The notes under the pieces are model-generated. The model had not been told where the DNA came from and did not search any database. It saw only the letters and a list, made by a program, of their open reading frames with translations. From contig JALSHZ010000107.1 of the NCBI GenBank assembly GCA_026981985.1, positions 1 through 51,592 of the forward strand: a DNA stretch of 51,592 bases, given 5' to 3'. Source of the stretch: Gammaproteobacteria bacterium. GTDB lineage: Bacteria; Pseudomonadota; Gammaproteobacteria; UWMA-0217. Every line of letters starts with the position of its first letter. Positions within the stretch are counted from its first letter, which is position 1. The position numbers and the translations under genes are program-made. This document shows, piece after piece, positions 1-51,592 of this stretch.

Positions 1-353
1 AATTGCATCATAAGTAGATTTAAATCAGGGTTGTCAGTGCCATTGCTTGTTCCTCTAGCTGGTTAATGTTTTGATGGATTATACCATATAAATCATTGTG
101 TTAGTGCTTAACTTAATGGCATTGCCCGCGGGGGAGAGGGTTGGGGAGAGGGGGCCGAAAAGCACGCAGAAACCGAGAATTTGCAGCAAGCCTGAAAAAA
201 TTCCCTTCAATCCCCTTCTGGTAAAGGGAGGTTGTCAGAGACGGCGGCAGTGTTCTACTTGAACTTACCACGCTCACCACTGTCTGAATTCATTCCGAGC
301 ACTCGCTGGTAAGCCAGCACCGCTATCCTCGATGCCATGACCAGGATGTCCCC
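1..353. other. Intergenic region with purine-rich intergenic repeat-like sequence
   Basis: No credible gene is visible before the phosphatase at 354. Positions 128-155 are a purine-rich stretch (gggagagggttggggagagg), and 205-235 contains the pyrimidine/purine pair cccttcaatcccctt / aaagggagg. These resemble the short intergenic repeats common in gammaproteobacterial genomes, but only one copy is in the window, so repeat status is not shown. A short minus-strand frame over the start of the phosphatase looks like a shadow. Confidence 0.35.
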
Positions 354-2333
354 ATGCCAATCAACCGGAAAAAGCAGTTCCTCACCCTCTTTGTTTTTAT
401 CACGCTCCTGTTCACCGCAGCGACCGGGTTGTCGGCGGCGACATTGGAACGCGGTCCTTATTTGCAGCAACCGAGCCCCGGCCAGATCGTGATTCGTTGG
501 CGGACGCGGGAAAAAACCGATTCGGTCGTCTCATTTGGGACGTTGGCCGGCGCCCTGAATCAGGAGGTTCGACGCGCTGGCCGTGTCACCGACCACGAGG
601 TGAAAATCGACGGGTTGGCACCGGCTACACGATATTACTATTCCGTTGGTGATTCGGCAGAGAGCCTTGCCGGCGGGAATGATTTTTACTTTGTGACTTC
701 CCCTGTTACTGGCAGTGATACGCCAACCCGTATCTGGGTGTTGGGTGACCCGGGGTCGCAATCGGGGGGCGGATCCAGGGCGGTACGTGATGCCTATGCC
801 GCATGGGCGGGTGATCGGCGGGCCGATCTTATCCTGATGCTGGGTGACAACGCCTATACGTCGGGCCTTGATCATCAGTATCAAGTTTCGGTTTTCGATC
901 GCTTTCGTCCGTTCTTGAGGAATACACCGTTATGGTCCGTTATTGGCAATCATGAGGGTAACAAGGCGGGTAAACGAGAGGAGTCAGCCGACTCGGTATA
1001 CCAATCCGGCCCCTATTACGAGATCTTCAGCTTTCCAAAAAAAGGTGAGTCTGGCGGGGTGGCGTCGAACACTGAAGCCTATTATTCGTTCGACCATGGC
1101 AATATTCATTTCATCATGCTCGACTCCTATTTCAGTACCGATGACCGGGAGCAGTTTCGTCACCGAATGCTGGCATGGTTGAAAAGCGATTTGTCGAATC
1201 AGCGTGCCAGATGGATTATTGCTGCCTGGCATCATTCACCGTATAGCAAGGGCAGCCATGATTCAGACGATGGCAGCCGGGAAAGCTATATGCGCCAGGA
1301 GATTCTGCCGATACTCGAATCCCATGGTGTCGATGTCGTGCTGACCGGCCATTCTCATGCCTATGAGCGATCCTTTTTATTGCATGGTGCCTATGGTCCG
1401 TCGAGTGACATCAGAAAAAATCCGGCGCTAATTCTCGATCACGGCAATGGCCGGCCAACGTCTGTCTCTCTTGCTGATGGTATTCCTGCCACTGGTGTGT
1501 ATCGGAAAAATCGCAGGGACGGAAAAGGTACGGTCTATGTGGTCACTGGTAATGCATCGAGCGTCAGCAAGCGCGGCAACCTTGATCATCCGGCGATGGC
1601 TGTTTCGCATCGGGAGCTGGGGTCGGTCGTCATCGATGTTGATGGCGATACACTCACCAGTTTTTTTCTCAATGACGAAGGGGTGGTCAGGGACAGCTTT
1701 GTCATCGACAAGGGAAATAATAGTGTATCCGAAGCCGGACAGTCTGCAGAAATTCCGATCCGCGACAAACCACCCCCGGCTAGTCAGGACACATTGTTCG
1801 TGGTCGAAAAACGCATTTCCGCCAGTGCCAATGATGTCGAGCAGCGCGCGACTGGCCGCATGTACCTGGATAGCAGCGATCTTGAAATGACCAGGGACAA
1901 ACAGAATCAAATAATCGGTCTGCGTTTCAATCGACTCGAACTGCCGGCTGCTGCCTCGATAACAGCAGCATGGATTCAGTTCGAGGTCGATGAAGTCAGT
2001 ACGCGAGAAACCGCGTTACGCATCAATGGTGAACTATCGGGCTATTCAAAAAAGTTCAGTACGGATCGTTTTGATCTCAGTTCACGGCAGATAACGCAGC
2101 AGAACACCATCTGGTTGCCGCCGCCGTGGCGCGAGAAAAGCGCCCGTGGTGCAGATCAAAGAACGCCGGATCTGTCGAAAATCGTGCAGGAAATAATCGC
2201 CATGCCCGGCTGGAAAAGTGGCAATGCGATGACTTTTATTGTTTCAGGCGTTGGTAAGCGCGTAGCCGAGTCGTTCGACGGTGAGCCTGCGGCAGCACCA
2301 CTACTTCATGTTGAGTATCGGCTGGCGCCGTAG
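354..2333 (+). CDS. Secreted purple acid phosphatase-like metallophosphoesterase
   Basis: A 659-residue exported phosphoesterase. The first 29 residues form a signal peptide (RKK, then a hydrophobic stretch, cleavage near LSA-A). Residues about 35-115 look like the N-terminal fibronectin-type domain of purple acid phosphatases (RGPYLQ start). The calcineurin-like dimetal site is visible in order: GDPGS at 131, LGDNAY at 163, GNHE at 198, WHHSPY near 297 and GHSHAYE near 334. The last 170 residues (from about LFVVEKRISAS) look like a beta-sandwich of the kind found at the C-terminus of surface proteins. The start is the ATG after AGGA. It is monocistronic and convergent with the Bat operon. 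Likely role: periplasmic or extracellular phosphate-ester hydrolysis; the substrate is unknown. Confidence 0.85.
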   Translation: MPINRKKQFLTLFVFITLLFTAATGLSAATLERGPYLQQPSPGQIVIRWRTREKTDSVVSFGTLAGALNQEVRRAGRVTDHEVKIDGLAPATRYYYSVGDSAESLAGGNDFYFVTSPVTGSDTPTRIWVLGDPGSQSGGGSRAVRDAYAAWAGDRRADLILMLGDNAYTSGLDHQYQVSVFDRFRPFLRNTPLWSVIGNHEGNKAGKREESADSVYQSGPYYEIFSFPKKGESGGVASNTEAYYSFDHGNIHFIMLDSYFSTDDREQFRHRMLAWLKSDLSNQRARWIIAAWHHSPYSKGSHDSDDGSRESYMRQEILPILESHGVDVVLTGHSHAYERSFLLHGAYGPSSDIRKNPALILDHGNGRPTSVSLADGIPATGVYRKNRRDGKGTVYVVTGNASSVSKRGNLDHPAMAVSHRELGSVVIDVDGDTLTSFFLNDEGVVRDSFVIDKGNNSVSEAGQSAEIPIRDKPPPASQDTLFVVEKRISASANDVEQRATGRMYLDSSDLEMTRDKQNQIIGLRFNRLELPAAASITAAWIQFEVDEVSTRETALRINGELSGYSKKFSTDRFDLSSRQITQQNTIWLPPPWREKSARGADQRTPDLSKIVQEIIAMPGWKSGNAMTFIVSGVGKRVAESFDGEPAAAPLLHVEYRLAP

Positions 2334-2343
2334 CTGATAATCG

Positions 2344-3795
2344 TTAGCGCCGATGGCCAAAATTTGCAATGAAGCCCGAGCCTCTAATCAGCTTCGAGAC
2401 AACCTGCTGCAACTGTCTTTTGGGGGATTCGATTCGCAATACACTGGTTTTCACTGCGGCAAAACTTTTGTCGCTGTGGCGTGAAAAACTCAGGGCGTTG
2501 AGATTGGCTGCGGTCTGTGTCGCTTGGAGTGTGCCGGTTGCAGCAGCCCAGGCTTCGAGATGCCGCTGGCGATGGTAGCGCAAGAGCTCGCGGCGGAGTG
2601 CATGGGCATCTGTCGCGGCATGCAGCAGGTGAAGATGATGGCGGTAATGCCTGATCCGGTGTGCGACGCGGCGTAGCAGGATGATAACCCCGGCAAACAG
2701 GATCATGCCGACCAGAGCCAATACGGCAATGAACCAGCCGGGTAGTCTGGTGGCTGCTGGCAACAGGTGGTCGAGCGTTTCGAGGCGCTGTGACCGGGGT
2801 GAAAAAAATCGGATGCTCAAGGTGGGGCCATGGAGCAGTCCAACAGTCCACTGCGGTACCGGCATCGTCCAGCTTCTATGCCACCACCCCTGTGCGTCGA
2901 TGCTTGCCTCGCCACTATTGATTGATGCTTCATCAATGCCGAGCGCGGAGGCGAGTGTCCGTTGCAAACCCCATGGATGGCTGTCGAGCAGGCCATCGCT
3001 GGTTAACGTCACTTGCCAGTAAGGTTGTTTGTCGTCATGGATGAGCCCACTGCTTGCGCTGAGCGTTCCCACTGGCAGTGTCGGCGGTAAATAGCTTGGT
3101 AATGGAAAGACTGCGATTTCCTGCAATGGCAGATGAAAACGCCAACGTCCATTGCCGCGTTGCTGGATCGCAGGTAACGCCAGCCGGTAGCTGCCCTTCG
3201 CCGCAGGGTATAGTCGCCAGCGCAGCTTGATCACATCCTGTCCTTGCCGGGTTTCGTGTTGTTGCGGCAAGGCGACCACGGTCATGCCGGGCACTGACCA
3301 GTCGGATGTGCTGACCTTGTTCGTCGGTGCCAGCAGCGGAACAGTTACCGCTACCTTGATTGGGGTGCCCACCTGCACCTTTTTCGGCAGCGGCTCAAGG
3401 ATGGGTTGGCCGTCGATGCCATTGCGTTGCAGCGGCCGGACTTTGACCTTGATCGGTTCCATGATGACGCCGCCGTGGGCAATGGCGTTGATCACGAGGT
3501 CGCCGCTGAACCTGGGATAGAGTCGAATATCCTCATGGCTGATGATTTCGCCGGCTTTTTCTTCAGCGGAAAAGTTGTCGCGCTCGACCAGAAACTCTTC
3601 TTCCCATGGTCTTAAGTCTGCGGGCCCGGTGCCGCTTTTGCCGCGATAGTTCAGGGTGCCGATAAATACCCGGCCATATTCTATTTCACGGCTGTCGAGC
3701 TGCAATGAAAGCTCTGCACTCATTGCGATATCACAGATGAGAAAAAAGCCAAGCGTCAATAACGTTGCAATAAGCCGATTGCGACCAATTACCAT
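2344..3795 (-). CDS. BatD-like protein, last gene of the MoxR/Bat operon
   Basis: 483 residues with a signal peptide (about 1-27, cleavage near AMSA-E). The long periplasmic beta-rich part has the look of BatD proteins (SREIEYGRVFIGTLNY near the N-terminus). One membrane helix near 355-378 (WFIAVLALVGMILFAGV) is followed by a basic cytoplasmic tail of about 100 residues. The start overlaps the end of the preceding VWA-TPR gene by 7 bp, so it is probably translationally coupled. BatD partners membrane VWA proteins in MoxR-type operons. The sequence is divergent and position in the operon carries much of the call. Confidence 0.75.
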   Translation of the reverse strand: MVIGRNRLIATLLTLGFFLICDIAMSAELSLQLDSREIEYGRVFIGTLNYRGKSGTGPADLRPWEEEFLVERDNFSAEEKAGEIISHEDIRLYPRFSGDLVINAIAHGGVIMEPIKVKVRPLQRNGIDGQPILEPLPKKVQVGTPIKVAVTVPLLAPTNKVSTSDWSVPGMTVVALPQQHETRQGQDVIKLRWRLYPAAKGSYRLALPAIQQRGNGRWRFHLPLQEIAVFPLPSYLPPTLPVGTLSASSGLIHDDKQPYWQVTLTSDGLLDSHPWGLQRTLASALGIDEASINSGEASIDAQGWWHRSWTMPVPQWTVGLLHGPTLSIRFFSPRSQRLETLDHLLPAATRLPGWFIAVLALVGMILFAGVIILLRRVAHRIRHYRHHLHLLHAATDAHALRRELLRYHRQRHLEAWAAATGTLQATQTAANLNALSFSRHSDKSFAAVKTSVLRIESPKRQLQQVVSKLIRGSGFIANFGHRR

Positions 3796-5555
3796 GGGCG
3801 CACACCTTTAAGGCGGTAGGGTTTTTCTGGCATGACGCCAAGGCCGGCTTCCAGTGGTAGCAGGCGGTTGAACAGACCGATACTGTTTTCGGGTGCCAGG
3901 CTTGTATTATTGCCTGACCAGCTGCTGGTTTGTGCTTTTGCTGTGGGGGCGATGCCAAGTGCTCGCGCAACGCCTTTTTCGATCAGCTGGTTAACGCGAT
4001 CACGACCGAGTGCTTCGATGATCTGCGGGCTCGACGTTTGCAGTTTCAGCCAGATGCCTTCAGTGAGGCGCTCCAGCAGCCCTTCCGGAATGTCGCGTGC
4101 GTTGGACTGCCAGTCTGCCTTGCGCTGTACCATGTCGAGATGAATGCGGTATTTTCTCAGGGCGTCGGCAAGTTCGTTTGCAAATTCGAGATTGCGTCTG
4201 GTCGCGGCTTGATCGACGCCAAGGATGTGAGCCTGCTCGAACAGCACTGCGGCTTCCTCGAATTCGCCGAGCTGAAAATGGGCGTTGCCCAAATTAAATA
4301 CGGCGCGCCCGCGTTGCTTGTCGTTGGTTGCAAGCCAGGCTGCGCGGGAAAATGCCTGCCGGGCGCAGATCCAGTCGCGCAGGCGGTAACAGGCAACGCC
4401 TTCTCCAAATCGTGCGATATAGCCTTCCTGCTGGGAAAACAATTCGCGTGCGCTCAGGTAATCGCCATTTTCCAGTCGTTGTTGCGGGTCTGGTGCGGCG
4501 CTTGATTGCTTGCTGGGTATGGTCAGCAGAAAAAATATCCCCAGTGCAGCCAGCAACAGCGGGTTGTTTTTCTGTTCAGGTCGCATCACTGTCAAAAGCA
4601 GCAGAAACAGCCCCGCGAGCAGCGGCAAGGAAAACCACTCGTTCCACACAATCTGTCCCTGGTCTTGCGGATCGATGCGCGGTGCTGGTTGTTGGATGAG
4701 TTCTGCAATCGTGGCATCACCCAGCTGTTCGATGGGGTAGTATTTTCCACCGCTCGATTGGGCCAGCGTTTTCAGTATGGGTTTTTCCTGGCGGGTGAGT
4801 ATGCTGCGATTTTCTTGCAACGTATCGGTGGCCAGCGATGCCGGTAGTGCGACTTTTTCGCTGCCGCCGACACCGATCACAAACAGGCGGATATCGTCGG
4901 CTTGGAGTTTATTCTCGATAACAGCTGTTGCGCTTGCAACAGCGGCTTCGTCGATGTCGCCGTCAGACAGCAGCAATATGGCGCGGTAGCCTTCTTTGTT
5001 TTGTAGCTTTTCGGCGGCCGTTTGCAGCACTGCTGCGAGGTTGTTGCCGAGGGTGGGTGTGCGCAGCGCATCGAGTTGCGAGACAAGGCCTCGCAACAGC
5101 GCGGTGTCTTGCGTGGGTGGCAGCAGCAAATGCCCGTGACCGGCAAACACGCCAAGCCCGATCGCCATATCGCTATTTTCCTGGCCAAGTATTCGATCGA
5201 GTGATGCAATGGCCTGTGCCTTGCGTGTCGGGCGGATGTCATCGGCGAGCATCGATGCGGAAAAATCGACGATGGCCACCATGCTGGCAGTGGCAGGGCG
5301 CAGCTCCGGTGGTAGCCAGCGCACTGTGCGCGGTCCGGCAAGCGCAATCACAAACAATATCCAGGCCAGTGCCAGCAGCGCGCGGCGCGCCTGCCCCCTC
5401 GTTGCTGCCGATTTCTCCTGCGCCCAGGGCAATAGGGCTGGGTCGATGATTGTCGATAGCTTTCGTTTTCTACCGACGAGGTTGAGCAGCGGTAGCAATA
5501 GCGGTAAAACTGCTACCCATAGCCAGGCTGCTTCACGCCAGTAGATCGTGCTCAT
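3789..5555 (-). CDS. Membrane VWA-TPR protein (BatB/BatC fusion type)
   Basis: 588 residues. Two N-terminal membrane helices (about 10-28 and 60-75) precede a von Willebrand A domain with an intact MIDAS signature, DFSAS at residues 97-101, and a later LLSDGD acidic loop. Two more hydrophobic segments lie at about 315-350 (SLPLLAGLFLLLLTV and LLLAALGIFFLL). The rest is TPR-like (AVFNLGNAHFQLGEFEEAA). BatB (VWA) and BatC (TPR) are separate genes in some bacteria and fused here. The VWA domain should face the periplasm and bind a divalent metal. ATGA overlap with the upstream VWA gene and 7-bp overlap with batD indicate one operon. The exact job of Bat complexes is poorly known; envelope stress or aerotolerance has been proposed for relatives. 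Confidence 0.85.
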   Translation of the reverse strand: MSTIYWREAAWLWVAVLPLLLPLLNLVGRKRKLSTIIDPALLPWAQEKSAATRGQARRALLALAWILFVIALAGPRTVRWLPPELRPATASMVAIVDFSASMLADDIRPTRKAQAIASLDRILGQENSDMAIGLGVFAGHGHLLLPPTQDTALLRGLVSQLDALRTPTLGNNLAAVLQTAAEKLQNKEGYRAILLLSDGDIDEAAVASATAVIENKLQADDIRLFVIGVGGSEKVALPASLATDTLQENRSILTRQEKPILKTLAQSSGGKYYPIEQLGDATIAELIQQPAPRIDPQDQGQIVWNEWFSLPLLAGLFLLLLTVMRPEQKNNPLLLAALGIFFLLTIPSKQSSAAPDPQQRLENGDYLSARELFSQQEGYIARFGEGVACYRLRDWICARQAFSRAAWLATNDKQRGRAVFNLGNAHFQLGEFEEAAVLFEQAHILGVDQAATRRNLEFANELADALRKYRIHLDMVQRKADWQSNARDIPEGLLERLTEGIWLKLQTSSPQIIEALGRDRVNQLIEKGVARALGIAPTAKAQTSSWSGNNTSLAPENSIGLFNRLLPLEAGLGVMPEKPYRLKGVRPW

Positions 5556-6577
5556 TTTTCTGACCCGGGCAGGGTGGCTGGTTGTCTCGACAGCAGCATG
5601 CTGGCGAGAAACAAGAAGATCGCCGTGCCGATGGCCCAGGGGTAGAGCGGTTGCACCAGCTGATGGGTTGTTGCCGGTGCTGCGGGGTGGCGGTGCAGTG
5701 TTTCGATTTCTTGCAAAGCCTGCTGCATGTGCTCGGTGTCGAGCGCGTGATACATCCGGCCGCCGCCAATCGTGGCCAGCTGCTGCATCAGCTGCAGATT
5801 CACCGGTTCGTAGAGCAGGCCTGTTGTGGTGTCTTCCGCAGCGGCCGGGTCGGCGGAGCCAACGGCGATGGTGTGCAGGGTCATACCTTTGGCCTTGACG
5901 AGCTTTGCACCGTCCTCCGGGGACAGGCTGCCGAGCTGAAGCCCGGCGTCGGTGATCAGTACGACGACCTTTTCGTCATTGCCGCTGAACGCCTCGGCAA
6001 TCATCTTGAGCGCACCGCCGGTGTCGCTCAGGCGGCCGCCAAGCGCGGTGCGCAGGCGCGAGATGGCATCGAGAACGACGCCTTTGTCCTGTGTCAGTGG
6101 CAGCCATAATGCGGGCGGGTCGCCAAGTACCACCAGTGCGATGCGCCGCCCGGCATAGTGGTTGACGAAATCCGCCAATAGTTGCTTCAGCATGGTCATG
6201 CGGCTGACCCGTTCACCATTGGCAATGTAGTCACGCAGATTCATGGTCACGGCTGTACCGACGAGAAGGATCAGATCGACCGGCTCGGCTTTGGCTGTGT
6301 CGGCAGCCGTTGTGGTGTTGACTGCCGGTTGCGCCAGACCAATCACGGCAACGATCAGGCCAGCGACAAAGAACCCGCCGGCACGTTTGGCGTATGAAGG
6401 TTTCGGCAGACGCTGCTGGCTTGTTGTCATGTTAGCCAGTGGGGGAAAGCGTAGCCGCGCTGGTGGCAGCAGTGCAGGCCAGTTCAGCATGCCACCGAGC
6501 CGCCAGAACCAGGCGAACAACAGCGGCGGAATCAGCAATAGCCAGGCGGGTTGCAGAAAATGCAAATCAGCGAGCAT
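5552..6577 (-). CDS. Membrane VWA-domain protein (BatA type) with degenerate MIDAS
   Basis: 341 residues with the BatA layout: an N-terminal hydrophobic segment (PAWLLLIPPLLFAWFW), a second near 68-84, a VWA domain from about 100, and a C-terminal helix near 318-335. The first MIDAS motif, normally DxSxS, reads VGTAV at 106-110, so the aspartate and both serines are missing. The later acidic loop LITDAG is kept. The neighbouring VWA protein has an intact motif, so this copy may have become structural. It overlaps the upstream DUF4381 gene by 11 bp and the downstream VWA-TPR gene by ATGA. Confidence 0.82.
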   Translation of the reverse strand: MLADLHFLQPAWLLLIPPLLFAWFWRLGGMLNWPALLPPARLRFPPLANMTTSQQRLPKPSYAKRAGGFFVAGLIVAVIGLAQPAVNTTTAADTAKAEPVDLILLVGTAVTMNLRDYIANGERVSRMTMLKQLLADFVNHYAGRRIALVVLGDPPALWLPLTQDKGVVLDAISRLRTALGGRLSDTGGALKMIAEAFSGNDEKVVVLITDAGLQLGSLSPEDGAKLVKAKGMTLHTIAVGSADPAAAEDTTTGLLYEPVNLQLMQQLATIGGGRMYHALDTEHMQQALQEIETLHRHPAAPATTHQLVQPLYPWAIGTAIFLFLASMLLSRQPATLPGSEK

Positions 6578-6902
6578 GGTGTTTTCTGATGCTATCGATC
6601 ATGGTGAGCAGGCGCTGCGGTTCGGGTGGTTGGCGGGAAAAACGTAGCGTATCGATGTCCGCCCTGAGTTTCGTATCGCTCGGGATGTGGCGGGCGAGCC
6701 GGTGTGCGGCTTGCCGGGTCGGGATGCGACCGTTTTTCAGTTGTCGTTGCAGTCGCGACAGCGGGTGGAACTGGCGCCAGAGCAGTAATAGCGTCAGCAG
6801 CATGATCACGAGCAGCAGCAGGCTGCTGATCAGGGTCGGCCAGAAGGCGGGTGTTTGCAGCGGCAGAATGTCGTGAATGCCTGCGAGGTCAGCGGGTTTC
6901 AT
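6567..6902 (-). CDS. DUF4381-type small membrane protein
   Basis: 111 residues from the ATG at 6902 (MKPADLAGIHDI). A longer frame runs to 7067, but that extension lies inside the DUF58 gene and has no membrane-protein character, so I use the internal ATG, which gives an ATGA overlap with DUF58. Features: a short N-terminal segment with a Pro-rich approach, one strong membrane helix (LISSLLLLVIMLLTLLLLW, about 25-43) and a basic cytoplasmic tail. DUF4381 proteins occur at exactly this position between DUF58 and VWA genes in gammaproteobacterial MoxR operons. The biochemical function is unknown. Confidence 0.78.
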   Translation of the reverse strand: MKPADLAGIHDILPLQTPAFWPTLISSLLLLVIMLLTLLLLWRQFHPLSRLQRQLKNGRIPTRQAAHRLARHIPSDTKLRADIDTLRFSRQPPEPQRLLTMIDSIRKHHAR

Positions 6903-7798
6903 GGCAGTGTCGCGAGCGCGTCCTGTGTTGTGCTCAGTTGCTGGAAGCCGATGCCAGCCTTGCGGCAGCTGCTTTCCAGCCAACGCCGGTGGTTTGTTTG
7001 TGCGGCAGCCAGCGTCGCCAGTGCGGGTGCATCTGTGCCGCTGATATCCGCCGCCTGAGCACCCCACGACAGCGTGACCGGGAAAGAAAAGTCCGGCTGC
7101 TGTTCCAGCGGATCGGTGACCTGAATGGCGCGGGCATGAACGCGCTGTCCCAGTGCCAGCAGCAGTTTTTCTTCTGAATGGCCAAGGGTGAGAAAGTCGG
7201 AGACGAGCACGACCTCAGCATCCTCATCCAGGCGCTGTATCAGCTCGGTGACGGCATTGCGCCAGAGATTGGGGGTGTCATCGTCGTCAGGCGGGGCGGC
7301 TGCCACCATGGTTGGAATCAGTCGCATCAGCCCTTGTAGGCCGGCAGCGGGTGGAATCCACTGAGCGGGATGATCGAGCACCAGTGCGCCGACTTCGCGA
7401 CCGGCGTGCGCCTGCCGAGCCAGCAGCGTCAACGCGGCTCGCACCGCCTGCGTGACCTTGAGTCGCCGCTGTGAGCCGAAACGCATGGTGGCACCGCGAT
7501 CTAGCAGTACCACGAAGGGGTTGCGTTGGTCCGCATGCCAGGTTCGCAGCATGGTGGTTCTGGAACGTGCTGACGCGCGCCAGTCGATATGGCGCGTGTC
7601 GTCACCCGGGTAGTAGCTGCGCAGGTCGGCAGCGTCGGTGCCGGCACCAAGCTGTCGGCTGCTGAGTTCGCCACTGCGCGATCCTTGTCGGATGACCTGT
7701 GGTGCTGCGGTGGTTCCGGCTGTCGCAGCATTGATCAGCGCATTGATTTCCGCGTCGTCGAGCAGTGGCGCGGAAGTGGTCGCCGCCGCTCTAGTCAC
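6899..7798 (-). CDS. DUF58 domain protein of the MoxR operon
   Basis: 299 residues, cytosolic. The DUF58 hallmark YYPGDDTRHIDWRASARS is present near residues 64-81, followed by a VWA-like core with LLDRGATMRFG in place of a classical MIDAS, and LVSDFL further on. DUF58 proteins are obligate neighbours of MoxR ATPases and are thought to act as substrate or adaptor. ATGA overlaps on both sides (with moxR upstream and DUF4381 downstream) support a single polycistronic message. Confidence 0.88.
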   Translation of the reverse strand: MTRAAATTSAPLLDDAEINALINAATAGTTAAPQVIRQGSRSGELSSRQLGAGTDAADLRSYYPGDDTRHIDWRASARSRTTMLRTWHADQRNPFVVLLDRGATMRFGSQRRLKVTQAVRAALTLLARQAHAGREVGALVLDHPAQWIPPAAGLQGLMRLIPTMVAAAPPDDDDTPNLWRNAVTELIQRLDEDAEVVLVSDFLTLGHSEEKLLLALGQRVHARAIQVTDPLEQQPDFSFPVTLSWGAQAADISGTDAPALATLAAAQTNHRRWLESSCRKAGIGFQQLSTTQDALATLP

Positions 7799-8754
7799 GG
7801 CGTCTCGATACTGTCGATGGCAGCGGCAACGATATCGTCGGTACTGATGCCCTGTGCCTGTGCGGCAAAGTTCATGACCAGCCGATGGCGTAGCACATCA
7901 GGCGCGAGTTCGATGATGTCTTCCGGCAGTACGAAATCACGGCCTTCCAGAAATGCCCGCGCCATCGACGCCCGCAACAGCGAAATCGAGCCGCGTGGCG
8001 AGGCCCCGGCAGTGACGATCCCGTCCCAGTCGCGGCGCCAGCGTTCGATATGGCGCGTTGCCGCGACCAGTTCCACGGCGTAGCGTTCCAGCCGTTCTTC
8101 GATGAACACATTGTCCACCTCGCGCCGCAGCTTGAGGATGTCGGCTGGTTTCAACTGCGCTTCGATACCAGCCTCGACATGGCCTTCCACCACCTTGCGG
8201 GCGCGGCGGGCGATCTCCACCTCTTCGTCGAGCGAAGGGTAGTCGAGCACGATTTTGAACAGGAAGCGGTCGAGCTGCGCTTCCGGCAATGGGTAGGTGC
8301 CAGATTGCTCCAGCGGGTTCTGGGTGGCCAATACAATGAAGATGTCAGGCAGCGGGCGGGTCTCCCCGGCGACGGTAACCTGGTGCTCGGCCATGGCTTC
8401 GAGTAGCGCCGATTGTACCTTGGGTGGTGCGCGATTGATTTCATCGGCCAGCAGGATCTCGTGGAAGATCGGCCCCGGCGTAAAGCGGAACTGGCCAGTG
8501 GCCGGTTCGTAGATCTCGCTGCCCAGCAAATCGCCGGGCATCAGGTCGGGGGTAAACTGAATGCGTTGGTAGGAGGCGTCGATGGCCGCCGCCAGCGCAT
8601 GCACTGCTGTTGTTTTCGCCAGCCCCGGTGGTCCTTCCAGCAGCACATGTCCGCCCGCCAGCAGGGTAATGATCAGGCGGTCGATCAACGCATGCTGGCC
8701 GACGATGACCTTTTCGAGTTGCTGGCGCAGGGTGTCGAGGCTGGCTGTTGGCAT
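7795..8754 (-). CDS. MoxR-family AAA+ ATPase
   Basis: 319 residues, cytosolic, first gene of the six-gene operon. Walker A is GPPGLAKT at 41-48, Walker B is LLADEINRAPP, and the sensor region ATQNPLEQSGTYPLPEAQLD is characteristic of MoxR AAA ATPases. The C-terminal lid includes GASPRGSISLLRA. MoxR proteins act as chaperone-like ATPases that mature or activate partner complexes, often together with VWA proteins such as those encoded downstream. The ATG at 8754 was chosen because it directly precedes the conserved N-terminal helix (LDTLRQQLEKVIVGQ). Confidence 0.92.
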   Translation of the reverse strand: MPTASLDTLRQQLEKVIVGQHALIDRLIITLLAGGHVLLEGPPGLAKTTAVHALAAAIDASYQRIQFTPDLMPGDLLGSEIYEPATGQFRFTPGPIFHEILLADEINRAPPKVQSALLEAMAEHQVTVAGETRPLPDIFIVLATQNPLEQSGTYPLPEAQLDRFLFKIVLDYPSLDEEVEIARRARKVVEGHVEAGIEAQLKPADILKLRREVDNVFIEERLERYAVELVAATRHIERWRRDWDGIVTAGASPRGSISLLRASMARAFLEGRDFVLPEDIIELAPDVLRHRLVMNFAAQAQGISTDDIVAAAIDSIETP

Positions 8755-8866
8755 GGACTACGGGGCGTTGAGGGTTTTGATTCAAGTTTCGGTGTCTACA
8801 AGGAGCAGCACCAGCACCTTTTGCTGAAACACTATCGCCTTGGTGGTCTGCTCGCAATAGGAGGGC

Positions 8867-10840
8867 TCAAAAGTATAGTCTTAAAGAGAGGCTGCCTCGG
8901 TTGTCGCGAGGTTGATCACCATATTGGGCACGCGATGCATTCACTACCAGGCTGAATTGTTTGCTGATCGCGACGCTGCTTTGAAATGCCCCACGCCAGT
9001 AGTTGATGGCATTGACGATATCCCGTTGTTCCTCCAGTTCGGCCATGATCCGCCAACCAGCGATAGGTTCCCAAAGAGCGCCGATACGTGGCCCGGCAAA
9101 AACGGTGCTGCGTTCTTCCAGTGATGTGTCGTCGATCAATGCGGCTTCCAGAAAGGCGAAGAGCAGTGGGTTGCGAGGTTGATTTTGCCATGCGACTCCT
9201 CCGCCCCCAAGCAATGTAAAGCGATGGCGGTCATTGCTGTTTTTTCGTTCCCAGCTTGCTCGGGTGCGCCAGGAGATGGGTTTGAAAAAGCGGTCGCGAG
9301 GTTCGAGCGACTGAATATCGAGCAGGGTGAAATTGCGCAAAAACGGCTTGTCATTTTGCTGATCCCAGCCTGCGGTGATGTTGAAAAAGTCGATGGCGGC
9401 GTGGTCGCCGTAACCGGGGCTTGGGTCGAGAAGGTCGTGATAGGCTGGCCGGAACTGGAGCAGGGGGGTGGTTTTTCCATCTGCGCTTTCGAGGATGAGC
9501 GAAACTCTCGTCGTATCATGACCCTTGTGGGGCGGTGGGCCGTCCGGTGCTGGTATGGGGTCGCGGGTTTTCACTGCAATACGGCTGCGGCGCTGTAGTG
9601 TTTCGCGTTCCTCCGGGCTGAGGGCGATCAGGTTCTCTGCATCACTGTTGAGTCGTCGGTAGCGCTGCAGGTCGCTGACCAGGTCCAATATGTTGGCCTG
9701 TGTGGTGTCGTCATGGTTCGCCAACTTTTCCGATATGCTACTGATGCCATCTTGGTAGGCGCTGGCAGCAAGCGTGAGTGCTGTCGGGGGTAGTGCCTGT
9801 TCACGCGCTTTGATGAGGCGCGACATCGATGGCGAAAAGTCGGTACGTTGTATAAGACCGCGTTTGTCCAGTAATTTGATGGTATCGACAGGGATCGTCC
9901 ACACTGGAAATTCGTTGCTGAGGCGTTTTTCCGGAAAGGCGACATCCAGCAGCGACAGCAAGTGGTACGCACAGTTTTCGCTGGCAAAGTAGTAGTCGTA
10001 CCAGGCGATTAGCATTTCATAGCTATGCCGAATAATTGTGTCGATTTGTGTTTGGCTCAGTTTGAGCGGGAATTCCCATATATCGCGGTTGTCTATCTGA
10101 CCATATTCACGCAGTTTTATGTGGTAAGGCAGAATGCGGAATTTTCCTTTGAAGCCGCCATTGATGCCGCCAATGATGTAGCTCAGGGTATTGGTTGTTG
10201 CAGGAATTTCTGCCGCGAAATTGATGCTCATATTGAGCATTCGGGTCTCGGCATTCTGGTTTCGATGGTCAATTCGTAGCAGGGTGTGGCCGAAGGCGGA
10301 TGATGGGCTGTTGGGATGGGCGGATGGAAAAACCACGGTGAGTTGCTCGGCGTTCAAAAACGTTTTGTAACGTTCAAATTCCGGGCAGTCCTGTTTGGGG
10401 ATGTTGGTCGCGGTTTCGCCCAAGGCTGTTTCCAGCCAGTGGCGGCGGGCGACAAAGCGGCAGTAAGGCGTCAGGCGCATCGGCGGCCGGGGTTTGGCAG
10501 AAAAGAATGCCGCCAGTGTTGCTTCGAGTTCTCGCTGTGGATCCGTTTTTCCACTCGCCGAGAAAAAGAACCAAGGGGCATCGACTTCGCTTTCCACGCT
10601 TCCGGTCAACGTCGGTTGGTAGTGGACAAGTGCTTGCCACATTGGTGCATCTGCCAGGCGGCGTTCGCGCGCACGAATTATCAGCTGTTGCAGTGGATTG
10701 GTTTCCCCTGCAAGTGTGGCGCTTACCGCTTCGTCATAGCTGTCTTGTGGCGCTACCGTGTCATTGGCGGTTGCAGTCAGGGCCGGGGCGGCGGCTATCA
10801 GCACCCAGAGCCAGATTCGGGCTTTTTCCAATCGGGTCAT
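8867..10840 (-). CDS. DUF4105 domain protein, exported
   Basis: 657 residues from the ATG at 10840, which begins a clean signal peptide (RLEKARIWLWVLIAAAP, cleavage near TATA-ND). A TTG start at 10888 is possible, but it would translate through the upstream transcription terminator. The central region carries DUF4105 features such as VFPSAHPNSPSSAFGHTLLR and SENCAYHLLSLLDVAFP, with conserved Cys and His. The C-terminal 200 residues alternate in a way that could form a beta-barrel and end in LSLRLYF, with a terminal Phe as in outer-membrane proteins. Function unknown; a cysteine-peptidase-like or lipid-related role has been suggested for this kind of fold, and I see no proof. Confidence 0.8.
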   Translation of the reverse strand: MTRLEKARIWLWVLIAAAPALTATANDTVAPQDSYDEAVSATLAGETNPLQQLIIRARERRLADAPMWQALVHYQPTLTGSVESEVDAPWFFFSASGKTDPQRELEATLAAFFSAKPRPPMRLTPYCRFVARRHWLETALGETATNIPKQDCPEFERYKTFLNAEQLTVVFPSAHPNSPSSAFGHTLLRIDHRNQNAETRMLNMSINFAAEIPATTNTLSYIIGGINGGFKGKFRILPYHIKLREYGQIDNRDIWEFPLKLSQTQIDTIIRHSYEMLIAWYDYYFASENCAYHLLSLLDVAFPEKRLSNEFPVWTIPVDTIKLLDKRGLIQRTDFSPSMSRLIKAREQALPPTALTLAASAYQDGISSISEKLANHDDTTQANILDLVSDLQRYRRLNSDAENLIALSPEERETLQRRSRIAVKTRDPIPAPDGPPPHKGHDTTRVSLILESADGKTTPLLQFRPAYHDLLDPSPGYGDHAAIDFFNITAGWDQQNDKPFLRNFTLLDIQSLEPRDRFFKPISWRTRASWERKNSNDRHRFTLLGGGGVAWQNQPRNPLLFAFLEAALIDDTSLEERSTVFAGPRIGALWEPIAGWRIMAELEEQRDIVNAINYWRGAFQSSVAISKQFSLVVNASRAQYGDQPRDNRGSLSLRLYF

Positions 10841-10851
10841 ATATAACAAAA

Positions 10852-10875
10852 AAGACCCGCCAACAGGCGGGTCTT
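10852..10875 (-). terminator. Rho-independent terminator after the DUF3015 pair
   Basis: A perfect 10-bp stem (AAGACCCGCC / GGCGGGTCTT) with an AACA loop. On the minus strand it is followed by a U-rich run (complement of the a-run at 10848-10853). It lies 28 bp after the stop of the DUF3015 gene and only about 12 bp before the DUF4105 start codon, so the latter gene depends on read-through or on a leaderless or very close promoter. Confidence 0.85.
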
Positions 10876-10903
10876 CTGCCTTTACCAAAGGTTGGCGATC
10901 GCC

Positions 10904-11395
10904 TTATCGCGAAGCGTAACGAGCCAAGGTTGCATCGCTACTCAGCGCGCGATCCAGGGAGGCGAGTACATCACCAGCGTTTGTGCTGCTGGCAAACAAC
11001 TCATCGTAACGTGATTGGGTGAGGCGCTCGAAAGCGGCCATGTCATGTTCCTCAACCCCGATCAGATAGGCGAGTGCGGTCAAGTGGTCGCCGTGACCTT
11101 TGGCAGCGTCAGTGGAGATACGGTCGATGTTGGATGCAACGAAGATCTTCTTGGCTTGCTCGCGTTCCACCGTCTTGGTGGGGTCGCAGCCCATCAACCC
11201 GTCACCTGTGGTCATGAAGAACGTGTTGGGTATCAGAATGTTGTTGAGAATCGCAGCAACGATGTTCGCGCCTTTGCCACTTTTACCTTTCATGATTTCG
11301 GCGCCAATACCGCAGCCTGGCCCGGTTTCCGTGGCTTGTACGCTGGTCGCCGATGAAAGTGCCAGTGCCATAGCCAGTACAATAGATTTTTTCAC
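10904..11395 (-). CDS. DUF3015 family exported protein (copy 2)
   Basis: 163 residues starting with GTG at 11395, preceded by a strong AAGGAG site. The signal peptide is cleaved near VQA-TE. The mature protein begins GPGCGIGAEIMKGKSGK and has a second cysteine in MGCDPTK, the two-cysteine pattern of DUF3015 proteins, so a periplasmic disulfide is likely. The C-terminal half is helical and matches its neighbour (HGDHLTALAYLIGVEEHDMAAF; RYDELF). Function unknown. It lies 18 bp after the paralogue upstream, in the same operon. Confidence 0.85.
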   Translation of the reverse strand: MKKSIVLAMALALSSATSVQATETGPGCGIGAEIMKGKSGKGANIVAAILNNILIPNTFFMTTGDGLMGCDPTKTVEREQAKKIFVASNIDRISTDAAKGHGDHLTALAYLIGVEEHDMAAFERLTQSRYDELFASSTNAGDVLASLDRALSSDATLARYASR

Positions 11396-11413
11396 GCTAG
11401 TTCTCCTTGAAGA

Positions 11414-11902
11414 TTACTGACTGACATACTTGGCGAGGTCGGGTTCGGCCAGCAAGGTTTTGTCGAGGCTGGCAAGCCATGACTGTGAGTCAACTGTGCT
11501 GGTGCCAAACAGGGCGTCGTAACGCGCTTGGGTCACCGCAAAAAATGCTGGCTGATCCTGTTCCTCGATGTTCATTAGCTGCGCCAACGAGCGGAGGTGG
11601 TCACCACCACCGCGAGCGGCATCGCGTGCGATGTTGTCGAGATTGTTGGCGACGTATAGATTGCGCTGGTATTGGGCGGTGACCACACCATTGGCGTTGC
11701 AGCCCAGGCTGTCAAAGGTCAGGCCAAACCATTGGTTCACGGAAGTTCCGTTTGTTGTTGCTGCCAGCACATGAGCGGCCAAACCACTTTGGCCTGCCCA
11801 GATCTGCTGTCCCAATCCACAACCGGCCCCACTGTCGGCGGCGGAGATGACGGGAAAGGACAGAAGACCAGGCAGCAGGACTGCTGCGAGATGTTTTTTC
11901 AT
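11414..11902 (-). CDS. DUF3015 family exported protein (copy 1)
   Basis: 162 residues from the ATG at 11902 (AGGAC ribosome site just upstream). A longer frame to 12016 adds a tail without signal-peptide character and runs antisense to the hydrolase start. Signal peptide cleaved near ISA-AD. The mature part starts GAGCGLGQQIWAGQSG, with the second Cys in LGCNANG. It shares the GGDHLRSLAQLMNIEEQDQPAFF and RYDALFG segments with the next gene, so the two arose by tandem duplication. Function unknown; DUF3015 proteins are abundant periplasmic proteins in many proteobacteria. Confidence 0.85.
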   Translation of the reverse strand: MKKHLAAVLLPGLLSFPVISAADSGAGCGLGQQIWAGQSGLAAHVLAATTNGTSVNQWFGLTFDSLGCNANGVVTAQYQRNLYVANNLDNIARDAARGGGDHLRSLAQLMNIEEQDQPAFFAVTQARYDALFGTSTVDSQSWLASLDKTLLAEPDLAKYVSQ

Positions 11903-11945
11903 TATTAACGTCCTATGTTCGATTAGAATGCGCTCAGGGTTATAG

Positions 11946-12857
11946 GTGAGTGGTATGCGGCTGTCAAGCGGGAAGCGTGGGGTAAGAGGAGGGCTGTGGA
12001 TCGGCTTTTCCCGCAAAATCAGGGTGTTGCTCGTTTTTCTGTTGGTGGCTGTGGTGCTGACGCAGATCGCGGGATGCTCAGGACTCTTTTTTGTTCCGGA
12101 CAGGCGCTTGATACTAACACCGGCCCATGTCGGGCTCGACTACCAGGAGGTTGCAGTCGAAACAGATGATGGTTTGACGCTGGATGGTTGGCTGCTGCCC
12201 GGAAAGCCGCCAGTCAAAGCAACCGTCGTGTTTCTTCATGGCAATGCGCAGAACATCAGCTATCATCTTGCCAGTGTGCATTGGTTGCCAGCCGAGCATT
12301 ACAACGTTTTTCTGTATGACTATCGAGGTTTTGGTCATTCACAGGGGTGGGCGACGATAGCAAACAGTGTCGATGATTTCGCAGCGGTTATGCGATATCT
12401 GCAACAGATCATACCCCCCCAAGCGCAGCGTTATATCGTTTTCGGCCAAAGCCTGGGGGCTGCCATTGCCATTGCGTCGGTATCGAAATACAAAGGCGAG
12501 TTTCCAATTTATGCTGTGGTGGCGGACAGCGCGTTCGCGGGTTTTCGGCGTATCGCACGGGAAAAACTACGTGAGGTGACGCTGACCCGGCCTTTCAGCA
12601 ATTTGTTGGCCCATGCTTTCCCTGCCGACCCCGACTTGCTGCAAGCGGTGGCGACAGTGTCGCCCATACCATTGCTACTGCTCCACGGCGCTGATGACCA
12701 GATTGTGCCGCCCCATCACAGCGGCCTGTTATTCGCGGCTGCCAAACCGCCCAAGCAGTTCTGGCTGGAGCCGGGGGCGAAGCATATTCTAGCGCTGACG
12801 CACCCGGCGCTGCGGAGGCGATTTCTCTCGTATTTGGATTCGGTTGTGACGAGGTGA
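11946..12857 (+). CDS. Alpha/beta hydrolase, probable lipoprotein
   Basis: 303 residues from GTG 11946 (or ATG 11955). The N-terminus has basic residues, a membrane stretch (VLLVFLLVAVVLTQIAGC) and a lipobox-like IAGC, so it is likely lipid-anchored in the envelope. The hydrolase core shows VVFLHGNAQN (oxyanion), LYDYRGFGHSQG, nucleophile elbow GQSLGAA, acid LLLHGADDQIVPP and the final His in GAKHILAL, a complete Ser-Asp-His triad. The overall type is BEM46/DUF1749-like. The substrate is unknown. It is divergent from the DUF3015 operon, with the starts only 44 bp apart, so promoters must overlap. Confidence 0.85.
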   Translation: MSGMRLSSGKRGVRGGLWIGFSRKIRVLLVFLLVAVVLTQIAGCSGLFFVPDRRLILTPAHVGLDYQEVAVETDDGLTLDGWLLPGKPPVKATVVFLHGNAQNISYHLASVHWLPAEHYNVFLYDYRGFGHSQGWATIANSVDDFAAVMRYLQQIIPPQAQRYIVFGQSLGAAIAIASVSKYKGEFPIYAVVADSAFAGFRRIAREKLREVTLTRPFSNLLAHAFPADPDLLQAVATVSPIPLLLLHGADDQIVPPHHSGLLFAAAKPPKQFWLEPGAKHILALTHPALRRRFLSYLDSVVTR

Positions 12858-13142
12858 ATCTGCTGGCACGCTTATTATGCGTATTTATGGCTTATCTTTT
12901 GGTTGAATGGCACCAAGTCAAGGTCAAGCGCGGCGGGTTTAATTGGTTTCCGGGCTGTGATTCAGCGTGGCATAGGTTGCCCTCGCGGGCGTCCGATTCG
13001 GGCTGACCAGCAGGAATATTGCTGCGGCCCCGTCCTCCTTGCAGGGAAGTGGGATTACATGGCGTCGAGCTGGTTCATCCATTGATTTGGTGGTTAACTT
13101 GCTGTCACGTATCGTTTGGTTCTATCAATCGGGGAGATTTCG

Positions 13143-13343
13143 ATGCAGACATTCAATGTGGAAAAAATGATGTGTGGCGGCTGTGTCAGCGCGGTCGAAA
13201 AGGCGTTGCAGGTACTCGACGGTGTGGAGAAGGTGGTGGTCGATCTGGACGCGAAAACCGCCACGGTCGAAGGTTCGGTGGATGCTGACAAGGTGATCAC
13301 TGCGTTGACTGAAGCTGGTTATCCCGCAACGCTGGCGGATTGA
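13143..13343 (+). CDS. copZ: CopZ-like copper chaperone (HMA domain)
   Basis: 66 residues from the ATG at 13143, preceded by ggggag. A single heavy-metal-associated domain with the metal motif MMCGGC near residues 9-14 and the typical ending [14 protein letters not shown]. It should carry Cu(I) in the cytosol to the P-type ATPase encoded 10 bp downstream, whose own N-terminal domain has the same MMC(A/G)[10 protein letters not shown] sequence, so the two HMA domains look like duplicates. No CueR-like regulator gene is adjacent, and I saw no clear CueR operator in the 285 bp upstream (12858-13142). Confidence 0.88.
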
Positions 13344-13353
13344 GGGCAACATC

Positions 13354-15561
13354 GTGGCCGTCAGCGAGATTCGTCTGTCCATAGCGGGGATGATGTGTGC
13401 CGGCTGCGTGTCCGCCGTGGAGAAGGCGCTGGCGGCGGTGCCGGGAGTGGGCAGCGCGCTGGTGAATCTCGGCGAACGCACGGCCACGGTACAGGGGGAT
13501 GCCGATCCCGCACTGCTGATTCAGGCGGTGCGCGATGCGGGCTTCGATGCGGCTGAATTGAAAAGTCTGGCGGATGAGCAGCACAAGGAAGCGCAGGAGA
13601 TGGCGCAATACCGGCGCACCTTGCGCAACGCTGTCATCGCCGGGGTTGTGGGCGCTGTGCTGTTCTTCGCCGGCATGGCGGGCTGGCTGCCGGCCATCGA
13701 GGAGAACCCGCCGTTCTGGCTTGGTGTTTCCGCGCTTACCTTGCTGATCATGGCGACCACCGGGCGCCATTTCTATGTCGGCGCCTGGAAGTCGTTGCGC
13801 AACCGGCGTGGCAATATGGATACGCTGGTGGCGCTCGGCACCGGCACGGCGTGGCTCTACTCCACTGTTGTCGCGCTGTTTCCGGGCAGTGTTCCCAGTC
13901 TGGCGCGTCATGCCTATTTCGAGGCGGCGATCATCATTATCGCGCTGGTGTCGATTGGCACGGCGATGGAGATGCGGGCGCGGGGCAAGACCTCGGCGGC
14001 GATCAAGAAGCTGATCGGGCTGCAGCCGCGCACCGCGCGGGTGATCCGCAATGGCGAGGAGATCGACATCCCGATCGAAGAGGTCGGCTTGCAGGAGACA
14101 TTGCGGGTGCGCCCTGGCGAGAAAATGCCGGTCGATGGCGTTGTGCTGGAAGGGCGGGCGACGGTGGACGAGTCGATGTTGACCGGTGAGCCGGTGGCGG
14201 TGCTCAAGCAGCAGGGCGACGAGGTGTTTACCGGCACCATCAACGGTTCCGGCAGTTTCCTGATGCAGACCACGCGCATTGGCAGCGACACCGTGCTGGC
14301 GCGAATCATCGACCGGGTGCGCCAGGCGCAGGCCAGCAAGCCGGCGATTGGGCGTCTGGTCGACAAGGTGGCGGCCGTGTTCGTGCCGGTAGTGGTGGTC
14401 ATCTCGATCCTGACCTTTGGTATCTGGATGCTGTGGGGGCCGCCACCCGCGTTCAGTTATGCGATGGTCGCGGCCACGACAGTGCTGGTGATTGCCTGCC
14501 CCTGTGCGTTGGGGCTGGCGACGCCGATCTCGATCATGGTCAGCGTGGGGCGTGCGGCCGAGCAAGGCATTCTGATCCGCAATGGCGATGCACTACAGCA
14601 GGCGGGGAAAATCGATACGGTGATCCTCGACAAGACTGGCACCGTTACTGAGGGCAAACCCGCCGTGACCGAGCTGGTCACTGCTGAGGTGGTCGATGAA
14701 AAGGCACTACTCCAGGCAGCGGCTGACCTGGAAGCGGCATCGGAACACCCGCTGGCGGCAGCGATTCTGACGGCTGCACAGCAGCAGGGCATCGCGCCGC
14801 AAGCGGTGGATGGCTTCCATGCCGAAACCGGCAAGGGGGTGCGCGCCGAGCGTGATGGCAGACGGCTGCTGCTTGGCAATCGCCGTTTCATGGATGAAAA
14901 CGATATTGCCGCCGACGTGCTGGCCGATGCCGCCGAGCGTATGGCCGCCACGGCGAAAACGCCGGTATTCGTCGCCGAGGCGGGTGTGTTGCTGGGGGTG
15001 ATTGGTATTGAAGACCCGGTTCGCAAGGATTCGGCGGAGGTCGTGCGCAAACTGAAGGACTTGGGCATCAAGGTGGTCATGCTGACCGGTGACAGTCGTG
15101 CCACCGCTGATGCGGTAGCGCGCAAGACCGGTATCGAGCATGTTCACGCTGATGTGCTGCCTGGCGACAAGGCCGATGTGGTGTTGGCTGAACAGGCCGA
15201 TGGGAACGTTGTGGCAATGGTGGGTGATGGCATCAACGACGCCCCCGCGCTCGCGGGCGCTGATGTTGGTATCGCCATCGGCAGCGGCACCGACATCGCC
15301 ATCGAATCGGCTGACATTACGCTAATGCATCATTCTCTCGATCGTATTCCTGCGCTGATCAGCCTGTCTCGGGCGACGGTGCGCAATATCAAGCAAAACC
15401 TGTTTGGCGCCTTTGTCTATAACTCGCTGGGTATTCCGATCGCGGCAGGCGTGTTGTACCCGTTCTTTGGCGTGCTGCTCAGTCCAATGGTTGCTGCCGC
15501 CGCAATGAGTCTCAGCTCCGTCACCGTTGTCTCCAATGCATTGCGCTTGCGCAGTGTCTGA
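13354..15561 (+). CDS. copA: Cu(I)-exporting P1B-type ATPase
   Basis: 735 residues, GTG start. Domains in order: one N-terminal HMA domain (MMCAGC, about residues 13-18), membrane helices, actuator TGEP loop, the CPC transmembrane metal site at 382-384, phosphorylation motif DKTGT at 426-430, nucleotide-domain SEHPLAAAI, and hinge [12 protein letters not shown]. The final helices contain YN (FVYNSLG) and MSLSS, the determinants typical of Cu(I) (P1B-1) transporters rather than Zn/Cd pumps. It pumps cytosolic Cu(I) to the periplasm. The operon partner is the chaperone at 13143. Confidence 0.94.
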
Positions 15562-15683
15562 CCTTGAACTAATGTGAATTTGAAAATTTTCACGGGATCG
15601 TCGGCACCTCGCCAGCAATGGCCTTGCAGAGTCTGGCGGTATCGTCCCAAATGAACCCATCAACCATCTGTTGGAGAAGACAC

Positions 15684-16436
15684 ATGAAGAAATTGCTGGT
15701 TGCGGCTGTCGCCGCCGTCATGATGCAGGTCGCCGTCGCCGATGAAGGCAAGACCGAGTGGGGCTATTCTGGTGATGCCGGTCCTGAGAACTGGGGCAAG
15801 TTGGCACCTGAATTCTCTACTTGTGGCACGGGCAAGAACCAGTCGCCAATCAATATCGACCCGCTGAAAAATGTCATCGAAGCGAAGCAAAAGCCGATCA
15901 AGTTCGATTACACCATGCTGATTCCTGAGCGGATTCATCACAACGGCCACACCGTGCAGGTGGACATGCGTTCCGGCGGCGAGATAGAAGTCGATGGCAA
16001 AACCTTCAAGCTCAAGCAGTTTCACTTCCACACCCCGGGTGAGCACACCATCGCCGGTACGCCATTTCCAATGGAAATCCACTTTGTCCACCAGGCTGAA
16101 GATGGCCAGCTGGCCGTCGTTGCCGTTCCACTGATGCCGGGCTGGCCGCACCCAACGGTCGCGGTGCTATGGCAACACCTGCCGCAAAAGAAAGGCGATT
16201 CCTTTGCGTTGGCCAACAACGCACTACGCACGCTGGAAATCGAAAAAGACGTCACCAACTACTACCGCTACAACGGCTCGCTGACCACACCACCTTGCAG
16301 TGAAGGCGTCATCTGGATCGTCAAGCGCGATCGCGTCACGGTAGCCAAACCGCAATGGAAGGCGTTGGAAAAAGTGCTGGCTCACCCGAACAACCGGCCG
16401 ATTCAGCCTGTCAATGCGCGCTTGGTGATCGAATAA
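15684..16436 (+). CDS. Periplasmic alpha-carbonic anhydrase
   Basis: 250 residues from the ATG at 15684 with ttggagaag upstream. The longer frame from 15618 has no signal peptide and is rejected. Signal peptide MKKLLVAAVAAVMMQVAVA. The mature protein has the alpha-CA motifs QSPINI, zinc ligands H114 and H116 in FHFHTPGEHT, the third ligand in MEIHFVHQ (about H133), and the substrate-pocket strand SLTTPPCSEGV. Two cysteines (CGTG, PPCSE) could form the disulfide usual in bacterial alpha-CAs. It interconverts CO2 and bicarbonate in the periplasm, which would help carbon supply in an autotroph or pH control. Monocistronic. Confidence 0.93.
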   Translation: MKKLLVAAVAAVMMQVAVADEGKTEWGYSGDAGPENWGKLAPEFSTCGTGKNQSPINIDPLKNVIEAKQKPIKFDYTMLIPERIHHNGHTVQVDMRSGGEIEVDGKTFKLKQFHFHTPGEHTIAGTPFPMEIHFVHQAEDGQLAVVAVPLMPGWPHPTVAVLWQHLPQKKGDSFALANNALRTLEIEKDVTNYYRYNGSLTTPPCSEGVIWIVKRDRVTVAKPQWKALEKVLAHPNNRPIQPVNARLVIE

Positions 16437-16455
16437 CGCAGGTTTCAATGACCGT

Positions 16456-16477
16456 CAGGGTGTTTTGCGACACCCTG
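16456..16477 (+). terminator. Hairpin downstream of carbonic anhydrase
   Basis: A perfect 8-bp stem CAGGGTGT / ACACCCTG with a 6-nt loop, 20 bp after the stop. It lacks an immediate T-run, but the GCCCGC/GCGGGC hairpin of the first repeat follows at once, so the two together probably end transcription. Confidence 0.5.
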
Positions 16478-16488
16478 GCGATGTCACA

Positions 16489-17031
16489 AAAAAAGCCCGC
16501 TCAATCGCGGGCTGTTTTGATGGGGTGCGCCCGAGAGGGATGGATTCGCGCCATCCGTGGCGCTCACCCCTGCGGGGCGCTTGTCAGCGTCCAAAACGGC
16601 TGTCCTGCCGTTTTGTCGAACCTGAAGAGGTTCAAATCTGCCCTCGACCGAGCCATATCAAAAAAGCCCGCTTAATCGCGGGCTGTTTTGATGGGGTGCG
16701 CCCGAGAGGATGGATTCGCGCCATCCATGGCGCTCACCCCTGCGGGGCGCTTGCAGCGTCCAAAACGGCTGTCCTGCCGTTTTGTCGAACCTGAAGAGGT
16801 TCAAATCTGCCCTCGACCGAGCCATATCAAAAAAGCCCGCTTAATCGCGGGCTGTTTTGATGGGGTGCGCCCGAGAGGATGGATTCGCGCCATCCATGGC
16901 GCTCACCCCTGCGGGGCGCTTGCAGCGTCCAAAACGGCTGTCCTGCCGTTTTGTCGAACCTGAAGAGGTTCAAATCTGCCCTCGACCGAGCCATATCAAA
17001 AAAGCCCGCTCAATCGCGGGCTGTTTTGATA

Positions 17032-17049
<18 letters not shown>
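16489..17049 (-). repeat. Tandem 169-171 bp repeats downstream of tRNA-Arg, rtT-like
   Basis: Three full units (16489-16659, 171 bp; 16660-16828, 169 bp; 16829-16997, 169 bp) and a partial fourth that merges into the tRNA gene. Units 2 and 3 look identical; unit 1 differs by a few changes and two 1-bp insertions. Read on the minus strand (the tRNA's direction), each unit contains a version of the tRNA 3' end (TCCTCTCGGGCG then a CCA-containing stretch), the terminator hairpin AGCCCGC/GCGGGCT with U-run, and several perfect small hairpins (GAACCT-CTTC-AGGTTC; AAAACGGC/GCCGTTTT; GCGCCAT/ATGGCGC). This layout closely recalls the 178-bp rtT repeats after tRNA-Tyr in the E. coli tyrT operon. The period is not a multiple of three, so the unit does not encode an in-frame repeat protein. 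Confidence 0.85.
16991..17034 (-). terminator. tRNA-Arg terminator inside a long palindrome
   Basis: The core stem AGCCCGC/GCGGGCT (17003-17022) is followed on the minus strand by a U-run. It lies inside a longer palindrome whose arms are CCATATCAAAA and TTTTGATATGG; the tRNA's own CCA end is part of the outer arm. Pairing of the outer arm could influence 3' processing of the precursor. Confidence 0.8.
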
Positions 17050-17108
<59 letters not shown>

Positions 17109-17112
17109 AATG

Positions 17113-17125
17113 CCGGGGGATTGTA
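17113..17125 (-). promoter_or_regulatory. Likely -10 and GC-rich discriminator of the tRNA-Arg promoter
   Basis: On the minus strand TACAAT (17120-17125) is followed by CCCCCGG before the tRNA 5' end. A -10 this close to the mature end and a GC-rich discriminator are usual for stable-RNA promoters under stringent control. No good -35 hexamer is visible at 16-18 bp. Confidence 0.55.
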
Positions 17126-17270
17126 CACGATTTTGTTTGGCCGACCACCTCGGACGGTGACGCAGATTGTCTGAGATGTGAGGAGCGGGGTTTGGCATTT
17201 GTTCGTCGTGGTGGGTGTGGCGGTGTTCAGCGATGCTGCGGGTCGTCTGTAAGTATGGGGCGAATTCCCC

Positions 17271-17276
17271 TATAAT
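17271..17276 (+). promoter_or_regulatory. Possible -10 box for the cytochrome c gene
   Basis: A perfect TATAAT 73 bp before the GTG start of the dihaem cytochrome, directly after the palindrome GGGGCGAATTCCCC (17257-17270). The -35 region is poor (tgtaag or ctgtaa at 17-18 bp), so the palindrome may be an activator site. Seen by eye only. Confidence 0.4.
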
Positions 17277-17349
17277 CCTCAGCCTTTGAATTTTCGTGCG
17301 CCCAAGGCGTTTTCATTCAATGAAATGAGCGGATGCTGGAGAGTGAATA

Positions 17350-18294
17350 GTGAGTAGTGATGAAAAAAAGGACCCAATGGGGATAGTTGTGTTGCTGGGC
17401 GGCCTTGTCCTTCTCGGGTTGACGGTCTGGTTTTTGGTCAACAGCCTGTTCAACACGATCCAGCGCAATTCGACTCGTGGATTGGAGAGCGAAGAGACGG
17501 TGCAAATGCAACAGGCGCTTGTACAGGAGCGGTTGAAGCGGGTTGGTTTCGTCAAGGCTGGTTACGTGCCGAAGGTGCCGCCGGTGCGCACGGGCAAGGA
17601 AATCGTCGATGACATCTGTGGCGAATGCCATGTCGAGGGTTCCATGGGTGCCCCGGTCATCGGTAGTAAGGACTGGGCCGAGCGTTTTGCCAATGGCTTT
17701 GATTCGCTGTTGAAAACCGCTCAGGAAGGCAAGGGCGATATGCCACCGCGCGGAGATGATCCCAGTTTGACCGACAAGGATTTGATGCGGGCGATTGCGT
17801 ATATGTTGAAAGAGTCTGGACTGACGCCACCGGTGATCGACCCGCCCAAGAAGGATGGCGACGGTGCTGACGGCAAGAAGCCCGCGGCAGCGGGTGCTGC
17901 GCCTGCCGCAGGTGTTGAAGGGGGAGCGCCAGCGGAAGCTGCGCCTGCCCCGGCGGCTTCGGAACAGACATCTTCAGCGGCTGGAACCTCGCGTTCCGGC
18001 CTCGCCGAACGGATGGCCGAGCGCGAGTACAATCCCTTCGATCTTGATTCGGTGCCAGCCGCGAAGAAGGGTGAGGCTGTATTCGAAGTGGCTTGCAAGG
18101 GGTGCCACCAATTCATGCCACCGCGTACCGGTAGCAAGGAAGATTGGGCGCATGTTGCGGCGAAGGGGATGGATCAACTCTATAACAGCACTCTGTATGG
18201 CACTTTCGGCATGCCGCCAAAGGGTGGTCGTCTCGACCTCTCCGACGAAGACATCAAGGCTTCAGTCGATTATATGGCGTCTCTCGCCAAGTAA
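17350..18294 (+). CDS. Membrane-anchored dihaem cytochrome c5-type protein
   Basis: 314 residues, GTG start with GGAG upstream. A single N-terminal helix (about 10-31, GIVVLLGGLVLLGLTVWFLV) anchors the protein, with the rest in the periplasm. Two cytochrome c5-like domains follow: haem motif CGECH at 90-94 with axial Met probably in DMPPRG, and CKGCH at 249-253 with GMPPKGG. They are joined by a 70-residue linker rich in Ala, Pro and Gly (about 165-225). Such proteins shuttle electrons between quinol-cytochrome c reductase or sulfur-oxidation enzymes and terminal oxidases. No oxidase subunits are adjacent, so its partner is not shown here. It is convergent with comM with 7 bp between. Confidence 0.88.
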   Translation: MSSDEKKDPMGIVVLLGGLVLLGLTVWFLVNSLFNTIQRNSTRGLESEETVQMQQALVQERLKRVGFVKAGYVPKVPPVRTGKEIVDDICGECHVEGSMGAPVIGSKDWAERFANGFDSLLKTAQEGKGDMPPRGDDPSLTDKDLMRAIAYMLKESGLTPPVIDPPKKDGDGADGKKPAAAGAAPAAGVEGGAPAEAAPAPAASEQTSSAAGTSRSGLAERMAEREYNPFDLDSVPAAKKGEAVFEVACKGCHQFMPPRTGSKEDWAHVAAKGMDQLYNSTLYGTFGMPPKGGRLDLSDEDIKASVDYMASLAK

Positions 18295-18301
18295 CACCTT
18301 C

Positions 18302-19816
18302 CTATTTCCCGGTCATCCACCGGTCCATTGCTCTGTAGCCCAACGCTTCCGTCAGGTGCAGCGCGGAAATCTCTTGTTCTTCCCCCAGATCAGCAATCGT
18401 CCTCGCGACTTTCAGAATGCGGTGATAGGCGCGTGCTGACAGATTGAAACGATCCATCGCCTTGTCCATCAATGCCTGGCTCTGTGCGTCCAGTTTGCAC
18501 CATTTTTCGACCTCGCGATTGTTGAGCGTGGCGTTGGGTTTGCCGGCGCGTTCGATCTGTCGTTGCCGGGCAATGGTGACACGGTGGCGGATTGCAGTGC
18601 TGTCTTCGGTGTCGGTGGCACGCTCGCGCAGCGCCTCGCGGGGCAATTTCGGTACCTCGATTTGCAGGTCGATGCGGTCGAGAATGGGGGCAGAGATGCG
18701 GCTGCGGTGGCGGCGCTGTTGCTCGGGCGTACATTGACAGTTGTTGCGCAGATCGCAGTCGTAGCCTTGTGGGCAGGGGTTCATCGCTGCGATCAGCTGG
18801 AAATTGGCTGGGAACTCGGCCTGCCGCGCGGCGCGGGAGATGGTGATCGTTCCTGTTTCCAGCGGTTCGCGCAGCACTTCCAGCACGCGCTTCTCGAACT
18901 CGGTAAATTCATCTAAAAACAAAATGCCATGGGTGGCGAGAGAGACTTCTCCCGGCCTTGGGATCGAACCCCCGCCCACCAGTGCGACGCCGGACGATGT
19001 ATGGTGCGGCTGACGACAGGGGCGCTGACGGTAGCGGCTGCTGTCGAAGCCGCCCTGACCGATGGAGAGTATGGCGGCGCTTTCCAGGGCTTCGGTATCG
19101 GTCATCGGCGGCATGATGGTAGCCAGCCGCGTGGCCAGCATCGTTTTGCCTGTTCCGGGTGGTCCAACCATCAGCATGTGGTGACGCCCCGCTGCGGCCA
19201 CCTCCAGCGCCCGCCGCGCCTTGGGCTGGCCACGCACATCGGCCATGTCGATGCTGTAGTCGGGTTCGGCAGCAGCGAGTTCGGTGATATATGGGGGCAG
19301 GGTGTTTCCGGTGGCGAGATGCTGGGTGACATCCAGTAGCTGACGCGCGGGGCGCAAGTCCAGACCTTCCACCAGTGCGGCTTCATCGGCATTTTCCGTG
19401 GGCAGGATGAGTGTGCGCTGCGCCTTACTGGTGGCCAGTGCCGAGGGTAGTGCGCCGGTTACCGGCCGCAGTTCGCCAGCCAGTGACAGTTCGCCGATAA
19501 ACTCATGTGCCGGCAGCAAGTCGGCCGGAATCTGGTTCGATGCAGCGAGAATGCCGAGTGCGATCGGCAGGTCGAAGCGCCCGCCTTCCTTGGGCAAGTC
19601 GGCGGGGGCGAGGTTGATGGTGATGCGACGATCCGGAAAGTCGAATCCGGAGTTGCTGATGGCGGCGCGAACCCGGTCCTTGCTTTCCTTGACGGCCGCT
19701 TCGGGCAGGCCAACGATGGAGATGGCCGGCAGGCCATTGGCCAGATGCACCTCGACGCGGACGGTAGGCGCGTCGATGCCGACCAACGCACGGCTGAAGA
19801 CAATGGCAAGGGGCAT
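18302..19816 (-). CDS. comM: YifB/ComM family Mg-chelatase-like AAA+ ATPase
   Basis: 504 residues, the usual length. The N-terminal domain begins MPLAIVFSRALVGIDAPTV with VGLPEAAVKESKDRVRAAI, typical of the YifB family. Walker A is MVGPPGTGKTMLA and Walker B is ILFLDEFTEF. A cysteine cluster in the middle (NPCPQGYDCDLRNNCQC) resembles the Zn-binding insert of ComM. The C-terminal part ends in the Mg_chelatase helical domain (LSARAYHRILKVARTIADL). ComM is a hexameric helicase that promotes branch migration during natural transformation. The ubiK gene lies directly upstream on the same strand (6 bp apart), a common gammaproteobacterial pairing. Confidence 0.93.
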   Translation of the reverse strand: MPLAIVFSRALVGIDAPTVRVEVHLANGLPAISIVGLPEAAVKESKDRVRAAISNSGFDFPDRRITINLAPADLPKEGGRFDLPIALGILAASNQIPADLLPAHEFIGELSLAGELRPVTGALPSALATSKAQRTLILPTENADEAALVEGLDLRPARQLLDVTQHLATGNTLPPYITELAAAEPDYSIDMADVRGQPKARRALEVAAAGRHHMLMVGPPGTGKTMLATRLATIMPPMTDTEALESAAILSIGQGGFDSSRYRQRPCRQPHHTSSGVALVGGGSIPRPGEVSLATHGILFLDEFTEFEKRVLEVLREPLETGTITISRAARQAEFPANFQLIAAMNPCPQGYDCDLRNNCQCTPEQQRRHRSRISAPILDRIDLQIEVPKLPREALRERATDTEDSTAIRHRVTIARQRQIERAGKPNATLNNREVEKWCKLDAQSQALMDKAMDRFNLSARAYHRILKVARTIADLGEEQEISALHLTEALGYRAMDRWMTGK

Positions 19817-19822
19817 GGAGGG

Positions 19823-20074
19823 CTACTTGGCGGTCAGCTTCACTTCCAGTTCGGCAACGCGCTGTTCCAGTTGCGCCAGTTTTTCCCTGCTGCGTTCGAG
19901 TATCGCTGTCTGTACGTCGTATTCCTCCCTGGTGACGAGATCCATTTTTTGCAGTACGCCCTTGAGCCCGGCTTTGAGGTTCTTTTCGATTTCGGCCTGA
20001 AAGCGGGTTGCTGATTCCGGCATCAGGCTGGTAATGCGTTGGGCAAGTTCATCGATGTTTTTTGGGTCGATCAT
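19823..20074 (-). CDS. ubiK: Ubiquinone biosynthesis accessory factor UbiK
   Basis: 83 residues from the ATG at 20074 (MIDPKNIDELAQRI), placed 8 bp after a GGAG site; a frame extending to 20098 is less likely. All-helical, with an amphipathic N-terminal part and a C-terminal coiled coil (REKLAQLEQRVAELEVKL), as in the YqiC/BMFP family. UbiK binds UbiJ and lipid and supports the aerobic ubiquinone-synthesis complex. It sits between a nitrogen-control regulatory region and comM. Confidence 0.88.
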   Translation of the reverse strand: MIDPKNIDELAQRITSLMPESATRFQAEIEKNLKAGLKGVLQKMDLVTREEYDVQTAILERSREKLAQLEQRVAELEVKLTAK

Positions 20075-20163
20075 GCGGCGGCTCCAGGTCATTGTCACTG
20101 TCTATTATGCCAGTAATTGCACCATATGCCGCGGCTTCGTCCGCAAACTGATCGGTGGTGGGG

Positions 20164-20180
20164 TGCACCAGATTGGTGCC
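20164..20180 (+). promoter_or_regulatory. NtrC (NRI) binding site, distal
   Basis: TGCACCAGATTGGTGCC matches the NtrC palindrome TGCACC-N4-TGGTGCA except for the last base. Its centre is about 143 bp upstream of the start expected from the sigma-54 promoter at 20288. The centre-to-centre distance to the proximal site is 32 bp, three helical turns. Confidence 0.75.
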
Positions 20181-20195
20181 ATGCGGCTACTGAAA

Positions 20196-20212
20196 TGCAC
20201 CGCGGTGGTGCA
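20196..20212 (+). promoter_or_regulatory. NtrC (NRI) binding site, proximal, perfect palindrome
   Basis: TGCACCGCGGTGGTGCA is an exact match to the NtrC consensus. It is centred about 110 bp upstream of the predicted start. Sites near -110 and -140 mirror the enhancer of E. coli glnAp2. A weaker half-site (tgcaccatatgccg) lies further upstream near 20117. Confidence 0.85.
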
Positions 20213-20287
20213 TTGATAATTATCAATAGGGTGATTTCTTCCATATCTGGGATTTGCGACATGAAGTTTTCGTCACGAATGTGAGCC

Positions 20288-20303
20288 TGGCACGGTCATT
20301 GCA
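20288..20303 (+). promoter_or_regulatory. Sigma-54 promoter (-24/-12)
   Basis: TGGCACGGTCATTGCA matches the consensus TGGCACG-N4-TTGCA exactly, with GG and GC in the correct spacing. It is 58 bp before the porin start codon and downstream of two NtrC sites, so transcription of the porin-glnK-amtB unit should be switched on under nitrogen limitation. Confidence 0.9.
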
Positions 20304-20360
20304 TCCTGCCATGCAAGGAGTACGCAACCCCTTTCAATCAACAATCTGGAGAAGTCCAAC

Positions 20361-21008
20361 ATGAATATGATCAAGACAACAGTTCTTTCGCTGGCAGTGG
20401 CCACCGCGATGGCGGCAGCGGGTCAGGCGGTCGCAGGTGTCGAAGCCAACATCGGTGCGACAAGCAACTATATCTGGCGCGGTGTTTCACAAACGGGTGA
20501 TGGCGCAGCGGTTTCAGGTGGTATCGACTGGAGCAGCGATTCTGGTTTCTATGTTGGTACCTGGGCTTCCAATGTGACTTGGACAACGACCCCCGGCTAT
20601 GAGCTCGATGTTTATGCCGGTTTTGGTGGTGAAGTGGCTGACGGTGTTGGTTATGACTTGGGTGTCATTGCCTACCTTTATCCGATCGGTGATGCCGAAG
20701 AAGACTTCACTGAGGTCTATCTGAATGGCAGCTTTGGCATGTTCAACGCAGGTGTTGCCTACACCATCGATACCGAAGCGGGCGGTGATGGTGATATCTA
20801 CCTAAGCGCTGGTTTGGACTTCGATCTGGGTAACGACTATGGCCTGGGTCTTGGGTTTGGTAGCTATGATTTTGATTCGGGTGATGAATACACCCATGTC
20901 AATGCCTCGGTCAGTAAGGGCGATTTCACTTTCGCTATCGACAAGACCGATCAGGATGACGCCGCGGGTGATCCTCGCGTCAGCGTTTCCTGGGGTACTA
21001 CCTTCTAA
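20361..21008 (+). CDS. TorF-family putative outer-membrane porin (TIGR02001 type)
   Basis: 215 residues. Signal peptide MNMIKTTVLSLAVATAMAAAGQAVA. The mature protein begins VEANIGATSNYIWRGVSQT, the typical opening of this family, and continues as alternating beta strands ending in VSVSWGTTF with a terminal Phe, as expected for a small outer-membrane barrel. It is the first gene after the sigma-54 promoter and is followed by glnK and amtB. In this context it probably lets a small nitrogen compound, perhaps ammonium, cross the outer membrane. That role is inferred from position; the family's substrate is not established. Confidence 0.88.
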   Translation: MNMIKTTVLSLAVATAMAAAGQAVAGVEANIGATSNYIWRGVSQTGDGAAVSGGIDWSSDSGFYVGTWASNVTWTTTPGYELDVYAGFGGEVADGVGYDLGVIAYLYPIGDAEEDFTEVYLNGSFGMFNAGVAYTIDTEAGGDGDIYLSAGLDFDLGNDYGLGLGFGSYDFDSGDEYTHVNASVSKGDFTFAIDKTDQDDAAGDPRVSVSWGTTF

Positions 21009-21413
<405 letters not shown>

Positions 21414-21467
21414 TCGTTTCCAGCGATTGCAAAGTGTCCAATTTGAATCTATCCCAGGAGAGTTGAT

Positions 21468-22739
<1,272 letters not shown>

Positions 22740-22766
22740 TTCGGATCACAGCGAATCATCGCAACT

Positions 22767-22795
22767 GGGGCGCCCTTGTGGCGCCCCTTTTTTTT
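22767..22795 (+). terminator. Rho-independent terminator of the glnK-amtB unit
   Basis: Perfect stem GGGGCGCC / GGCGCCCC with loop CTTGT and eight T residues, 28 bp after the amtB stop. Confidence 0.95.
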
Positions 22796-22834
22796 GTGGG
22801 TCTCGGGTCGGGGGCGCAGTGATATGATGCGCTG

Positions 22835-23383
22835 ATGCGAAAGAAACCGGAAATAAAGGGGCGGACAGAGGTGGCGCGTTCGCGCCTGTTCACGATCGAG
22901 CAGGTCGATCTGCGGTTCTCAAATGGGGCCGAGGCGCAGTATGAGCGGTTGGCGCCGGCGTCGGGGTATGGTGCGGTCATCGTTGCGGCGATGCCCGACC
23001 CACAAACGGTGCTGCTGATCGAAGAGTATTCGGTCGGAACCGAGCGCTATGAGCTGGTACTACCCAAAGGGCGTATGGAGGCTGGCGAAACGCCTGAGCA
23101 GGCGGCGAACCGCGAACTGGCTGAGGAGACGGGCCATGCCGCGCGGCGGCTCACCCACATCAGCGACCTCGCACTGGCGCCGGGCTACATGCGCCACAGC
23201 ACGTCGCTGGTGCTGGCAGAAGCCCTTTTTCCGCAGCAGGCCGATGGGGACGAGCCTGAGCCGCTGATCGTCATACCGTGGCCGATCGACCAGATCCATG
23301 AACTCATCCACGACAAGGGCTGCACCGAAGGGCGTACCATAGCGGCACTTTATATGGTCAGGGACTTTGTGGCGCGCAGATAG
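22835..23383 (+). CDS. nudE: ADP-sugar/ADP-compound Nudix hydrolase NudE
   Basis: 182 residues. The Nudix box GRMEAGETPEQAANRELAEETG is complete (GX5EX7REXXEEXG). The N-terminal extension and LVLPKG before the box, plus LALAPGYMRHSTSL after it, match NudE. It hydrolyses ADP-ribose, Ap3A, NADH and related compounds. The neighbouring cysQ also handles adenosine phosphates, and the two genes are often adjacent in gammaproteobacteria, suggesting joint housekeeping of nucleotide by-products. Confidence 0.9.
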   Translation: MRKKPEIKGRTEVARSRLFTIEQVDLRFSNGAEAQYERLAPASGYGAVIVAAMPDPQTVLLIEEYSVGTERYELVLPKGRMEAGETPEQAANRELAEETGHAARRLTHISDLALAPGYMRHSTSLVLAEALFPQQADGDEPEPLIVIPWPIDQIHELIHDKGCTEGRTIAALYMVRDFVARR

Positions 23384-23425
23384 TTGCTACACGGTTTCTG
23401 TCAATCCACAAGGACAAAGATAACC

Positions 23426-23452
23426 ACTCGGCGTGATGAAGGCACGCTGAGT
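23426..23452 (+). other. Stem-loop between nudE and cysQ
   Basis: A 10-bp stem ACTCGGCGTG / CACGCTGAGT (one G-T wobble) with a 7-nt loop, 25 bp ahead of the cysQ start and without a T-run. It could stabilise or segment the nudE-cysQ message; it is not a typical terminator. Confidence 0.45.
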
Positions 23453-23476
23453 TGTTACGTACAAGGAAGCAATAGC

Positions 23477-24280
23477 ATGTCTGAACTACCTGCCGGCCTG
23501 GGCAACTTGATGCGCCAGGCCCGTGATATTGCCCGCGATGCCGGGGCCGCGATCATGGAAATCTACAACTCTGACTTTTCCGTTGAGCATAAGGCGGACG
23601 ATTCTCCGCTGACCGCGGCGGACATGGCGGCGCATCATCTGATCGTCGACCGACTCGAGAAGATTTCCAATTGGCCGATTCTTTCCGAAGAATCCAAGGC
23701 CATTCCCTTTGCCGAACGTTCGCAATGGACGACCTACTGGCTGGTCGATCCGCTGGATGGCACCAAGGAGTTCGTCAAGCGCAACGACCAGTTCACCGTC
23801 AATATCGCCTTGATTCATGACCACAAGCCCGTGCTTGGTGTGGTCTACGCCCCCGCGCTGGATCTGATGTACTACGCCGCTGTTGGCGAAGGTGCCTGGA
23901 GAGAGGCGGGCGGGGGCAAGGCGGAGCCGATTGCCTGCCGTGAACTCGACCCGGACGATCTCGTGCTGTCCAGCTCCAAGTCGCATCGCAATGCAGACCT
24001 GGAAGCCTTTCTCGAGCGCATCGGTCCGCACCAGGAAACACCGATGGGCAGTTCCCTCAAGTTTTGCATCGTCGCCGAAGGCAAGGCTGATCTCTATCCG
24101 CGTATTGGCTTGACTTCAGAGTGGGACACAGCGGCGGCACAATGCGTGGTCGAACAGGCCGGTGGCCAAGTGACAACCACGGATATGAAGCCGCTGGCCT
24201 ACAACACCAAGGACGATCTCCTCAATCCCTGGTTCTTCGTCTTCGGCAAATCGTCGAAAGATTGGTCGACCTTTCTCTGA
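23477..24280 (+). CDS. cysQ: 3'(2'),5'-bisphosphate nucleotidase CysQ
   Basis: 267 residues from the ATG at 23477 (AGGAAG upstream); the longer frame from 23384 runs through the intergenic hairpin. Inositol-monophosphatase fold with metal motifs: ILSEES (Glu), DPLDGTKEF near residue 94, and EWDTAAAQCVVEQAGG near the C-terminus. CysQ removes 3'-phosphoadenosine 5'-phosphate, a by-product of sulfate assimilation, recycling it to AMP. Confidence 0.93.
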   Translation: MSELPAGLGNLMRQARDIARDAGAAIMEIYNSDFSVEHKADDSPLTAADMAAHHLIVDRLEKISNWPILSEESKAIPFAERSQWTTYWLVDPLDGTKEFVKRNDQFTVNIALIHDHKPVLGVVYAPALDLMYYAAVGEGAWREAGGGKAEPIACRELDPDDLVLSSSKSHRNADLEAFLERIGPHQETPMGSSLKFCIVAEGKADLYPRIGLTSEWDTAAAQCVVEQAGGQVTTTDMKPLAYNTKDDLLNPWFFVFGKSSKDWSTFL

Positions 24281-24508
24281 ACCACTATATCTAGCGCTTA
24301 GCTGTCGAGAATCCGCAACCTGTGGCGGGTTCTTGGCTGCATCCCAAAGTTTCATAAAATTGGTGATAATTCACTTTCTCTTTTATTATCAATGCCTTGC
24401 GCTTTAGATCTAAAAGCCTGGTGACTTCTGGCCGCTATATCCCTGTTTTGCGTCAAAGATTTTGTGCTAGATTACGCATATCTGAAACTGGTTTTGGGGT
24501 TCGTCGAC

Positions 24509-27388
24509 ATGAAACATTGGGTAAAGATTTCCGTATTGCTGTTCTCCAGTCAGCTTGCATTGATGGGGCAGCTCATGGCCGCCGAGGATGGCGCTGCCGC
24601 AACGCCAGCAGATGGCGCGGGTGATGCAGCGGCCGCACCCGCGGTGCCGGCAGCAGACCCGGCAGCGGCTGGTGATGCTGCGGCTCCCGTGGATGCTTGT
24701 CCAGATGACAAGGCAGCGTTGGTGGCGTTATACGACAACCTGGGTGGTGAAAATTGGAAAAAAGGTGGTCCCACCGATAACGATATCAACCTCCGTTGGG
24801 TCACGGGGCCTAATCACTGCGATTGGTTCGGCATTGAATGTGATGCCTCGGGTAAGGTCATTTCTGTCGATTTGAACGCCAACAAGCTCAAGGGAGCGAT
24901 GCCTGAGGCGCTGGGAGATCTTGGTTGTCTGACAACCTTGAACCTCGATGACAACAGCATTGGCGGCGAGATCCCTGCTGCAGTCACTAAGTTGACTGCA
25001 CTTGAACGGTTGTCGCTGGATGCCAACAAGATTCAGGGCGATATCCCCTCCGGCCTCGCGGACATGACAAAGCTGACAAGCATCGATCTAGACTACAATG
25101 CATTGCATGTAGCTAACGACGCGGCGGCGGGCGTCGCAACGTCGCTTGAACAGAAGCACGGCAGCAACTTCCTCGAAACCCAGACGCTGGACGCGCAAAA
25201 CGTCAAAGTTGTCGCGCGTACCCGTACTTCCCTGACCCTCGAATGGGATCAGGTGACTTTCACGCCGGAAGGTGGGTATCGCATCTATATCTCTGATAGC
25301 TACGATGGCCCATTTACGCATCATGCAGCCATCAGTGGTACCGGTGTTGATACCGCCAAGGGAGAAGTCGTCGGCAAGGCGAACACCACTGCCGTTGTCG
25401 AAGGTCTGGAGCCGGGCAAGAAGTATTACTTCGTCGTTCATAGTTTTACCAATCCGCATGACGACAACCGCAATGAGGTGGAGAGCGACGGTCAGACTGG
25501 CACGCCGGCGCTTGGTATCACTGACAGCGACGATTCCGATCTCGATGGGCTGAAGAATGCGGAGGAAGCTGCGATTGGGACTGATCCGAACAACCCGGAT
25601 TCCGATCGTGACGGCATCTTCGACCGTCAGGAGGCAGATCCGCTGAATCCTGCGAACACAGACAAGGATGCGCTAATTGACGCACTGGATCCGGACGATG
25701 ACAACGACAACGTCCCCACCCGTCAGGAAGTGATTATTCCGGAAGATCCGGGTCAGAGTGCAACCTTCAAGGATACGGATGGCGACAAGACGCCCGATCA
25801 TCTCGATGCCGATGACGATGGCGATGGTGTGCCAACAAAAATTGAGACCACCAACGCGGCAGGTGATGTGGATCTGGCGCTTGACACCGACGGTGATGGC
25901 ACCCCCAACTACCTCGATACCGATGACGATGGCGATGGCATCTCCACCTTTGATGAGACCAATGGTGGCAAGGACATCAACAAGGATTCTGATGATGATG
26001 GCATCCCGGACTATCTCGACAACAAGAACGACAAGGTCGCCGTACTGGAAGACACGGCGGATCTGGTCGACACATCTATTGGTGGCGGCTCGATGAGTCT
26101 GGGTATCGCTGCTGCTGGTCTGCTTGGTGTGTTGCGGCGCCGGCGTCGTCTTGCCATCACTGCGGCTGCCATCACGCCACTGCTCATGCTCAGTGGTATG
26201 GCTGGGGCTGATGAGAAGGCCGTCGACGAAGCCAAGGCAGCAGCCCAGCAAGAGCTGGACAAGGCCAAGGCCAAGGGCAAGGTTGAAAAGAAAGCATCCG
26301 GAGCGACTGCGGCAAAAAAGCCTGGTCTCAAGGATGAGAAAATCGATTTCAAGGTAACGCAAGCGCAGCCTGAACGTGGTGGTCGTATCTACCTGGGTCT
26401 TGGTGCCGGTCTCACGACCTTGCAGCCCGAACCGAAGACGCCAGGGGTTACGGTCAGTGATGACAACAGTACTGGATACAAATTCCTGTTCGGCTACGAA
26501 GCTACAGACCATTTGGCGATCGAGGCCATGGTCGGCGCATTGGGTGAAGCGACATTGTCGCCTAGCGATAAGACGGTCGACTACAAGGTCGGTTCGTTGT
26601 TTGCACTGTACAACTTGTTTGATTACCGGGTCGGCTTGAATCCGATCGTCAAGGTCGGTGTCTCGTCGATCCAGAACAGCAGCGACACTGGTATCGACTT
26701 GAACGAGATCGATGACACGACGCTATCGGCAGGTGTTGGTTTGGAATATGAATTCGGCAATGGTTTCGTGATTCGTGGTGAATACGAGTACTACTCCGAG
26801 GATGCACAAATGGCATCCATCAATGTGCTCAAGCGCATGGGCGGTGAAGCGCCCATCGTCATTCCTGCGCCGGCGCCTGAACCGGTCGTCGTGCCGCCCC
26901 CCGCACCTGCGGTCATTCCTGCGCCCAGTGTCAAGGTCGAATTCAAGATCCCTGATACAGATGGTGATGGTGTCAACGATATCCGCGATGCTTGTCCGAA
27001 TACACCAGCTGGCGCTGAGGTTGATGAAGTGGGTTGCGCCAAGTTCCAAGGCGTACTCAAAGGCGTCAATTTTGAATACAACTCTTCGCGATTGACGCCG
27101 CGTGCGCGGGCAATTCTTGAAGAAGTCGCCGCCGAGCTGAAGAACTATCCGAACGTGAAAGTTCAGGTTGAGGCGCACACCGACAGCAAGGGTTCCTCAG
27201 GATACAATCTGTGGCTGTCAAAAGCGCGTGCGCAGAGCGTCATCGATTTTCTCGTGTCACGTGGCATCTCCGCCCGGCGTTTGATTCCGATTGGCTTTGG
27301 TGAAACCAAGCCAATCGCTTCGAATAAGACCGATGCTGGTCGCGCATTGAACCGGCGGGTCGAGTTCAAGGTGCTGTCACCGCGGTAA
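24509..27388 (+). CDS. LRR/TSP3 surface protein fused to OmpA-type barrel, internal sorting-signal junction
   Basis: 959 residues from the ATG at 24509 (MKHWVKISVLLF, a good signal peptide ending near LMAA-ED). Domains: Ala/Pro-rich linker (about 27-62); plant-type leucine-rich repeats with N-cap (65-205; NWKKGG, CDWFGIEC, LNLDDNSIGGEIP); fibronectin III (231-330); calcium-binding thrombospondin-3 repeats (339-507). Then GGGSMSLGIAAAGLLGVL and RRRRR at 525-547, which looks like a GlyGly-CTERM sorting tail, yet translation continues into a second signal-peptide-like segment (548-567, possible cleavage AGA-DE), an Ala/Lys linker, an eight-strand-like OmpA barrel (about 625-790), one TSP3 motif (DTDGDGVNDIRDACPN) and an OmpA C-terminal peptidoglycan-binding domain (about 846-959). 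Each domain call is good; the processing of the junction is inferred. Confidence 0.85.
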   Translation: MKHWVKISVLLFSSQLALMGQLMAAEDGAAATPADGAGDAAAAPAVPAADPAAAGDAAAPVDACPDDKAALVALYDNLGGENWKKGGPTDNDINLRWVTGPNHCDWFGIECDASGKVISVDLNANKLKGAMPEALGDLGCLTTLNLDDNSIGGEIPAAVTKLTALERLSLDANKIQGDIPSGLADMTKLTSIDLDYNALHVANDAAAGVATSLEQKHGSNFLETQTLDAQNVKVVARTRTSLTLEWDQVTFTPEGGYRIYISDSYDGPFTHHAAISGTGVDTAKGEVVGKANTTAVVEGLEPGKKYYFVVHSFTNPHDDNRNEVESDGQTGTPALGITDSDDSDLDGLKNAEEAAIGTDPNNPDSDRDGIFDRQEADPLNPANTDKDALIDALDPDDDNDNVPTRQEVIIPEDPGQSATFKDTDGDKTPDHLDADDDGDGVPTKIETTNAAGDVDLALDTDGDGTPNYLDTDDDGDGISTFDETNGGKDINKDSDDDGIPDYLDNKNDKVAVLEDTADLVDTSIGGGSMSLGIAAAGLLGVLRRRRRLAITAAAITPLLMLSGMAGADEKAVDEAKAAAQQELDKAKAKGKVEKKASGATAAKKPGLKDEKIDFKVTQAQPERGGRIYLGLGAGLTTLQPEPKTPGVTVSDDNSTGYKFLFGYEATDHLAIEAMVGALGEATLSPSDKTVDYKVGSLFALYNLFDYRVGLNPIVKVGVSSIQNSSDTGIDLNEIDDTTLSAGVGLEYEFGNGFVIRGEYEYYSEDAQMASINVLKRMGGEAPIVIPAPAPEPVVVPPPAPAVIPAPSVKVEFKIPDTDGDGVNDIRDACPNTPAGAEVDEVGCAKFQGVLKGVNFEYNSSRLTPRARAILEEVAAELKNYPNVKVQVEAHTDSKGSSGYNLWLSKARAQSVIDFLVSRGISARRLIPIGFGETKPIASNKTDAGRALNRRVEFKVLSPR

Positions 27389-27410
27389 CGTAGTGCGCAA
27401 GTAAGGGAAA

Positions 27411-27440
27411 AAGGCGGAGCCATGGCTCCGCCTTTTTTGT
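27411..27440. terminator. Bidirectional terminator between OmpA fusion and serine protease
   Basis: Stem AAGGCGGAGCC / GGCTCCGCCTT around an AT centre (27411-27434), flanked by A residues on the left and TTTTTT on the right, so it can serve both converging genes. Confidence 0.9.
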
Positions 27441-27464
27441 TTGGTGCGCTTTGGGCGTTCCCGG

Positions 27465-28109
27465 TTAGCGCCCCAGGCTTGCATATATCCTGTTACTGTC
27501 GATGAACAGGCGAGTGTCATCGGTTCTGGTGGCAACGGATACATCGTTTCTTCGTATTAGTTTGCCGCCTTTCTTTTCAGCGCCAAAAGCACGGATGATG
27601 CCTGTCAGAACGTGTTGTCCATTTTCGCAACTGAGGAGTCCGCCCCCCGATTGACCGAAGTTCACAGGCGCAGAGGTGTAGATCAATCGGTTTGCCACTG
27701 CACGGAACTTGCCCTTGCCTGTTTTCAACCGTTTGCCGAAGGCGTAGCCGATGGCCCAGACTGGGGTTTTCGTGTCCAGGGCGCTGCGTCGTAGCGGCAA
27801 TGGCGCGATACCGTCGGTGTCGACAGCCAGCAGGGCCAGGTCGATGGTGGTGTCCCGGGCGATCAGATGGGCGGGGCGGGGCCGTTGCTGAACGATGACA
27901 TCGATGGTGTCCATCCCTTCGACCACATGCGCGGCTGTCAATACCAGTCCGGGGGCAACGACGACGCCGCTCCCGGCTGTCGTTTCGCCTTCGATCTTTA
28001 CGATCCCTGCTTTGGTTTGACGATCAGGGGGGCTGCACTGGGCGGTGGCGATGACAGGAGACGATAGCGCGACTACGATTAGTATCGGGAATAGTTTGGC
28101 GAAAAACAT
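27465..28109 (-). CDS. Exported trypsin-like serine protease
   Basis: 214 residues with a signal peptide (cleaved near ATA-QC). Single chymotrypsin-fold domain: His in VLTAAHVVEG, Asp in TTIDLALLAVD, Ser in NFGQSGGGLLS. No PDZ domain is present, so it is shorter than DegP/DegS. Two cysteines (QCSPPDRQ and LLSCENG) may pair in the periplasm. It is convergent with the LRR-OmpA fusion. Whether it processes that protein is open; proximity is the only hint. Confidence 0.88.
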   Translation of the reverse strand: MFFAKLFPILIVVALSSPVIATAQCSPPDRQTKAGIVKIEGETTAGSGVVVAPGLVLTAAHVVEGMDTIDVIVQQRPRPAHLIARDTTIDLALLAVDTDGIAPLPLRRSALDTKTPVWAIGYAFGKRLKTGKGKFRAVANRLIYTSAPVNFGQSGGGLLSCENGQHVLTGIIRAFGAEKKGGKLIRRNDVSVATRTDDTRLFIDSNRIYASLGR

Positions 28110-28314
28110 GATGGTCCTTGTTATTGTTATTTTCGACCTGCCCAGAGGATCGCATCGCCCGGGCCTGTTGTGAGGGTCGGATGTCTAGAATCGCTATAGG
28201 CGCCTGACCGGTGGCGGTCGCTGCCCGACAAAGCTCAAAATCTGAATGTGTATTGGGATGCCGTGAGCCATTTTCAGTAGAGAACTGGCACTAAATCCGG
28301 GCTACACTACGCGG

Positions 28315-30510
28315 ATGAGTGATGTCACCCCGATTCTAGAACCCCTCAACGAGCAGCAGCGCGAAGCTGTCTGCAAGCCTTCCATTCCTGTCCTTGTGTT
28401 GGCCGGTGCCGGCAGCGGCAAGACCCGGGTGCTGGTGCACCGGATCGCCTGGCTGATTACGGTCGAGCGTGTCTCGCCGTTTTCGATTCTGGCCGTGACC
28501 TTTACCAACAAGGCTGCCGCGGAAATGCGTGGTCGCATCGAGTCGCTGCTCGATATTCCTGCCTCTGGCATGTGGGTGGGTACGTTTCACGGCATATCCC
28601 ATCGCCTGCTGCGCATGCACTGGGCCGAGGCGAATTTGCCCCGTTCATTCCAGATTATCGATAGTGATGACCAGCTGCGCCTGATCAAGCGGATGATTCG
28701 TGGTTTGGAGCTGGACGAATCGAAGTGGCCGGCCAAGCAGGCAATGTGGTTTATCAACTCCCGCAAGGATGAGGGTATCCGCTCTGCCAGCATGGAGGAT
28801 AAGGGGGATCTGTTCGAGCGACAGATGATTCGCATCTACAGCGCTTATGAGGCAGCTTGTCAGCGCGCCGGGCTGGTGGATTTCGGTGAGCTGCTGCTAC
28901 GTTCGCTGGAGTTGCTGAGAGACAATCCGCGCCTGCTCGATCATTACCGTCAGCGTTTCCAGCACATTCTTGTCGACGAGTTTCAGGATACCAATACCTT
29001 GCAGTATGCCTGGCTGCGATTGCTGGCAGGTGATCGCCTGCCGGTCTTTGCCGTGGGTGACGACGACCAATCGATTTATGGCTGGCGCGGTGCGCGCATC
29101 GAGCATATTCAGCAGTTTGGCAATGACTTTCCCGCCAATGAGATTGTGCGTCTGGAGCAGAACTATCGTTCGACCGGTAATATCCTCGCTGCGGCCAACG
29201 CGCTGATCGCGAACAATCAGGGGCGCCTCGGCAAGAATCTATGGACGGCCGGTGATGAAGGTGATCCGATTCAGTTGTTTACCGCACGCGACGAATACGA
29301 AGAGGCGCGTTATGTGGCTGAGCGGGTTCGGGACTGGGTGGATCAGGGAAATCAGCGCAGCGAAATTGCCGTGTTGTACCGCTCCAATGCCCAGTCGCGG
29401 ATCTTTGAGGAGGTGTTCATTGGTTTGCAGATCCCTTATCGCGTTTACGGTGGCTTGCGGTTTTTCGAGCGTGCCGAGATCAAAGATGCTCTGGCCTACC
29501 TGCGTCTGACGGTTAACCGGGATGACGACGCGAGCTTCGAGCGTGTTGTCAATCAGCCCACCCGGGGTATCGGTGAGAAGACCGTGTCGCTGATTCGTGA
29601 GGAGGCGCGCAGGCAGGGCATCAGCCTGTTTGCAGCGGCGCGGTTTCTAACCGAAAACCAGGGGCTTGCGGCACGGGCGAGCGGTGCGGTTCGAGGGTTC
29701 ATCCATCTGATCGAGGAGATGGCGGAGTCAACGGCCGATTTGGCGCTGCATGAACGTGTCGAGCGGGTCATCGAGCATGCGGGGCTGATCGAGCACTTCA
29801 AGAAGGAAAAAGGCGAAAGCGGCCAGTCCCGTATCGAGAACTTGGCTGAACTCGTGAATGCGGCGCGTGGCTTTGTCTACAACGAAGATGAGCATGGTGA
29901 CATGACGCCGCTGGATGCCTTTCTGGCGCATGCGGTATTGGAATCAGGCGAAGGTCAGGGTGCAGCGTGGGAAGATTGTGTGCAGATGATGACCCTGCAT
30001 TCCGCTAAGGGTTTGGAGTTCCCGCTGGTTTTTCTCTGCGGCATGGAGGAGGGCTTGTTTCCGCATCAGATGTCGCTCGAAGAACCGGGTCGGCTGGAGG
30101 AGGAGCGCCGCCTCTGCTATGTCGGTATCACCCGGGCACGGCAACAACTGGTGATGACCTGTGCCGAGCGGCGGCGTCTGTTTGGTACGGATCGCTACAA
30201 CTTGCCGTCACAATTTCTCGGTGAGTTGCCTGACGACCGTATCCAGGAAATTCGCGCCCGGGCACCGACGCGCACGTCTGCCCAGCGGAGCTGGAATCAG
30301 GGTGGAGACCGTGCCGCACCCCGTAAGAGAACAACGCTTCAGGACGGTTTTCCGATCAGCCTGGGGGCCCGGGTTCGTCATGGCAAGTTTGGTGAGGGGA
30401 TCGTCACCAACTACGAAGGGCAGGGCAGTTCGGCGCGGGTAGAGGTTCGCTTTCGTGATGCCGGCAATAAGTGGCTGGTGCTGGCCTATGCCAATCTCGA
30501 TGTACTCTAG
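28315..30510 (+). CDS. uvrD: DNA helicase II UvrD
   Basis: 731 residues, close to the usual 720. SF1A motifs in order: NEQQREAV (Q motif), AGAGSGKTRVLVHRIAWL (I), FTNKAAAEM (Ia), VDEFQDTN (II), GDDDQSIYGWRGA (III), EQNYRST (IV), TLHSAKGLEFPLVFL (V) and YVGITRAR (VI). The C-terminal Tudor-like segment GARVRHGKFGEGIVTNYEG is present. Acts in nucleotide-excision and mismatch repair and in removing stalled RNA polymerase or RecA. A SOS-box was looked for upstream and not clearly seen. Confidence 0.96.
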   Translation: MSDVTPILEPLNEQQREAVCKPSIPVLVLAGAGSGKTRVLVHRIAWLITVERVSPFSILAVTFTNKAAAEMRGRIESLLDIPASGMWVGTFHGISHRLLRMHWAEANLPRSFQIIDSDDQLRLIKRMIRGLELDESKWPAKQAMWFINSRKDEGIRSASMEDKGDLFERQMIRIYSAYEAACQRAGLVDFGELLLRSLELLRDNPRLLDHYRQRFQHILVDEFQDTNTLQYAWLRLLAGDRLPVFAVGDDDQSIYGWRGARIEHIQQFGNDFPANEIVRLEQNYRSTGNILAAANALIANNQGRLGKNLWTAGDEGDPIQLFTARDEYEEARYVAERVRDWVDQGNQRSEIAVLYRSNAQSRIFEEVFIGLQIPYRVYGGLRFFERAEIKDALAYLRLTVNRDDDASFERVVNQPTRGIGEKTVSLIREEARRQGISLFAAARFLTENQGLAARASGAVRGFIHLIEEMAESTADLALHERVERVIEHAGLIEHFKKEKGESGQSRIENLAELVNAARGFVYNEDEHGDMTPLDAFLAHAVLESGEGQGAAWEDCVQMMTLHSAKGLEFPLVFLCGMEEGLFPHQMSLEEPGRLEEERRLCYVGITRARQQLVMTCAERRRLFGTDRYNLPSQFLGELPDDRIQEIRARAPTRTSAQRSWNQGGDRAAPRKRTTLQDGFPISLGARVRHGKFGEGIVTNYEGQGSSARVEVRFRDAGNKWLVLAYANLDVL

Positions 30511-30535
30511 ACCGGGTGAGAAACCGGGTTAGTAG
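30509..30535. repeat. Solitary end of the dispersed intergenic repeat
   Basis: tagaccgggtgagaaaccgg between uvrD and the CBS gene resembles the terminal arm of the repeat at 38346-38480 (acctggtgagaagtccgggc). It may be a remnant. The similarity is short. Confidence 0.35.
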
Positions 30536-30539
30536 CGCT

Positions 30540-30950
30540 TCAACTGCGGGTGTAGTGGCATAGCAGATCTTCCCAGGTCACGATGCCGAGCAGGTGCCCT
30601 TTCTCGTCATTGACGGGAATGGCTGAAATGCCATTGAACAGCATCAGTCTGGCGGCATAGTCCACATCATCTTCTGGTGTTGCGCTGATCGGGTTTCGCG
30701 TCATGATCTGATGAGCGCGCCGACGCAACAACGCTTCATCGCGTGCTGTTTCGCCGGGTGTATTGAGAAAAGGTGATAGCTCATCACGCAGATCGCGGTC
30801 GGAGATGATGCCGACCAGCTTGTTTTCCTCATCGACTACTGGGAGGTGCTTGAACCTCCGATTTTCAAACAGTGTTTCCAGCAGGCTGAGTTCGTCGTCC
30901 ATATGTACGGTGACGACGGACCGAACCATGATGTTTGATAGTGCCGTCAT
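30540..30950 (-). CDS. Two-CBS-domain protein
   Basis: 136 residues made of a CBS pair: IMVRSVVTVHMDDELSLLE ... VVDEENKLVGIISDRDLRDEL and IMTRNPISATPEDDVDYAARLM ... PVNDEKGHLLGIVTWEDLL. Free-standing CBS proteins bind adenine nucleotides and regulate partners. The partner is not evident: the nearest genes are uvrD (convergent) and the large OmpA fusion (divergent). Confidence 0.9.
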   Translation of the reverse strand: MTALSNIMVRSVVTVHMDDELSLLETLFENRRFKHLPVVDEENKLVGIISDRDLRDELSPFLNTPGETARDEALLRRRAHQIMTRNPISATPEDDVDYAARLMLFNGISAIPVNDEKGHLLGIVTWEDLLCHYTRS

Positions 30951-31059
30951 TGTATGTCCCCTCGGTGGAATACCACGATAGTGTTTGCCCTTGAGACGAG
31001 ACCTTGCAAGTGCAGGGTTCGGCTGACAGCGTAGGTTTGATGGCCGTTGATCCAGCGTT

Positions 31060-31200
31060 GTGGCCTAGCACGCACTTCCCACCACTTCACTACCGCGACT
31101 ACCCAATGCAGCGAGCTGATTGGCGTTCCTCGGTCGCGAACGCTACCTTGAGCGGCCTCGCTACGCGAGCTGGGTGGGAATTCCAGGCTGGGCCACGACA
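31060..31200. repeat. Dispersed palindromic intergenic repeat, copy B
   Basis: About 140 bp related to copy A at 38346-38480: shared blocks include ttggcgtt-ctcggtcg-gaacgc, accttgagcggcctcgcta and the inverted ends gtggcctagc / gctgggccac. No ORF is conserved between copies, so a MITE-like or REP-like element is likely. Confidence 0.65.
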
Positions 31201-31292
31201 ACAGAAATCAGCGGAAGTTCATTGATTGTGAATTTGCGTTAACGATTGGCTAGTGTTTTCAATTGCTTGCAACAATTTCTTTTGATTAAACA

Positions 31293-31320
31293 TTGCAAAA
31301 CCGTACTAACCTGCTACATT
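31293..31320 (+). promoter_or_regulatory. Possible sigma-70 promoter of the 1218-residue OmpA fusion
   Basis: TTGCAA (31293-31298), a 16-bp spacer and TACATT (31315-31320), in an AT-rich stretch 190 bp upstream of the start codon. Judged by eye. Confidence 0.4.
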
Positions 31321-31511
31321 ACGATGCAGGGTTACTAGGAATTCGCCCGCATCATGGCTGATAGTGGGTAACCGTTTTTGTTTTTCAACAGTAGATCGGT
31401 CGTTTCAGGGATTGCGTCTGCGGACTCTTCATATGGGAAATGGAGAGGGATCCGTCCGCAGGTCGGCGGCTGCCGTGAGAGCTTTAATAATAGCTTGAGG
31501 AGTACGTAATA

Positions 31512-34500
31512 ATGGCGAATCAATCGTCTTCCAGCGCATATATTACCGATGGGTCTGGAGCCAAATCCATTTTCAAGGGAAGAATCCCCGCACTCGCGTT
31601 GGTGCTGGCGGGGGTTGTCTATGCGGGCCAAGGCCTGGCCGCTGGCTGTCCTGCAAATACAGTGCCTGATGGCAAGAATCTCATCGTCAATGGCAATTTC
31701 TTCAATCAGCCTGCAGGGCCTTATCCCATTCCAGCAAAAACTGATCTTGGTGGCTGGGAAGCGGATGTGCCTTTCAATGGGATTGGCTATGCGCCGGATA
31801 CCACGGTCACGATCGTAGTCGGCGAGCTTGATGACGGCGGGCCTATCTCCCAGATCCCTTTTCCGGGCGATGCGGATAACAACGTACCAGCGACGCCAAC
31901 ATGGCTTTACTCCAATGGTAACGACAAGGCCACCTCCCGCGTGATCTGGCGGCAGACGGTTACGGGGCTCACGCCAGGCAAGGACTATGTGTTCTACGGC
32001 TATTACAGCAATGTCATCAGTCCTGAGACGACGGACCCCTATGTGGAACCGATCATGAATTTCGGGGTGGATGGCGAGAGTATCGGCACGATTACCGCAC
32101 TCAATCACAGCAACTTGCTGTCCGGTGATGGCGGCGAGGATGTCTGGAAGCGTTTCGAATTCAAGATTACGCCGACCAAGGATTCGGCAGTGCTGACCAT
32201 TGCTGATGATGTCGTCAACGAAATTGGTGGTGACGACCTGGCGATTACGGCAATTGGCATCGAATCCTGTAAAACAACACTCGCTGGCCCTGATATTTCC
32301 GCAGACAAGACCAGCCTGATATTCACTGGTGTCGTCGCGGCCACCAGCGAGCCGCAGGTTATTACCGTGACCAATGAGGGTGAGTTGGATTTGAATATCA
32401 CCAAGGTGGCACTGGCGGGCTTGAACCCCGCGGACTACGCGATCAGCAAGAACAGCTGCACCGCTGCTGTGGCGCCAAAAGGGACTTGCACGATCGAAGT
32501 TGTTTTCAAGCCGACGGTGATTGGCAGCCGCGTGGCTGAAGTGCAGGTTTCATCGAATGATGCTGACACCCCGGTGCTGAAAGTTCCGCTGGCGGGCACG
32601 GCTACGGCGATACCGCTGGGCAGTGTCGATGTGGAGCCTGTTGCGGTGGTTTTCCCGACGACTGAAGCGGGTAAGAGCAGTAAAGCCGAGACGATCACCG
32701 TAACTAATACCGGGGCGGCAGATATCACCATCAACGATGTGGTGCTTGCGCCAACCGATGCAGAATTCACCATGGATGCCACGGCCTGCGCCAAGGGTAC
32801 CACGCTGAAGCCAAAAGCCAGTTGTGATATCACGGTTACCTTCGAGCCGACCAGTGCCGGGTCGAAGAGTGCTACGGTAACTGTGGCTTCGGATGACAAG
32901 GACAAGCCTGCTGTCAATGTGGCGCTGACGGGGCTTGCGACACCTTCCGCGACGGCCGATATCGCGTTCCCTGACAAAGATCTTCTGGCCAAAGGCATGT
33001 CTTTTGGCGAGCTGCTTGTTCAGACGACCAGCAAGCCGCAGACCTTCAAGATCAAGAATGCCGGTGGCGCGCCGCTGACGATCAGCGACATCAGTGTCTC
33101 GGATCCGCAGTTCAAGGCCGATACCACCGACTGTCTGGCGACACCGGTTGCAGCCGGCGAGGAATGTGAGGTTGAAGTGACCTTCTCACCGACGAAGGTG
33201 GGCCCGCAAACAGCGATTCTGAGCATTGTCTCCAATGATGTCGACGAGAGCCCGGTACCCGTACTGCTGACAGGAACTGGCCTGACCGATGACAAGGACA
33301 GCGATGGTGACGGCCTGACGGATGAAACCGAGGCACGCATGTGTACGGATCCGAACAACCCGGATACCGATGCCGATGGCCTGCCCGATGGCATCGAGGA
33401 CGAAAACAAGAATGGCCGCGTCGATCGCGATGTCAGCGGTGCTTTCCTGGAGACAGATCCTTGTGTCAAGGATACGGATGGCGACGGCATCATCGACGGT
33501 GTCGAGGACGCGGATCATGACGGCAAGGTGCTCAAAGATGGCGCTGCGTTCAAGGAGACTGATCCGCGGATCGTCGACACCGACGGTGACGGCCTGACAG
33601 ACGGCATCGAGGATGCCAACAAGAATGGCGTCTACGACAAGCCTGCCGAGACCGACCCGCGCGTTGTCGATACCGATGGTGATGGCATCAGCGATGGTAT
33701 TGAGGACGTCAATCGCAATGGCGTCATCGATGCTGGCGAAACCGACCCACGGGTACCGAATAAAACCGAAGTGCTCGGTGAAACCGAAACGGCTGCTGGC
33801 CCGGTACTGACCGACCTGGAAGGTGGTGTCGGTGGTGGCGCTGCTGGCTTGCCTCTGCTCAGTCTACTGGGTGCGGGCATGCTGTTTCGTCGCAGAAAGG
33901 TAGCCGCCGCAGTGGCGGCTACCGTCGCCGGTGCTGCGTTGATCGCAGCACCCGTGCAGGCGAAGGAAGGGCAGTTCTACCTCGGTCTCGGTGTCGGTCA
34001 GTCTTATATCGAGCCTGACCCCGATACCAACAACACGGGCTACAACGTCGATGAGGACACAGACTTCGGTGGCAAGATCTTCCTTGGCTATGATCTGACC
34101 GATTTCTGGTCGATCGAAGGCTTCTATGCCGATCTTGGCGCATCCGAACTGAGCCATGCGACGAAGGCGGATGGGGAGATCGATTACAAGGCCTATGGCC
34201 TGGAGACTCTGCTCCACCTGCCCAACACCAAGCCGGGCTTTTCCGGTTTTCTGAAGCTGGGTCTGGGCAAGATGAAGACTGATAGTGATACGATCCCGTT
34301 TGAGGATCTTGAGAACGGCCAGTTGTTCGGTGGTGTCGGTCTCGAATATCAATTCGAGTCAACGGTGTCGCTGCGAGGTGAATATCAATACTTCGATGAA
34401 GATGCCCAGCTGATCACGCTGAACGTGCTCAAGCGTTTTGGTGGCGAAAAGCCCGTGCCTGTCGTCGTGGAGCCGGTCGATACCGATGGTGACGGAGTCA

Positions 34501-35168
34501 TCGACGAAAAGGATAAATGCCCCGGCACGCCAGCGGGCACCCGCGTGGATGTCACCGGCTGTGCAATCGACAGCGATAACGATGGTATCGTCGATTCCCG
34601 CGACAAGTGTCCGAATACGCCGGAAGGTGTTCGCGTTGACGCAACGGGCTGTCAGTTCGTCGTCGAAGTGGCGATCGATTCTGACTCCGACGGCGTGATC
34701 GATGAGCACGACAAGTGCCCGGATACGCTGCAAGGCATCAAGGTCGATTCGAACGGTTGTCCGTTCGTGACTCAAGAAGTCATCGACCAGTTCACTGGCG
34801 TGCTCGAAGGGGTGAACTTCCACACCAATTCAGCCCGTCTCACCGGCGAAGCGATGAGCATTCTCAATGGTGTCGCGCATCAGCTTGCTGAGCATCCAGA
34901 GGTCAACGTGATCATTGTTGGCCACACGGACAGCATTGGCCCGGCGGATCGTAACCGCGCTCTGTCGCTAGAGCGAGCCAAGTCGGTGGCACGTTATCTC
35001 GTCAGCCGCGGTATCGAGCGCAGCCGTCTGAAGTACGCCGGCAAGGGCGAAGATGAGCCCATCGCCTCCAACGCGACTGCGGCAGGACGCGCGAAGAACC
35101 GCCGCGTTGAGTTCATTGTTGAACATGATGGATATGACGGTGGTTACGGCGCTTCCAATCGTTACTGA
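31512..35168 (+). CDS. Choice-of-anchor-D/TSP3 surface protein fused to OmpA-type barrel, internal sorting-signal junction
   Basis: 1218 residues, with GAGGAG ahead of the ATG. A long N-region leads to a signal sequence (IPALALVLAGVVYAGQGLAA, 25-44). Then a DUF642/carbohydrate-binding-like domain (45-258; NLIVNGNFFNQPAG), three choice-of-anchor-D/ASH-type Ig repeats (about 261-365, 372-475, 482-590; each ends CxxxVTFxP...), and TSP3 calcium repeats (593-755). At 771-796 comes GGVGGGAAGLPLLSLLGAGM plus LFRRRK, a GlyGly-CTERM-like tail, followed directly by a second signal-like segment (797-817; LIAAPVQA, cleavage before KEG), an OmpA barrel (820-975), three TSP3 motifs (986-1083) and an OmpA C-terminal domain (about 1090-1210; NFHTNSARL, GHTDSIG, NRRVEF). 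An in-frame ATG (33879, M790) just before RRRK could also start a separate OmpA protein. Confidence 0.85.
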   Translation: MANQSSSSAYITDGSGAKSIFKGRIPALALVLAGVVYAGQGLAAGCPANTVPDGKNLIVNGNFFNQPAGPYPIPAKTDLGGWEADVPFNGIGYAPDTTVTIVVGELDDGGPISQIPFPGDADNNVPATPTWLYSNGNDKATSRVIWRQTVTGLTPGKDYVFYGYYSNVISPETTDPYVEPIMNFGVDGESIGTITALNHSNLLSGDGGEDVWKRFEFKITPTKDSAVLTIADDVVNEIGGDDLAITAIGIESCKTTLAGPDISADKTSLIFTGVVAATSEPQVITVTNEGELDLNITKVALAGLNPADYAISKNSCTAAVAPKGTCTIEVVFKPTVIGSRVAEVQVSSNDADTPVLKVPLAGTATAIPLGSVDVEPVAVVFPTTEAGKSSKAETITVTNTGAADITINDVVLAPTDAEFTMDATACAKGTTLKPKASCDITVTFEPTSAGSKSATVTVASDDKDKPAVNVALTGLATPSATADIAFPDKDLLAKGMSFGELLVQTTSKPQTFKIKNAGGAPLTISDISVSDPQFKADTTDCLATPVAAGEECEVEVTFSPTKVGPQTAILSIVSNDVDESPVPVLLTGTGLTDDKDSDGDGLTDETEARMCTDPNNPDTDADGLPDGIEDENKNGRVDRDVSGAFLETDPCVKDTDGDGIIDGVEDADHDGKVLKDGAAFKETDPRIVDTDGDGLTDGIEDANKNGVYDKPAETDPRVVDTDGDGISDGIEDVNRNGVIDAGETDPRVPNKTEVLGETETAAGPVLTDLEGGVGGGAAGLPLLSLLGAGMLFRRRKVAAAVAATVAGAALIAAPVQAKEGQFYLGLGVGQSYIEPDPDTNNTGYNVDEDTDFGGKIFLGYDLTDFWSIEGFYADLGASELSHATKADGEIDYKAYGLETLLHLPNTKPGFSGFLKLGLGKMKTDSDTIPFEDLENGQLFGGVGLEYQFESTVSLRGEYQYFDEDAQLITLNVLKRFGGEKPVPVVVEPVDTDGDGVIDEKDKCPGTPAGTRVDVTGCAIDSDNDGIVDSRDKCPNTPEGVRVDATGCQFVVEVAIDSDSDGVIDEHDKCPDTLQGIKVDSNGCPFVTQEVIDQFTGVLEGVNFHTNSARLTGEAMSILNGVAHQLAEHPEVNVIIVGHTDSIGPADRNRALSLERAKSVARYLVSRGIERSRLKYAGKGEDEPIASNATAAGRAKNRRVEFIVEHDGYDGGYGASNRY

Positions 35169-35190
35169 TCTTCGATAGATCGCTGTACCG

Positions 35191-35221
35191 AAGCCGTCCC
35201 CGCAAGGGGGCGGCTTTTTTT
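35191..35221 (+). terminator. Rho-independent terminator of the OmpA fusion
   Basis: Stem AAGCCGTCCCC / GGGGGCGGCTT (one wobble) with a GCAA loop, then seven T residues; 22 bp after the stop. Confidence 0.9.
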
Positions 35222-35353
35222 GTGCCTGGATATTGGTTTTTTCTGTTGCCCCGGGGCAGTGAATCGTCGATTTTGCCACCCATGTTCAACCCTGTGGCAG
35301 CGTGCCAGCAATGGGGCTGATATACTTGCGCGCTTGAATTTCGGGGTATCGAT

Positions 35354-36274
35354 ATGAGCGAATACGATGTTTCTACCTTCCAGGGGCTGATCCACGCCTT
35401 GCAGGATTACTGGGGCAAGCAGGGTTGTGTGCTGATCCAGCCCTATGACATGGAAATGGGGGCGGGTACATTTCATCCGGCGACGTTTTTACGTGCGATC
35501 GGGCCGGAGCCATGGCGCAGCGCCTATGTGCAGCCTTCGCGCCGTCCGACCGATGGCCGCTATGGTGAGAACCCCAACCGGTTGCAGCATTACTACCAGT
35601 TTCAGGTGGTGCTCAAACCCTCTCCGCTCGATATTCAGGATCTCTACCTTGGCTCTTTGCAGGCGCTGGGCATCGATCCGCTTGAACACGATATCCGCTT
35701 CGTTGAAGACAACTGGGAGTCACCCACCCTCGGTGCCTGGGGGCTTGGCTGGGAGGTCTGGCTCAATGGTATGGAGGTAACGCAGTTCACTTATTTCCAG
35801 CAGGTGGGCGGACTCGACTGTCGCCCGGTCACCGGTGAGATCACCTATGGCCTGGAGCGCATCGCCATGTATCTGCAGGGGGTCAAGAGTGTCTATGACC
35901 TGGTATGGAACTGCGGGCCGCAGGGTACGGTGACTTATGGCGACGTGTTTCACCAGAACGAGGTGGAGCAGTCGGCCTACAATTTCGAGCAGGCCGATAT
36001 CCAGCTGCTGTTCGATGCTTTCGACAATATGGAGCGTGAGAGTCAGCGCCTGATCGAGGCTGGGTTACCGCTGCCGGCTTATGAGCAGATGCTACGTGCC
36101 TCTCATTCATTCAATCTGCTCGATGCCCGTCATGCCATTTCGGTGACAGAGCGCCAGCGCTACATTCTGCGCATTCGCGGATTGTCGCGGGCCGTGGCCG
36201 AGGCGTATTTCGAGGCGCGGGAAAAACTCGGCTTTCCGATGCTGGCTGAGCAGAAGGAGGTGGCCAATGGCTGA
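35354..36274 (+). CDS. glyQ: Glycine--tRNA ligase alpha subunit
   Basis: 306 residues, the standard length of the bacterial alpha2beta2 enzyme's alpha chain. The start [20 protein letters not shown] and motifs [20 protein letters not shown] and [19 protein letters not shown] are family hallmarks. The alpha subunit holds the adenylation site. It overlaps glyS by 8 bp. Confidence 0.97.
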
Positions 36275-38342
36275 ACAAAAGGATTTGCTGATCGAGATCG
36301 GCACAGAAGAATTACCACCGAAGGCGCTGCCGAAGCTCTCTGCCAGTTTTACTGATGGCATCGTCAAGGGCTTGAAAGAGCAGGGGTTGGCTTTTGCCGA
36401 TGTCGCCCCTTTCGCATCGCCACGGCGTCTGGCCGTGCTGATTCGCGATCTCGATGTCCGCCAGGCTGACAAGGCGGTGGAGCGTCGCGGTCCTGCATTG
36501 CAGGCAGCGTTCGATGCGCAGGGCAACCCCACGAAGGCCGCCGAAGGTTTTGCACGCTCTTGTGGCGTCAGTGTGGATGCGCTCGACAAGGTGGAAACCG
36601 ACAAGGGAGCGTGGCTCTATTTTCGCAGCATGCAGGAAGGTCAGGCGACTGATGCATTGATCCCGGAGATCATCGAGGCAGCACTTGCCAATCTGCCGAT
36701 TCCCAAGCGAATGCGTTGGGGGGCCGGTGAAGCGCAGTTCGTGCGGCCGGTACACTGGCTGATCATTCTGTTTGGCGACGAGGTGATTCCGGCGACCATT
36801 CTTGGTGTGGCTGCGGGCAGCACGACACGCGGGCACCGCTTTCATCACCCTGACACGCTGGAGATCAGTGCGCCGGCGGATTATGCCGAGATCCTGGCAA
36901 GCCGGGGCTATGTGGTGGCGGATTTCAACCGCCGCCGGCAGATGATTCGCGAGCAGGTCGAAAAGGCAGCCGCCGACCTGGGCGGGGAAGCGCTGATCGA
37001 GGACGCGCTGCTTGATGAGGTGACCGCGCTGGTGGAGTGGCCGGTGGCGCTGGCGGGTGGTTTCGAGGAGAAGTTCCTCGAAGTGCCCCATGAAACCCTG
37101 ATCACGACAATGCAGGACAACCAGAAATACTTCGCCGTGTTCGACAGCAACAAGCGCCTGCTGCCTCACTTCATCACCATTGCGAACATCGACAGCAGCA
37201 ACCCTGCCGTGGTGATCGAGGGCAACGAACGGGTCATTCGCCCCCGCTTTGCTGATGCCGTGTTCTTCTGGGAGCAGGATCAGAAGCAGAAGCTGGCTGA
37301 TCGTATCGAGGCGCTCAAGCAGATCCTGTTTCAGCAGAAGCTGGGTACTTTGTACGACAAGTCACAGCGGGTGAAAGCACTGGCCCGTGAGATCGCCGAA
37401 CGCATTGGTGCCGATGTCGAGCAGGCCGAACGGGCGGCGGAGCTTGCCAAGTGCGACTTGATGACAGCGATGGTCGGTGAGTTCCCCAAGCTGCAGGGCA
37501 TCGCCGGGCGTTACTACGCGGCACTCGATGGCGAGCCTGCCGAGGTGGCTGCGGCCATGGAAGAGCAATACATGCCGCGCCACGCTGGTGATGACCTGCC
37601 TGCCGGCCAAACGGGTCAGGTACTGGCATTGGCCGACAGAATCGACACACTGGTGGGGATTTTTGGCATTGGGCAGAAGCCCACTGGCGCCAAAGACCCC
37701 TTTGCGCTGCGTCGCGCTGCACTGGGGGTGTTGCGCATCATCATCGAGCGTGAGTTGCCGCTGGATCTGCGCCTGTTGTATCAATCTGCCGCCGACTTGC
37801 TCGGTGAGCGTCTGGAAGACAAGCAAGCGGTGGACAGTTGCCTTGAATACACGCTGGAGCGCCTGAAGGCTTTCTACCAGGATCAGGGTGTCGCGGTCGA
37901 TGTCATCGACGCCGTGCTGATCCAGCAGCCGACCCGCCCATTGGATTTCGATCATCGCGTCAAGGCCGTGTCGGCATTCAGGAAACTTGAGCAGGCGGAG
38001 AGCCTGGCCGCCGCCAACAAGCGGATCGGCAATATTCTGAAGAAGGTCGATCACTCGCTACCGGAGCAGATCGATGTATCGCTGCTGCAGGAAGACGCCG
38101 AGCGGGCGCTGTATCAGCAGCTGGAACAACTCAAGCCGGACGCGCTGGCAATGTTCGACAGCGGTGACTACGAGGCAGCGCTGATGCGCCTGGCTGGACT
38201 TCGGGAAACGGTGGACCGCTTCTTCGATGATGTCATGGTGATGGTTGACGACCCGGCACTGCAACGCAACCGCCTGGCGCTGCTGAATCAGCTGCGTGGC
38301 CTGTTTCTGCGGGTGGCGGATCTGTCGCGGTTGCAGTATTGA
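36267..38342 (+). CDS. glyS: Glycine--tRNA ligase beta subunit
   Basis: 691 residues, full length. Begins [21 protein letters not shown], with AGGAGG inside the end of glyQ as ribosome site. Contains the HD-like and anticodon-binding parts ([36 protein letters not shown]). The beta subunit supports tRNA recognition. In many gammaproteobacteria gmhB follows glyS directly; here a minus-strand gene pair of about 2.5 kb lies between them. Confidence 0.97.
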
Positions 38343-38345
38343 TCT

Positions 38346-38480
38346 GGCCCGGATTTCTCACCAGTTCACTGCTGCGACCGCCCAAAGCGGTGCGCTGACT
38401 GGCGTTCACTCGGTCGTGAACGCCAGCCATCACGCCACCTTGAGCGGCCTCGCTATACGACCTGGTGAGAAGTCCGGGCT
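38346..38480. repeat. Dispersed palindromic intergenic repeat, copy A
   Basis: About 135 bp bounded by inverted ends gcccggatttctcaccag and ctggtgagaagtccgggc, with inner hairpins (tggcgttcact / gtgaacgcca). Related to 31060-31200 and perhaps 30509-30535. Non-coding; sits right after glyS. Confidence 0.75.
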
Positions 38481-38496
38481 CGCGCAATGCGAGCCC
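38476..38496 (+). terminator. Hairpin after glyS
   Basis: Perfect 8-bp stem GGGCTCGC / GCGAGCCC with a 5-nt loop, overlapping the end of the repeat. The T-rich stretch (cttttattctt) starts only 18 bp later, so terminator function is uncertain. Confidence 0.4.
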
Positions 38497-38515
38497 ATTC
38501 TGACCAATCGCCCTT

Positions 38516-39598
38516 TTATTCTTCCTTGATCTCGAACTCGACCCGCCGATTCAATTGGCGGCCTGCCGCTGTCGTGTTGTCGGCGATCGGATGCTGCTTG
38601 CCATGGCTTATGCGCTCCAGACGCTGTGCGTTGATACCCCGGTCGATGAGGGCGTTGGCTGCGGCGTTGGCCCGTTTCAGGCCGAGTGCCTGATTGTAGC
38701 GTTCTGAGCCTTCTGCATCGGTATGTCCGTGGACGCGCAGTTCGATATCCTGGTGTGCCTTGAGTTCGGCGGCGACGTGATCGAGTTTCTGCTCAGCAGC
38801 AGCTGAGAGTTCATATCGGTCGAACTCGAACAGGATGGTCGGCAATGTTAGGCTGGTTGTGGGCGCCGGCGGTGGCTCGGGTGTGAGCGGCGGCATTGTG
38901 GGGGTGACCGCTGCAACGGGTGCTGGTGCCTTGCTTGTGCGTGGTGTATGCGAACGTCCGAACCGCTTGATCAGGCCGATCGAAAACGCTTTGGCATCCT
39001 CGTCGAAAGAGATGAACTCGATACGCGCGGCAAAACCATTCGACCAGCCGTATTCCAGGCCGGCACCAAGATGCAGATCCCAGTCCTTGCGTTGGCGATG
39101 GATGATATTGGCGGAGGAGGTATCGAGCTTGCCGATGCCGATGCGACCAAAGAATGACAGGCCTTCGCGTCGATAGTAGCCCTCGTCATCAGGATAGCCG
39201 GGATAGTCGCTGCCAGAGCGGGAGTTGAACAGATAGCCAATCGCGCTGACCCCACCGTACTTGTAGTCGATTTCTCCCGCGTGACTCCGGGAGGTCTCGT
39301 CAGCAATACCTGCCTCGCCGAGCCTCGAGTAGAAACCCTCGACGCTCAGTCGTTTGCTGAGATCGAACCCGAGTGTGAGCGTCGCCCCGGTGCTACTGTC
39401 ATCGTCCTGGATGAACCCGGTATCACGTGTGTCGGGTTCGAGTGTCGACGCAGAGAGACCGCCGCCAAGATAGAGCCGCTGAGGGAAATCTCTGGCTGCC
39501 GCCATCTCGGCAGCCAGCAGCGGTGTAGCAATACTGGCTGCAATGCAGCTGGACAGCACCAGTCTTTGCAAGCAGGGTTTATGGTGGCGAATGTTCAT
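38516..39598 (-). CDS. OmpA-family outer-membrane protein (unfused paralogue)
   Basis: 360 residues. Signal peptide of about 30 residues (LVLSSCIAASIATPLLAA-E). An OmpA-like barrel (about 37-210) shares the pattern YLGxGxxxxxLEP, SVEGFYSRLGEA, GEIDYKYGG and GAGLEYGW...FDEDA...LIKRFGR with the two large fusions, so the three barrels are paralogues. Pro-rich linker (about 215-250), no TSP3 repeats, and an OmpA C-terminal domain (FEFDRYELSAAAEQKL; GHTDAEGSERYNQALGLKRA; NRRVEFEI) that binds peptidoglycan. Its ATG overlaps the stop of the upstream gene (ATGA), so translation is probably coupled. Confidence 0.92.
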   Translation of the reverse strand: MNIRHHKPCLQRLVLSSCIAASIATPLLAAEMAAARDFPQRLYLGGGLSASTLEPDTRDTGFIQDDDSSTGATLTLGFDLSKRLSVEGFYSRLGEAGIADETSRSHAGEIDYKYGGVSAIGYLFNSRSGSDYPGYPDDEGYYRREGLSFFGRIGIGKLDTSSANIIHRQRKDWDLHLGAGLEYGWSNGFAARIEFISFDEDAKAFSIGLIKRFGRSHTPRTSKAPAPVAAVTPTMPPLTPEPPPAPTTSLTLPTILFEFDRYELSAAAEQKLDHVAAELKAHQDIELRVHGHTDAEGSERYNQALGLKRANAAANALIDRGINAQRLERISHGKQHPIADNTTAAGRQLNRRVEFEIKEE

Positions 39599-41061
39599 TG
39601 CTGCGCCCTCGTTGCCAGGCGGTGTCGGCGCAGACCGACAAGCGCCAATGGGGCCAGCAGCCAGCCCAGGCTCCCTGCACCATGTCCTTGCAGTCCGGTT
39701 TCGATCAGCCGCTGAGCCGACCCGGTATCGGCGAGTACGGCAGTTGGTGTCGGTGTTGATGCGGGTATTCTGGTTCCTGGCAGTGGTGTCACGGTGATCT
39801 GGATACGTGCTTCGCTGCTACCACCATTGCCGTCGCTGATTTGGTAGATCAGGAAGTCGTCGCCGCTGAAACCGGTATCGGAGGTGTATCTGATCACCTC
39901 GCCAATGACCGTAGCGGTACCATGCGCTGGCGGCTTGCTAATGGTCAGCTGCAGCGGATCGTTTTCGGGATCGCTGTCGTTGCTCAGTGGCGCGATGTCG
40001 ACAGGCTCACCCGTGTTGGCAGTGGCGTTGTCCGGTTGCGCAAGCGGTGGCTGGTTGATGGGCGCCAATTGCAGATTGCCGCCGGTGCCCAAATGGAAAT
40101 CTGCATCATCGATGTCATTGTGCGAGCTGGTGTCGCGGGGGAATGTTTCCGGGGCGGTCAGATCGTGCTGATCTGGATCGATGTCTTTCGCGAATGCCGA
40201 AATGCCATAGTATTTTTGTCCGGGTGCAATGCCGAGGTCGAGCAGTGAAACGAATGCAAAGCCGAGTGCTTCCGGTTGTGAGCTGCGTGCGACCATGAAT
40301 CCGTTGGGTGACTTGCTGCTATTGGAAAGAAAGTCGTTCAGGGTGTAGATGTTGGTGATGCCGTACTGAACCTTCGTGGTGTCGGCATAGCCGCTTTCGT
40401 GGATCCGGACGAGTGGGCCATACGCGTCCGGTTGGCCATCGGCGCCCAGCGACAGTATTGCGGCGATCTGGATCGGGTTGTTACCGCTTTTTTCCAGCAC
40501 GGTGTGTCCAGCGAGCGCCAGTTCGCTGGAGGGTGCGATGATTCCCTGGCTATAGATCAGGTCGACGCGCTCGATATTCTTGTGTGAATAGCGCCATGGG
40601 CCGGCGTTGGTGAACACGTCGAGCGCACCAATATTGGCGACATTGCCGGCAATGATCTCCGCCAGTGGGCAGTCTCCAGGGGTGCCCGGCAGCGTGGCCT
40701 GGTATTGCCGGGCTGTGCCAGCCGTTTCCGCATAGATAGCGCAGGGCTCTCCAGTGGCATTGGGATTATCGATGCGGACGATCTGAACTCGATCAGGCTG
40801 AATGGGGTTGTACGCAAGCGTTTGATCCTGGTAGACGAATGATTCGATCTTGAGATCGACACCCAGACCCCAGCGATAGCTGCTGTCGTCGACAATATAG
40901 CTTGAAGGGACTGCTGGCACCGAGGTGGTATTGACGAGAGAAACCTCTCCGCGTGCCATTGCGCTGCCTACCGGTGCGGCTGTGGCTGCCACGAGAATTA
41001 GTGTCCGCAGTATTTTGCCGTATCGGTGCTGTTTCAACGGAGGCGTGTACGAATTGTTCAT
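39595..41061 (-). CDS. Exported cadherin-like/Big-type surface protein with GlyGly-CTERM-like tail
   Basis: 488 residues with a signal peptide (LRTLILVAATAAPVGSAMA-RG). Residues about 35-325 are an unassigned beta-rich domain (ESFVYQDQTLAYNPIQPDRVQ; WRYSHKNIERVDLIYSQGII). Residues about 338-425 are an Ig/cadherin-like repeat (PPLAQPDNATANTGEPVDI ... DDFLIYQISDGNGGSSEA). The C-terminus GAGSLGWLLAPLALVGLRRHR followed by eight residues has the Gly-rich/hydrophobic/Arg arrangement of GlyGly-CTERM sorting signals, which are cleaved by rhombosortase in known systems. The next gene, overlapping by 4 bp, encodes the OmpA partner. Confidence 0.8.
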   Translation of the reverse strand: MNNSYTPPLKQHRYGKILRTLILVAATAAPVGSAMARGEVSLVNTTSVPAVPSSYIVDDSSYRWGLGVDLKIESFVYQDQTLAYNPIQPDRVQIVRIDNPNATGEPCAIYAETAGTARQYQATLPGTPGDCPLAEIIAGNVANIGALDVFTNAGPWRYSHKNIERVDLIYSQGIIAPSSELALAGHTVLEKSGNNPIQIAAILSLGADGQPDAYGPLVRIHESGYADTTKVQYGITNIYTLNDFLSNSSKSPNGFMVARSSQPEALGFAFVSLLDLGIAPGQKYYGISAFAKDIDPDQHDLTAPETFPRDTSSHNDIDDADFHLGTGGNLQLAPINQPPLAQPDNATANTGEPVDIAPLSNDSDPENDPLQLTISKPPAHGTATVIGEVIRYTSDTGFSGDDFLIYQISDGNGGSSEARIQITVTPLPGTRIPASTPTPTAVLADTGSAQRLIETGLQGHGAGSLGWLLAPLALVGLRRHRLATRAQQ

Positions 41062-41190
41062 GACCCAGAGTCCTTTCTGTTATTGGTTTTGGTGTAGCGG
41101 GGGCAAGGTTAAGTCTGTTTTCGCAGAAATATGTTGTTCGATTTCACTAAAATCATGTGCTTGGCAGTGAAAACTTGTAAATTGTGTGAG

Positions 41191-41745
41191 ATGTACAACG
41201 TAATTATCGATCGAGACGGGGTAGTCAACAGAGACTCGGATCATTTCATCAAGTCAGTGGATGAGTGGGTTGCGCTGCCCGGTAGCCTGGAGGCGATTGC
41301 CCGTCTCAGTCAGGCGCAGGTGGCTGTGCATGTCGCGACCAACCAGTCGGGGATTGCGCGTGGTCTGTTCACGTTGGCGGAACTTGATGCTATGCATCGG
41401 AAGTTCCGCCAACAGCTCGCGGGCTATGGGGGGGAGGTGGCGTCGATACACTACTGCCCGCATGGGCCAGACGACGATTGCGACTGCCGCAAGCCGCGGC
41501 CAGGTATGTATCAGCAGATTGCGGCGGCGTTTGGTTTCAGCCTGGAAGGGGTGCCCGTGGTGGGCGATTCACTGCGTGATCTGCAAGCCGCGGTCGAAGT
41601 CGGTGCCCGGCCGATTCTGGTTCGAACCGGAAAAGGCGAGCGAACACTGGCGGCAGGCGGGTTGCCTGAGAACACGCAGGTCTATTGCGATTTGAGCGAG
41701 TTTGTCGATAACTGGCTGGCGGCAGGGCGTGGCCAGCCGCCGTAG
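41191..41745 (+). CDS. gmhB: D-glycero-beta-D-manno-heptose 1,7-bisphosphate 7-phosphatase
   Basis: 184 residues from the ATG at 41191 (MYNVIIDRDGVVN); the frame extends to 41131 but the HAD motif normally begins within ten residues. HAD motifs: DRDGVVN (nucleophile and acid Asp), TNQSGIARG, KPRPGMY (Lys), GDSLRDLQAA. The Zn loop CPHGPDDDCDC is typical of GmhB. It makes heptose 1-phosphate for the lipopolysaccharide core. Normally beside glyS; here separated from it by the OmpA gene pair. Confidence 0.94.
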   Translation: MYNVIIDRDGVVNRDSDHFIKSVDEWVALPGSLEAIARLSQAQVAVHVATNQSGIARGLFTLAELDAMHRKFRQQLAGYGGEVASIHYCPHGPDDDCDCRKPRPGMYQQIAAAFGFSLEGVPVVGDSLRDLQAAVEVGARPILVRTGKGERTLAAGGLPENTQVYCDLSEFVDNWLAAGRGQPP

Positions 41746-41747
41746 CG

Positions 41748-41767
41748 GGTGGCGTTACTTCGCCACC
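41748..41767. terminator. Hairpin at the gmhB / M48 protease convergence
   Basis: A 7-bp stem GGTGGCG / CGCCACC around ttactt, spanning the 9-bp gap and the stop codon of the M48 gene. No T-run, so weak. Confidence 0.35.
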
Positions 41768-43296
41768 GGCCGAGCCGACACGATGGCAGCACGTACGGAG
41801 TCGATGCCGCTTTCGTTCTTGTTGAGGCCGAGATCGACGACTTCGCGGGTCTTTGCCTTCAGGGTGCCGTGAATCGGCTTTTGGATCTGGCGCTCGCGCC
41901 CGCTGCTGTCGACGAAGTTGATGGCAATGACGAGCCCGGTCATGTCTGTCGGCGTCAGATTGGCCAGTTCGGCCTTGTAGCGACCGGATTTGTCGATGCC
42001 GGTACGCACCTGAATGTACTGTGAGGGGTTGCTGCCCAGATCGAGCGCGATCAGTTCGTTGTAGGACTTGAGGCCGATGGCACTCTTGTCGTTGGCGCCT
42101 TTCTGGAAGTACGTTTTTGCGGTGCGCAGGTCACCGCGCTTTTTGGCGATGACACCGAGCTGGTAATAGGCATCCGAGGTGGGCAGCAATTCCAGGCTCG
42201 CCTTCAGATCACGTTCTGCCTCTGCCTCCATGCCGAGTTTGGCTTCGATCAGGCCACGATTCAGGCGATTACGAAAGAATTTCGGGTTGAGATCGACGGC
42301 GGTGTCGTAGTAGCGCTTGGCGACATCGTAGCGCCCCGCCTTTGCCTCGGCATCGCCCAGCAATGCATAGAACAAGCTTTCTGCTGGTTCCACTGTAATG
42401 GCCTGGCGTGCCAGTGCCCGTGCGAGATCGACATCACCTTCGGCCAGTGCTTTACGGCCTTGTTCGTAGTCTTTGTAGGCCTGCTTGGTGCTTTTCAGCC
42501 GCGCGACCATTTTCTGATAGCGCTCTTTGCCTTTGATGCCGCCGGAAGGGAATTTCTTCAACGCCTCAAGGTTGTTCTGAACCCGCTCCTGCGATGGCGG
42601 GTGACTGGCGAACAACCCTTCGACCCAGCCGGGGCTGCGGTTGTTGGCAAGACGCACGAAGATACGTTGCAATTCGACGGCCTCGGCTGGGTCGTAACCT
42701 GCCTTCGCCATGTATTTCATGCCGTAGTAATCGGATTCGCGTTCGGCATCGCGGCCATATTTCAAGGTCAGCAGTTGGGCGCCGAGCCCTGCGCCCAGTT
42801 GTGCCAGCTGGGCATAGTCTTTGTTCCGGGTGCCTACCGCCGTGGCGAATACCGCCCCCTGCAACAGTACGCTTTTCGACATCTGCCGTGCCGTGTGTTT
42901 TGCAGCGGCGTGGACGATTTCATGCCCCAGCACTGCCGCGAGCTGGGCTTCATTCTCCAGCTCGGTCAGCAGGCCGCGATTGATGGCGATCTTGCCACCC
43001 GGCAGCGCCCAGGCATTGGGGGTGGAGTCGTTGATGACGCTGAACTCATAAGGCAGCTTCCTGTCAGCGACCGCCGCAAGCTTCTGTCCGACTTCCCGTA
43101 CATAGGCCACCAGCTTTTCGTCGGCCACATAATCGCCACCTTGCACTTGCCGCAGTGGCGCGTAGTTCTGCTTGCCGATTTCCAGTTCCTGCGCTTCAGA
43201 GACAAGTGATAGCTCACGCTTGCCGGTCACCGGGTTGACGGCACAGCCAGAAATAAAGACGACGCTGGCGATGAGTGTAACGAGAAGCTTTTTCAT
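41755..43296 (-). CDS. M48-family metalloprotease lipoprotein with TPR repeats
   Basis: 513 residues. Lipoprotein signal with lipobox ISGC (Cys18). Peptidase domain with HEIVHAAAKH at 125-134 and the third ligand region ERESDYYGMKYMAKAGYDP. Residues about 270-420 are TPR-like (LARALARQAITVEPAESLFYALLGDAEAKAG). The last 90 residues form a beta-rich domain (YIQVRTGIDKSGRYKAELAN). The layout is near BepA/YfgC-like periplasmic proteases, which handle outer-membrane protein assembly or lipoprotein turnover, but the C-terminal domain is extra. Monocistronic, with AAGGAC ahead of the ATG. Confidence 0.9.
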   Translation of the reverse strand: MKKLLVTLIASVVFISGCAVNPVTGKRELSLVSEAQELEIGKQNYAPLRQVQGGDYVADEKLVAYVREVGQKLAAVADRKLPYEFSVINDSTPNAWALPGGKIAINRGLLTELENEAQLAAVLGHEIVHAAAKHTARQMSKSVLLQGAVFATAVGTRNKDYAQLAQLGAGLGAQLLTLKYGRDAERESDYYGMKYMAKAGYDPAEAVELQRIFVRLANNRSPGWVEGLFASHPPSQERVQNNLEALKKFPSGGIKGKERYQKMVARLKSTKQAYKDYEQGRKALAEGDVDLARALARQAITVEPAESLFYALLGDAEAKAGRYDVAKRYYDTAVDLNPKFFRNRLNRGLIEAKLGMEAEAERDLKASLELLPTSDAYYQLGVIAKKRGDLRTAKTYFQKGANDKSAIGLKSYNELIALDLGSNPSQYIQVRTGIDKSGRYKAELANLTPTDMTGLVIAINFVDSSGRERQIQKPIHGTLKAKTREVVDLGLNKNESGIDSVRAAIVSARPVAK

Positions 43297-43332
43297 GGCT
43301 TGAGTCCTTGCTGAGTTTACTGCCGCACCAGC

Positions 43333-43995
43333 CTATTTGGGCATCACGGTACGAGCGCCGTCTGGTCCGCCAAGAATGAGTACATCAGCAGGGCGGTAGG
43401 CAAAAATGCCGACGGTCACAACGCCTGGCAGCATGTTGATCTGTTGCTCTAATTTGACCGGCTCCATGATTTCGAGGTTATGGACGTCGAGAATGATATT
43501 GCCGTTATCGGTAACAAAGCCTTCGCGCAGGGTCGGCTGGCCGCCGAGCTTGACGAGCTGGCGGGCGATGAAGCTCTGCGCCATTGGAATGACTTCCACC
43601 GGCAGCGGGAACTTGCCCAGCACGCGAACGAGCTTGGATTCATCGGCGATACAAACGAATTTTTCGCTGGCACCGGCGACGATTTTTTCCCGCGTCAGCG
43701 CGCCACCGCCACCCTTGATCAAGTGGAGTTGTTCATTGGATTCATCTGCGCCATCAACATACAGCTGTAGATCGCCCACCTGATTCAGATCAAGAACCGG
43801 AATGCCGTGCCCGCGCAGTCGTTCGGCACTGGCTTCGGAGCTGGCCACCGTGCCGTCGATGCGGCTCTTTATTTTCGCCAGCAAGTCGATAAAGTGATTG
43901 GCGGTGGAGCCGGTACCGATACCGACGATCATGCCGTTTTCAACATATTCGATAGCCGCTTCTGCCGCCGCTTTTTTCATGTCATCTGCATTCAT
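43333..43995 (-). CDS. rpiA: Ribose-5-phosphate isomerase A
   Basis: 220 residues from the ATG at 43995, with GGAG upstream; a frame to 44043 is longer but overlaps the promoter region. Motifs [13 protein letters not shown] (phosphate loop), [31 protein letters not shown] and [11 protein letters not shown] are all present. It interconverts ribose 5-phosphate and ribulose 5-phosphate in the pentose phosphate and Calvin cycles. Divergent from ilvA, the usual gammaproteobacterial arrangement. Confidence 0.96.
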
Positions 43996-44088
43996 GCCTT
44001 TGTTCTCCAATTTTATTGCCTGCAGGGCCTTGCAATCATACACGGTGACAGGGTTTCACCTCAAAGTGCTTTCGGTTACGCTTCGTCG

Positions 44089-45597
44089 ATGGTTTCCATA
44101 GAAAAGATACTGACGGCACGCGTTTACGACGTTGCCAACCATACGCCGTTGGATATGGCGCCGCTGCTATCACAACGCCTGGGTAATCGTGTGCTACTCA
44201 AGCGTGAAGATTTGCAGCCGGTGTTTTCCTTCAAGTTGCGGGGCGCATATAACAAGATTTTTCATCTTTCGGATGAAGAAAAGGCGCGCGGCATTATCGC
44301 AGCATCGGCGGGTAATCATGCGCAGGGCGTGGCGCTTGCTGGCGCTGGTCTTGGTATCAAATCGGTGATTGTCATGCCGCGCACCACGCCCGACATCAAG
44401 GTTAAGGCGGTGCGCCGTCTGGGAGGCAAGGCCGTACTGCATGGTGACAGCTATGATGAGGCCTATGCGCATGCGATGGAGCTGGCTGCCGAGGAAGGTT
44501 TCACGTTCATCCATCCGTTTGATGATCCGCTGGTGATCGCCGGTCAGGGAACGGTCGCGATGGAATTGCTGCAACAGCATCCGGACCCCATCAAAGCTGT
44601 TTTCATCCCGGTCGGCGGTGGCGGTCTGATCGCTGGCATGGCCAGCTACATCAAGGCATTGCGGCCGGACATCAAGATTATCGGTGTCGAACCCGATGAC
44701 ACACCAACGCTGTATTCGGCGCTGGAACACAATCGCCGCGTGACGTTGAAAGAGATCGGTCTGTTCGCCGATGGTGTCGCGGTAAAGCAGATCGGCAAGA
44801 CGACATTCCCGTTGGCGAAAAAATATGTCGATGAAGTGGTGCTCGTCAGCACCGATGAGATGTGCGCGGCCATCAAGGATATTTTCGAGGACACGCGGTC
44901 GATGATGGAGCCGGCAGGCGCGCTGGGCATTGCCGGCCTGAAGAAGTATGTTCAAGCCACAGGCGTGAAGAATGAAACGCTGATTGCCATCAACAGTGGC
45001 GCCAATATGAATTTTGAGCGCCTGCGGCACGTGACCGAGCGTGCGGAGGTGGGTGAGCGGCGCGAAGCCTTACTGGCCGTGACCATTCCGGAAGAGCCGG
45101 GCAGCTTCAAGAAATTCTGCAGGACCATCGGCAACCGGGGTATCACGGAGTTCAACTATCGTTACTCCGATGCCCGCGATGCGCTGGTGTTCGCTGGTAT
45201 CAAGCTTACCGGAGGTGACGAGGAGCGGGAGGCCTTGATCTCGGAGCTGCGCGAAAAGAGCTATCCGGTACTCGATCTGACGGACAATGAGGTCGCCAAG
45301 GTTCATCTGCGCTACATGGTGGGTGGGCATGCGCCGGACATTGCAGATGAACTGGTTTACCGTTTCATCTTTCCCGAGCGCCCCGGCGCATTGCTGAAAT
45401 TTCTGACGGCAATGGGGCATCGCTGGAATATCAGCCTGTTCCACTATCGTAACCACGGTTCGGCCCACGGGCGCATTCTGGTGGGTATTCAGGTGCCGGT
45501 GGGGGAACGTCGTGAGTTTCGCGCGTCGCTGAAGAACCTGGGCTATCAGCACTGGGAGGAAACCGACAACCCGGTATACAAGCTATTCCTGAGTTAA
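44089..45597 (+). CDS. ilvA: Biosynthetic threonine dehydratase
   Basis: 502 residues from the ATG at 44089; the open frame extends back into rpiA on the other strand and that part is not coding. PLP lysine in FSFKLRGAYNK (K49), SAGNHAQGVA, glycine loop PVGGGGLIAG, and two regulatory ACT-like domains at the C-terminus (EEPGSFKKFCRTIGNRGITEFNYR; RPGALLKFLTAMGHRWNISLFHYR), as in the isoleucine-inhibited enzyme. It converts threonine to 2-oxobutanoate, the first step to isoleucine. Confidence 0.96.
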   Translation: MVSIEKILTARVYDVANHTPLDMAPLLSQRLGNRVLLKREDLQPVFSFKLRGAYNKIFHLSDEEKARGIIAASAGNHAQGVALAGAGLGIKSVIVMPRTTPDIKVKAVRRLGGKAVLHGDSYDEAYAHAMELAAEEGFTFIHPFDDPLVIAGQGTVAMELLQQHPDPIKAVFIPVGGGGLIAGMASYIKALRPDIKIIGVEPDDTPTLYSALEHNRRVTLKEIGLFADGVAVKQIGKTTFPLAKKYVDEVVLVSTDEMCAAIKDIFEDTRSMMEPAGALGIAGLKKYVQATGVKNETLIAINSGANMNFERLRHVTERAEVGERREALLAVTIPEEPGSFKKFCRTIGNRGITEFNYRYSDARDALVFAGIKLTGGDEEREALISELREKSYPVLDLTDNEVAKVHLRYMVGGHAPDIADELVYRFIFPERPGALLKFLTAMGHRWNISLFHYRNHGSAHGRILVGIQVPVGERREFRASLKNLGYQHWEETDNPVYKLFLS

Positions 45598-45698
45598 ATG
45601 GTAGGTAATACCCCTAGGTCATCAGGGGAAGTATCGTCAACCCTGCAAATCCTCTATGATCTAGACATCTTCTAAAAACAAGCAAGGTAGTTAAGAGA

Positions 45699-45998
45699 AT
45701 GAGTGTTGAAATTCCCGAACGTGATGGCGATGGCTATTTGGTCGACATGAACGAATGGACTGAAGAGATCGGTCGCGCCATGGCTGAAGCCGACGGTGTC
45801 GAGCTGGACGATGTGAAGTGGAACCACATCATGAAGGCCAGAGAATACTATGACGAGAACATGGTTGTGCCTCCCATTCGCAAGTTCGCCAAATATGCTG
45901 GCGAGAACCAGAAAGACATCTTCAAGATATGGAATACAGGGCCAATGAAGCCCATTACCAAATACGGCGGGCTGCCAAAGCCAACCGGTTGCGTGTAA
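45699..45998 (+). CDS. DsrC/TusE-family sulfur carrier protein, single-cysteine type
   Basis: 99 residues, cytosolic. Family signatures: DGYLVDMNEWTEEIGRAMAEADGVEL, WNHIMKAREYYDE, PPIRKFAKY and the flexible arm ending KYGGLPKPTGCV, with the penultimate cysteine that carries sulfur. In DsrC proper a second cysteine lies 11 residues earlier; here that position is threonine (PITKYGG), so it belongs to the TusE-like or regulatory single-cysteine group. It could act in tRNA thiolation or in sulfur trafficking. No dsrEFH, tusBCD or rhodanese gene is adjacent, so this stand-alone copy cannot be assigned more exactly. Has its own terminator. Confidence 0.9.
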   Translation: MSVEIPERDGDGYLVDMNEWTEEIGRAMAEADGVELDDVKWNHIMKAREYYDENMVVPPIRKFAKYAGENQKDIFKIWNTGPMKPITKYGGLPKPTGCV

Positions 45999-46021
45999 GC
46001 GCGACAAGCTCCCAGTATGAC

Positions 46022-46047
46022 AAAAGCCGCCTTTGGGCGGCTTTTTT
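46022..46047 (+). terminator. Rho-independent terminator of the DsrC/TusE-like gene
   Basis: Stem AAAGCCGCC / GGCGGCTTT with loop TTTG, followed by T residues; 23 bp after the stop. Confidence 0.92.
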
Positions 46048-46183
46048 GTGGCTGTCGTCAAATCCCGGGCCTGATGTCACCAAACTGTAAAACCTCACTC
46101 CGTGAGCGACTTGGCATTGATCTGGAGCTGCTTTCTGATGCACCATTGCCCGCCTCCGGACAATGATCAGTGGAATTCCAGTC

Positions 46184-46828
46184 ATGACTCGTTCACTCGT
46201 TTTTCCCCTCTTGCTCGTCGCCACGTTGGTATCGGCCTGTTCCACTGCCTATTACGGTGCCATGGAAAAGGTTGGCTATCACAAACGCGATATTCTGGTC
46301 AGCCGGGTAGAGAAGGCCAAGGACTCGCAGCAGGAGGCGCAGCAGCAGTTCAAGTCGGCGCTGGAACGCTTCGAGTCGGTGGTCAACCTTGCCGAGACCG
46401 ATCTGTTGAAGGCCTACAAGAAGCTGAATGATGAGTACGAGGACAGCGAAGCGGCGGCAGCCGAGGTGTCGGAACGTATCGATGAGGTGGAAGATGTCGC
46501 CACGGCACTGTTCAGAGAGTGGCGCAAGGAGATCGGCCTGTATCAGAACCCGACGTTGAAGGCCTCCAGTGAAAGTAAGTTGCGCGATACCCAGGCACGC
46601 TACAAGCAGATGATGGCTTCAATGCGTAAAGCGGAAAGTTCGATGAAGCCGGTGTTGCTGACTTTGCGGGACAACGTGCTGTTTCTCAAGCACAACCTCA
46701 ATGCCCAGGCTGTGGGTGCATTACGCTCGGAGTTCACCGCGCTGAAAGCCGATATTACCTCGTTGATCGCGCAGATGAATCGTTCGATCGAGAGTTCAAA
46801 CCGGTTTATTGCCGAGATCAAGGAGTAG
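46184..46828 (+). CDS. DUF2959 family lipoprotein
   Basis: 214 residues from the ATG at 46184 (an ATG at 46163 is also possible). Lipobox VSAC at residues 16-19 puts a lipid anchor at Cys19. The mature protein starts STAYYGAMEKVGYHKRDILVSRVEKA, the DUF2959 opening, and is almost wholly alpha-helical coiled coil (AKDSQQEAQQQFKSALERF; LTLRDNVLFLKHNLNAQAVG). Function unknown; relatives are widespread in gammaproteobacteria. Convergent with cca. Confidence 0.88.
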   Translation: MTRSLVFPLLLVATLVSACSTAYYGAMEKVGYHKRDILVSRVEKAKDSQQEAQQQFKSALERFESVVNLAETDLLKAYKKLNDEYEDSEAAAAEVSERIDEVEDVATALFREWRKEIGLYQNPTLKASSESKLRDTQARYKQMMASMRKAESSMKPVLLTLRDNVLFLKHNLNAQAVGALRSEFTALKADITSLIAQMNRSIESSNRFIAEIKE

Positions 46829-46842
46829 TCTGCAGCCGCTCG

Positions 46843-48069
46843 CTACGAAGCCTGCTTCTTGTAGCTGGCCAGTGCAGCTACGCGCTGGCGAGTCAGCTCG
46901 TTCGCCAGATCCAGTCCCTTGAGTCCCTGTTCGACCAGTGGTTTCACCGCGATGCTGGCGGCCGCCTGTTGTGCGCCAAGCATGTATGGTCGCTGTGGAT
47001 AGGGTTTGTCCCCAAGCCCGGCGCGCCCGTGGGCATCGGCTTCGCAAACCAACAGTATGTCGGCAAAGCGTTCCGGGCGGCGAAAGGCGTCGAGTGATTC
47101 AAGTGTACGCAGTAGCGTGGAGGGCTTGAGTTCGCGCGAACGGTGAACATGCGTGTGATAGGTTGCCACCAGCATGGCCATTTCCCGCCAGGCTTTCGGT
47201 GCGCGCAGGCGGCGGCACATTTTCTCGATGATTTTAGCGCCTCGCGCTTCGTGCCCGTGGTGACTGGGCAGAATGTTCTTTGGCGTCGTGCCCTTGCCAA
47301 GGTCATGGGTCAGGGCAGCGAAGCGCAACATTGGTGCGGGTGATGCCTTTGCCGCTTCGGTCAGCACCATCATGGTATGCACGCCAGTATCTATTTCGGG
47401 ATGGTATTTGGCGGGTTGCGGCACGCCGTAGAGGCGATCGATCTCCGGAAAGATGGCGCGCAGCGCGCCGCAGTCACGCAGCACCTCGAAAAACACCGCA
47501 GGCGAACGCTCGCTCAGTGCTTTTGCAAGTTCCTGCCAGATCCGTTCTGCGACCAGCGCATCGACTTCGCCATTGGCGACCATGTTACGCATCAACGCGA
47601 TTGTTTCATCGGCGACACGAAAGCCAAGGTAAGCATACCGTGCGGCAAAACGGGCGACGCGCAGGATGCGCACAGGATCTTCGGCAAACGCCGGAGAGAC
47701 ATGACGCAGGATGCGATTTTCAAGATCGTCGAGGCCGTGGTAGAAATCGATAATCTTGCCCGTACTATCCTCGGCCAGTGCGTTGATCGTCAGGTCGCGG
47801 CGCAGCAGATCCTCTTCCAGCGTTACCTCGGGGGATGCATGTACCTCGAAGCCGTGGTAGCCGGGCGCAGTCTTGCGTTCGGTGCGTGCCAGCGCATATT
47901 CTTCCTGCGTTTCGGGGTGGAGAAATACTGGAAAATCCTTGCCAACCTGACGGTAGCCAAGCGCTGTCATCTGTTCGGGCGTGGCGCCAACAACAACCCA
48001 GTCCCGCTCTTTGGGTGTGCGGCCAAGCAGCTTGTCGCGGACTGCGCCGCCAACCAGATAGATCTTCAA
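46843..48069 (-). CDS. cca: Multifunctional CCA-adding tRNA nucleotidyltransferase
   Basis: 408 residues starting with TTG at 48069, supported by GGAGG five bases upstream and by the family N-terminus MKIYLVGGAVRDKLLG. Nucleotidyltransferase motifs: GGAVRD, ERDWVVVG, RRDLTINALA and RILRVARFAARY. An HD domain (LTHDLGKGTTP; HHGHEARG) gives the phosphohydrolase and phosphodiesterase activities of the gammaproteobacterial form. It repairs or adds the tRNA 3' CCA. Divergent from the aminopeptidase gene, 34 bp apart. Confidence 0.95.
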   Translation of the reverse strand: MKIYLVGGAVRDKLLGRTPKERDWVVVGATPEQMTALGYRQVGKDFPVFLHPETQEEYALARTERKTAPGYHGFEVHASPEVTLEEDLLRRDLTINALAEDSTGKIIDFYHGLDDLENRILRHVSPAFAEDPVRILRVARFAARYAYLGFRVADETIALMRNMVANGEVDALVAERIWQELAKALSERSPAVFFEVLRDCGALRAIFPEIDRLYGVPQPAKYHPEIDTGVHTMMVLTEAAKASPAPMLRFAALTHDLGKGTTPKNILPSHHGHEARGAKIIEKMCRRLRAPKAWREMAMLVATYHTHVHRSRELKPSTLLRTLESLDAFRRPERFADILLVCEADAHGRAGLGDKPYPQRPYMLGAQQAAASIAVKPLVEQGLKGLDLANELTRQRVAALASYKKQAS

Positions 48070-48103
48070 CCCAGCCTCCGGGCGCCTGTTGTATATTGTG
48101 TCG

Positions 48104-49168
48104 ATGAAAAGAAGAGTCGTTATTTCCGCCGCTATTGTAGCAGGCCTGCTGCTGTGCTCGACGATGGGTTGCAGTACGCTGGGTTATTACTCCCAGAGCG
48201 TCAGGGGGCATCTGTCGCTATTGAGCAAGCAGCGTCCGGTCACCACTGTGGCCGATGATGAAGCTGTCGATGAAAAACGTCGCGAGCAGTTGCAGCTGGC
48301 GCTGGAGATCCGCGACTACGCCAGCAAACGGTTGAAGCTGCCGGACAACGACAGTTACCGCCAATACGTCGAGCTGGGGCGACCCTATGTGGTGTGGAAC
48401 GTCGTCGCCACGCCTGAACTGTCGCTAGAGCCGCTGAAGTGGTGTTTTCCGATCGTCGGCTGCCTGAGTTATCGCGGTTACTTCAAGCGGGCGGCGGCGG
48501 AAGCCTTTGCCGAGCCGCTCAAGCAGCAGGGCAATGACGTCATGGTCAGGGGCGTGCGCGCCTACTCGACGCTGGGCTGGTTCGATGACCCGTTGCTCAG
48601 TTCGATGCTCGATCAGGGATCGCTGGCCACCGCCGAGGTGATCTTCCATGAATTGGCGCATCAGATCATCTATGCGAAGAACGATACTGTGTTCAATGAG
48701 GCGTTTGCTTCAACCGTTGGTGAGTTGGGTGTGAAGCAGTGGCTGATCGATCTGCATCCGGAACGTCTTGCAGACTACCAGCAGGCGCTGGGTCGGCGTG
48801 ATCAGTTCTTGCAGTTGCTGCGCGGCACCTCCGATGCTTTACGGGCGCTTTACGGCAGCGACGTTTCTGATGATGAAAAACGGCAGCACAAGCAGGTCAT
48901 CCTGGCTCGATTGCATAGCGACTACGAAGCGCTGAAGCAACGCTGGGATGGTTTTGATGGTTACGACCAGTGGTTCAGCACACCAGTCAACAACGCGCGG
49001 TTGATCTCGATTGCCGTGTATCGTGACCGGGTGCCCGATTTCATGCGCTGGTTTGATGCCTGTGGCGAGGATTTCGAGCGCTTCTACGCAGTCGTCAAGC
49101 GTATGGGCTCGATGGCACAGAAGCAACGCCACCAGGTACTGACCGGGTCGGCCGACTGCGCCATCTGA
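48104..49168 (+). CDS. Putative zinc aminopeptidase (Aminopep/PF10023 type)
   Basis: 354 residues from the ATG at 48104. The N-terminus is a membrane signal (MKRRVVISAAIVAGLLLCST) with a nearby Cys in MGCSTLGYYSQS; the GCSTLGYYSQS start of the mature protein is typical of this lipoprotein family although the lipobox is imperfect. The gluzincin site HELAHQIIY lies at 182-190 and the third ligand Glu in FNEAFAS (E199). The substrate is unknown; the annotation comes from the family. Confidence 0.85.
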   Translation: MKRRVVISAAIVAGLLLCSTMGCSTLGYYSQSVRGHLSLLSKQRPVTTVADDEAVDEKRREQLQLALEIRDYASKRLKLPDNDSYRQYVELGRPYVVWNVVATPELSLEPLKWCFPIVGCLSYRGYFKRAAAEAFAEPLKQQGNDVMVRGVRAYSTLGWFDDPLLSSMLDQGSLATAEVIFHELAHQIIYAKNDTVFNEAFASTVGELGVKQWLIDLHPERLADYQQALGRRDQFLQLLRGTSDALRALYGSDVSDDEKRQHKQVILARLHSDYEALKQRWDGFDGYDQWFSTPVNNARLISIAVYRDRVPDFMRWFDACGEDFERFYAVVKRMGSMAQKQRHQVLTGSADCAI

Positions 49169-49176
49169 TCAAGCGG

Positions 49177-50121
49177 TCAGATTCGTCGCGCCATCGAGCG
49201 GTAATGCTGGTATAGCCCCTCCTTGTCCTGTAGGCCGAGATACTTGGGCGCAATGGCTTCCAGGGAGGTTGGGCAGGGCGTGGTATTGCGTGAGCAAACG
49301 CTGTCGGTTTGCAAGGAGCGGTAGTTGTCCATCGTGAATGGCTTGCCCGGTATCCACTCCATGATGCTTGCTTCGACGCGCGACAGCCAGTCGGGCAGCG
49401 CCCAGACCTTGATCTTCTGGCCGGTCAACCTGGCGGTATAGTCAACCAGTTCGCGTAGTGTGTAGATGCGTGGTCCACACAGGTCGACTCTCTGTCCATG
49501 GCAGGCATCGTCTTCCAGCGCATCGGCAAATGTCTGGCAGAGGTCGCCCACATAGACCGGCTGAAAACGGGCATTGGCGCAGGCCAGTGGCAGAACGCCG
49601 GGCGCGAGCCTGATCAGGTTGGCAAAGCGATTCAGAAAGCTGTCGCCCTCGCCAAAGATTACCGAGGGGCGAAAGCTGGTGACGGCCAGGTTCGGGCCAG
49701 CTGCGGCATGGACCAAGTCTTCACCGCGCCCTTTGGTTTGCAGGTAGCGGCTGCTGCCGCGTTTGTTAGCATGGAGCGCGCTCATGTGCAGCAGTCGGGG
49801 CACCGATTGCTGCTTGCAGGTTTCGGCAATGCGGCCTGGCAGCTCGGTATGGATTGCCCGAAAAGTCGCGTGCTTCGATTCATTCAGTATGCCGATGAGG
49901 TTGATGACCGCGTCCGCGCCAGCGATGGCGTCGCTGAGCTGGCCGGCATCATTGACATTGCACTCGAACACTTCGGCGTTGGGCAGCACCTTGAGATCGC
50001 GATGACGCTCGATCTTCCGGGTGGGTACGCGTACACGGTAGCCGCGGTTCGATAACATACCGACGAGGTGGGTACCTACGAATCCGGTCCCGCCCAATAC
50101 ACAAACGGTTTTTATTGTCAT
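49177..50121 (-). CDS. NDUFA9-like atypical short-chain dehydrogenase
   Basis: 314 residues. Rossmann nucleotide site GGTGFVGTHLV near residues 10-20, NLIGILNE, and the catalytic-like Tyr-Lys pair replaced by SRYLQTKGRGED, with FRPSVIFGEGDSFLNRFA after it. This matches the complex I NDUFA9 subunit-like family in bacteria, which are NAD(P)H-binding proteins related to ubiquinone-binding or epimerase proteins. The role in bacteria is unsettled. GGGAG precedes the ATG. Divergent from sqr. Confidence 0.88.
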   Translation of the reverse strand: MTIKTVCVLGGTGFVGTHLVGMLSNRGYRVRVPTRKIERHRDLKVLPNAEVFECNVNDAGQLSDAIAGADAVINLIGILNESKHATFRAIHTELPGRIAETCKQQSVPRLLHMSALHANKRGSSRYLQTKGRGEDLVHAAAGPNLAVTSFRPSVIFGEGDSFLNRFANLIRLAPGVLPLACANARFQPVYVGDLCQTFADALEDDACHGQRVDLCGPRIYTLRELVDYTARLTGQKIKVWALPDWLSRVEASIMEWIPGKPFTMDNYRSLQTDSVCSRNTTPCPTSLEAIAPKYLGLQDKEGLYQHYRSMARRI

Positions 50122-50531
50122 GCTCGATTGCTCCCAATCATCTGGCCGACGGACAGTCTAAAATCATGTGCCTTTGAAAACAATTGCCACGCGTCTAAAA
50201 CAGGCGTTAATTCAGGGCTAAATCGTTGACTATATTAGAGAACCCTTGTTGACCTGAAAAAACATTAGGTCTATTTTGACCATTGCATGGGAAGAGGTGA
50301 TTGCCGTTGGGTATCCACCACAGCCAACGGCAGATCATGTTACCCCGCAATCCTCTGCTGAAATCTGACGCCGCCTACTGGGAGTAGTGGGTCATTGGTT
50401 CGTGGAATCAATGCTCCCGGAAGCCCGGTTTGGGCTTGCCGAGTGCGTGCTTCCCCAACGGTTCAGTTTTCAGAATATTACAATCATTGTACCGTTGCCT
50501 GCGCAACCACCAAAACAGGAGACAATACTAA
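50122..50531. other. Intergenic region upstream of sqr
   Basis: 410 bp between the NDUFA9-like gene and sqr. A possible promoter lies at 50249-50277 (see separate entry), leaving a roughly 250-nt leader. A short plus-strand frame (50387 onward) has no recognisable product. No transcription-factor site is recognised. Confidence 0.6.
50249..50277 (+). promoter_or_regulatory. Possible sigma-70 promoter of sqr
   Basis: TTGACC (50249-50254), a 17-bp spacer and TATTTT (50272-50277). Good -35, fair -10. Confidence 0.45.
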
Positions 50532-51592
50532 ATGGCCCATATCGTAATTCTTGGCGCCGGAACTGGCGGAATGCCCGCCGCCTACGAAATGAAAGCACTG
50601 GTTGGCGACAACCATGAAGTTACAGTCATCAACGAGAACCCATATTTCCAGTTCACGCCGTCCAATCCCTGGGTTGCGGTCGGCTGGCGTGATCGTAAGT
50701 CGATCACTTTCGATATTCGCACCTATCTCGAAAAGAAAAAGATCAACTTCATCGCCAAACGGGTCGATGCCATCGACGCCGCTGCGAATACACTCACGCT
50801 CGATGATGGCGAAACTGTCGACTATGACTACATGATCATCGCCACTGGCCCCAAGCTTTCGTTCGAAGAAGTGGAAGGTGCCGGGCCTGACGGTGGACAT
50901 TCCAATTCGATCTGTACCGTCAATCACGCAGAGAAAGCCTGGGATGCCTACCAAAAACTGCTGGCCAAGGGCTCAGGTCATCTCGTCATTGGTGCGATGC
51001 CGATGGCCAGCTGCTTTGGTCCGGCCTATGAATTCTCTCTGATCGTCGATGCCGACATGCGCAAGCGTAAAGTGCGAAACAAGTTCAAAATGACCTATGT
51101 CAGTTCCGAGCCGTATATTGGCCATCTGGGTCTTGGCGGTGTCGGTGACTCGAAGAGTATGCTGGAGTCCGAACTACGCAATCATCATATATCCTGGATT
51201 ACCAATGCCCGGACTACCAAGGTCGAAGAAGGCAAAATGCTGATCGAGGAGCTGGATGCTGAAGGTGAAGTGGCCAAGAACCACGAGCTGGAGTTCGATT
51301 TCGCCATGATGCTCCCTGCGTTCAAAGGGGTGGATGCCGTCGCCAACGTAGAGGGTCTATGCAATCCCCGCGGCTTTGTCATGGTCGATGAGCTACACCG
51401 TAACCCCACTTTCAAGAATATCTACTCTGTCGGGGTCTGTATCGCGATTCCGCCAGTGGAGGCCACGCCTGTGCCAACGGGCACGCCGAAAACCGGTTAC
51501 ATGATTGAGTCGATGGTGACCTCGGCAACACACAATATTGCGGATGAACTGGCAGGTAAGGAGCCCACTACGACGGCGCAGTGGAACGCCAT
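50532..51592 (+). CDS. sqr: Sulfide:quinone oxidoreductase, 3' end outside window
   Basis: 353 codons are visible before the window ends. AGGAG precedes the ATG. FAD-binding start HIVILGAGTGGMPAAYEM, then ATGPKLSFEEVEG and the substrate-side motifs SICTVNHAEKAW (Cys128) and MASCFGPAYEF (Cys161), equivalent to two of the three redox cysteines of type I SQR. The C-terminal half has PRGFVMVDELHRNP and PKTGYMIESMV. The third active cysteine normally follows WNA(V) and would fall two residues past the right edge. It oxidises sulfide at the periplasmic membrane face and reduces quinone, the entry of sulfide electrons into respiration. Flavocytochrome c sulfide dehydrogenase is less likely because the GYMIE context fits SQR. 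Confidence 0.9.
   Translation, partial: MAHIVILGAGTGGMPAAYEMKALVGDNHEVTVINENPYFQFTPSNPWVAVGWRDRKSITFDIRTYLEKKKINFIAKRVDAIDAAANTLTLDDGETVDYDYMIIATGPKLSFEEVEGAGPDGGHSNSICTVNHAEKAWDAYQKLLAKGSGHLVIGAMPMASCFGPAYEFSLIVDADMRKRKVRNKFKMTYVSSEPYIGHLGLGGVGDSKSMLESELRNHHISWITNARTTKVEEGKMLIEELDAEGEVAKNHELEFDFAMMLPAFKGVDAVANVEGLCNPRGFVMVDELHRNPTFKNIYSVGVCIAIPPVEATPVPTGTPKTGYMIESMVTSATHNIADELAGKEPTTTAQWNA

Follow-up and report, generated by a model that had tools for sequence, protein, structure and literature searches.

The ORF at 24509-27388 carries a sorting tag of GlyGly-CTERM-like build in mid-protein, followed by a second signal peptide and an OmpA-type barrel, and the question it raises is whether this single frame yields one protein or two. 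The window analyzed, 51,592 nucleotides in length, is contig JALSHZ010000107.1 of a gammaproteobacterial assembly (GCA_026981985.1). A preliminary description of this DNA had read the ORF as a polyprotein, i.e., an exported LRR/Fn3/TSP3 protein and an outer-membrane barrel made in a 1:1 ratio and separated during or after export. That reading was supported, most strongly by relatives in which two overlapping genes encode the same products and by the many switches between the fused and the two-gene (split) states.

Domain organization of the fused ORF

The fused ORF was comprised of 959 codons on the + strand, beginning with an ATG at 24509 and ending with a stop at 27386-27388; the frame was open throughout. 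The N-terminal signal peptide (residues 1-25, MKHWVKISVLLFSSQLALMGQLMAA, 24509-24583) was recognized from its sequence and hydrophobic segment, with a presumed cleavage point at its end. The passenger (24584-26080) contained plant-type LRR (about residues 93-199), fn3 (230-315), and TSP3-like acidic repeats (about 340-505), all identified with Pfam. Plant LRR receptor ectodomains were the PDB sequence matches of the passenger, and a Foldseek search with the 959-aa model returned both these ectodomains and OmpA structures.

The internal sorting tag, GGGSMSLGIAAAGLLGVLRRRRR, occupied residues 525-547 (26081-26149) according to exact position mapping and profile scores, with GGGSMSL starting at residue 525 (nt 26081) and RRRRR at residue 543 (nt 26135). 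A second transmembrane segment followed the tag. This segment, LAITAAAITPLLMLSGMAGA (residues 548-567, 26150-26209), is a putative signal peptide with a predicted signal peptidase I site, AGA|DE, at residues 565-567, which agrees with the cleavage near residue 567 proposed earlier. The 959-aa ORF had hydrophobic segments close to its N-terminus and at the junction but none elsewhere, in keeping with the GlyGly-CTERM definition, which calls for an N-terminal signal peptide and allows no further transmembrane segment between it and the tag.

Downstream of the second signal peptide were a charged helical linker (residues 568-625, 26210-26383) and an eight-stranded outer-membrane beta-barrel with strands within residues 626-777 (26384-26854), the latter identified by Pfam (OMP_b-brl, 622-764), AlphaFold2, and Foldseek. 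A TSP3 repeat, PDTDGDGVNDIRDACPNTPAGAEVDEVGC (26951-27037; weak Pfam match, sequence), lay between the barrel and the OmpA peptidoglycan-binding domain (residues 855-949, 27071-27355; Pfam E 1.7e-23, Foldseek). The eight-stranded barrel together with the OmpA domain places this half in the OmpA family. Thus the single frame with an internal tag, a second signal, and an OmpA protein, as first described, was confirmed to the residue by ORF check, Pfam, and position mapping. The AlphaFold2 model of the whole protein reproduced the eight strands and the OmpA fold and showed weak helices at 532-544 and 546-560 (pLDDT below 50); its pTM was 0.32, confidence being low around the junction as well as between domains, and it was uninformative on topology. 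A Trypsin_2-type serine protease gene (27465-28109, - strand) adjoined the fused ORF in convergent orientation.

Identity and conservation of the internal tag

The Gly-rich, hydrophobic, Arg5 build that had been noted at residues 525-547 was borne out. Cut out at Arg547, the tag scored 15.2 bits against TIGR03501 (GlyGly-CTERM), just below the cut-off of 15.5, and 17.8 bits against TIGR03382 (MYXO-CTERM; cut-off 15.85). No Cys occurred in residues 520-547, i.e., the invariant Cys of MYXO-CTERM and JDVT-CTERM was absent there. The tag was followed by 412 residues and was therefore not at the extreme C-terminus, the location that defines GlyGly-CTERM. The preliminary description had placed such tags at the extreme C-terminus. 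Internal tags of this general type have a precedent in MXAN_5598, which has an internal MYXO-CTERM tag (PMC11980579).

Because the generic GlyGly-CTERM model recovered few of these tags genome-wide, a fixed detector and an alignment profile of our own were used. The detector fired in 0/620 random internal windows and in 17/453 unrelated C-termini, where true tags may account for some of the hits. Both a tripartite tag and a second signal peptide were found in each of the 37 related barrel ORFs that extend upstream in frame by 250 residues or more (31 tags called by the detector and six by eye).

A full-length orthologue (74%) with the same junction was present in the same-genus genome G002 (L102/L009). 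Between the window species and G002, dN was 0.147 and dS 0.99 for the tag, and 0.23 and 1.28, respectively, for the second signal; neither a frameshift nor a stop was found at the junction in this comparison. Comparison of these two congeneric species shows the junction to be under purifying selection. Fusion was also seen in two more members of the clade, L203 and L181, which carried the motif TTSMGGGSMG. Stand-alone LRR/fn3/TSP3 paralogues with terminal Gly-rich/RRR tags and no fused barrel were seen at L093 (G000 C52), L107 (G002 C152), and L076 (G004 C23).

The arrangement was not unique to 24509-27388. A second fused ORF of 1218 aa (31512-35168, + strand) contained a passenger, the tag GGVGGGAAGLPLLSLLGAGMLFRRRK, a second signal peptide, a barrel, TSP3, and OmpA. 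Its passenger was comprised of VesB/HYDIN-like Ig and TSP3 regions, with three Ig-type stretches matching a HYDIN/CFA65/VesB-like model. The window also held an unfused version on the - strand: an Ig/cadherin-like passenger (39595-41061) with a terminal GlyGly-CTERM tail above the TIGR03501 cut-off, and a barrel-OmpA partner (38516-39598) whose ATG overlapped the upstream stop by 4 bp (ATGA). The window genome and four relatives contained several fused and several split versions.

Fused and split states among relatives

A search profile (A1) built from 18 fused junctions plus barrels, and hence from fused proteins themselves, matched 39 of 369 genomes of the class, spread over 21 families. An order-level search gave no genomes beyond those of the family. 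Matches in a phylum-level sample never fell outside the class, and those in genomes other than the window's own were all weaker. Among 93 non-redundant barrels, 38 were fused to a tagged passenger and 34 lay behind a separate, often overlapping, tag-ended gene; these labels rest on a home-made detector plus inspection of draft genomes. The detector alone called 32 fused and 31 split, and inspection added L075, L216, L228, L230, L233, and L181 to the fused set and L097, L207, and L227 to the split set. Three further fused ORFs (L248, L251, and L234) were found outside the 93-barrel set.

An assembly error, or a recent pseudogene-like fusion of two genes, would also give a single frame, and the draft genome to which the window belongs consists of 149 contigs. 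Against this, the same fusion occurred in G002, L203, L181, and many paralogues, and fused ORFs were found in Alcanivorax sp. 1008 (L025) and in a 3.35-Mb genome assembled as one contig (L248). The error at 26081-26210 that the preliminary description had named as fatal to its reading is excluded by this recurrence of the junction in independent genomes, including the one-contig genome, and this origin of the fused ORF is extremely improbable.

In 13 of the 31 detector-called split pairs the second gene began at position -4 from the upstream stop, and in eight split pairs it was in frame with the first. In one in-frame pair (L072 4037-5144 and its upstream gene; G004 C16), nothing but one TAG and 12 nt lay between the two genes; the pair is one substitution from fusion. 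At least 15 changes between the fused and split states were counted on an IQ-TREE tree of the barrel plus OmpA domain, and 14 on a quick tree of the barrels. Sisters with 100/100 support differed in state in three cases: L177 (fused) and L178 (split), of the same genus; L192 (fused) and L198 (split), of the same genus; and L221 (fused) and L201 (split), of the same genome. Such interchange is what one would predict if processing of the fused product gave the two proteins that split genes encode separately. The repeated switches and the differing sisters therefore imply that the single ORF has to supply what is otherwise supplied by two genes. As overlapping gene pairs give rise to the same two parts in relatives, it is almost certain that the long product is divided into a matched pair.

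Two proteins could also arise if the OmpA half were translated, additionally or mainly, from an internal start; the fusion would then be translational noise superimposed on what is in essence a two-gene arrangement. Upstream of the second signal, Met529 provides an in-frame ATG, accompanied by a weak SD-like match of 4 nt, and split relatives begin near this position. Among relatives, SD plus ATG was present at the junction in 17/34 split pairs vs. 4/37 fused ORFs, i.e., it was mostly lost in the fused forms. The junction was conserved as protein. No stop interrupts the upstream frame, and ribosomes translating the passenger therefore all read on. An internal start is thus very unlikely here, and the same estimate applies to its specific candidates, the ATG of Met529 or a GTG/TTG just before the arginines. 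As a general mechanism a separate internal start was rejected, the signals being mostly absent from fused forms.

In 30/32 fused ORFs the second signal was followed by the first barrel strand after only 3-29 residues. To be inserted into the outer membrane, a barrel has to part from the inner membrane. With so short a linker, an outer-membrane barrel would be too close to remain joined to an inner-membrane helix. Geometry demands cleavage for most members; the linker of the window protein, like that of its orthologous group, is longer, and it is charged and helical. That the protein works uncut, as one chain across inner membrane, periplasm, and outer membrane, agrees with the single open frame. 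It is, however, highly improbable, as the linkers of most relatives cannot bridge the periplasm and the two-gene equivalents yield separate proteins.

Rhombosortase, MrtJ, and type II secretion

The rhombosortase gene predicted by the polyprotein reading was found, as were conserved junctions in homologues (see above). The window genome encoded one rhombosortase, which carried GLSG and NSH motifs of the rhomboid type and scored 144 bits vs. a family cut-off of 84; an E. coli control genome gave no match above that cut-off. The window genome also encoded a type II secretin (590 bits). MrtJ gave no match in the window genome. All five family genomes contained a rhombosortase above cut-off. Across the class, rhombosortase was found in 38/39 barrel-positive genomes vs. 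89/330 others (Fisher p = 1e-18, with kinship handled by family counts only), and its co-occurrence with the barrel held across all 21 families.

The sole barrel genome without rhombosortase (G104) had MrtJ and a Cys-containing tag, which scored 26.9 bits against JDVT-CTERM (cut-off 27). Altogether, 16/16 Cys-type (JDVT-type) tandems, 13 found by pattern and three (L179, L207, and L213) by eye, were in MrtJ-positive genomes. The mrtJ gene closely followed the barrel gene, in the same orientation, in 11 genomes: G214, G080, G046, G308, G314, G319, G067, G186, G181, G260, and G148. Where mrtJ lay directly downstream of a barrel-OmpA gene, there was mostly an apparent cassette of JDVT passenger, barrel, and MrtJ. 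Such cassettes were seen in genomes of the class at L175, L179, L184, L190, L191, L194, L183, and L213. At L231 (G260 C6) and L232 (G148 C45), mrtJ was downstream of a barrel-OmpA gene with no tagged passenger upstream; the upstream gene there resembles a delta-aminolevulinate dehydratase, judged from sequence alone.

These patterns bear on whether the tag is cut at all. A cut by signal peptidase would by itself suffice to free the barrel, leaving the tag as a relic or plain stop-transfer anchor and the passenger as an inner-membrane two-helix hairpin; the tag score marginally below the GlyGly-CTERM cut-off fits such a relic. Yet the tag was kept in every fused relative, is under purifying selection, and was kept as well by unfused and stand-alone paralogues. 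Its co-occurrence with rhombosortase or MrtJ was near-perfect, with the tag type matching the enzyme. Cleavage of the second signal peptide only is therefore unlikely.

A proposed two-cut polyprotein model

The 959-aa product is probably a polyprotein, cut by both signal peptidase and rhombosortase into a surface adhesin and a peptidoglycan-bound barrel. In the topology that we infer, the passenger would be exported by Sec until the GlyGly-type segment stopped transfer, its five arginines staying in the cytoplasm, and the hydrophobic segment after the tag, serving the OmpA half as its signal peptide, would re-initiate export. Signal peptidase I would cut after residue 567 and release the OmpA protein, which would fold into the outer membrane and bind peptidoglycan. 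Rhombosortase would cut at the Gly-rich motif (about residues 525-527). By analogy with VesB, the passenger may then be joined to lipid and carried, lipid-linked, to the cell surface by the type II system. The end products would be a 1:1 pair of an adhesin-like surface protein and a peptidoglycan-anchored barrel, possibly forming a complex that works like TraA/TraB.

When VesB of Vibrio is processed by rhombosortase, its second Gly becomes exposed; this residue then receives a glycerophosphoethanolamine-containing group, and the type II system delivers VesB to the surface (PMC6219818). Translocation across the outer membrane by the type II machinery required an additional secretion signal, the VesB Ig fold (PMC13393428). 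The Ig stretches of the second fused ORF (31512-35168) are of this fold, the one linked to secretion of VesB by the type II system. The 959-aa ORF shares with VesB-type GlyGly-CTERM substrates the Gly-rich/hydrophobic/basic tag and the presence of rhombosortase and type II genes in the genome (PMC3237569, PMC6219818), but its tag is internal, with another signal peptide and another protein downstream of it. In the literature surveyed, rhombosortase has been shown to act on C-terminal tags only; in the 959-aa ORF a second transmembrane segment comes after the tag, which speaks against the model.

Relation to known systems

The closest precedent is MXAN_5598 of Myxococcus xanthus, a single ORF comprised of an adhesin-like region, an internal MYXO-CTERM tag, an outer-membrane barrel, and an OmpA domain. 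It was read as a fusion of genes whose product undergoes processing at the internal tag, the N-terminal part being proposed to become surface-anchored (PMC11980579). Its layout is the same as that of 24509-27388; it differs in having an invariant Cys and a CPBP-type MrtX, and it is a single example from another phylum. The present set has a GlyGly-type tag, rhombosortase, dozens of fusions, and repeated fused/split switches. Given MXAN_5598, the polyprotein idea is therefore not categorically new.

TraA (MYXO-CTERM) and TraB (barrel, TSP3, OmpA) are encoded by ORFs that overlap by four bases, and the proteins colocalise 1:1 (PMC3325183, PMC12045341). Here too a tag-bearing surface protein was coupled to a barrel-TSP3-OmpA partner, and two-gene versions overlapped by 4 bp. 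TraA/TraB differ in being two genes with a MYXO-CTERM tag, and kin recognition and membrane exchange are traits of TraAB, whereas the present proteins are known from sequence. Membership in TraB proper was rejected, as the TraB model (NF033763) aligned with the 959-aa ORF in the TSP3/OmpA part only, scoring 112 bits vs. a cut-off of 700. A MYXO-CTERM-like protein followed by an OmpA-type gene, resembling TraA/TraB, was seen in Polyangium (L017 776-5471) and in a member of the Myxococcales (L029 1475-8365).

With the JDVT-CTERM/MrtJ system (NF033191/NF033192), the common element is the barrel family, which in other Gammaproteobacteria is paired with or fused to JDVT-tagged proteins; the window genome differs in its lack of an MrtJ match and of a tag Cys. 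Processing of a non-C-terminal tripartite tag also has a parallel in a Haloferax ArtA substrate, as cited in PMC11980579, though that case involves an archaeon and an archaeosortase. As the barrel partner was seen with GlyGly-, JDVT-, and MYXO-CTERM-type tags, there is one partner architecture with three tag systems.

The original GlyGly-CTERM paper mentions neither OmpA nor internal tags, and a literature search for bacterial signal-peptidase polyproteins gave viral cases only. No report of this arrangement with GlyGly-CTERM or JDVT-CTERM was found in the literature surveyed, which covered JDVT-CTERM and ArtA incompletely. The GlyGly and JDVT versions, the breadth, the repeated fusion, and the matching of tag and enzyme appear to be new.

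A broader reading would be a general bacterial strategy, in which unrelated proteases (rhombosortase, MrtJ, MrtX) split adhesin-barrel polyproteins at internal tags into 1:1 TraAB-like complexes; in Gammaproteobacteria, these would mediate recognition between cells or contact between outer membranes, comparable to the outer-membrane exchange of myxobacteria. This is speculative and, in our estimate, rather doubtful. The same-genus pairs of fused and split loci offer a natural comparison for 1:1 supply and processing in vivo. If the polyprotein reading is true, rhombosortase (and MrtJ) would be polyprotein-processing enzymes and not merely C-terminal trimmers, and a peptidoglycan-bound OmpA-type barrel would be a partner for surface proteins whose anchoring was seen as lipid only. 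TraAB-like pairs would then occur across at least 21 gammaproteobacterial families, as one architecture served by three sorting tags.

Follow-up and report, generated by a model that had tools for sequence, protein, structure and literature searches.

The gene at 31512-35168 probably encodes a secretory polyprotein with two predicted products, a front protein and a barrel partner, which would be separated by a rhombosortase and signal peptidase I and would form a pair resembling TraA and TraB. Sequence comparisons indicate that the underlying two-gene pair is widespread and interchanges between a fused and a split state, of which this gene shows the fused one. The gene was analysed within a window, the whole stretch of 51,592 nt taken from the forward strand of contig JALSHZ010000107.1 (Gammaproteobacteria bacterium, GCA_026981985.1). 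Translation from the ATG at 31512 (+ strand) to the stop codon ending at 35168 gave a single open frame of 1218 aa with zero internal stops. The original prediction of a fusion with the same type of junction as a second gene of the window, at 24509, was borne out, the two genes having the same back half and different fronts.

The frame opens with an N-terminal signal peptide region (31512-31646, aa 1-45) that has a predicted cut near LAA|GCP and is only 49% identical to its counterpart in a congener. The domain that follows (31647-32285, aa 46-258) had been called DUF642-like. A Pfam search of this domain returned zero matches, and the DUF642 identity was abandoned in favour of a predicted CBM4/galactose-binding jelly-roll, possibly a lectin head. 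Its AF2 model (pTM 0.82) resembled CBM4-2 in a Foldseek search against known structures (E 1.5e-6), other sugar-binding jelly-rolls also being alike, and a weak profile match was obtained with the galactose-binding lectin 6yf6 (E 0.0022). Because of this predicted fold, we refer to the domain as lectin-like. The remaining front modules were recovered as originally proposed: three choice-of-anchor-D (Ig-like) repeats (32286-33281, with approximate borders; NF012200, E 9.9e-57, 3 stretches) and TSP3 repeats predicted to form a Ca-binding rod (33282-33776, aa 591-755; PF18884, TSP3_bac, 3 stretches). The back half starts with an 8-stranded OmpA-type outer-membrane barrel (33963-34445), identified by PF13505 (OMP_b-brl), PF01389 (OmpA_membrane), AF2 and Foldseek. 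All eight strands are present in the AF2 model, after two helices around RRRK, and the best matches among solved structures are to OmpA (9fzc, E 6e-10; 1bxw, E 8e-8). TSP3-type linker repeats (34446-34805; PF02412/TSP3-like, and sequence) lead to an OmpA C-terminal peptidoglycan-binding domain (34806-35126; PF00691, E 7.2e-22, aa 1103-1197). The gene thus carries both features that define the OmpA family, the 8-stranded barrel and the PF00691 domain.

Two elements stand side by side at the junction of the two halves. The first is a GlyGly-CTERM-like tag, GGVGGGAAGLPLLSLLGAGMLFRRRK (33822-33899, aa 771-796), in which the order typical of GlyGly-CTERM, a Gly-rich motif followed by a hydrophobic helix and a basic cluster, is present. 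This tag scored 11.2 bits against TIGR03501, below the cut-off of 15.5; the internal tag of a homologue (L057 in genome G004) scored 17.9 bits, above it. The tag is not located at the extreme C-terminus, as 422 residues come after it, and in the AF2 model of the junction and barrel it forms a helix at model residues 17-32 with low confidence. The second element is an internal signal peptide, VAAAVAATVAGAALIAAPVQA (33900-33962, aa 797-817), with predicted cleavage at A817|K818. It shows a basic n-region, a hydrophobic core and an AxA motif ahead of the mature domain, as expected of a Sec/signal peptidase I substrate, and in alignments its AxA site falls where unfused homologues end their N-terminal signal peptide. 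The residue numbers given in the original prediction (G771-G772, R793-R794-R795-K796 and P814-V-Q-A817|K818) are all correct. An observation going beyond that prediction is that the Gly-rich/Arg half of the junction resembles a sorting tag, of the GlyGly-CTERM type and sub-threshold in this gene. If the chain is cut, peptides are predicted to start as EGQFYLGLGVGQ and KEGQFYLGLGVGQ; a peptide across the uncut site would span VQAKEG.

The fusion is not a single case in this genome. The second fused gene of the window (24509-27388, + strand) has an LRR-FN3-TSP3 front and a back half of the same kind, joined by an internal tag, GGGSMSLGIAAAGLLGVLRRRRR (26081-26149, + strand), and an internal signal peptide, LAITAAAITPLLMLSGMAGA (26150-26209, + strand). 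The two barrels are paralogous, as had been proposed (39% identity, E 3.7e-41). A third copy of the front/barrel pair in the window is unfused. It consists of a cadherin/Big_9 surface protein (39595-41061, - strand; TIGR03501, PF17963) with a C-terminal GlyGly-CTERM tag at 39619-39681, and of a barrel-OmpA partner, identified by domain profiles (38516-39598, - strand), that carries a separate signal peptide. The tag scored 17.9 bits against TIGR03501 in one search and 13.5 in another (cut-off 15.5), and the two genes share 4 bases, the ATG of the partner running into the stop codon TGA of the upstream gene (ATGA). In the whole genome, nine GlyGly-CTERM proteins were judged credible by eye. Four are fused to a barrel (two in the window, C31 and C101), four are encoded directly upstream of an OMP gene (in the window, C81, C36 and C127), and one stands alone (C134:28342). 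The tag of the C36 pair is frameshifted in the assembly, and at C127 a PKD protein precedes a barrel without OmpA domain.

Relatives were then searched for other fronts attached to this barrel, as the original prediction had suggested, and 43 fusions with many different fronts were found. The congener (G001) encodes a 1230-aa frame whose back half is 82% identical to that of 31512-35168, and all four fusions of the window genome are also fused there. Searching with the back half revealed further fused homologues in three other genera of the same family (G002, G003 and G004), and the same arrangement was then met in many gammaproteobacterial families. Among 76 barrels, after removal of duplicates and correction by hand (two false positives of the pair classifier, L093 and L142:5322, were dropped by eye), we counted 43 fused proteins, about 20-22 pairs of a tag gene and a barrel gene, and about 11 others. 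In the unfused pairs the tag gene lies directly upstream of the barrel gene, often with a 4-bp overlap. The fronts of the fusions contain LRR and FN3 (as at 24509), Ig-like and TSP3, Big_9/cadherin, GEVED or SdrD_B modules, or no known domain. Strong barrel matches were confined to the class when 399 genomes sampled from the phylum were searched. On the barrel tree, fused and split states require about 12 changes; when fused proteins are set against all the rest, 16 changes are required, 9 of which are forced by well-supported branches. Nearly identical barrels can occur in the two states, as in L128 (G205, fused) and L161 (G078, separate genes). Within one genus, the fused L068 (G054) and the split L164 (G296, ATGA overlap) can be aligned through the junction, and the internal signal peptide of the first lines up there with the N-terminal one of the second. 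That the same pair is found in many uncultured gammaproteobacteria, either fused or as touching genes, suggests that cleavage of the long chain yields a front protein anchored at the surface and a barrel partner in the outer membrane.

The original prediction had named a consistent absence of the Gly-rich/Arg junction from relatives as a result that would speak against it. The contrary was observed: the tag helix and basic cluster, together with a second hydrophobic segment, are present in 43/43 fused relatives. The complete hydrophobic-basic-hydrophobic-AxA pattern with preceding glycines occurs at the junction in 42 of the 43, and elsewhere in only one. The AxA site itself, for which the regular expression is permissive when used alone, was detected in 41/43 fused proteins with a strict pattern and in 43/43 with a relaxed one. 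Compared with the congener, the junction of 31512-35168 is 92% identical and the internal signal peptide 95%, whereas the first 60 residues of the frame are 57% identical; the junction codons show 23 synonymous and 4 nonsynonymous changes. In four pooled orthologue pairs, the N-terminus was clearly under less constraint than the junction (p 1.6e-7). A stronger constraint on the junction than on the barrel, true for 31512-35168, was not retained, since over the four pooled pairs the nonsynonymous share of changed codons (30% in the junction and 37% in the barrel) did not differ significantly (p 0.17).

These data bear on the possibility that the back half is produced by internal initiation at an in-frame start preceding the internal signal peptide, for instance the ATG in GAGMLFRRRK, the long form being minor or useless. 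The gene does offer two possible start codons close to its junction (ATG and TTG), an ATG, GTG or TTG is found in the junction zone of 38/43 fused genes (an ATG in 20/43), and the unfused homologues begin there with their own start codon. However, the start codons vary among the 43 fused genes, which led us to reject a conserved internal start: five lack any start codon in the zone, and an SD-like site precedes one in just 5/43. The frame has moreover been fused repeatedly on the barrel tree, and the tag is under protein-level constraint through the junction. We therefore consider internal initiation unlikely, though slightly likelier than the other alternatives.

We also looked for the enzymes that the tag would need. 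The window genome encodes one rhombosortase (C51:10509-10958; TIGR03902, 144.1 bits, cut-off 84), in which the GLSG and the later NSH segment are present. A rhombosortase above cut-off was found in 36/36 genomes tested that carry a front/barrel dyad. In an even draw of 369 genomes of the class, it was present in 37/38 genomes with a strong barrel match versus 87/331 others, across 20 families (p 1.4e-18, a value inflated by relatedness). In several families a different tag, JDVT-CTERM (NF033191, 29.5-34.3 bits, cut-off 27), occupies the same internal position; this type occurs in relatives and not in the window genome. Its protease, MrtJ, was above cut-off in 9/9 genomes with a JDVT-CTERM dyad versus 4/26 others, and in G214, G080 and G046 the tag gene is followed by the barrel-OmpA gene and then by MrtJ. 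That two unrelated tag systems occupy one and the same site ahead of this barrel would be difficult to account for if the tag did not function at that site. The T2SS secretin (GspD) was detected in 16/16 genomes tested, above cut-off in 14. The earlier proposal that the junction is a functional unit rather than an accident is supported at the sequence level, because the junction recurs with varied fronts in 43 fusions, is constrained at the protein level, has a matching tag protease in the genome, and joins partners that are also found as overlapping genes.

The association with tag proteases also weighs on two further explanations, both of which appear very unlikely. In one, an uncleaved two-helix hairpin in the inner membrane would keep the front and OmpA halves as one protein. 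A hydrophobic hairpin whose Arg loop faces the cytoplasm would suit an integral membrane anchor. Normal outer-membrane assembly would nevertheless be unexpected for a barrel tied to the inner membrane, the AxA is located where the signal peptides of unfused homologues end, frequent switching to separate genes implies that one chain is unnecessary, and the link with tag proteases is strong. In the other, to which we give the same low probability, signal peptidase I alone would act and the GG-type segment would stay as a C-terminal membrane anchor, rhombosortase being uninvolved with this tag. The tag of 31512-35168 lies under the TIGR03501 cut-off and away from the extreme C-terminus, where known GG-CTERM tags are found, and both points count against the rhombosortase reading. 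On the other side, the homologous internal tag of L057 exceeds the cut-off, rhombosortase is present in every dyad genome tested, and most credible GG-CTERM proteins of the window genome belong to dyads. Finally, an assembly or sequencing artefact merging two genes, which might be feared since the nearest named relatives are metagenome-assembled, the window genome is in 149 contigs and its C36 pair has a frameshifted tag, is already refuted by recurrence (this genome and the congener have the same four fusions, and 43 were counted in total over many families).

Under the preferred reading, processing by rhombosortase and signal peptidase I, Sec export would begin at the N-terminal signal peptide. 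The GlyGly-type tag would halt translocation, leaving the Arg cluster in the cytoplasm, and the next hydrophobic segment would go back in as an internal signal peptide. Tag helix and internal signal peptide would then form an inner-membrane hairpin, as in the low-confidence model. Rhombosortase would cleave at the Gly motif and join the front protein to a lipid, while signal peptidase I would cleave VQA|K818, releasing the barrel-OmpA half so that Bam could insert it. The front protein, with its lectin-like head and its Ig and TSP3 stalk, would be displayed outside, probably by the T2SS, next to the barrel partner, itself bound to peptidoglycan through the OmpA domain. The pair may act like myxobacterial TraA/TraB, as a contact or adhesion complex supplied near 1:1. 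We infer both cuts, the lipid anchor and surface display; the adhesion role of the pair is suggested by this analogy and by the modelled head.

In TraA/TraB, a tagged receptor that has a lectin-like domain is paired with an OmpA-type protein, and the two genes overlap by four bases (PMC3325183); TraB is a barrel-TSP3-OmpA partner and the complex is 1:1 (PMC12045341). Shared features are a tagged surface protein with lectin-like head and stalk, a barrel-TSP3-OmpA partner and, often in the split pairs, the 4-base overlap. TraA/TraB differs from 31512-35168 in having two genes, a MYXO-CTERM tag, a PA14 head and a Cys-rich stalk. Membership in either family was rejected. The TraB model (NF033763) gave 127.2 bits against a cut-off of 700 and matched the TSP3-OmpA part only (model positions 351-498); for TraA, a CBM4-like fold, Ig-like repeats and TSP3 replace PA14 and Cys-rich repeats, and the MYXO-CTERM model TIGR03382 gave 13.4 bits (cut-off 15.85). 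Another architectural parallel is MXAN_5598 of Myxococcus xanthus, a probable fusion with an internal MYXO-CTERM before a barrel-OmpA region, for which processing was proposed (Guo et al. 2025, PMC11980579). By its description it resembles 31512-35168 in combining an adhesin-like front, an internal sorting tag, a barrel and an OmpA domain in one chain, and differs in its MYXO-CTERM (Cys) tag and myxosortase, in place of a GlyGly tag and rhombosortase. It is a single case treated in one published paragraph, with neither a family nor fused/split switching described (PMC11980579).

For GlyGly-CTERM, location at the extreme C-terminus has been considered a possible specificity feature (Haft and Varghese 2011, PMC3237569). 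In VesB, the rhombosortase cut leaves the second Gly exposed, and T2SS export follows the addition of a glycerophosphoethanolamine-containing moiety (PMC6219818); the tag is also portable (PMC13393428). The gene studied here shares with this system the Gly motif, TM segment and basic cluster, a rhombosortase in the genome and a T2SS, whereas known tags sit at the extreme C-terminus and this internal one precedes a second signal peptide and an OMP. For JDVT-CTERM/MrtJ, a neighbourhood of two genes has been described, one for MrtJ and one for a single tagged protein (PMC11980579). Relatives of 31512-35168 have MrtJ and carry the JDVT-CTERM tag at the corresponding internal position; unlike in that description, an OmpA barrel gene lies here between the tag gene and MrtJ. 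In HVO_0405 of Haloferax volcanii, ArtA-dependent cleavage at a central sorting signal of a fused protein was demonstrated (PMC7157517); this protein is archaeal, depends on a different enzyme and lacks an outer-membrane barrel.

An internal MYXO-CTERM before a barrel/OmpA region, as proposed for MXAN_5598, and a central archaeosortase cleavage, as shown for HVO_0405, were thus known already. What appears to be new is the rhombosortase and MrtJ versions, their recurrence, the fused/split switching and the tag-OmpA-MrtJ gene order. A literature text search, covering mostly papers outside subscription, found no GlyGly or JDVT version of the fused architecture. Viruses are a familiar source of processed secretory polyproteins, which to our knowledge have rarely been described in bacteria.

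The two-cut design recurs many times with two unrelated protease tags, and its unfused versions provide natural controls. The dyads would provide a partner and a probable function for GlyGly-CTERM proteins of unknown role, whether rhombosortase recognises an internal tag can be tested directly, and the search for TraAB-like contact systems may be widened beyond myxobacteria. A bolder extension, possible although we lean against it, is that surface polyproteins which split themselves, together with their two-gene equivalents, form a large and so far unrecognised class in Gammaproteobacteria, each pairing a tagged lectin/adhesin stalk with an OmpA barrel of its own that is bound to peptidoglycan. 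In such genomes, rhombosortase and MrtJ would then serve chiefly the dyads, which would mediate TraAB-like cell contact or outer-membrane exchange outside myxobacteria.

The window holds three dyads of a tagged surface protein and its outer-membrane barrel partner, all inside 17 kb. The third of them, at 38516-41061 on the minus strand, is unfused, and its two genes share a 4-bp ATGA overlap. The same type of overlap was found elsewhere in this genome (G000), at locus L044 on contig C127, where it joins a gene for a PKD-repeat GlyGly-CTERM protein (1308-4331) to an outer-membrane protein gene running to 4990. The latter encodes an OmpA_membrane barrel without the OmpA domain, and the dyad at L044 therefore has another type of partner. 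At three JDVT-CTERM loci (L178, L184 and L185), the gene of the tagged protein is followed by a barrel-OmpA gene and then by the MrtJ gene, with the OmpA partner placed between the genes for tag and protease.

In the L055:2038 region (G003:C16, another genus of the family), the barrel gene is in frame with the tag gene, a single stop codon separating them (RRRSILKH*KELTMKRF). At L175 (G000:C36, near 42440), the upstream tag of the pair is frameshifted, with the Arg cluster and the hydrophobic part in separate frames, which may reflect either true decay or an assembly error.

At L039 (G000:C31) and L060 (G004:C306), the front half is connected to the tag by a long run of simple repeats rich in Gly, either (GGGT)n or (GGS)n, which lies immediately ahead of the tag. 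Among the barrel relatives, the signal peptides of L142 (G260:C9) and L143 (G355:C217) have lipobox-like ends (LAACGS, LSSCVS, LSGCSA), which suggests that some relatives carry lipoprotein versions of the barrel partner.

Follow-up and report, generated by a model that had tools for sequence, protein, structure and literature searches.

A tagged front protein and an OmpA-type barrel encoded as split or fused genes in Gammaproteobacteria: a module resembling TraA/TraB in outline

In Myxococcus, the open reading frames of traA and traB share four bases (PMC3325183). TraA is a surface protein with a sorting tag; its adhesin function requires TraB, which is predicted to form a barrel and has an OmpA domain (PMC6626042). 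MXAN_5598 of Myxococcus xanthus is a fused adhesin-tag-barrel-OmpA protein, and its authors suggest that it arose by gene fusion and is processed internally (PMC11980579). The GlyGly-CTERM tag of Vibrio VesB is cut by rhombosortase, after which the protein reaches the surface via type II secretion (PMC6219818). In the JDVT-CTERM/MrtJ system, MrtJ and its target form a conserved two-gene neighbourhood (PMC11980579).

The window analysed here, a stretch of 51,592 nucleotides, is contig C107 of a gammaproteobacterial assembly of 3.35 Mb (149 contigs, 98% complete). A gene for a tagged protein, termed the front, is followed on the reverse strand by a gene for an outer-membrane barrel with an OmpA domain. 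The first-pass annotation had described this pair as the split version of an architecture that is fused at 24464-27388 and 31512-35168, and our comparison bears this out; the coordinates, lengths, strand and ATGA overlap that it gave for the pair were exact. The pair has the following features.

41061-39595, minus strand: front gene, encoding a tagged, putative surface protein of 488 aa (ORF call; dN/dS)
40066-40956, minus strand: N-terminal domain of the front, about 300 aa, with two invariant cysteines, also present in fused relatives
39793-40056, minus strand: Ig-like domain of the front (Big_9, PF17963; 73.7 bits)
39685-39699, minus strand: TGLQG motif of the front, directly before the tag
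39619-39684, minus strand: GlyGly-CTERM-like tag, consisting of glycine motif, hydrophobic helix and basic end
39606-39610, minus strand: GAGGG, Shine-Dalgarno-like, 7 nt upstream of the barrel ATG
39595-39598, minus strand: ATGA stop/start overlap of the front and barrel genes
39598-38516, minus strand: barrel gene, 360 aa including a signal peptide of its own (about residues 1-30)
38957-39478, minus strand: 8-stranded outer-membrane barrel domain (PF13505, AlphaFold2 model, family model)
38546-38833, minus strand: OmpA peptidoglycan-binding domain (PF00691)

Both genes are under purifying selection, with dN/dS values against a congener of 0.23 for the front and 0.19 for the barrel, ratios that are rough at a dS of about 1.4. 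Matches to PF00691 (79.6 bits) and PF13505 (46.0 bits) place the barrel protein in the OmpA family; it scored 205.7 bits against the family barrel model, and its AlphaFold2 model has eight long strands (mean pLDDT 75). The front begins with a signal peptide. Its domain of about 300 aa had no Pfam match, nothing by phmmer against PDB sequences and nothing in a PHROGs scan. The AlphaFold2 model of this domain, built from six sequences, had a mean pLDDT of 61.9, and its Foldseek matches had low TM-scores and were for the most part to Ig/cadherin-like regions; no fold is claimed. The same domain also lies inside the fused ORFs L083, L085, L078, L068 and L131. With its two invariant cysteines and its occurrence in 13 of 369 genomes, the region at 40066-40956 (minus strand) is a candidate for a new family of surface domains.

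By itself the overlap is weak evidence: of the 19 same-strand neighbours in the window, two other pairs also share 4 nt. Orthologous pairs keep ATGA in both genomes of the same genus and are separated by gaps of 12 and 44 nt in two other genera. The earlier suggestion that the genes are selected for coupled translation is thus not supported, since adjacency is conserved and overlap is not. Across the family, about 14 of 33 split pairs overlap by NTGA, the start being ATG, GTG or TTG, and the remainder show other spacings; most overlapping barrel starts have their own Shine-Dalgarno-like sequence.

The barrel model (A2) was searched against a class sample of 369 genomes and a phylum-wide sample of 398. 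The family was present in 39 of the 369 genomes of the class, and the phylum-wide search returned one match outside the window genome, from the same class. Named relatives bearing orthologues were gammaproteobacterial MAGs (Thiotrichales, Sedimenticola, Granulosicoccaceae). In the fetched loci, front and barrel formed a split pair with a tagged front in 33 cases and were fused into one ORF in 29; a further 16 barrels had no tagged gene beside them. L019 and L064 were included in the split class by eye, and L086 and L156 were removed by hand, their supposed fronts reading as lysyl-tRNA-synthetase-like tails. Split pairs are common in other genomes, in accord with the first-pass reading.

A search of the same 369 genomes with the front domain gave 19 strong copies. 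Because the barrel is fused or directly downstream in 15 of them, pairing of front and barrel exceeds chance; the remaining four copies end in GG tails but lack a barrel alongside. Front and barrel distances were also correlated (Mantel r 0.76, 0 of 5000 permutations, 15 loci). The first-pass statement that the two parts stay together is upheld by both results. One barrel type nevertheless serves fronts whose domains differ widely (LRR, choice-of-anchor, Ig and unassigned), so no specific binding interface between the two is evident from their sequences, the TGLxG motif apart.

The tail of the window front, GHGAGSLGWLLAPLALVGLRRHRLATRAQQ, has the evident tripartite tag anatomy. It matched TIGR03501 with 17.9 bits in a six-frame genome search (cut-off 15.5) and with 13.5 bits, under the cut-off, in a whole-protein scan. 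The GlyGly-CTERM-like tail named in the first-pass annotation was thus recovered by the former search but not by the latter, and it runs seven residues beyond the stretch quoted there. We regard the model match as borderline and the tag as credible because the same genome encodes one rhombosortase (TIGR03902, 144.1 bits, cut-off 84, G000:C51). The genome also encodes GspD (TIGR02517, 589.6 bits, cut-off 351), the single marker by which type II secretion was judged. Of the 39 barrel-bearing genomes, 38 have rhombosortase above the cut-off, versus 88 of the 330 that lack the barrel (Fisher's test, p = 8e-19, uncorrected for relatedness, the genomes not being phylogenetically independent).

A strict T-[GD]-[LIV]-x-G pattern occurred in 38 of 59 front tails versus 3% of background 70-mers, and several further tails contain near variants. 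T-G-[LIV]-x-G directly precedes both tag types found in the family, GlyGly and JDVT, and lies mostly N-terminal to the stretches covered by the tag-model matches. Conserved beside two different tags, the motif is a candidate docking or recognition site.

Among the relatives, some fronts carry JDVT-CTERM tags (46, 35, 33 and 29 bits; cut-off 27). In 10 loci the same strand carries a MrtJ gene 0.6-1.1 kb past the barrel domain, and the JDVT-type loci have the order front, barrel/OmpA, MrtJ (L129, L133, L141, L144, L084, L126 and further contigs). The window genome encodes no MrtJ, and the window front did not match NF033191. Since JDVT fronts and MrtJ share its loci, the pair accompanies whichever sorting enzyme is in use.

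The two fused paralogues of the window and their junctions are arranged as follows.

31512-35168, plus strand: fused paralogue A, 1218 aa, with choice-of-anchor/TSP3 front, tag, putative internal signal peptide, barrel and OmpA domain
33822-33962, plus strand: junction of fused A, with GG tag helix, RRRK and second hydrophobic segment with a PVQA end
24464-27388, plus strand: fused paralogue B, 974 aa, with LRR/Fn3/TSP3 front, tag, putative internal signal peptide, barrel and OmpA domain
26081-26209, plus strand: junction of fused B, with GG tag helix, RRRRR and second hydrophobic segment with a MAGA end

The order at a fused junction is glycine motif, hydrophobic helix, basic residues, second hydrophobic segment and an A-x-A-like site; the junction of fused A reads GGVGGGAAGLPLLSLLGAGMLFRRRKVAAAVAATVAGAALIAAPVQA. 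This pattern, a hairpin followed by an A-x-A-like site, was present in 28 of 29 fused ORFs versus 22 of 674 control windows from the same ORFs. The second hydrophobic segment with its A-x-A-like site has the make-up of an internal signal peptide, and the junctions are more than plain read-throughs. The positive-inside rule predicts a hairpin in which the tag helix runs out-to-in and the signal peptide in-to-out. From this topology, two cuts and two mature proteins are predicted, as with the split genes. Internal initiation at the junctions was considered and judged unlikely: in-frame candidate starts were inconsistent across copies, with no clear Shine-Dalgarno sequence, and the fused copy on C31 has TTG/GTG as its sole start codons at the junction.

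Further copies occur elsewhere in the window genome, fused on C31 and C101 and split on C81 (GTGA), C36 (ATGA) and C127 (ATGA). The front tail on C36 (L019:1780-1905) looks frameshifted, a neighbouring frame giving RLRRKRRHTSTRFIRK, the expected basic end; for this reason, the ATGA overlap at C36 may be secondary or an assembly error. The OmpA domain of the C81 barrel (L023:2114-3115) reads GYAASGKDE where most copies have GHTD, and this barrel may have lost peptidoglycan binding. The C127 locus (L091:3307-7000) has a long front, a 1008-aa open frame with a GlyGly-type tail, in ATGA overlap with a barrel that lacks the OmpA domain. Tagged fronts without an adjacent barrel are found at L017:289-1629 (C134), L177, L178 and L179; the barrels that serve these four may be encoded at other loci.

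The barrel tree, which has 79 rows, several long branches and a bootstrap that had not fully settled, requires at least 13 changes between fused and split forms. The window split barrel groups with barrels of G001, from the same genus, and of G002 and G003, from two other genera, in a clade that is all split (97/97). The barrel of fused A falls in a six-row clade that is all fused (98/89), and that of fused B in another clade. A single origin of all fused forms was rejected (p-AU 0.002), as was a grouping of the three window lineages with one another (p-AU 0.012, for a group chosen after the tree was seen). The three window barrels, expected earlier to be close relatives, are thus members of different clades. 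Nor does the tree support the first-pass proposal that the window pair is the ancestor or breakdown product of the fused forms beside it; as an immediate ancestor or relic of them, it is rejected.

The same annotation held that removal of one stop codon would yield the fused form. The window barrel ORF lies in a different frame from the front ORF, so loss of the stop codon alone cannot fuse the pair; an indel is also needed, and fusion by stop loss is rejected for the window. The one-stop arrangement exists in some relatives only, e.g., the G003 orthologue in L075, where front and barrel are in the same frame, separated by TAG and a 12-nt gap. Closely related copies document the switch itself. 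G205 (fused) and G078 (split), from one genus, have sister barrels (100/100), and a 26-nt indel separates their junctions; the extra 26 nt in the split copy hold the stop and shift the frame. L085 (fused) versus L138 (split, ATGA) is a second within-genus case, with homologous fronts. We propose that split and fused forms are interchangeable gene arrangements of one module.

We lean, with slightly better than even confidence, towards reading the window pair as a two-part cell-surface display device that exists in split and fused forms, the fused product being a polyprotein cut into the same two proteins. The front would be exported by Sec, with its GlyGly-CTERM helix holding it in the inner membrane until rhombosortase cuts it; it would then pass through type II secretion and be anchored at the cell surface. 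The barrel would be seated in the outer membrane, bind peptidoglycan through its OmpA domain, and dock or stabilise the front, a role like that of TraB towards TraA. When the genes are fused, tag helix and internal signal peptide would form a hairpin in the inner membrane. The sorting protease would cut one side of it and signal peptidase I the other, to release the same two proteins. We infer both cuts, the surface location and the physical binding of the partners, together with a role in adhesion or recognition; by analogy, the pair would comprise an adhesin- or receptor-like surface protein and a peptidoglycan-anchored barrel partner. Points that count against this reading are the borderline tag score, the diversity of fronts on one barrel type, the four tagged fronts and 16 barrels that stand without the other part, and the shared ancestry behind the co-occurrence with rhombosortase.

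The barrel might instead be a dedicated export or assembly factor that helps the front across or into the outer membrane and then leaves. Pairing in cis, co-divergence and MrtJ-containing operons would suit any step of the pathway, and the 2012 TraAB paper allowed for TraB aiding the localisation of TraA (PMC3325183). However, an 8-stranded barrel has no pore large enough, its OmpA domain speaks for a static anchor, and the genome already has the type II secretion protein GspD; we consider this role unlikely. That fused ORFs stay uncut as single envelope-spanning proteins, with rhombosortase processing the split form only, is a rather improbable reading. Their internal cleavage is deduced from sequence, and a text search of the recent GlyGly-CTERM paper gave no internal-tag case, but 28 of the 29 fused ORFs have a complete two-helix cut-site anatomy that would be superfluous in an uncut protein, and the same front and barrel families also occur split.

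An ordinary operon of two envelope genes, in which overlap and fusions reflect genome compaction and no shared function, would fit the 4-nt overlaps common in the window and the existence of orphan barrels and solo fronts. It does not fit the barrel's presence at 15 of 19 front-domain genes and the Mantel correlation of 0.76, the at least 13 switches that retain both parts and the internal signal peptide, or the pairing with two different sorting systems. This explanation is already disfavoured, and we give it very little weight. The display device remains our preferred reading. Its extension, that the module is a gammaproteobacterial counterpart of TraAB that alternates between two overlapping genes and a cut polyprotein, with the GlyGly or JDVT tag following the sorting enzyme, is offered tentatively, at a little under even confidence.

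The nearest known systems are traAB and MXAN_5598 of Myxococcus. The window pair shares with TraA/TraB the four-base overlap and the gene order, tagged protein first and barrel/OmpA second; it differs in that Myxococcus uses MYXO-CTERM and myxosortase, whereas the window genome has GlyGly-CTERM and rhombosortase. The window front matched Ig/cadherin-like and GlyGly models only, with no PA14 or TraA cysteine-repeat match, and the TraB model NF033763 gave 60.7 bits on the window barrel, over C-terminal residues 268-358 only, against a cut-off of 700. For lack of these TraB-model and TraA-domain matches, we do not file the pair as TraAB, though by analogy its general mode of action would resemble that of TraAB.

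The GlyGly-CTERM/rhombosortase system typified by VesB (PMC3237569, PMC6219818) has in common with the window genome the tripartite tag, rhombosortase and GspD; a text search of these two papers gave no OmpA partner, operon or fusion of such kind. The JDVT-CTERM/MrtJ system agrees with relatives of the window pair in placing tag and MrtJ gene at one locus. It was described as two genes, whereas the relatives place the barrel between target and protease, an arrangement with no mention in PMC11980579. The barrel is a candidate third component of C-terminal sorting because it co-occurs with the sorting enzyme and sits inside the MrtJ loci of relatives.

MXAN_5598, like the fused ORFs here, combines adhesin, internal sorting tag, outer-membrane barrel and OmpA domain in one ORF; it is one MYXO-CTERM case, whereas in the present family 29 ORFs are fused, their tags are of GlyGly or JDVT type, and split and fused forms have switched repeatedly. 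Natural split and fused counterparts, in one case between congeners just 26 nt apart at the junction, make the processing of internal tags in bacteria directly testable. By analogy with these systems, the window pair is most likely a TraA/TraB-like device in which a tagged surface protein is coupled with a barrel bound to peptidoglycan. This suggests that TraA/TraB, known from social myxobacteria, exemplifies a wider design whereby proteins sorted to the surface have a peptidoglycan-bound barrel of their own.
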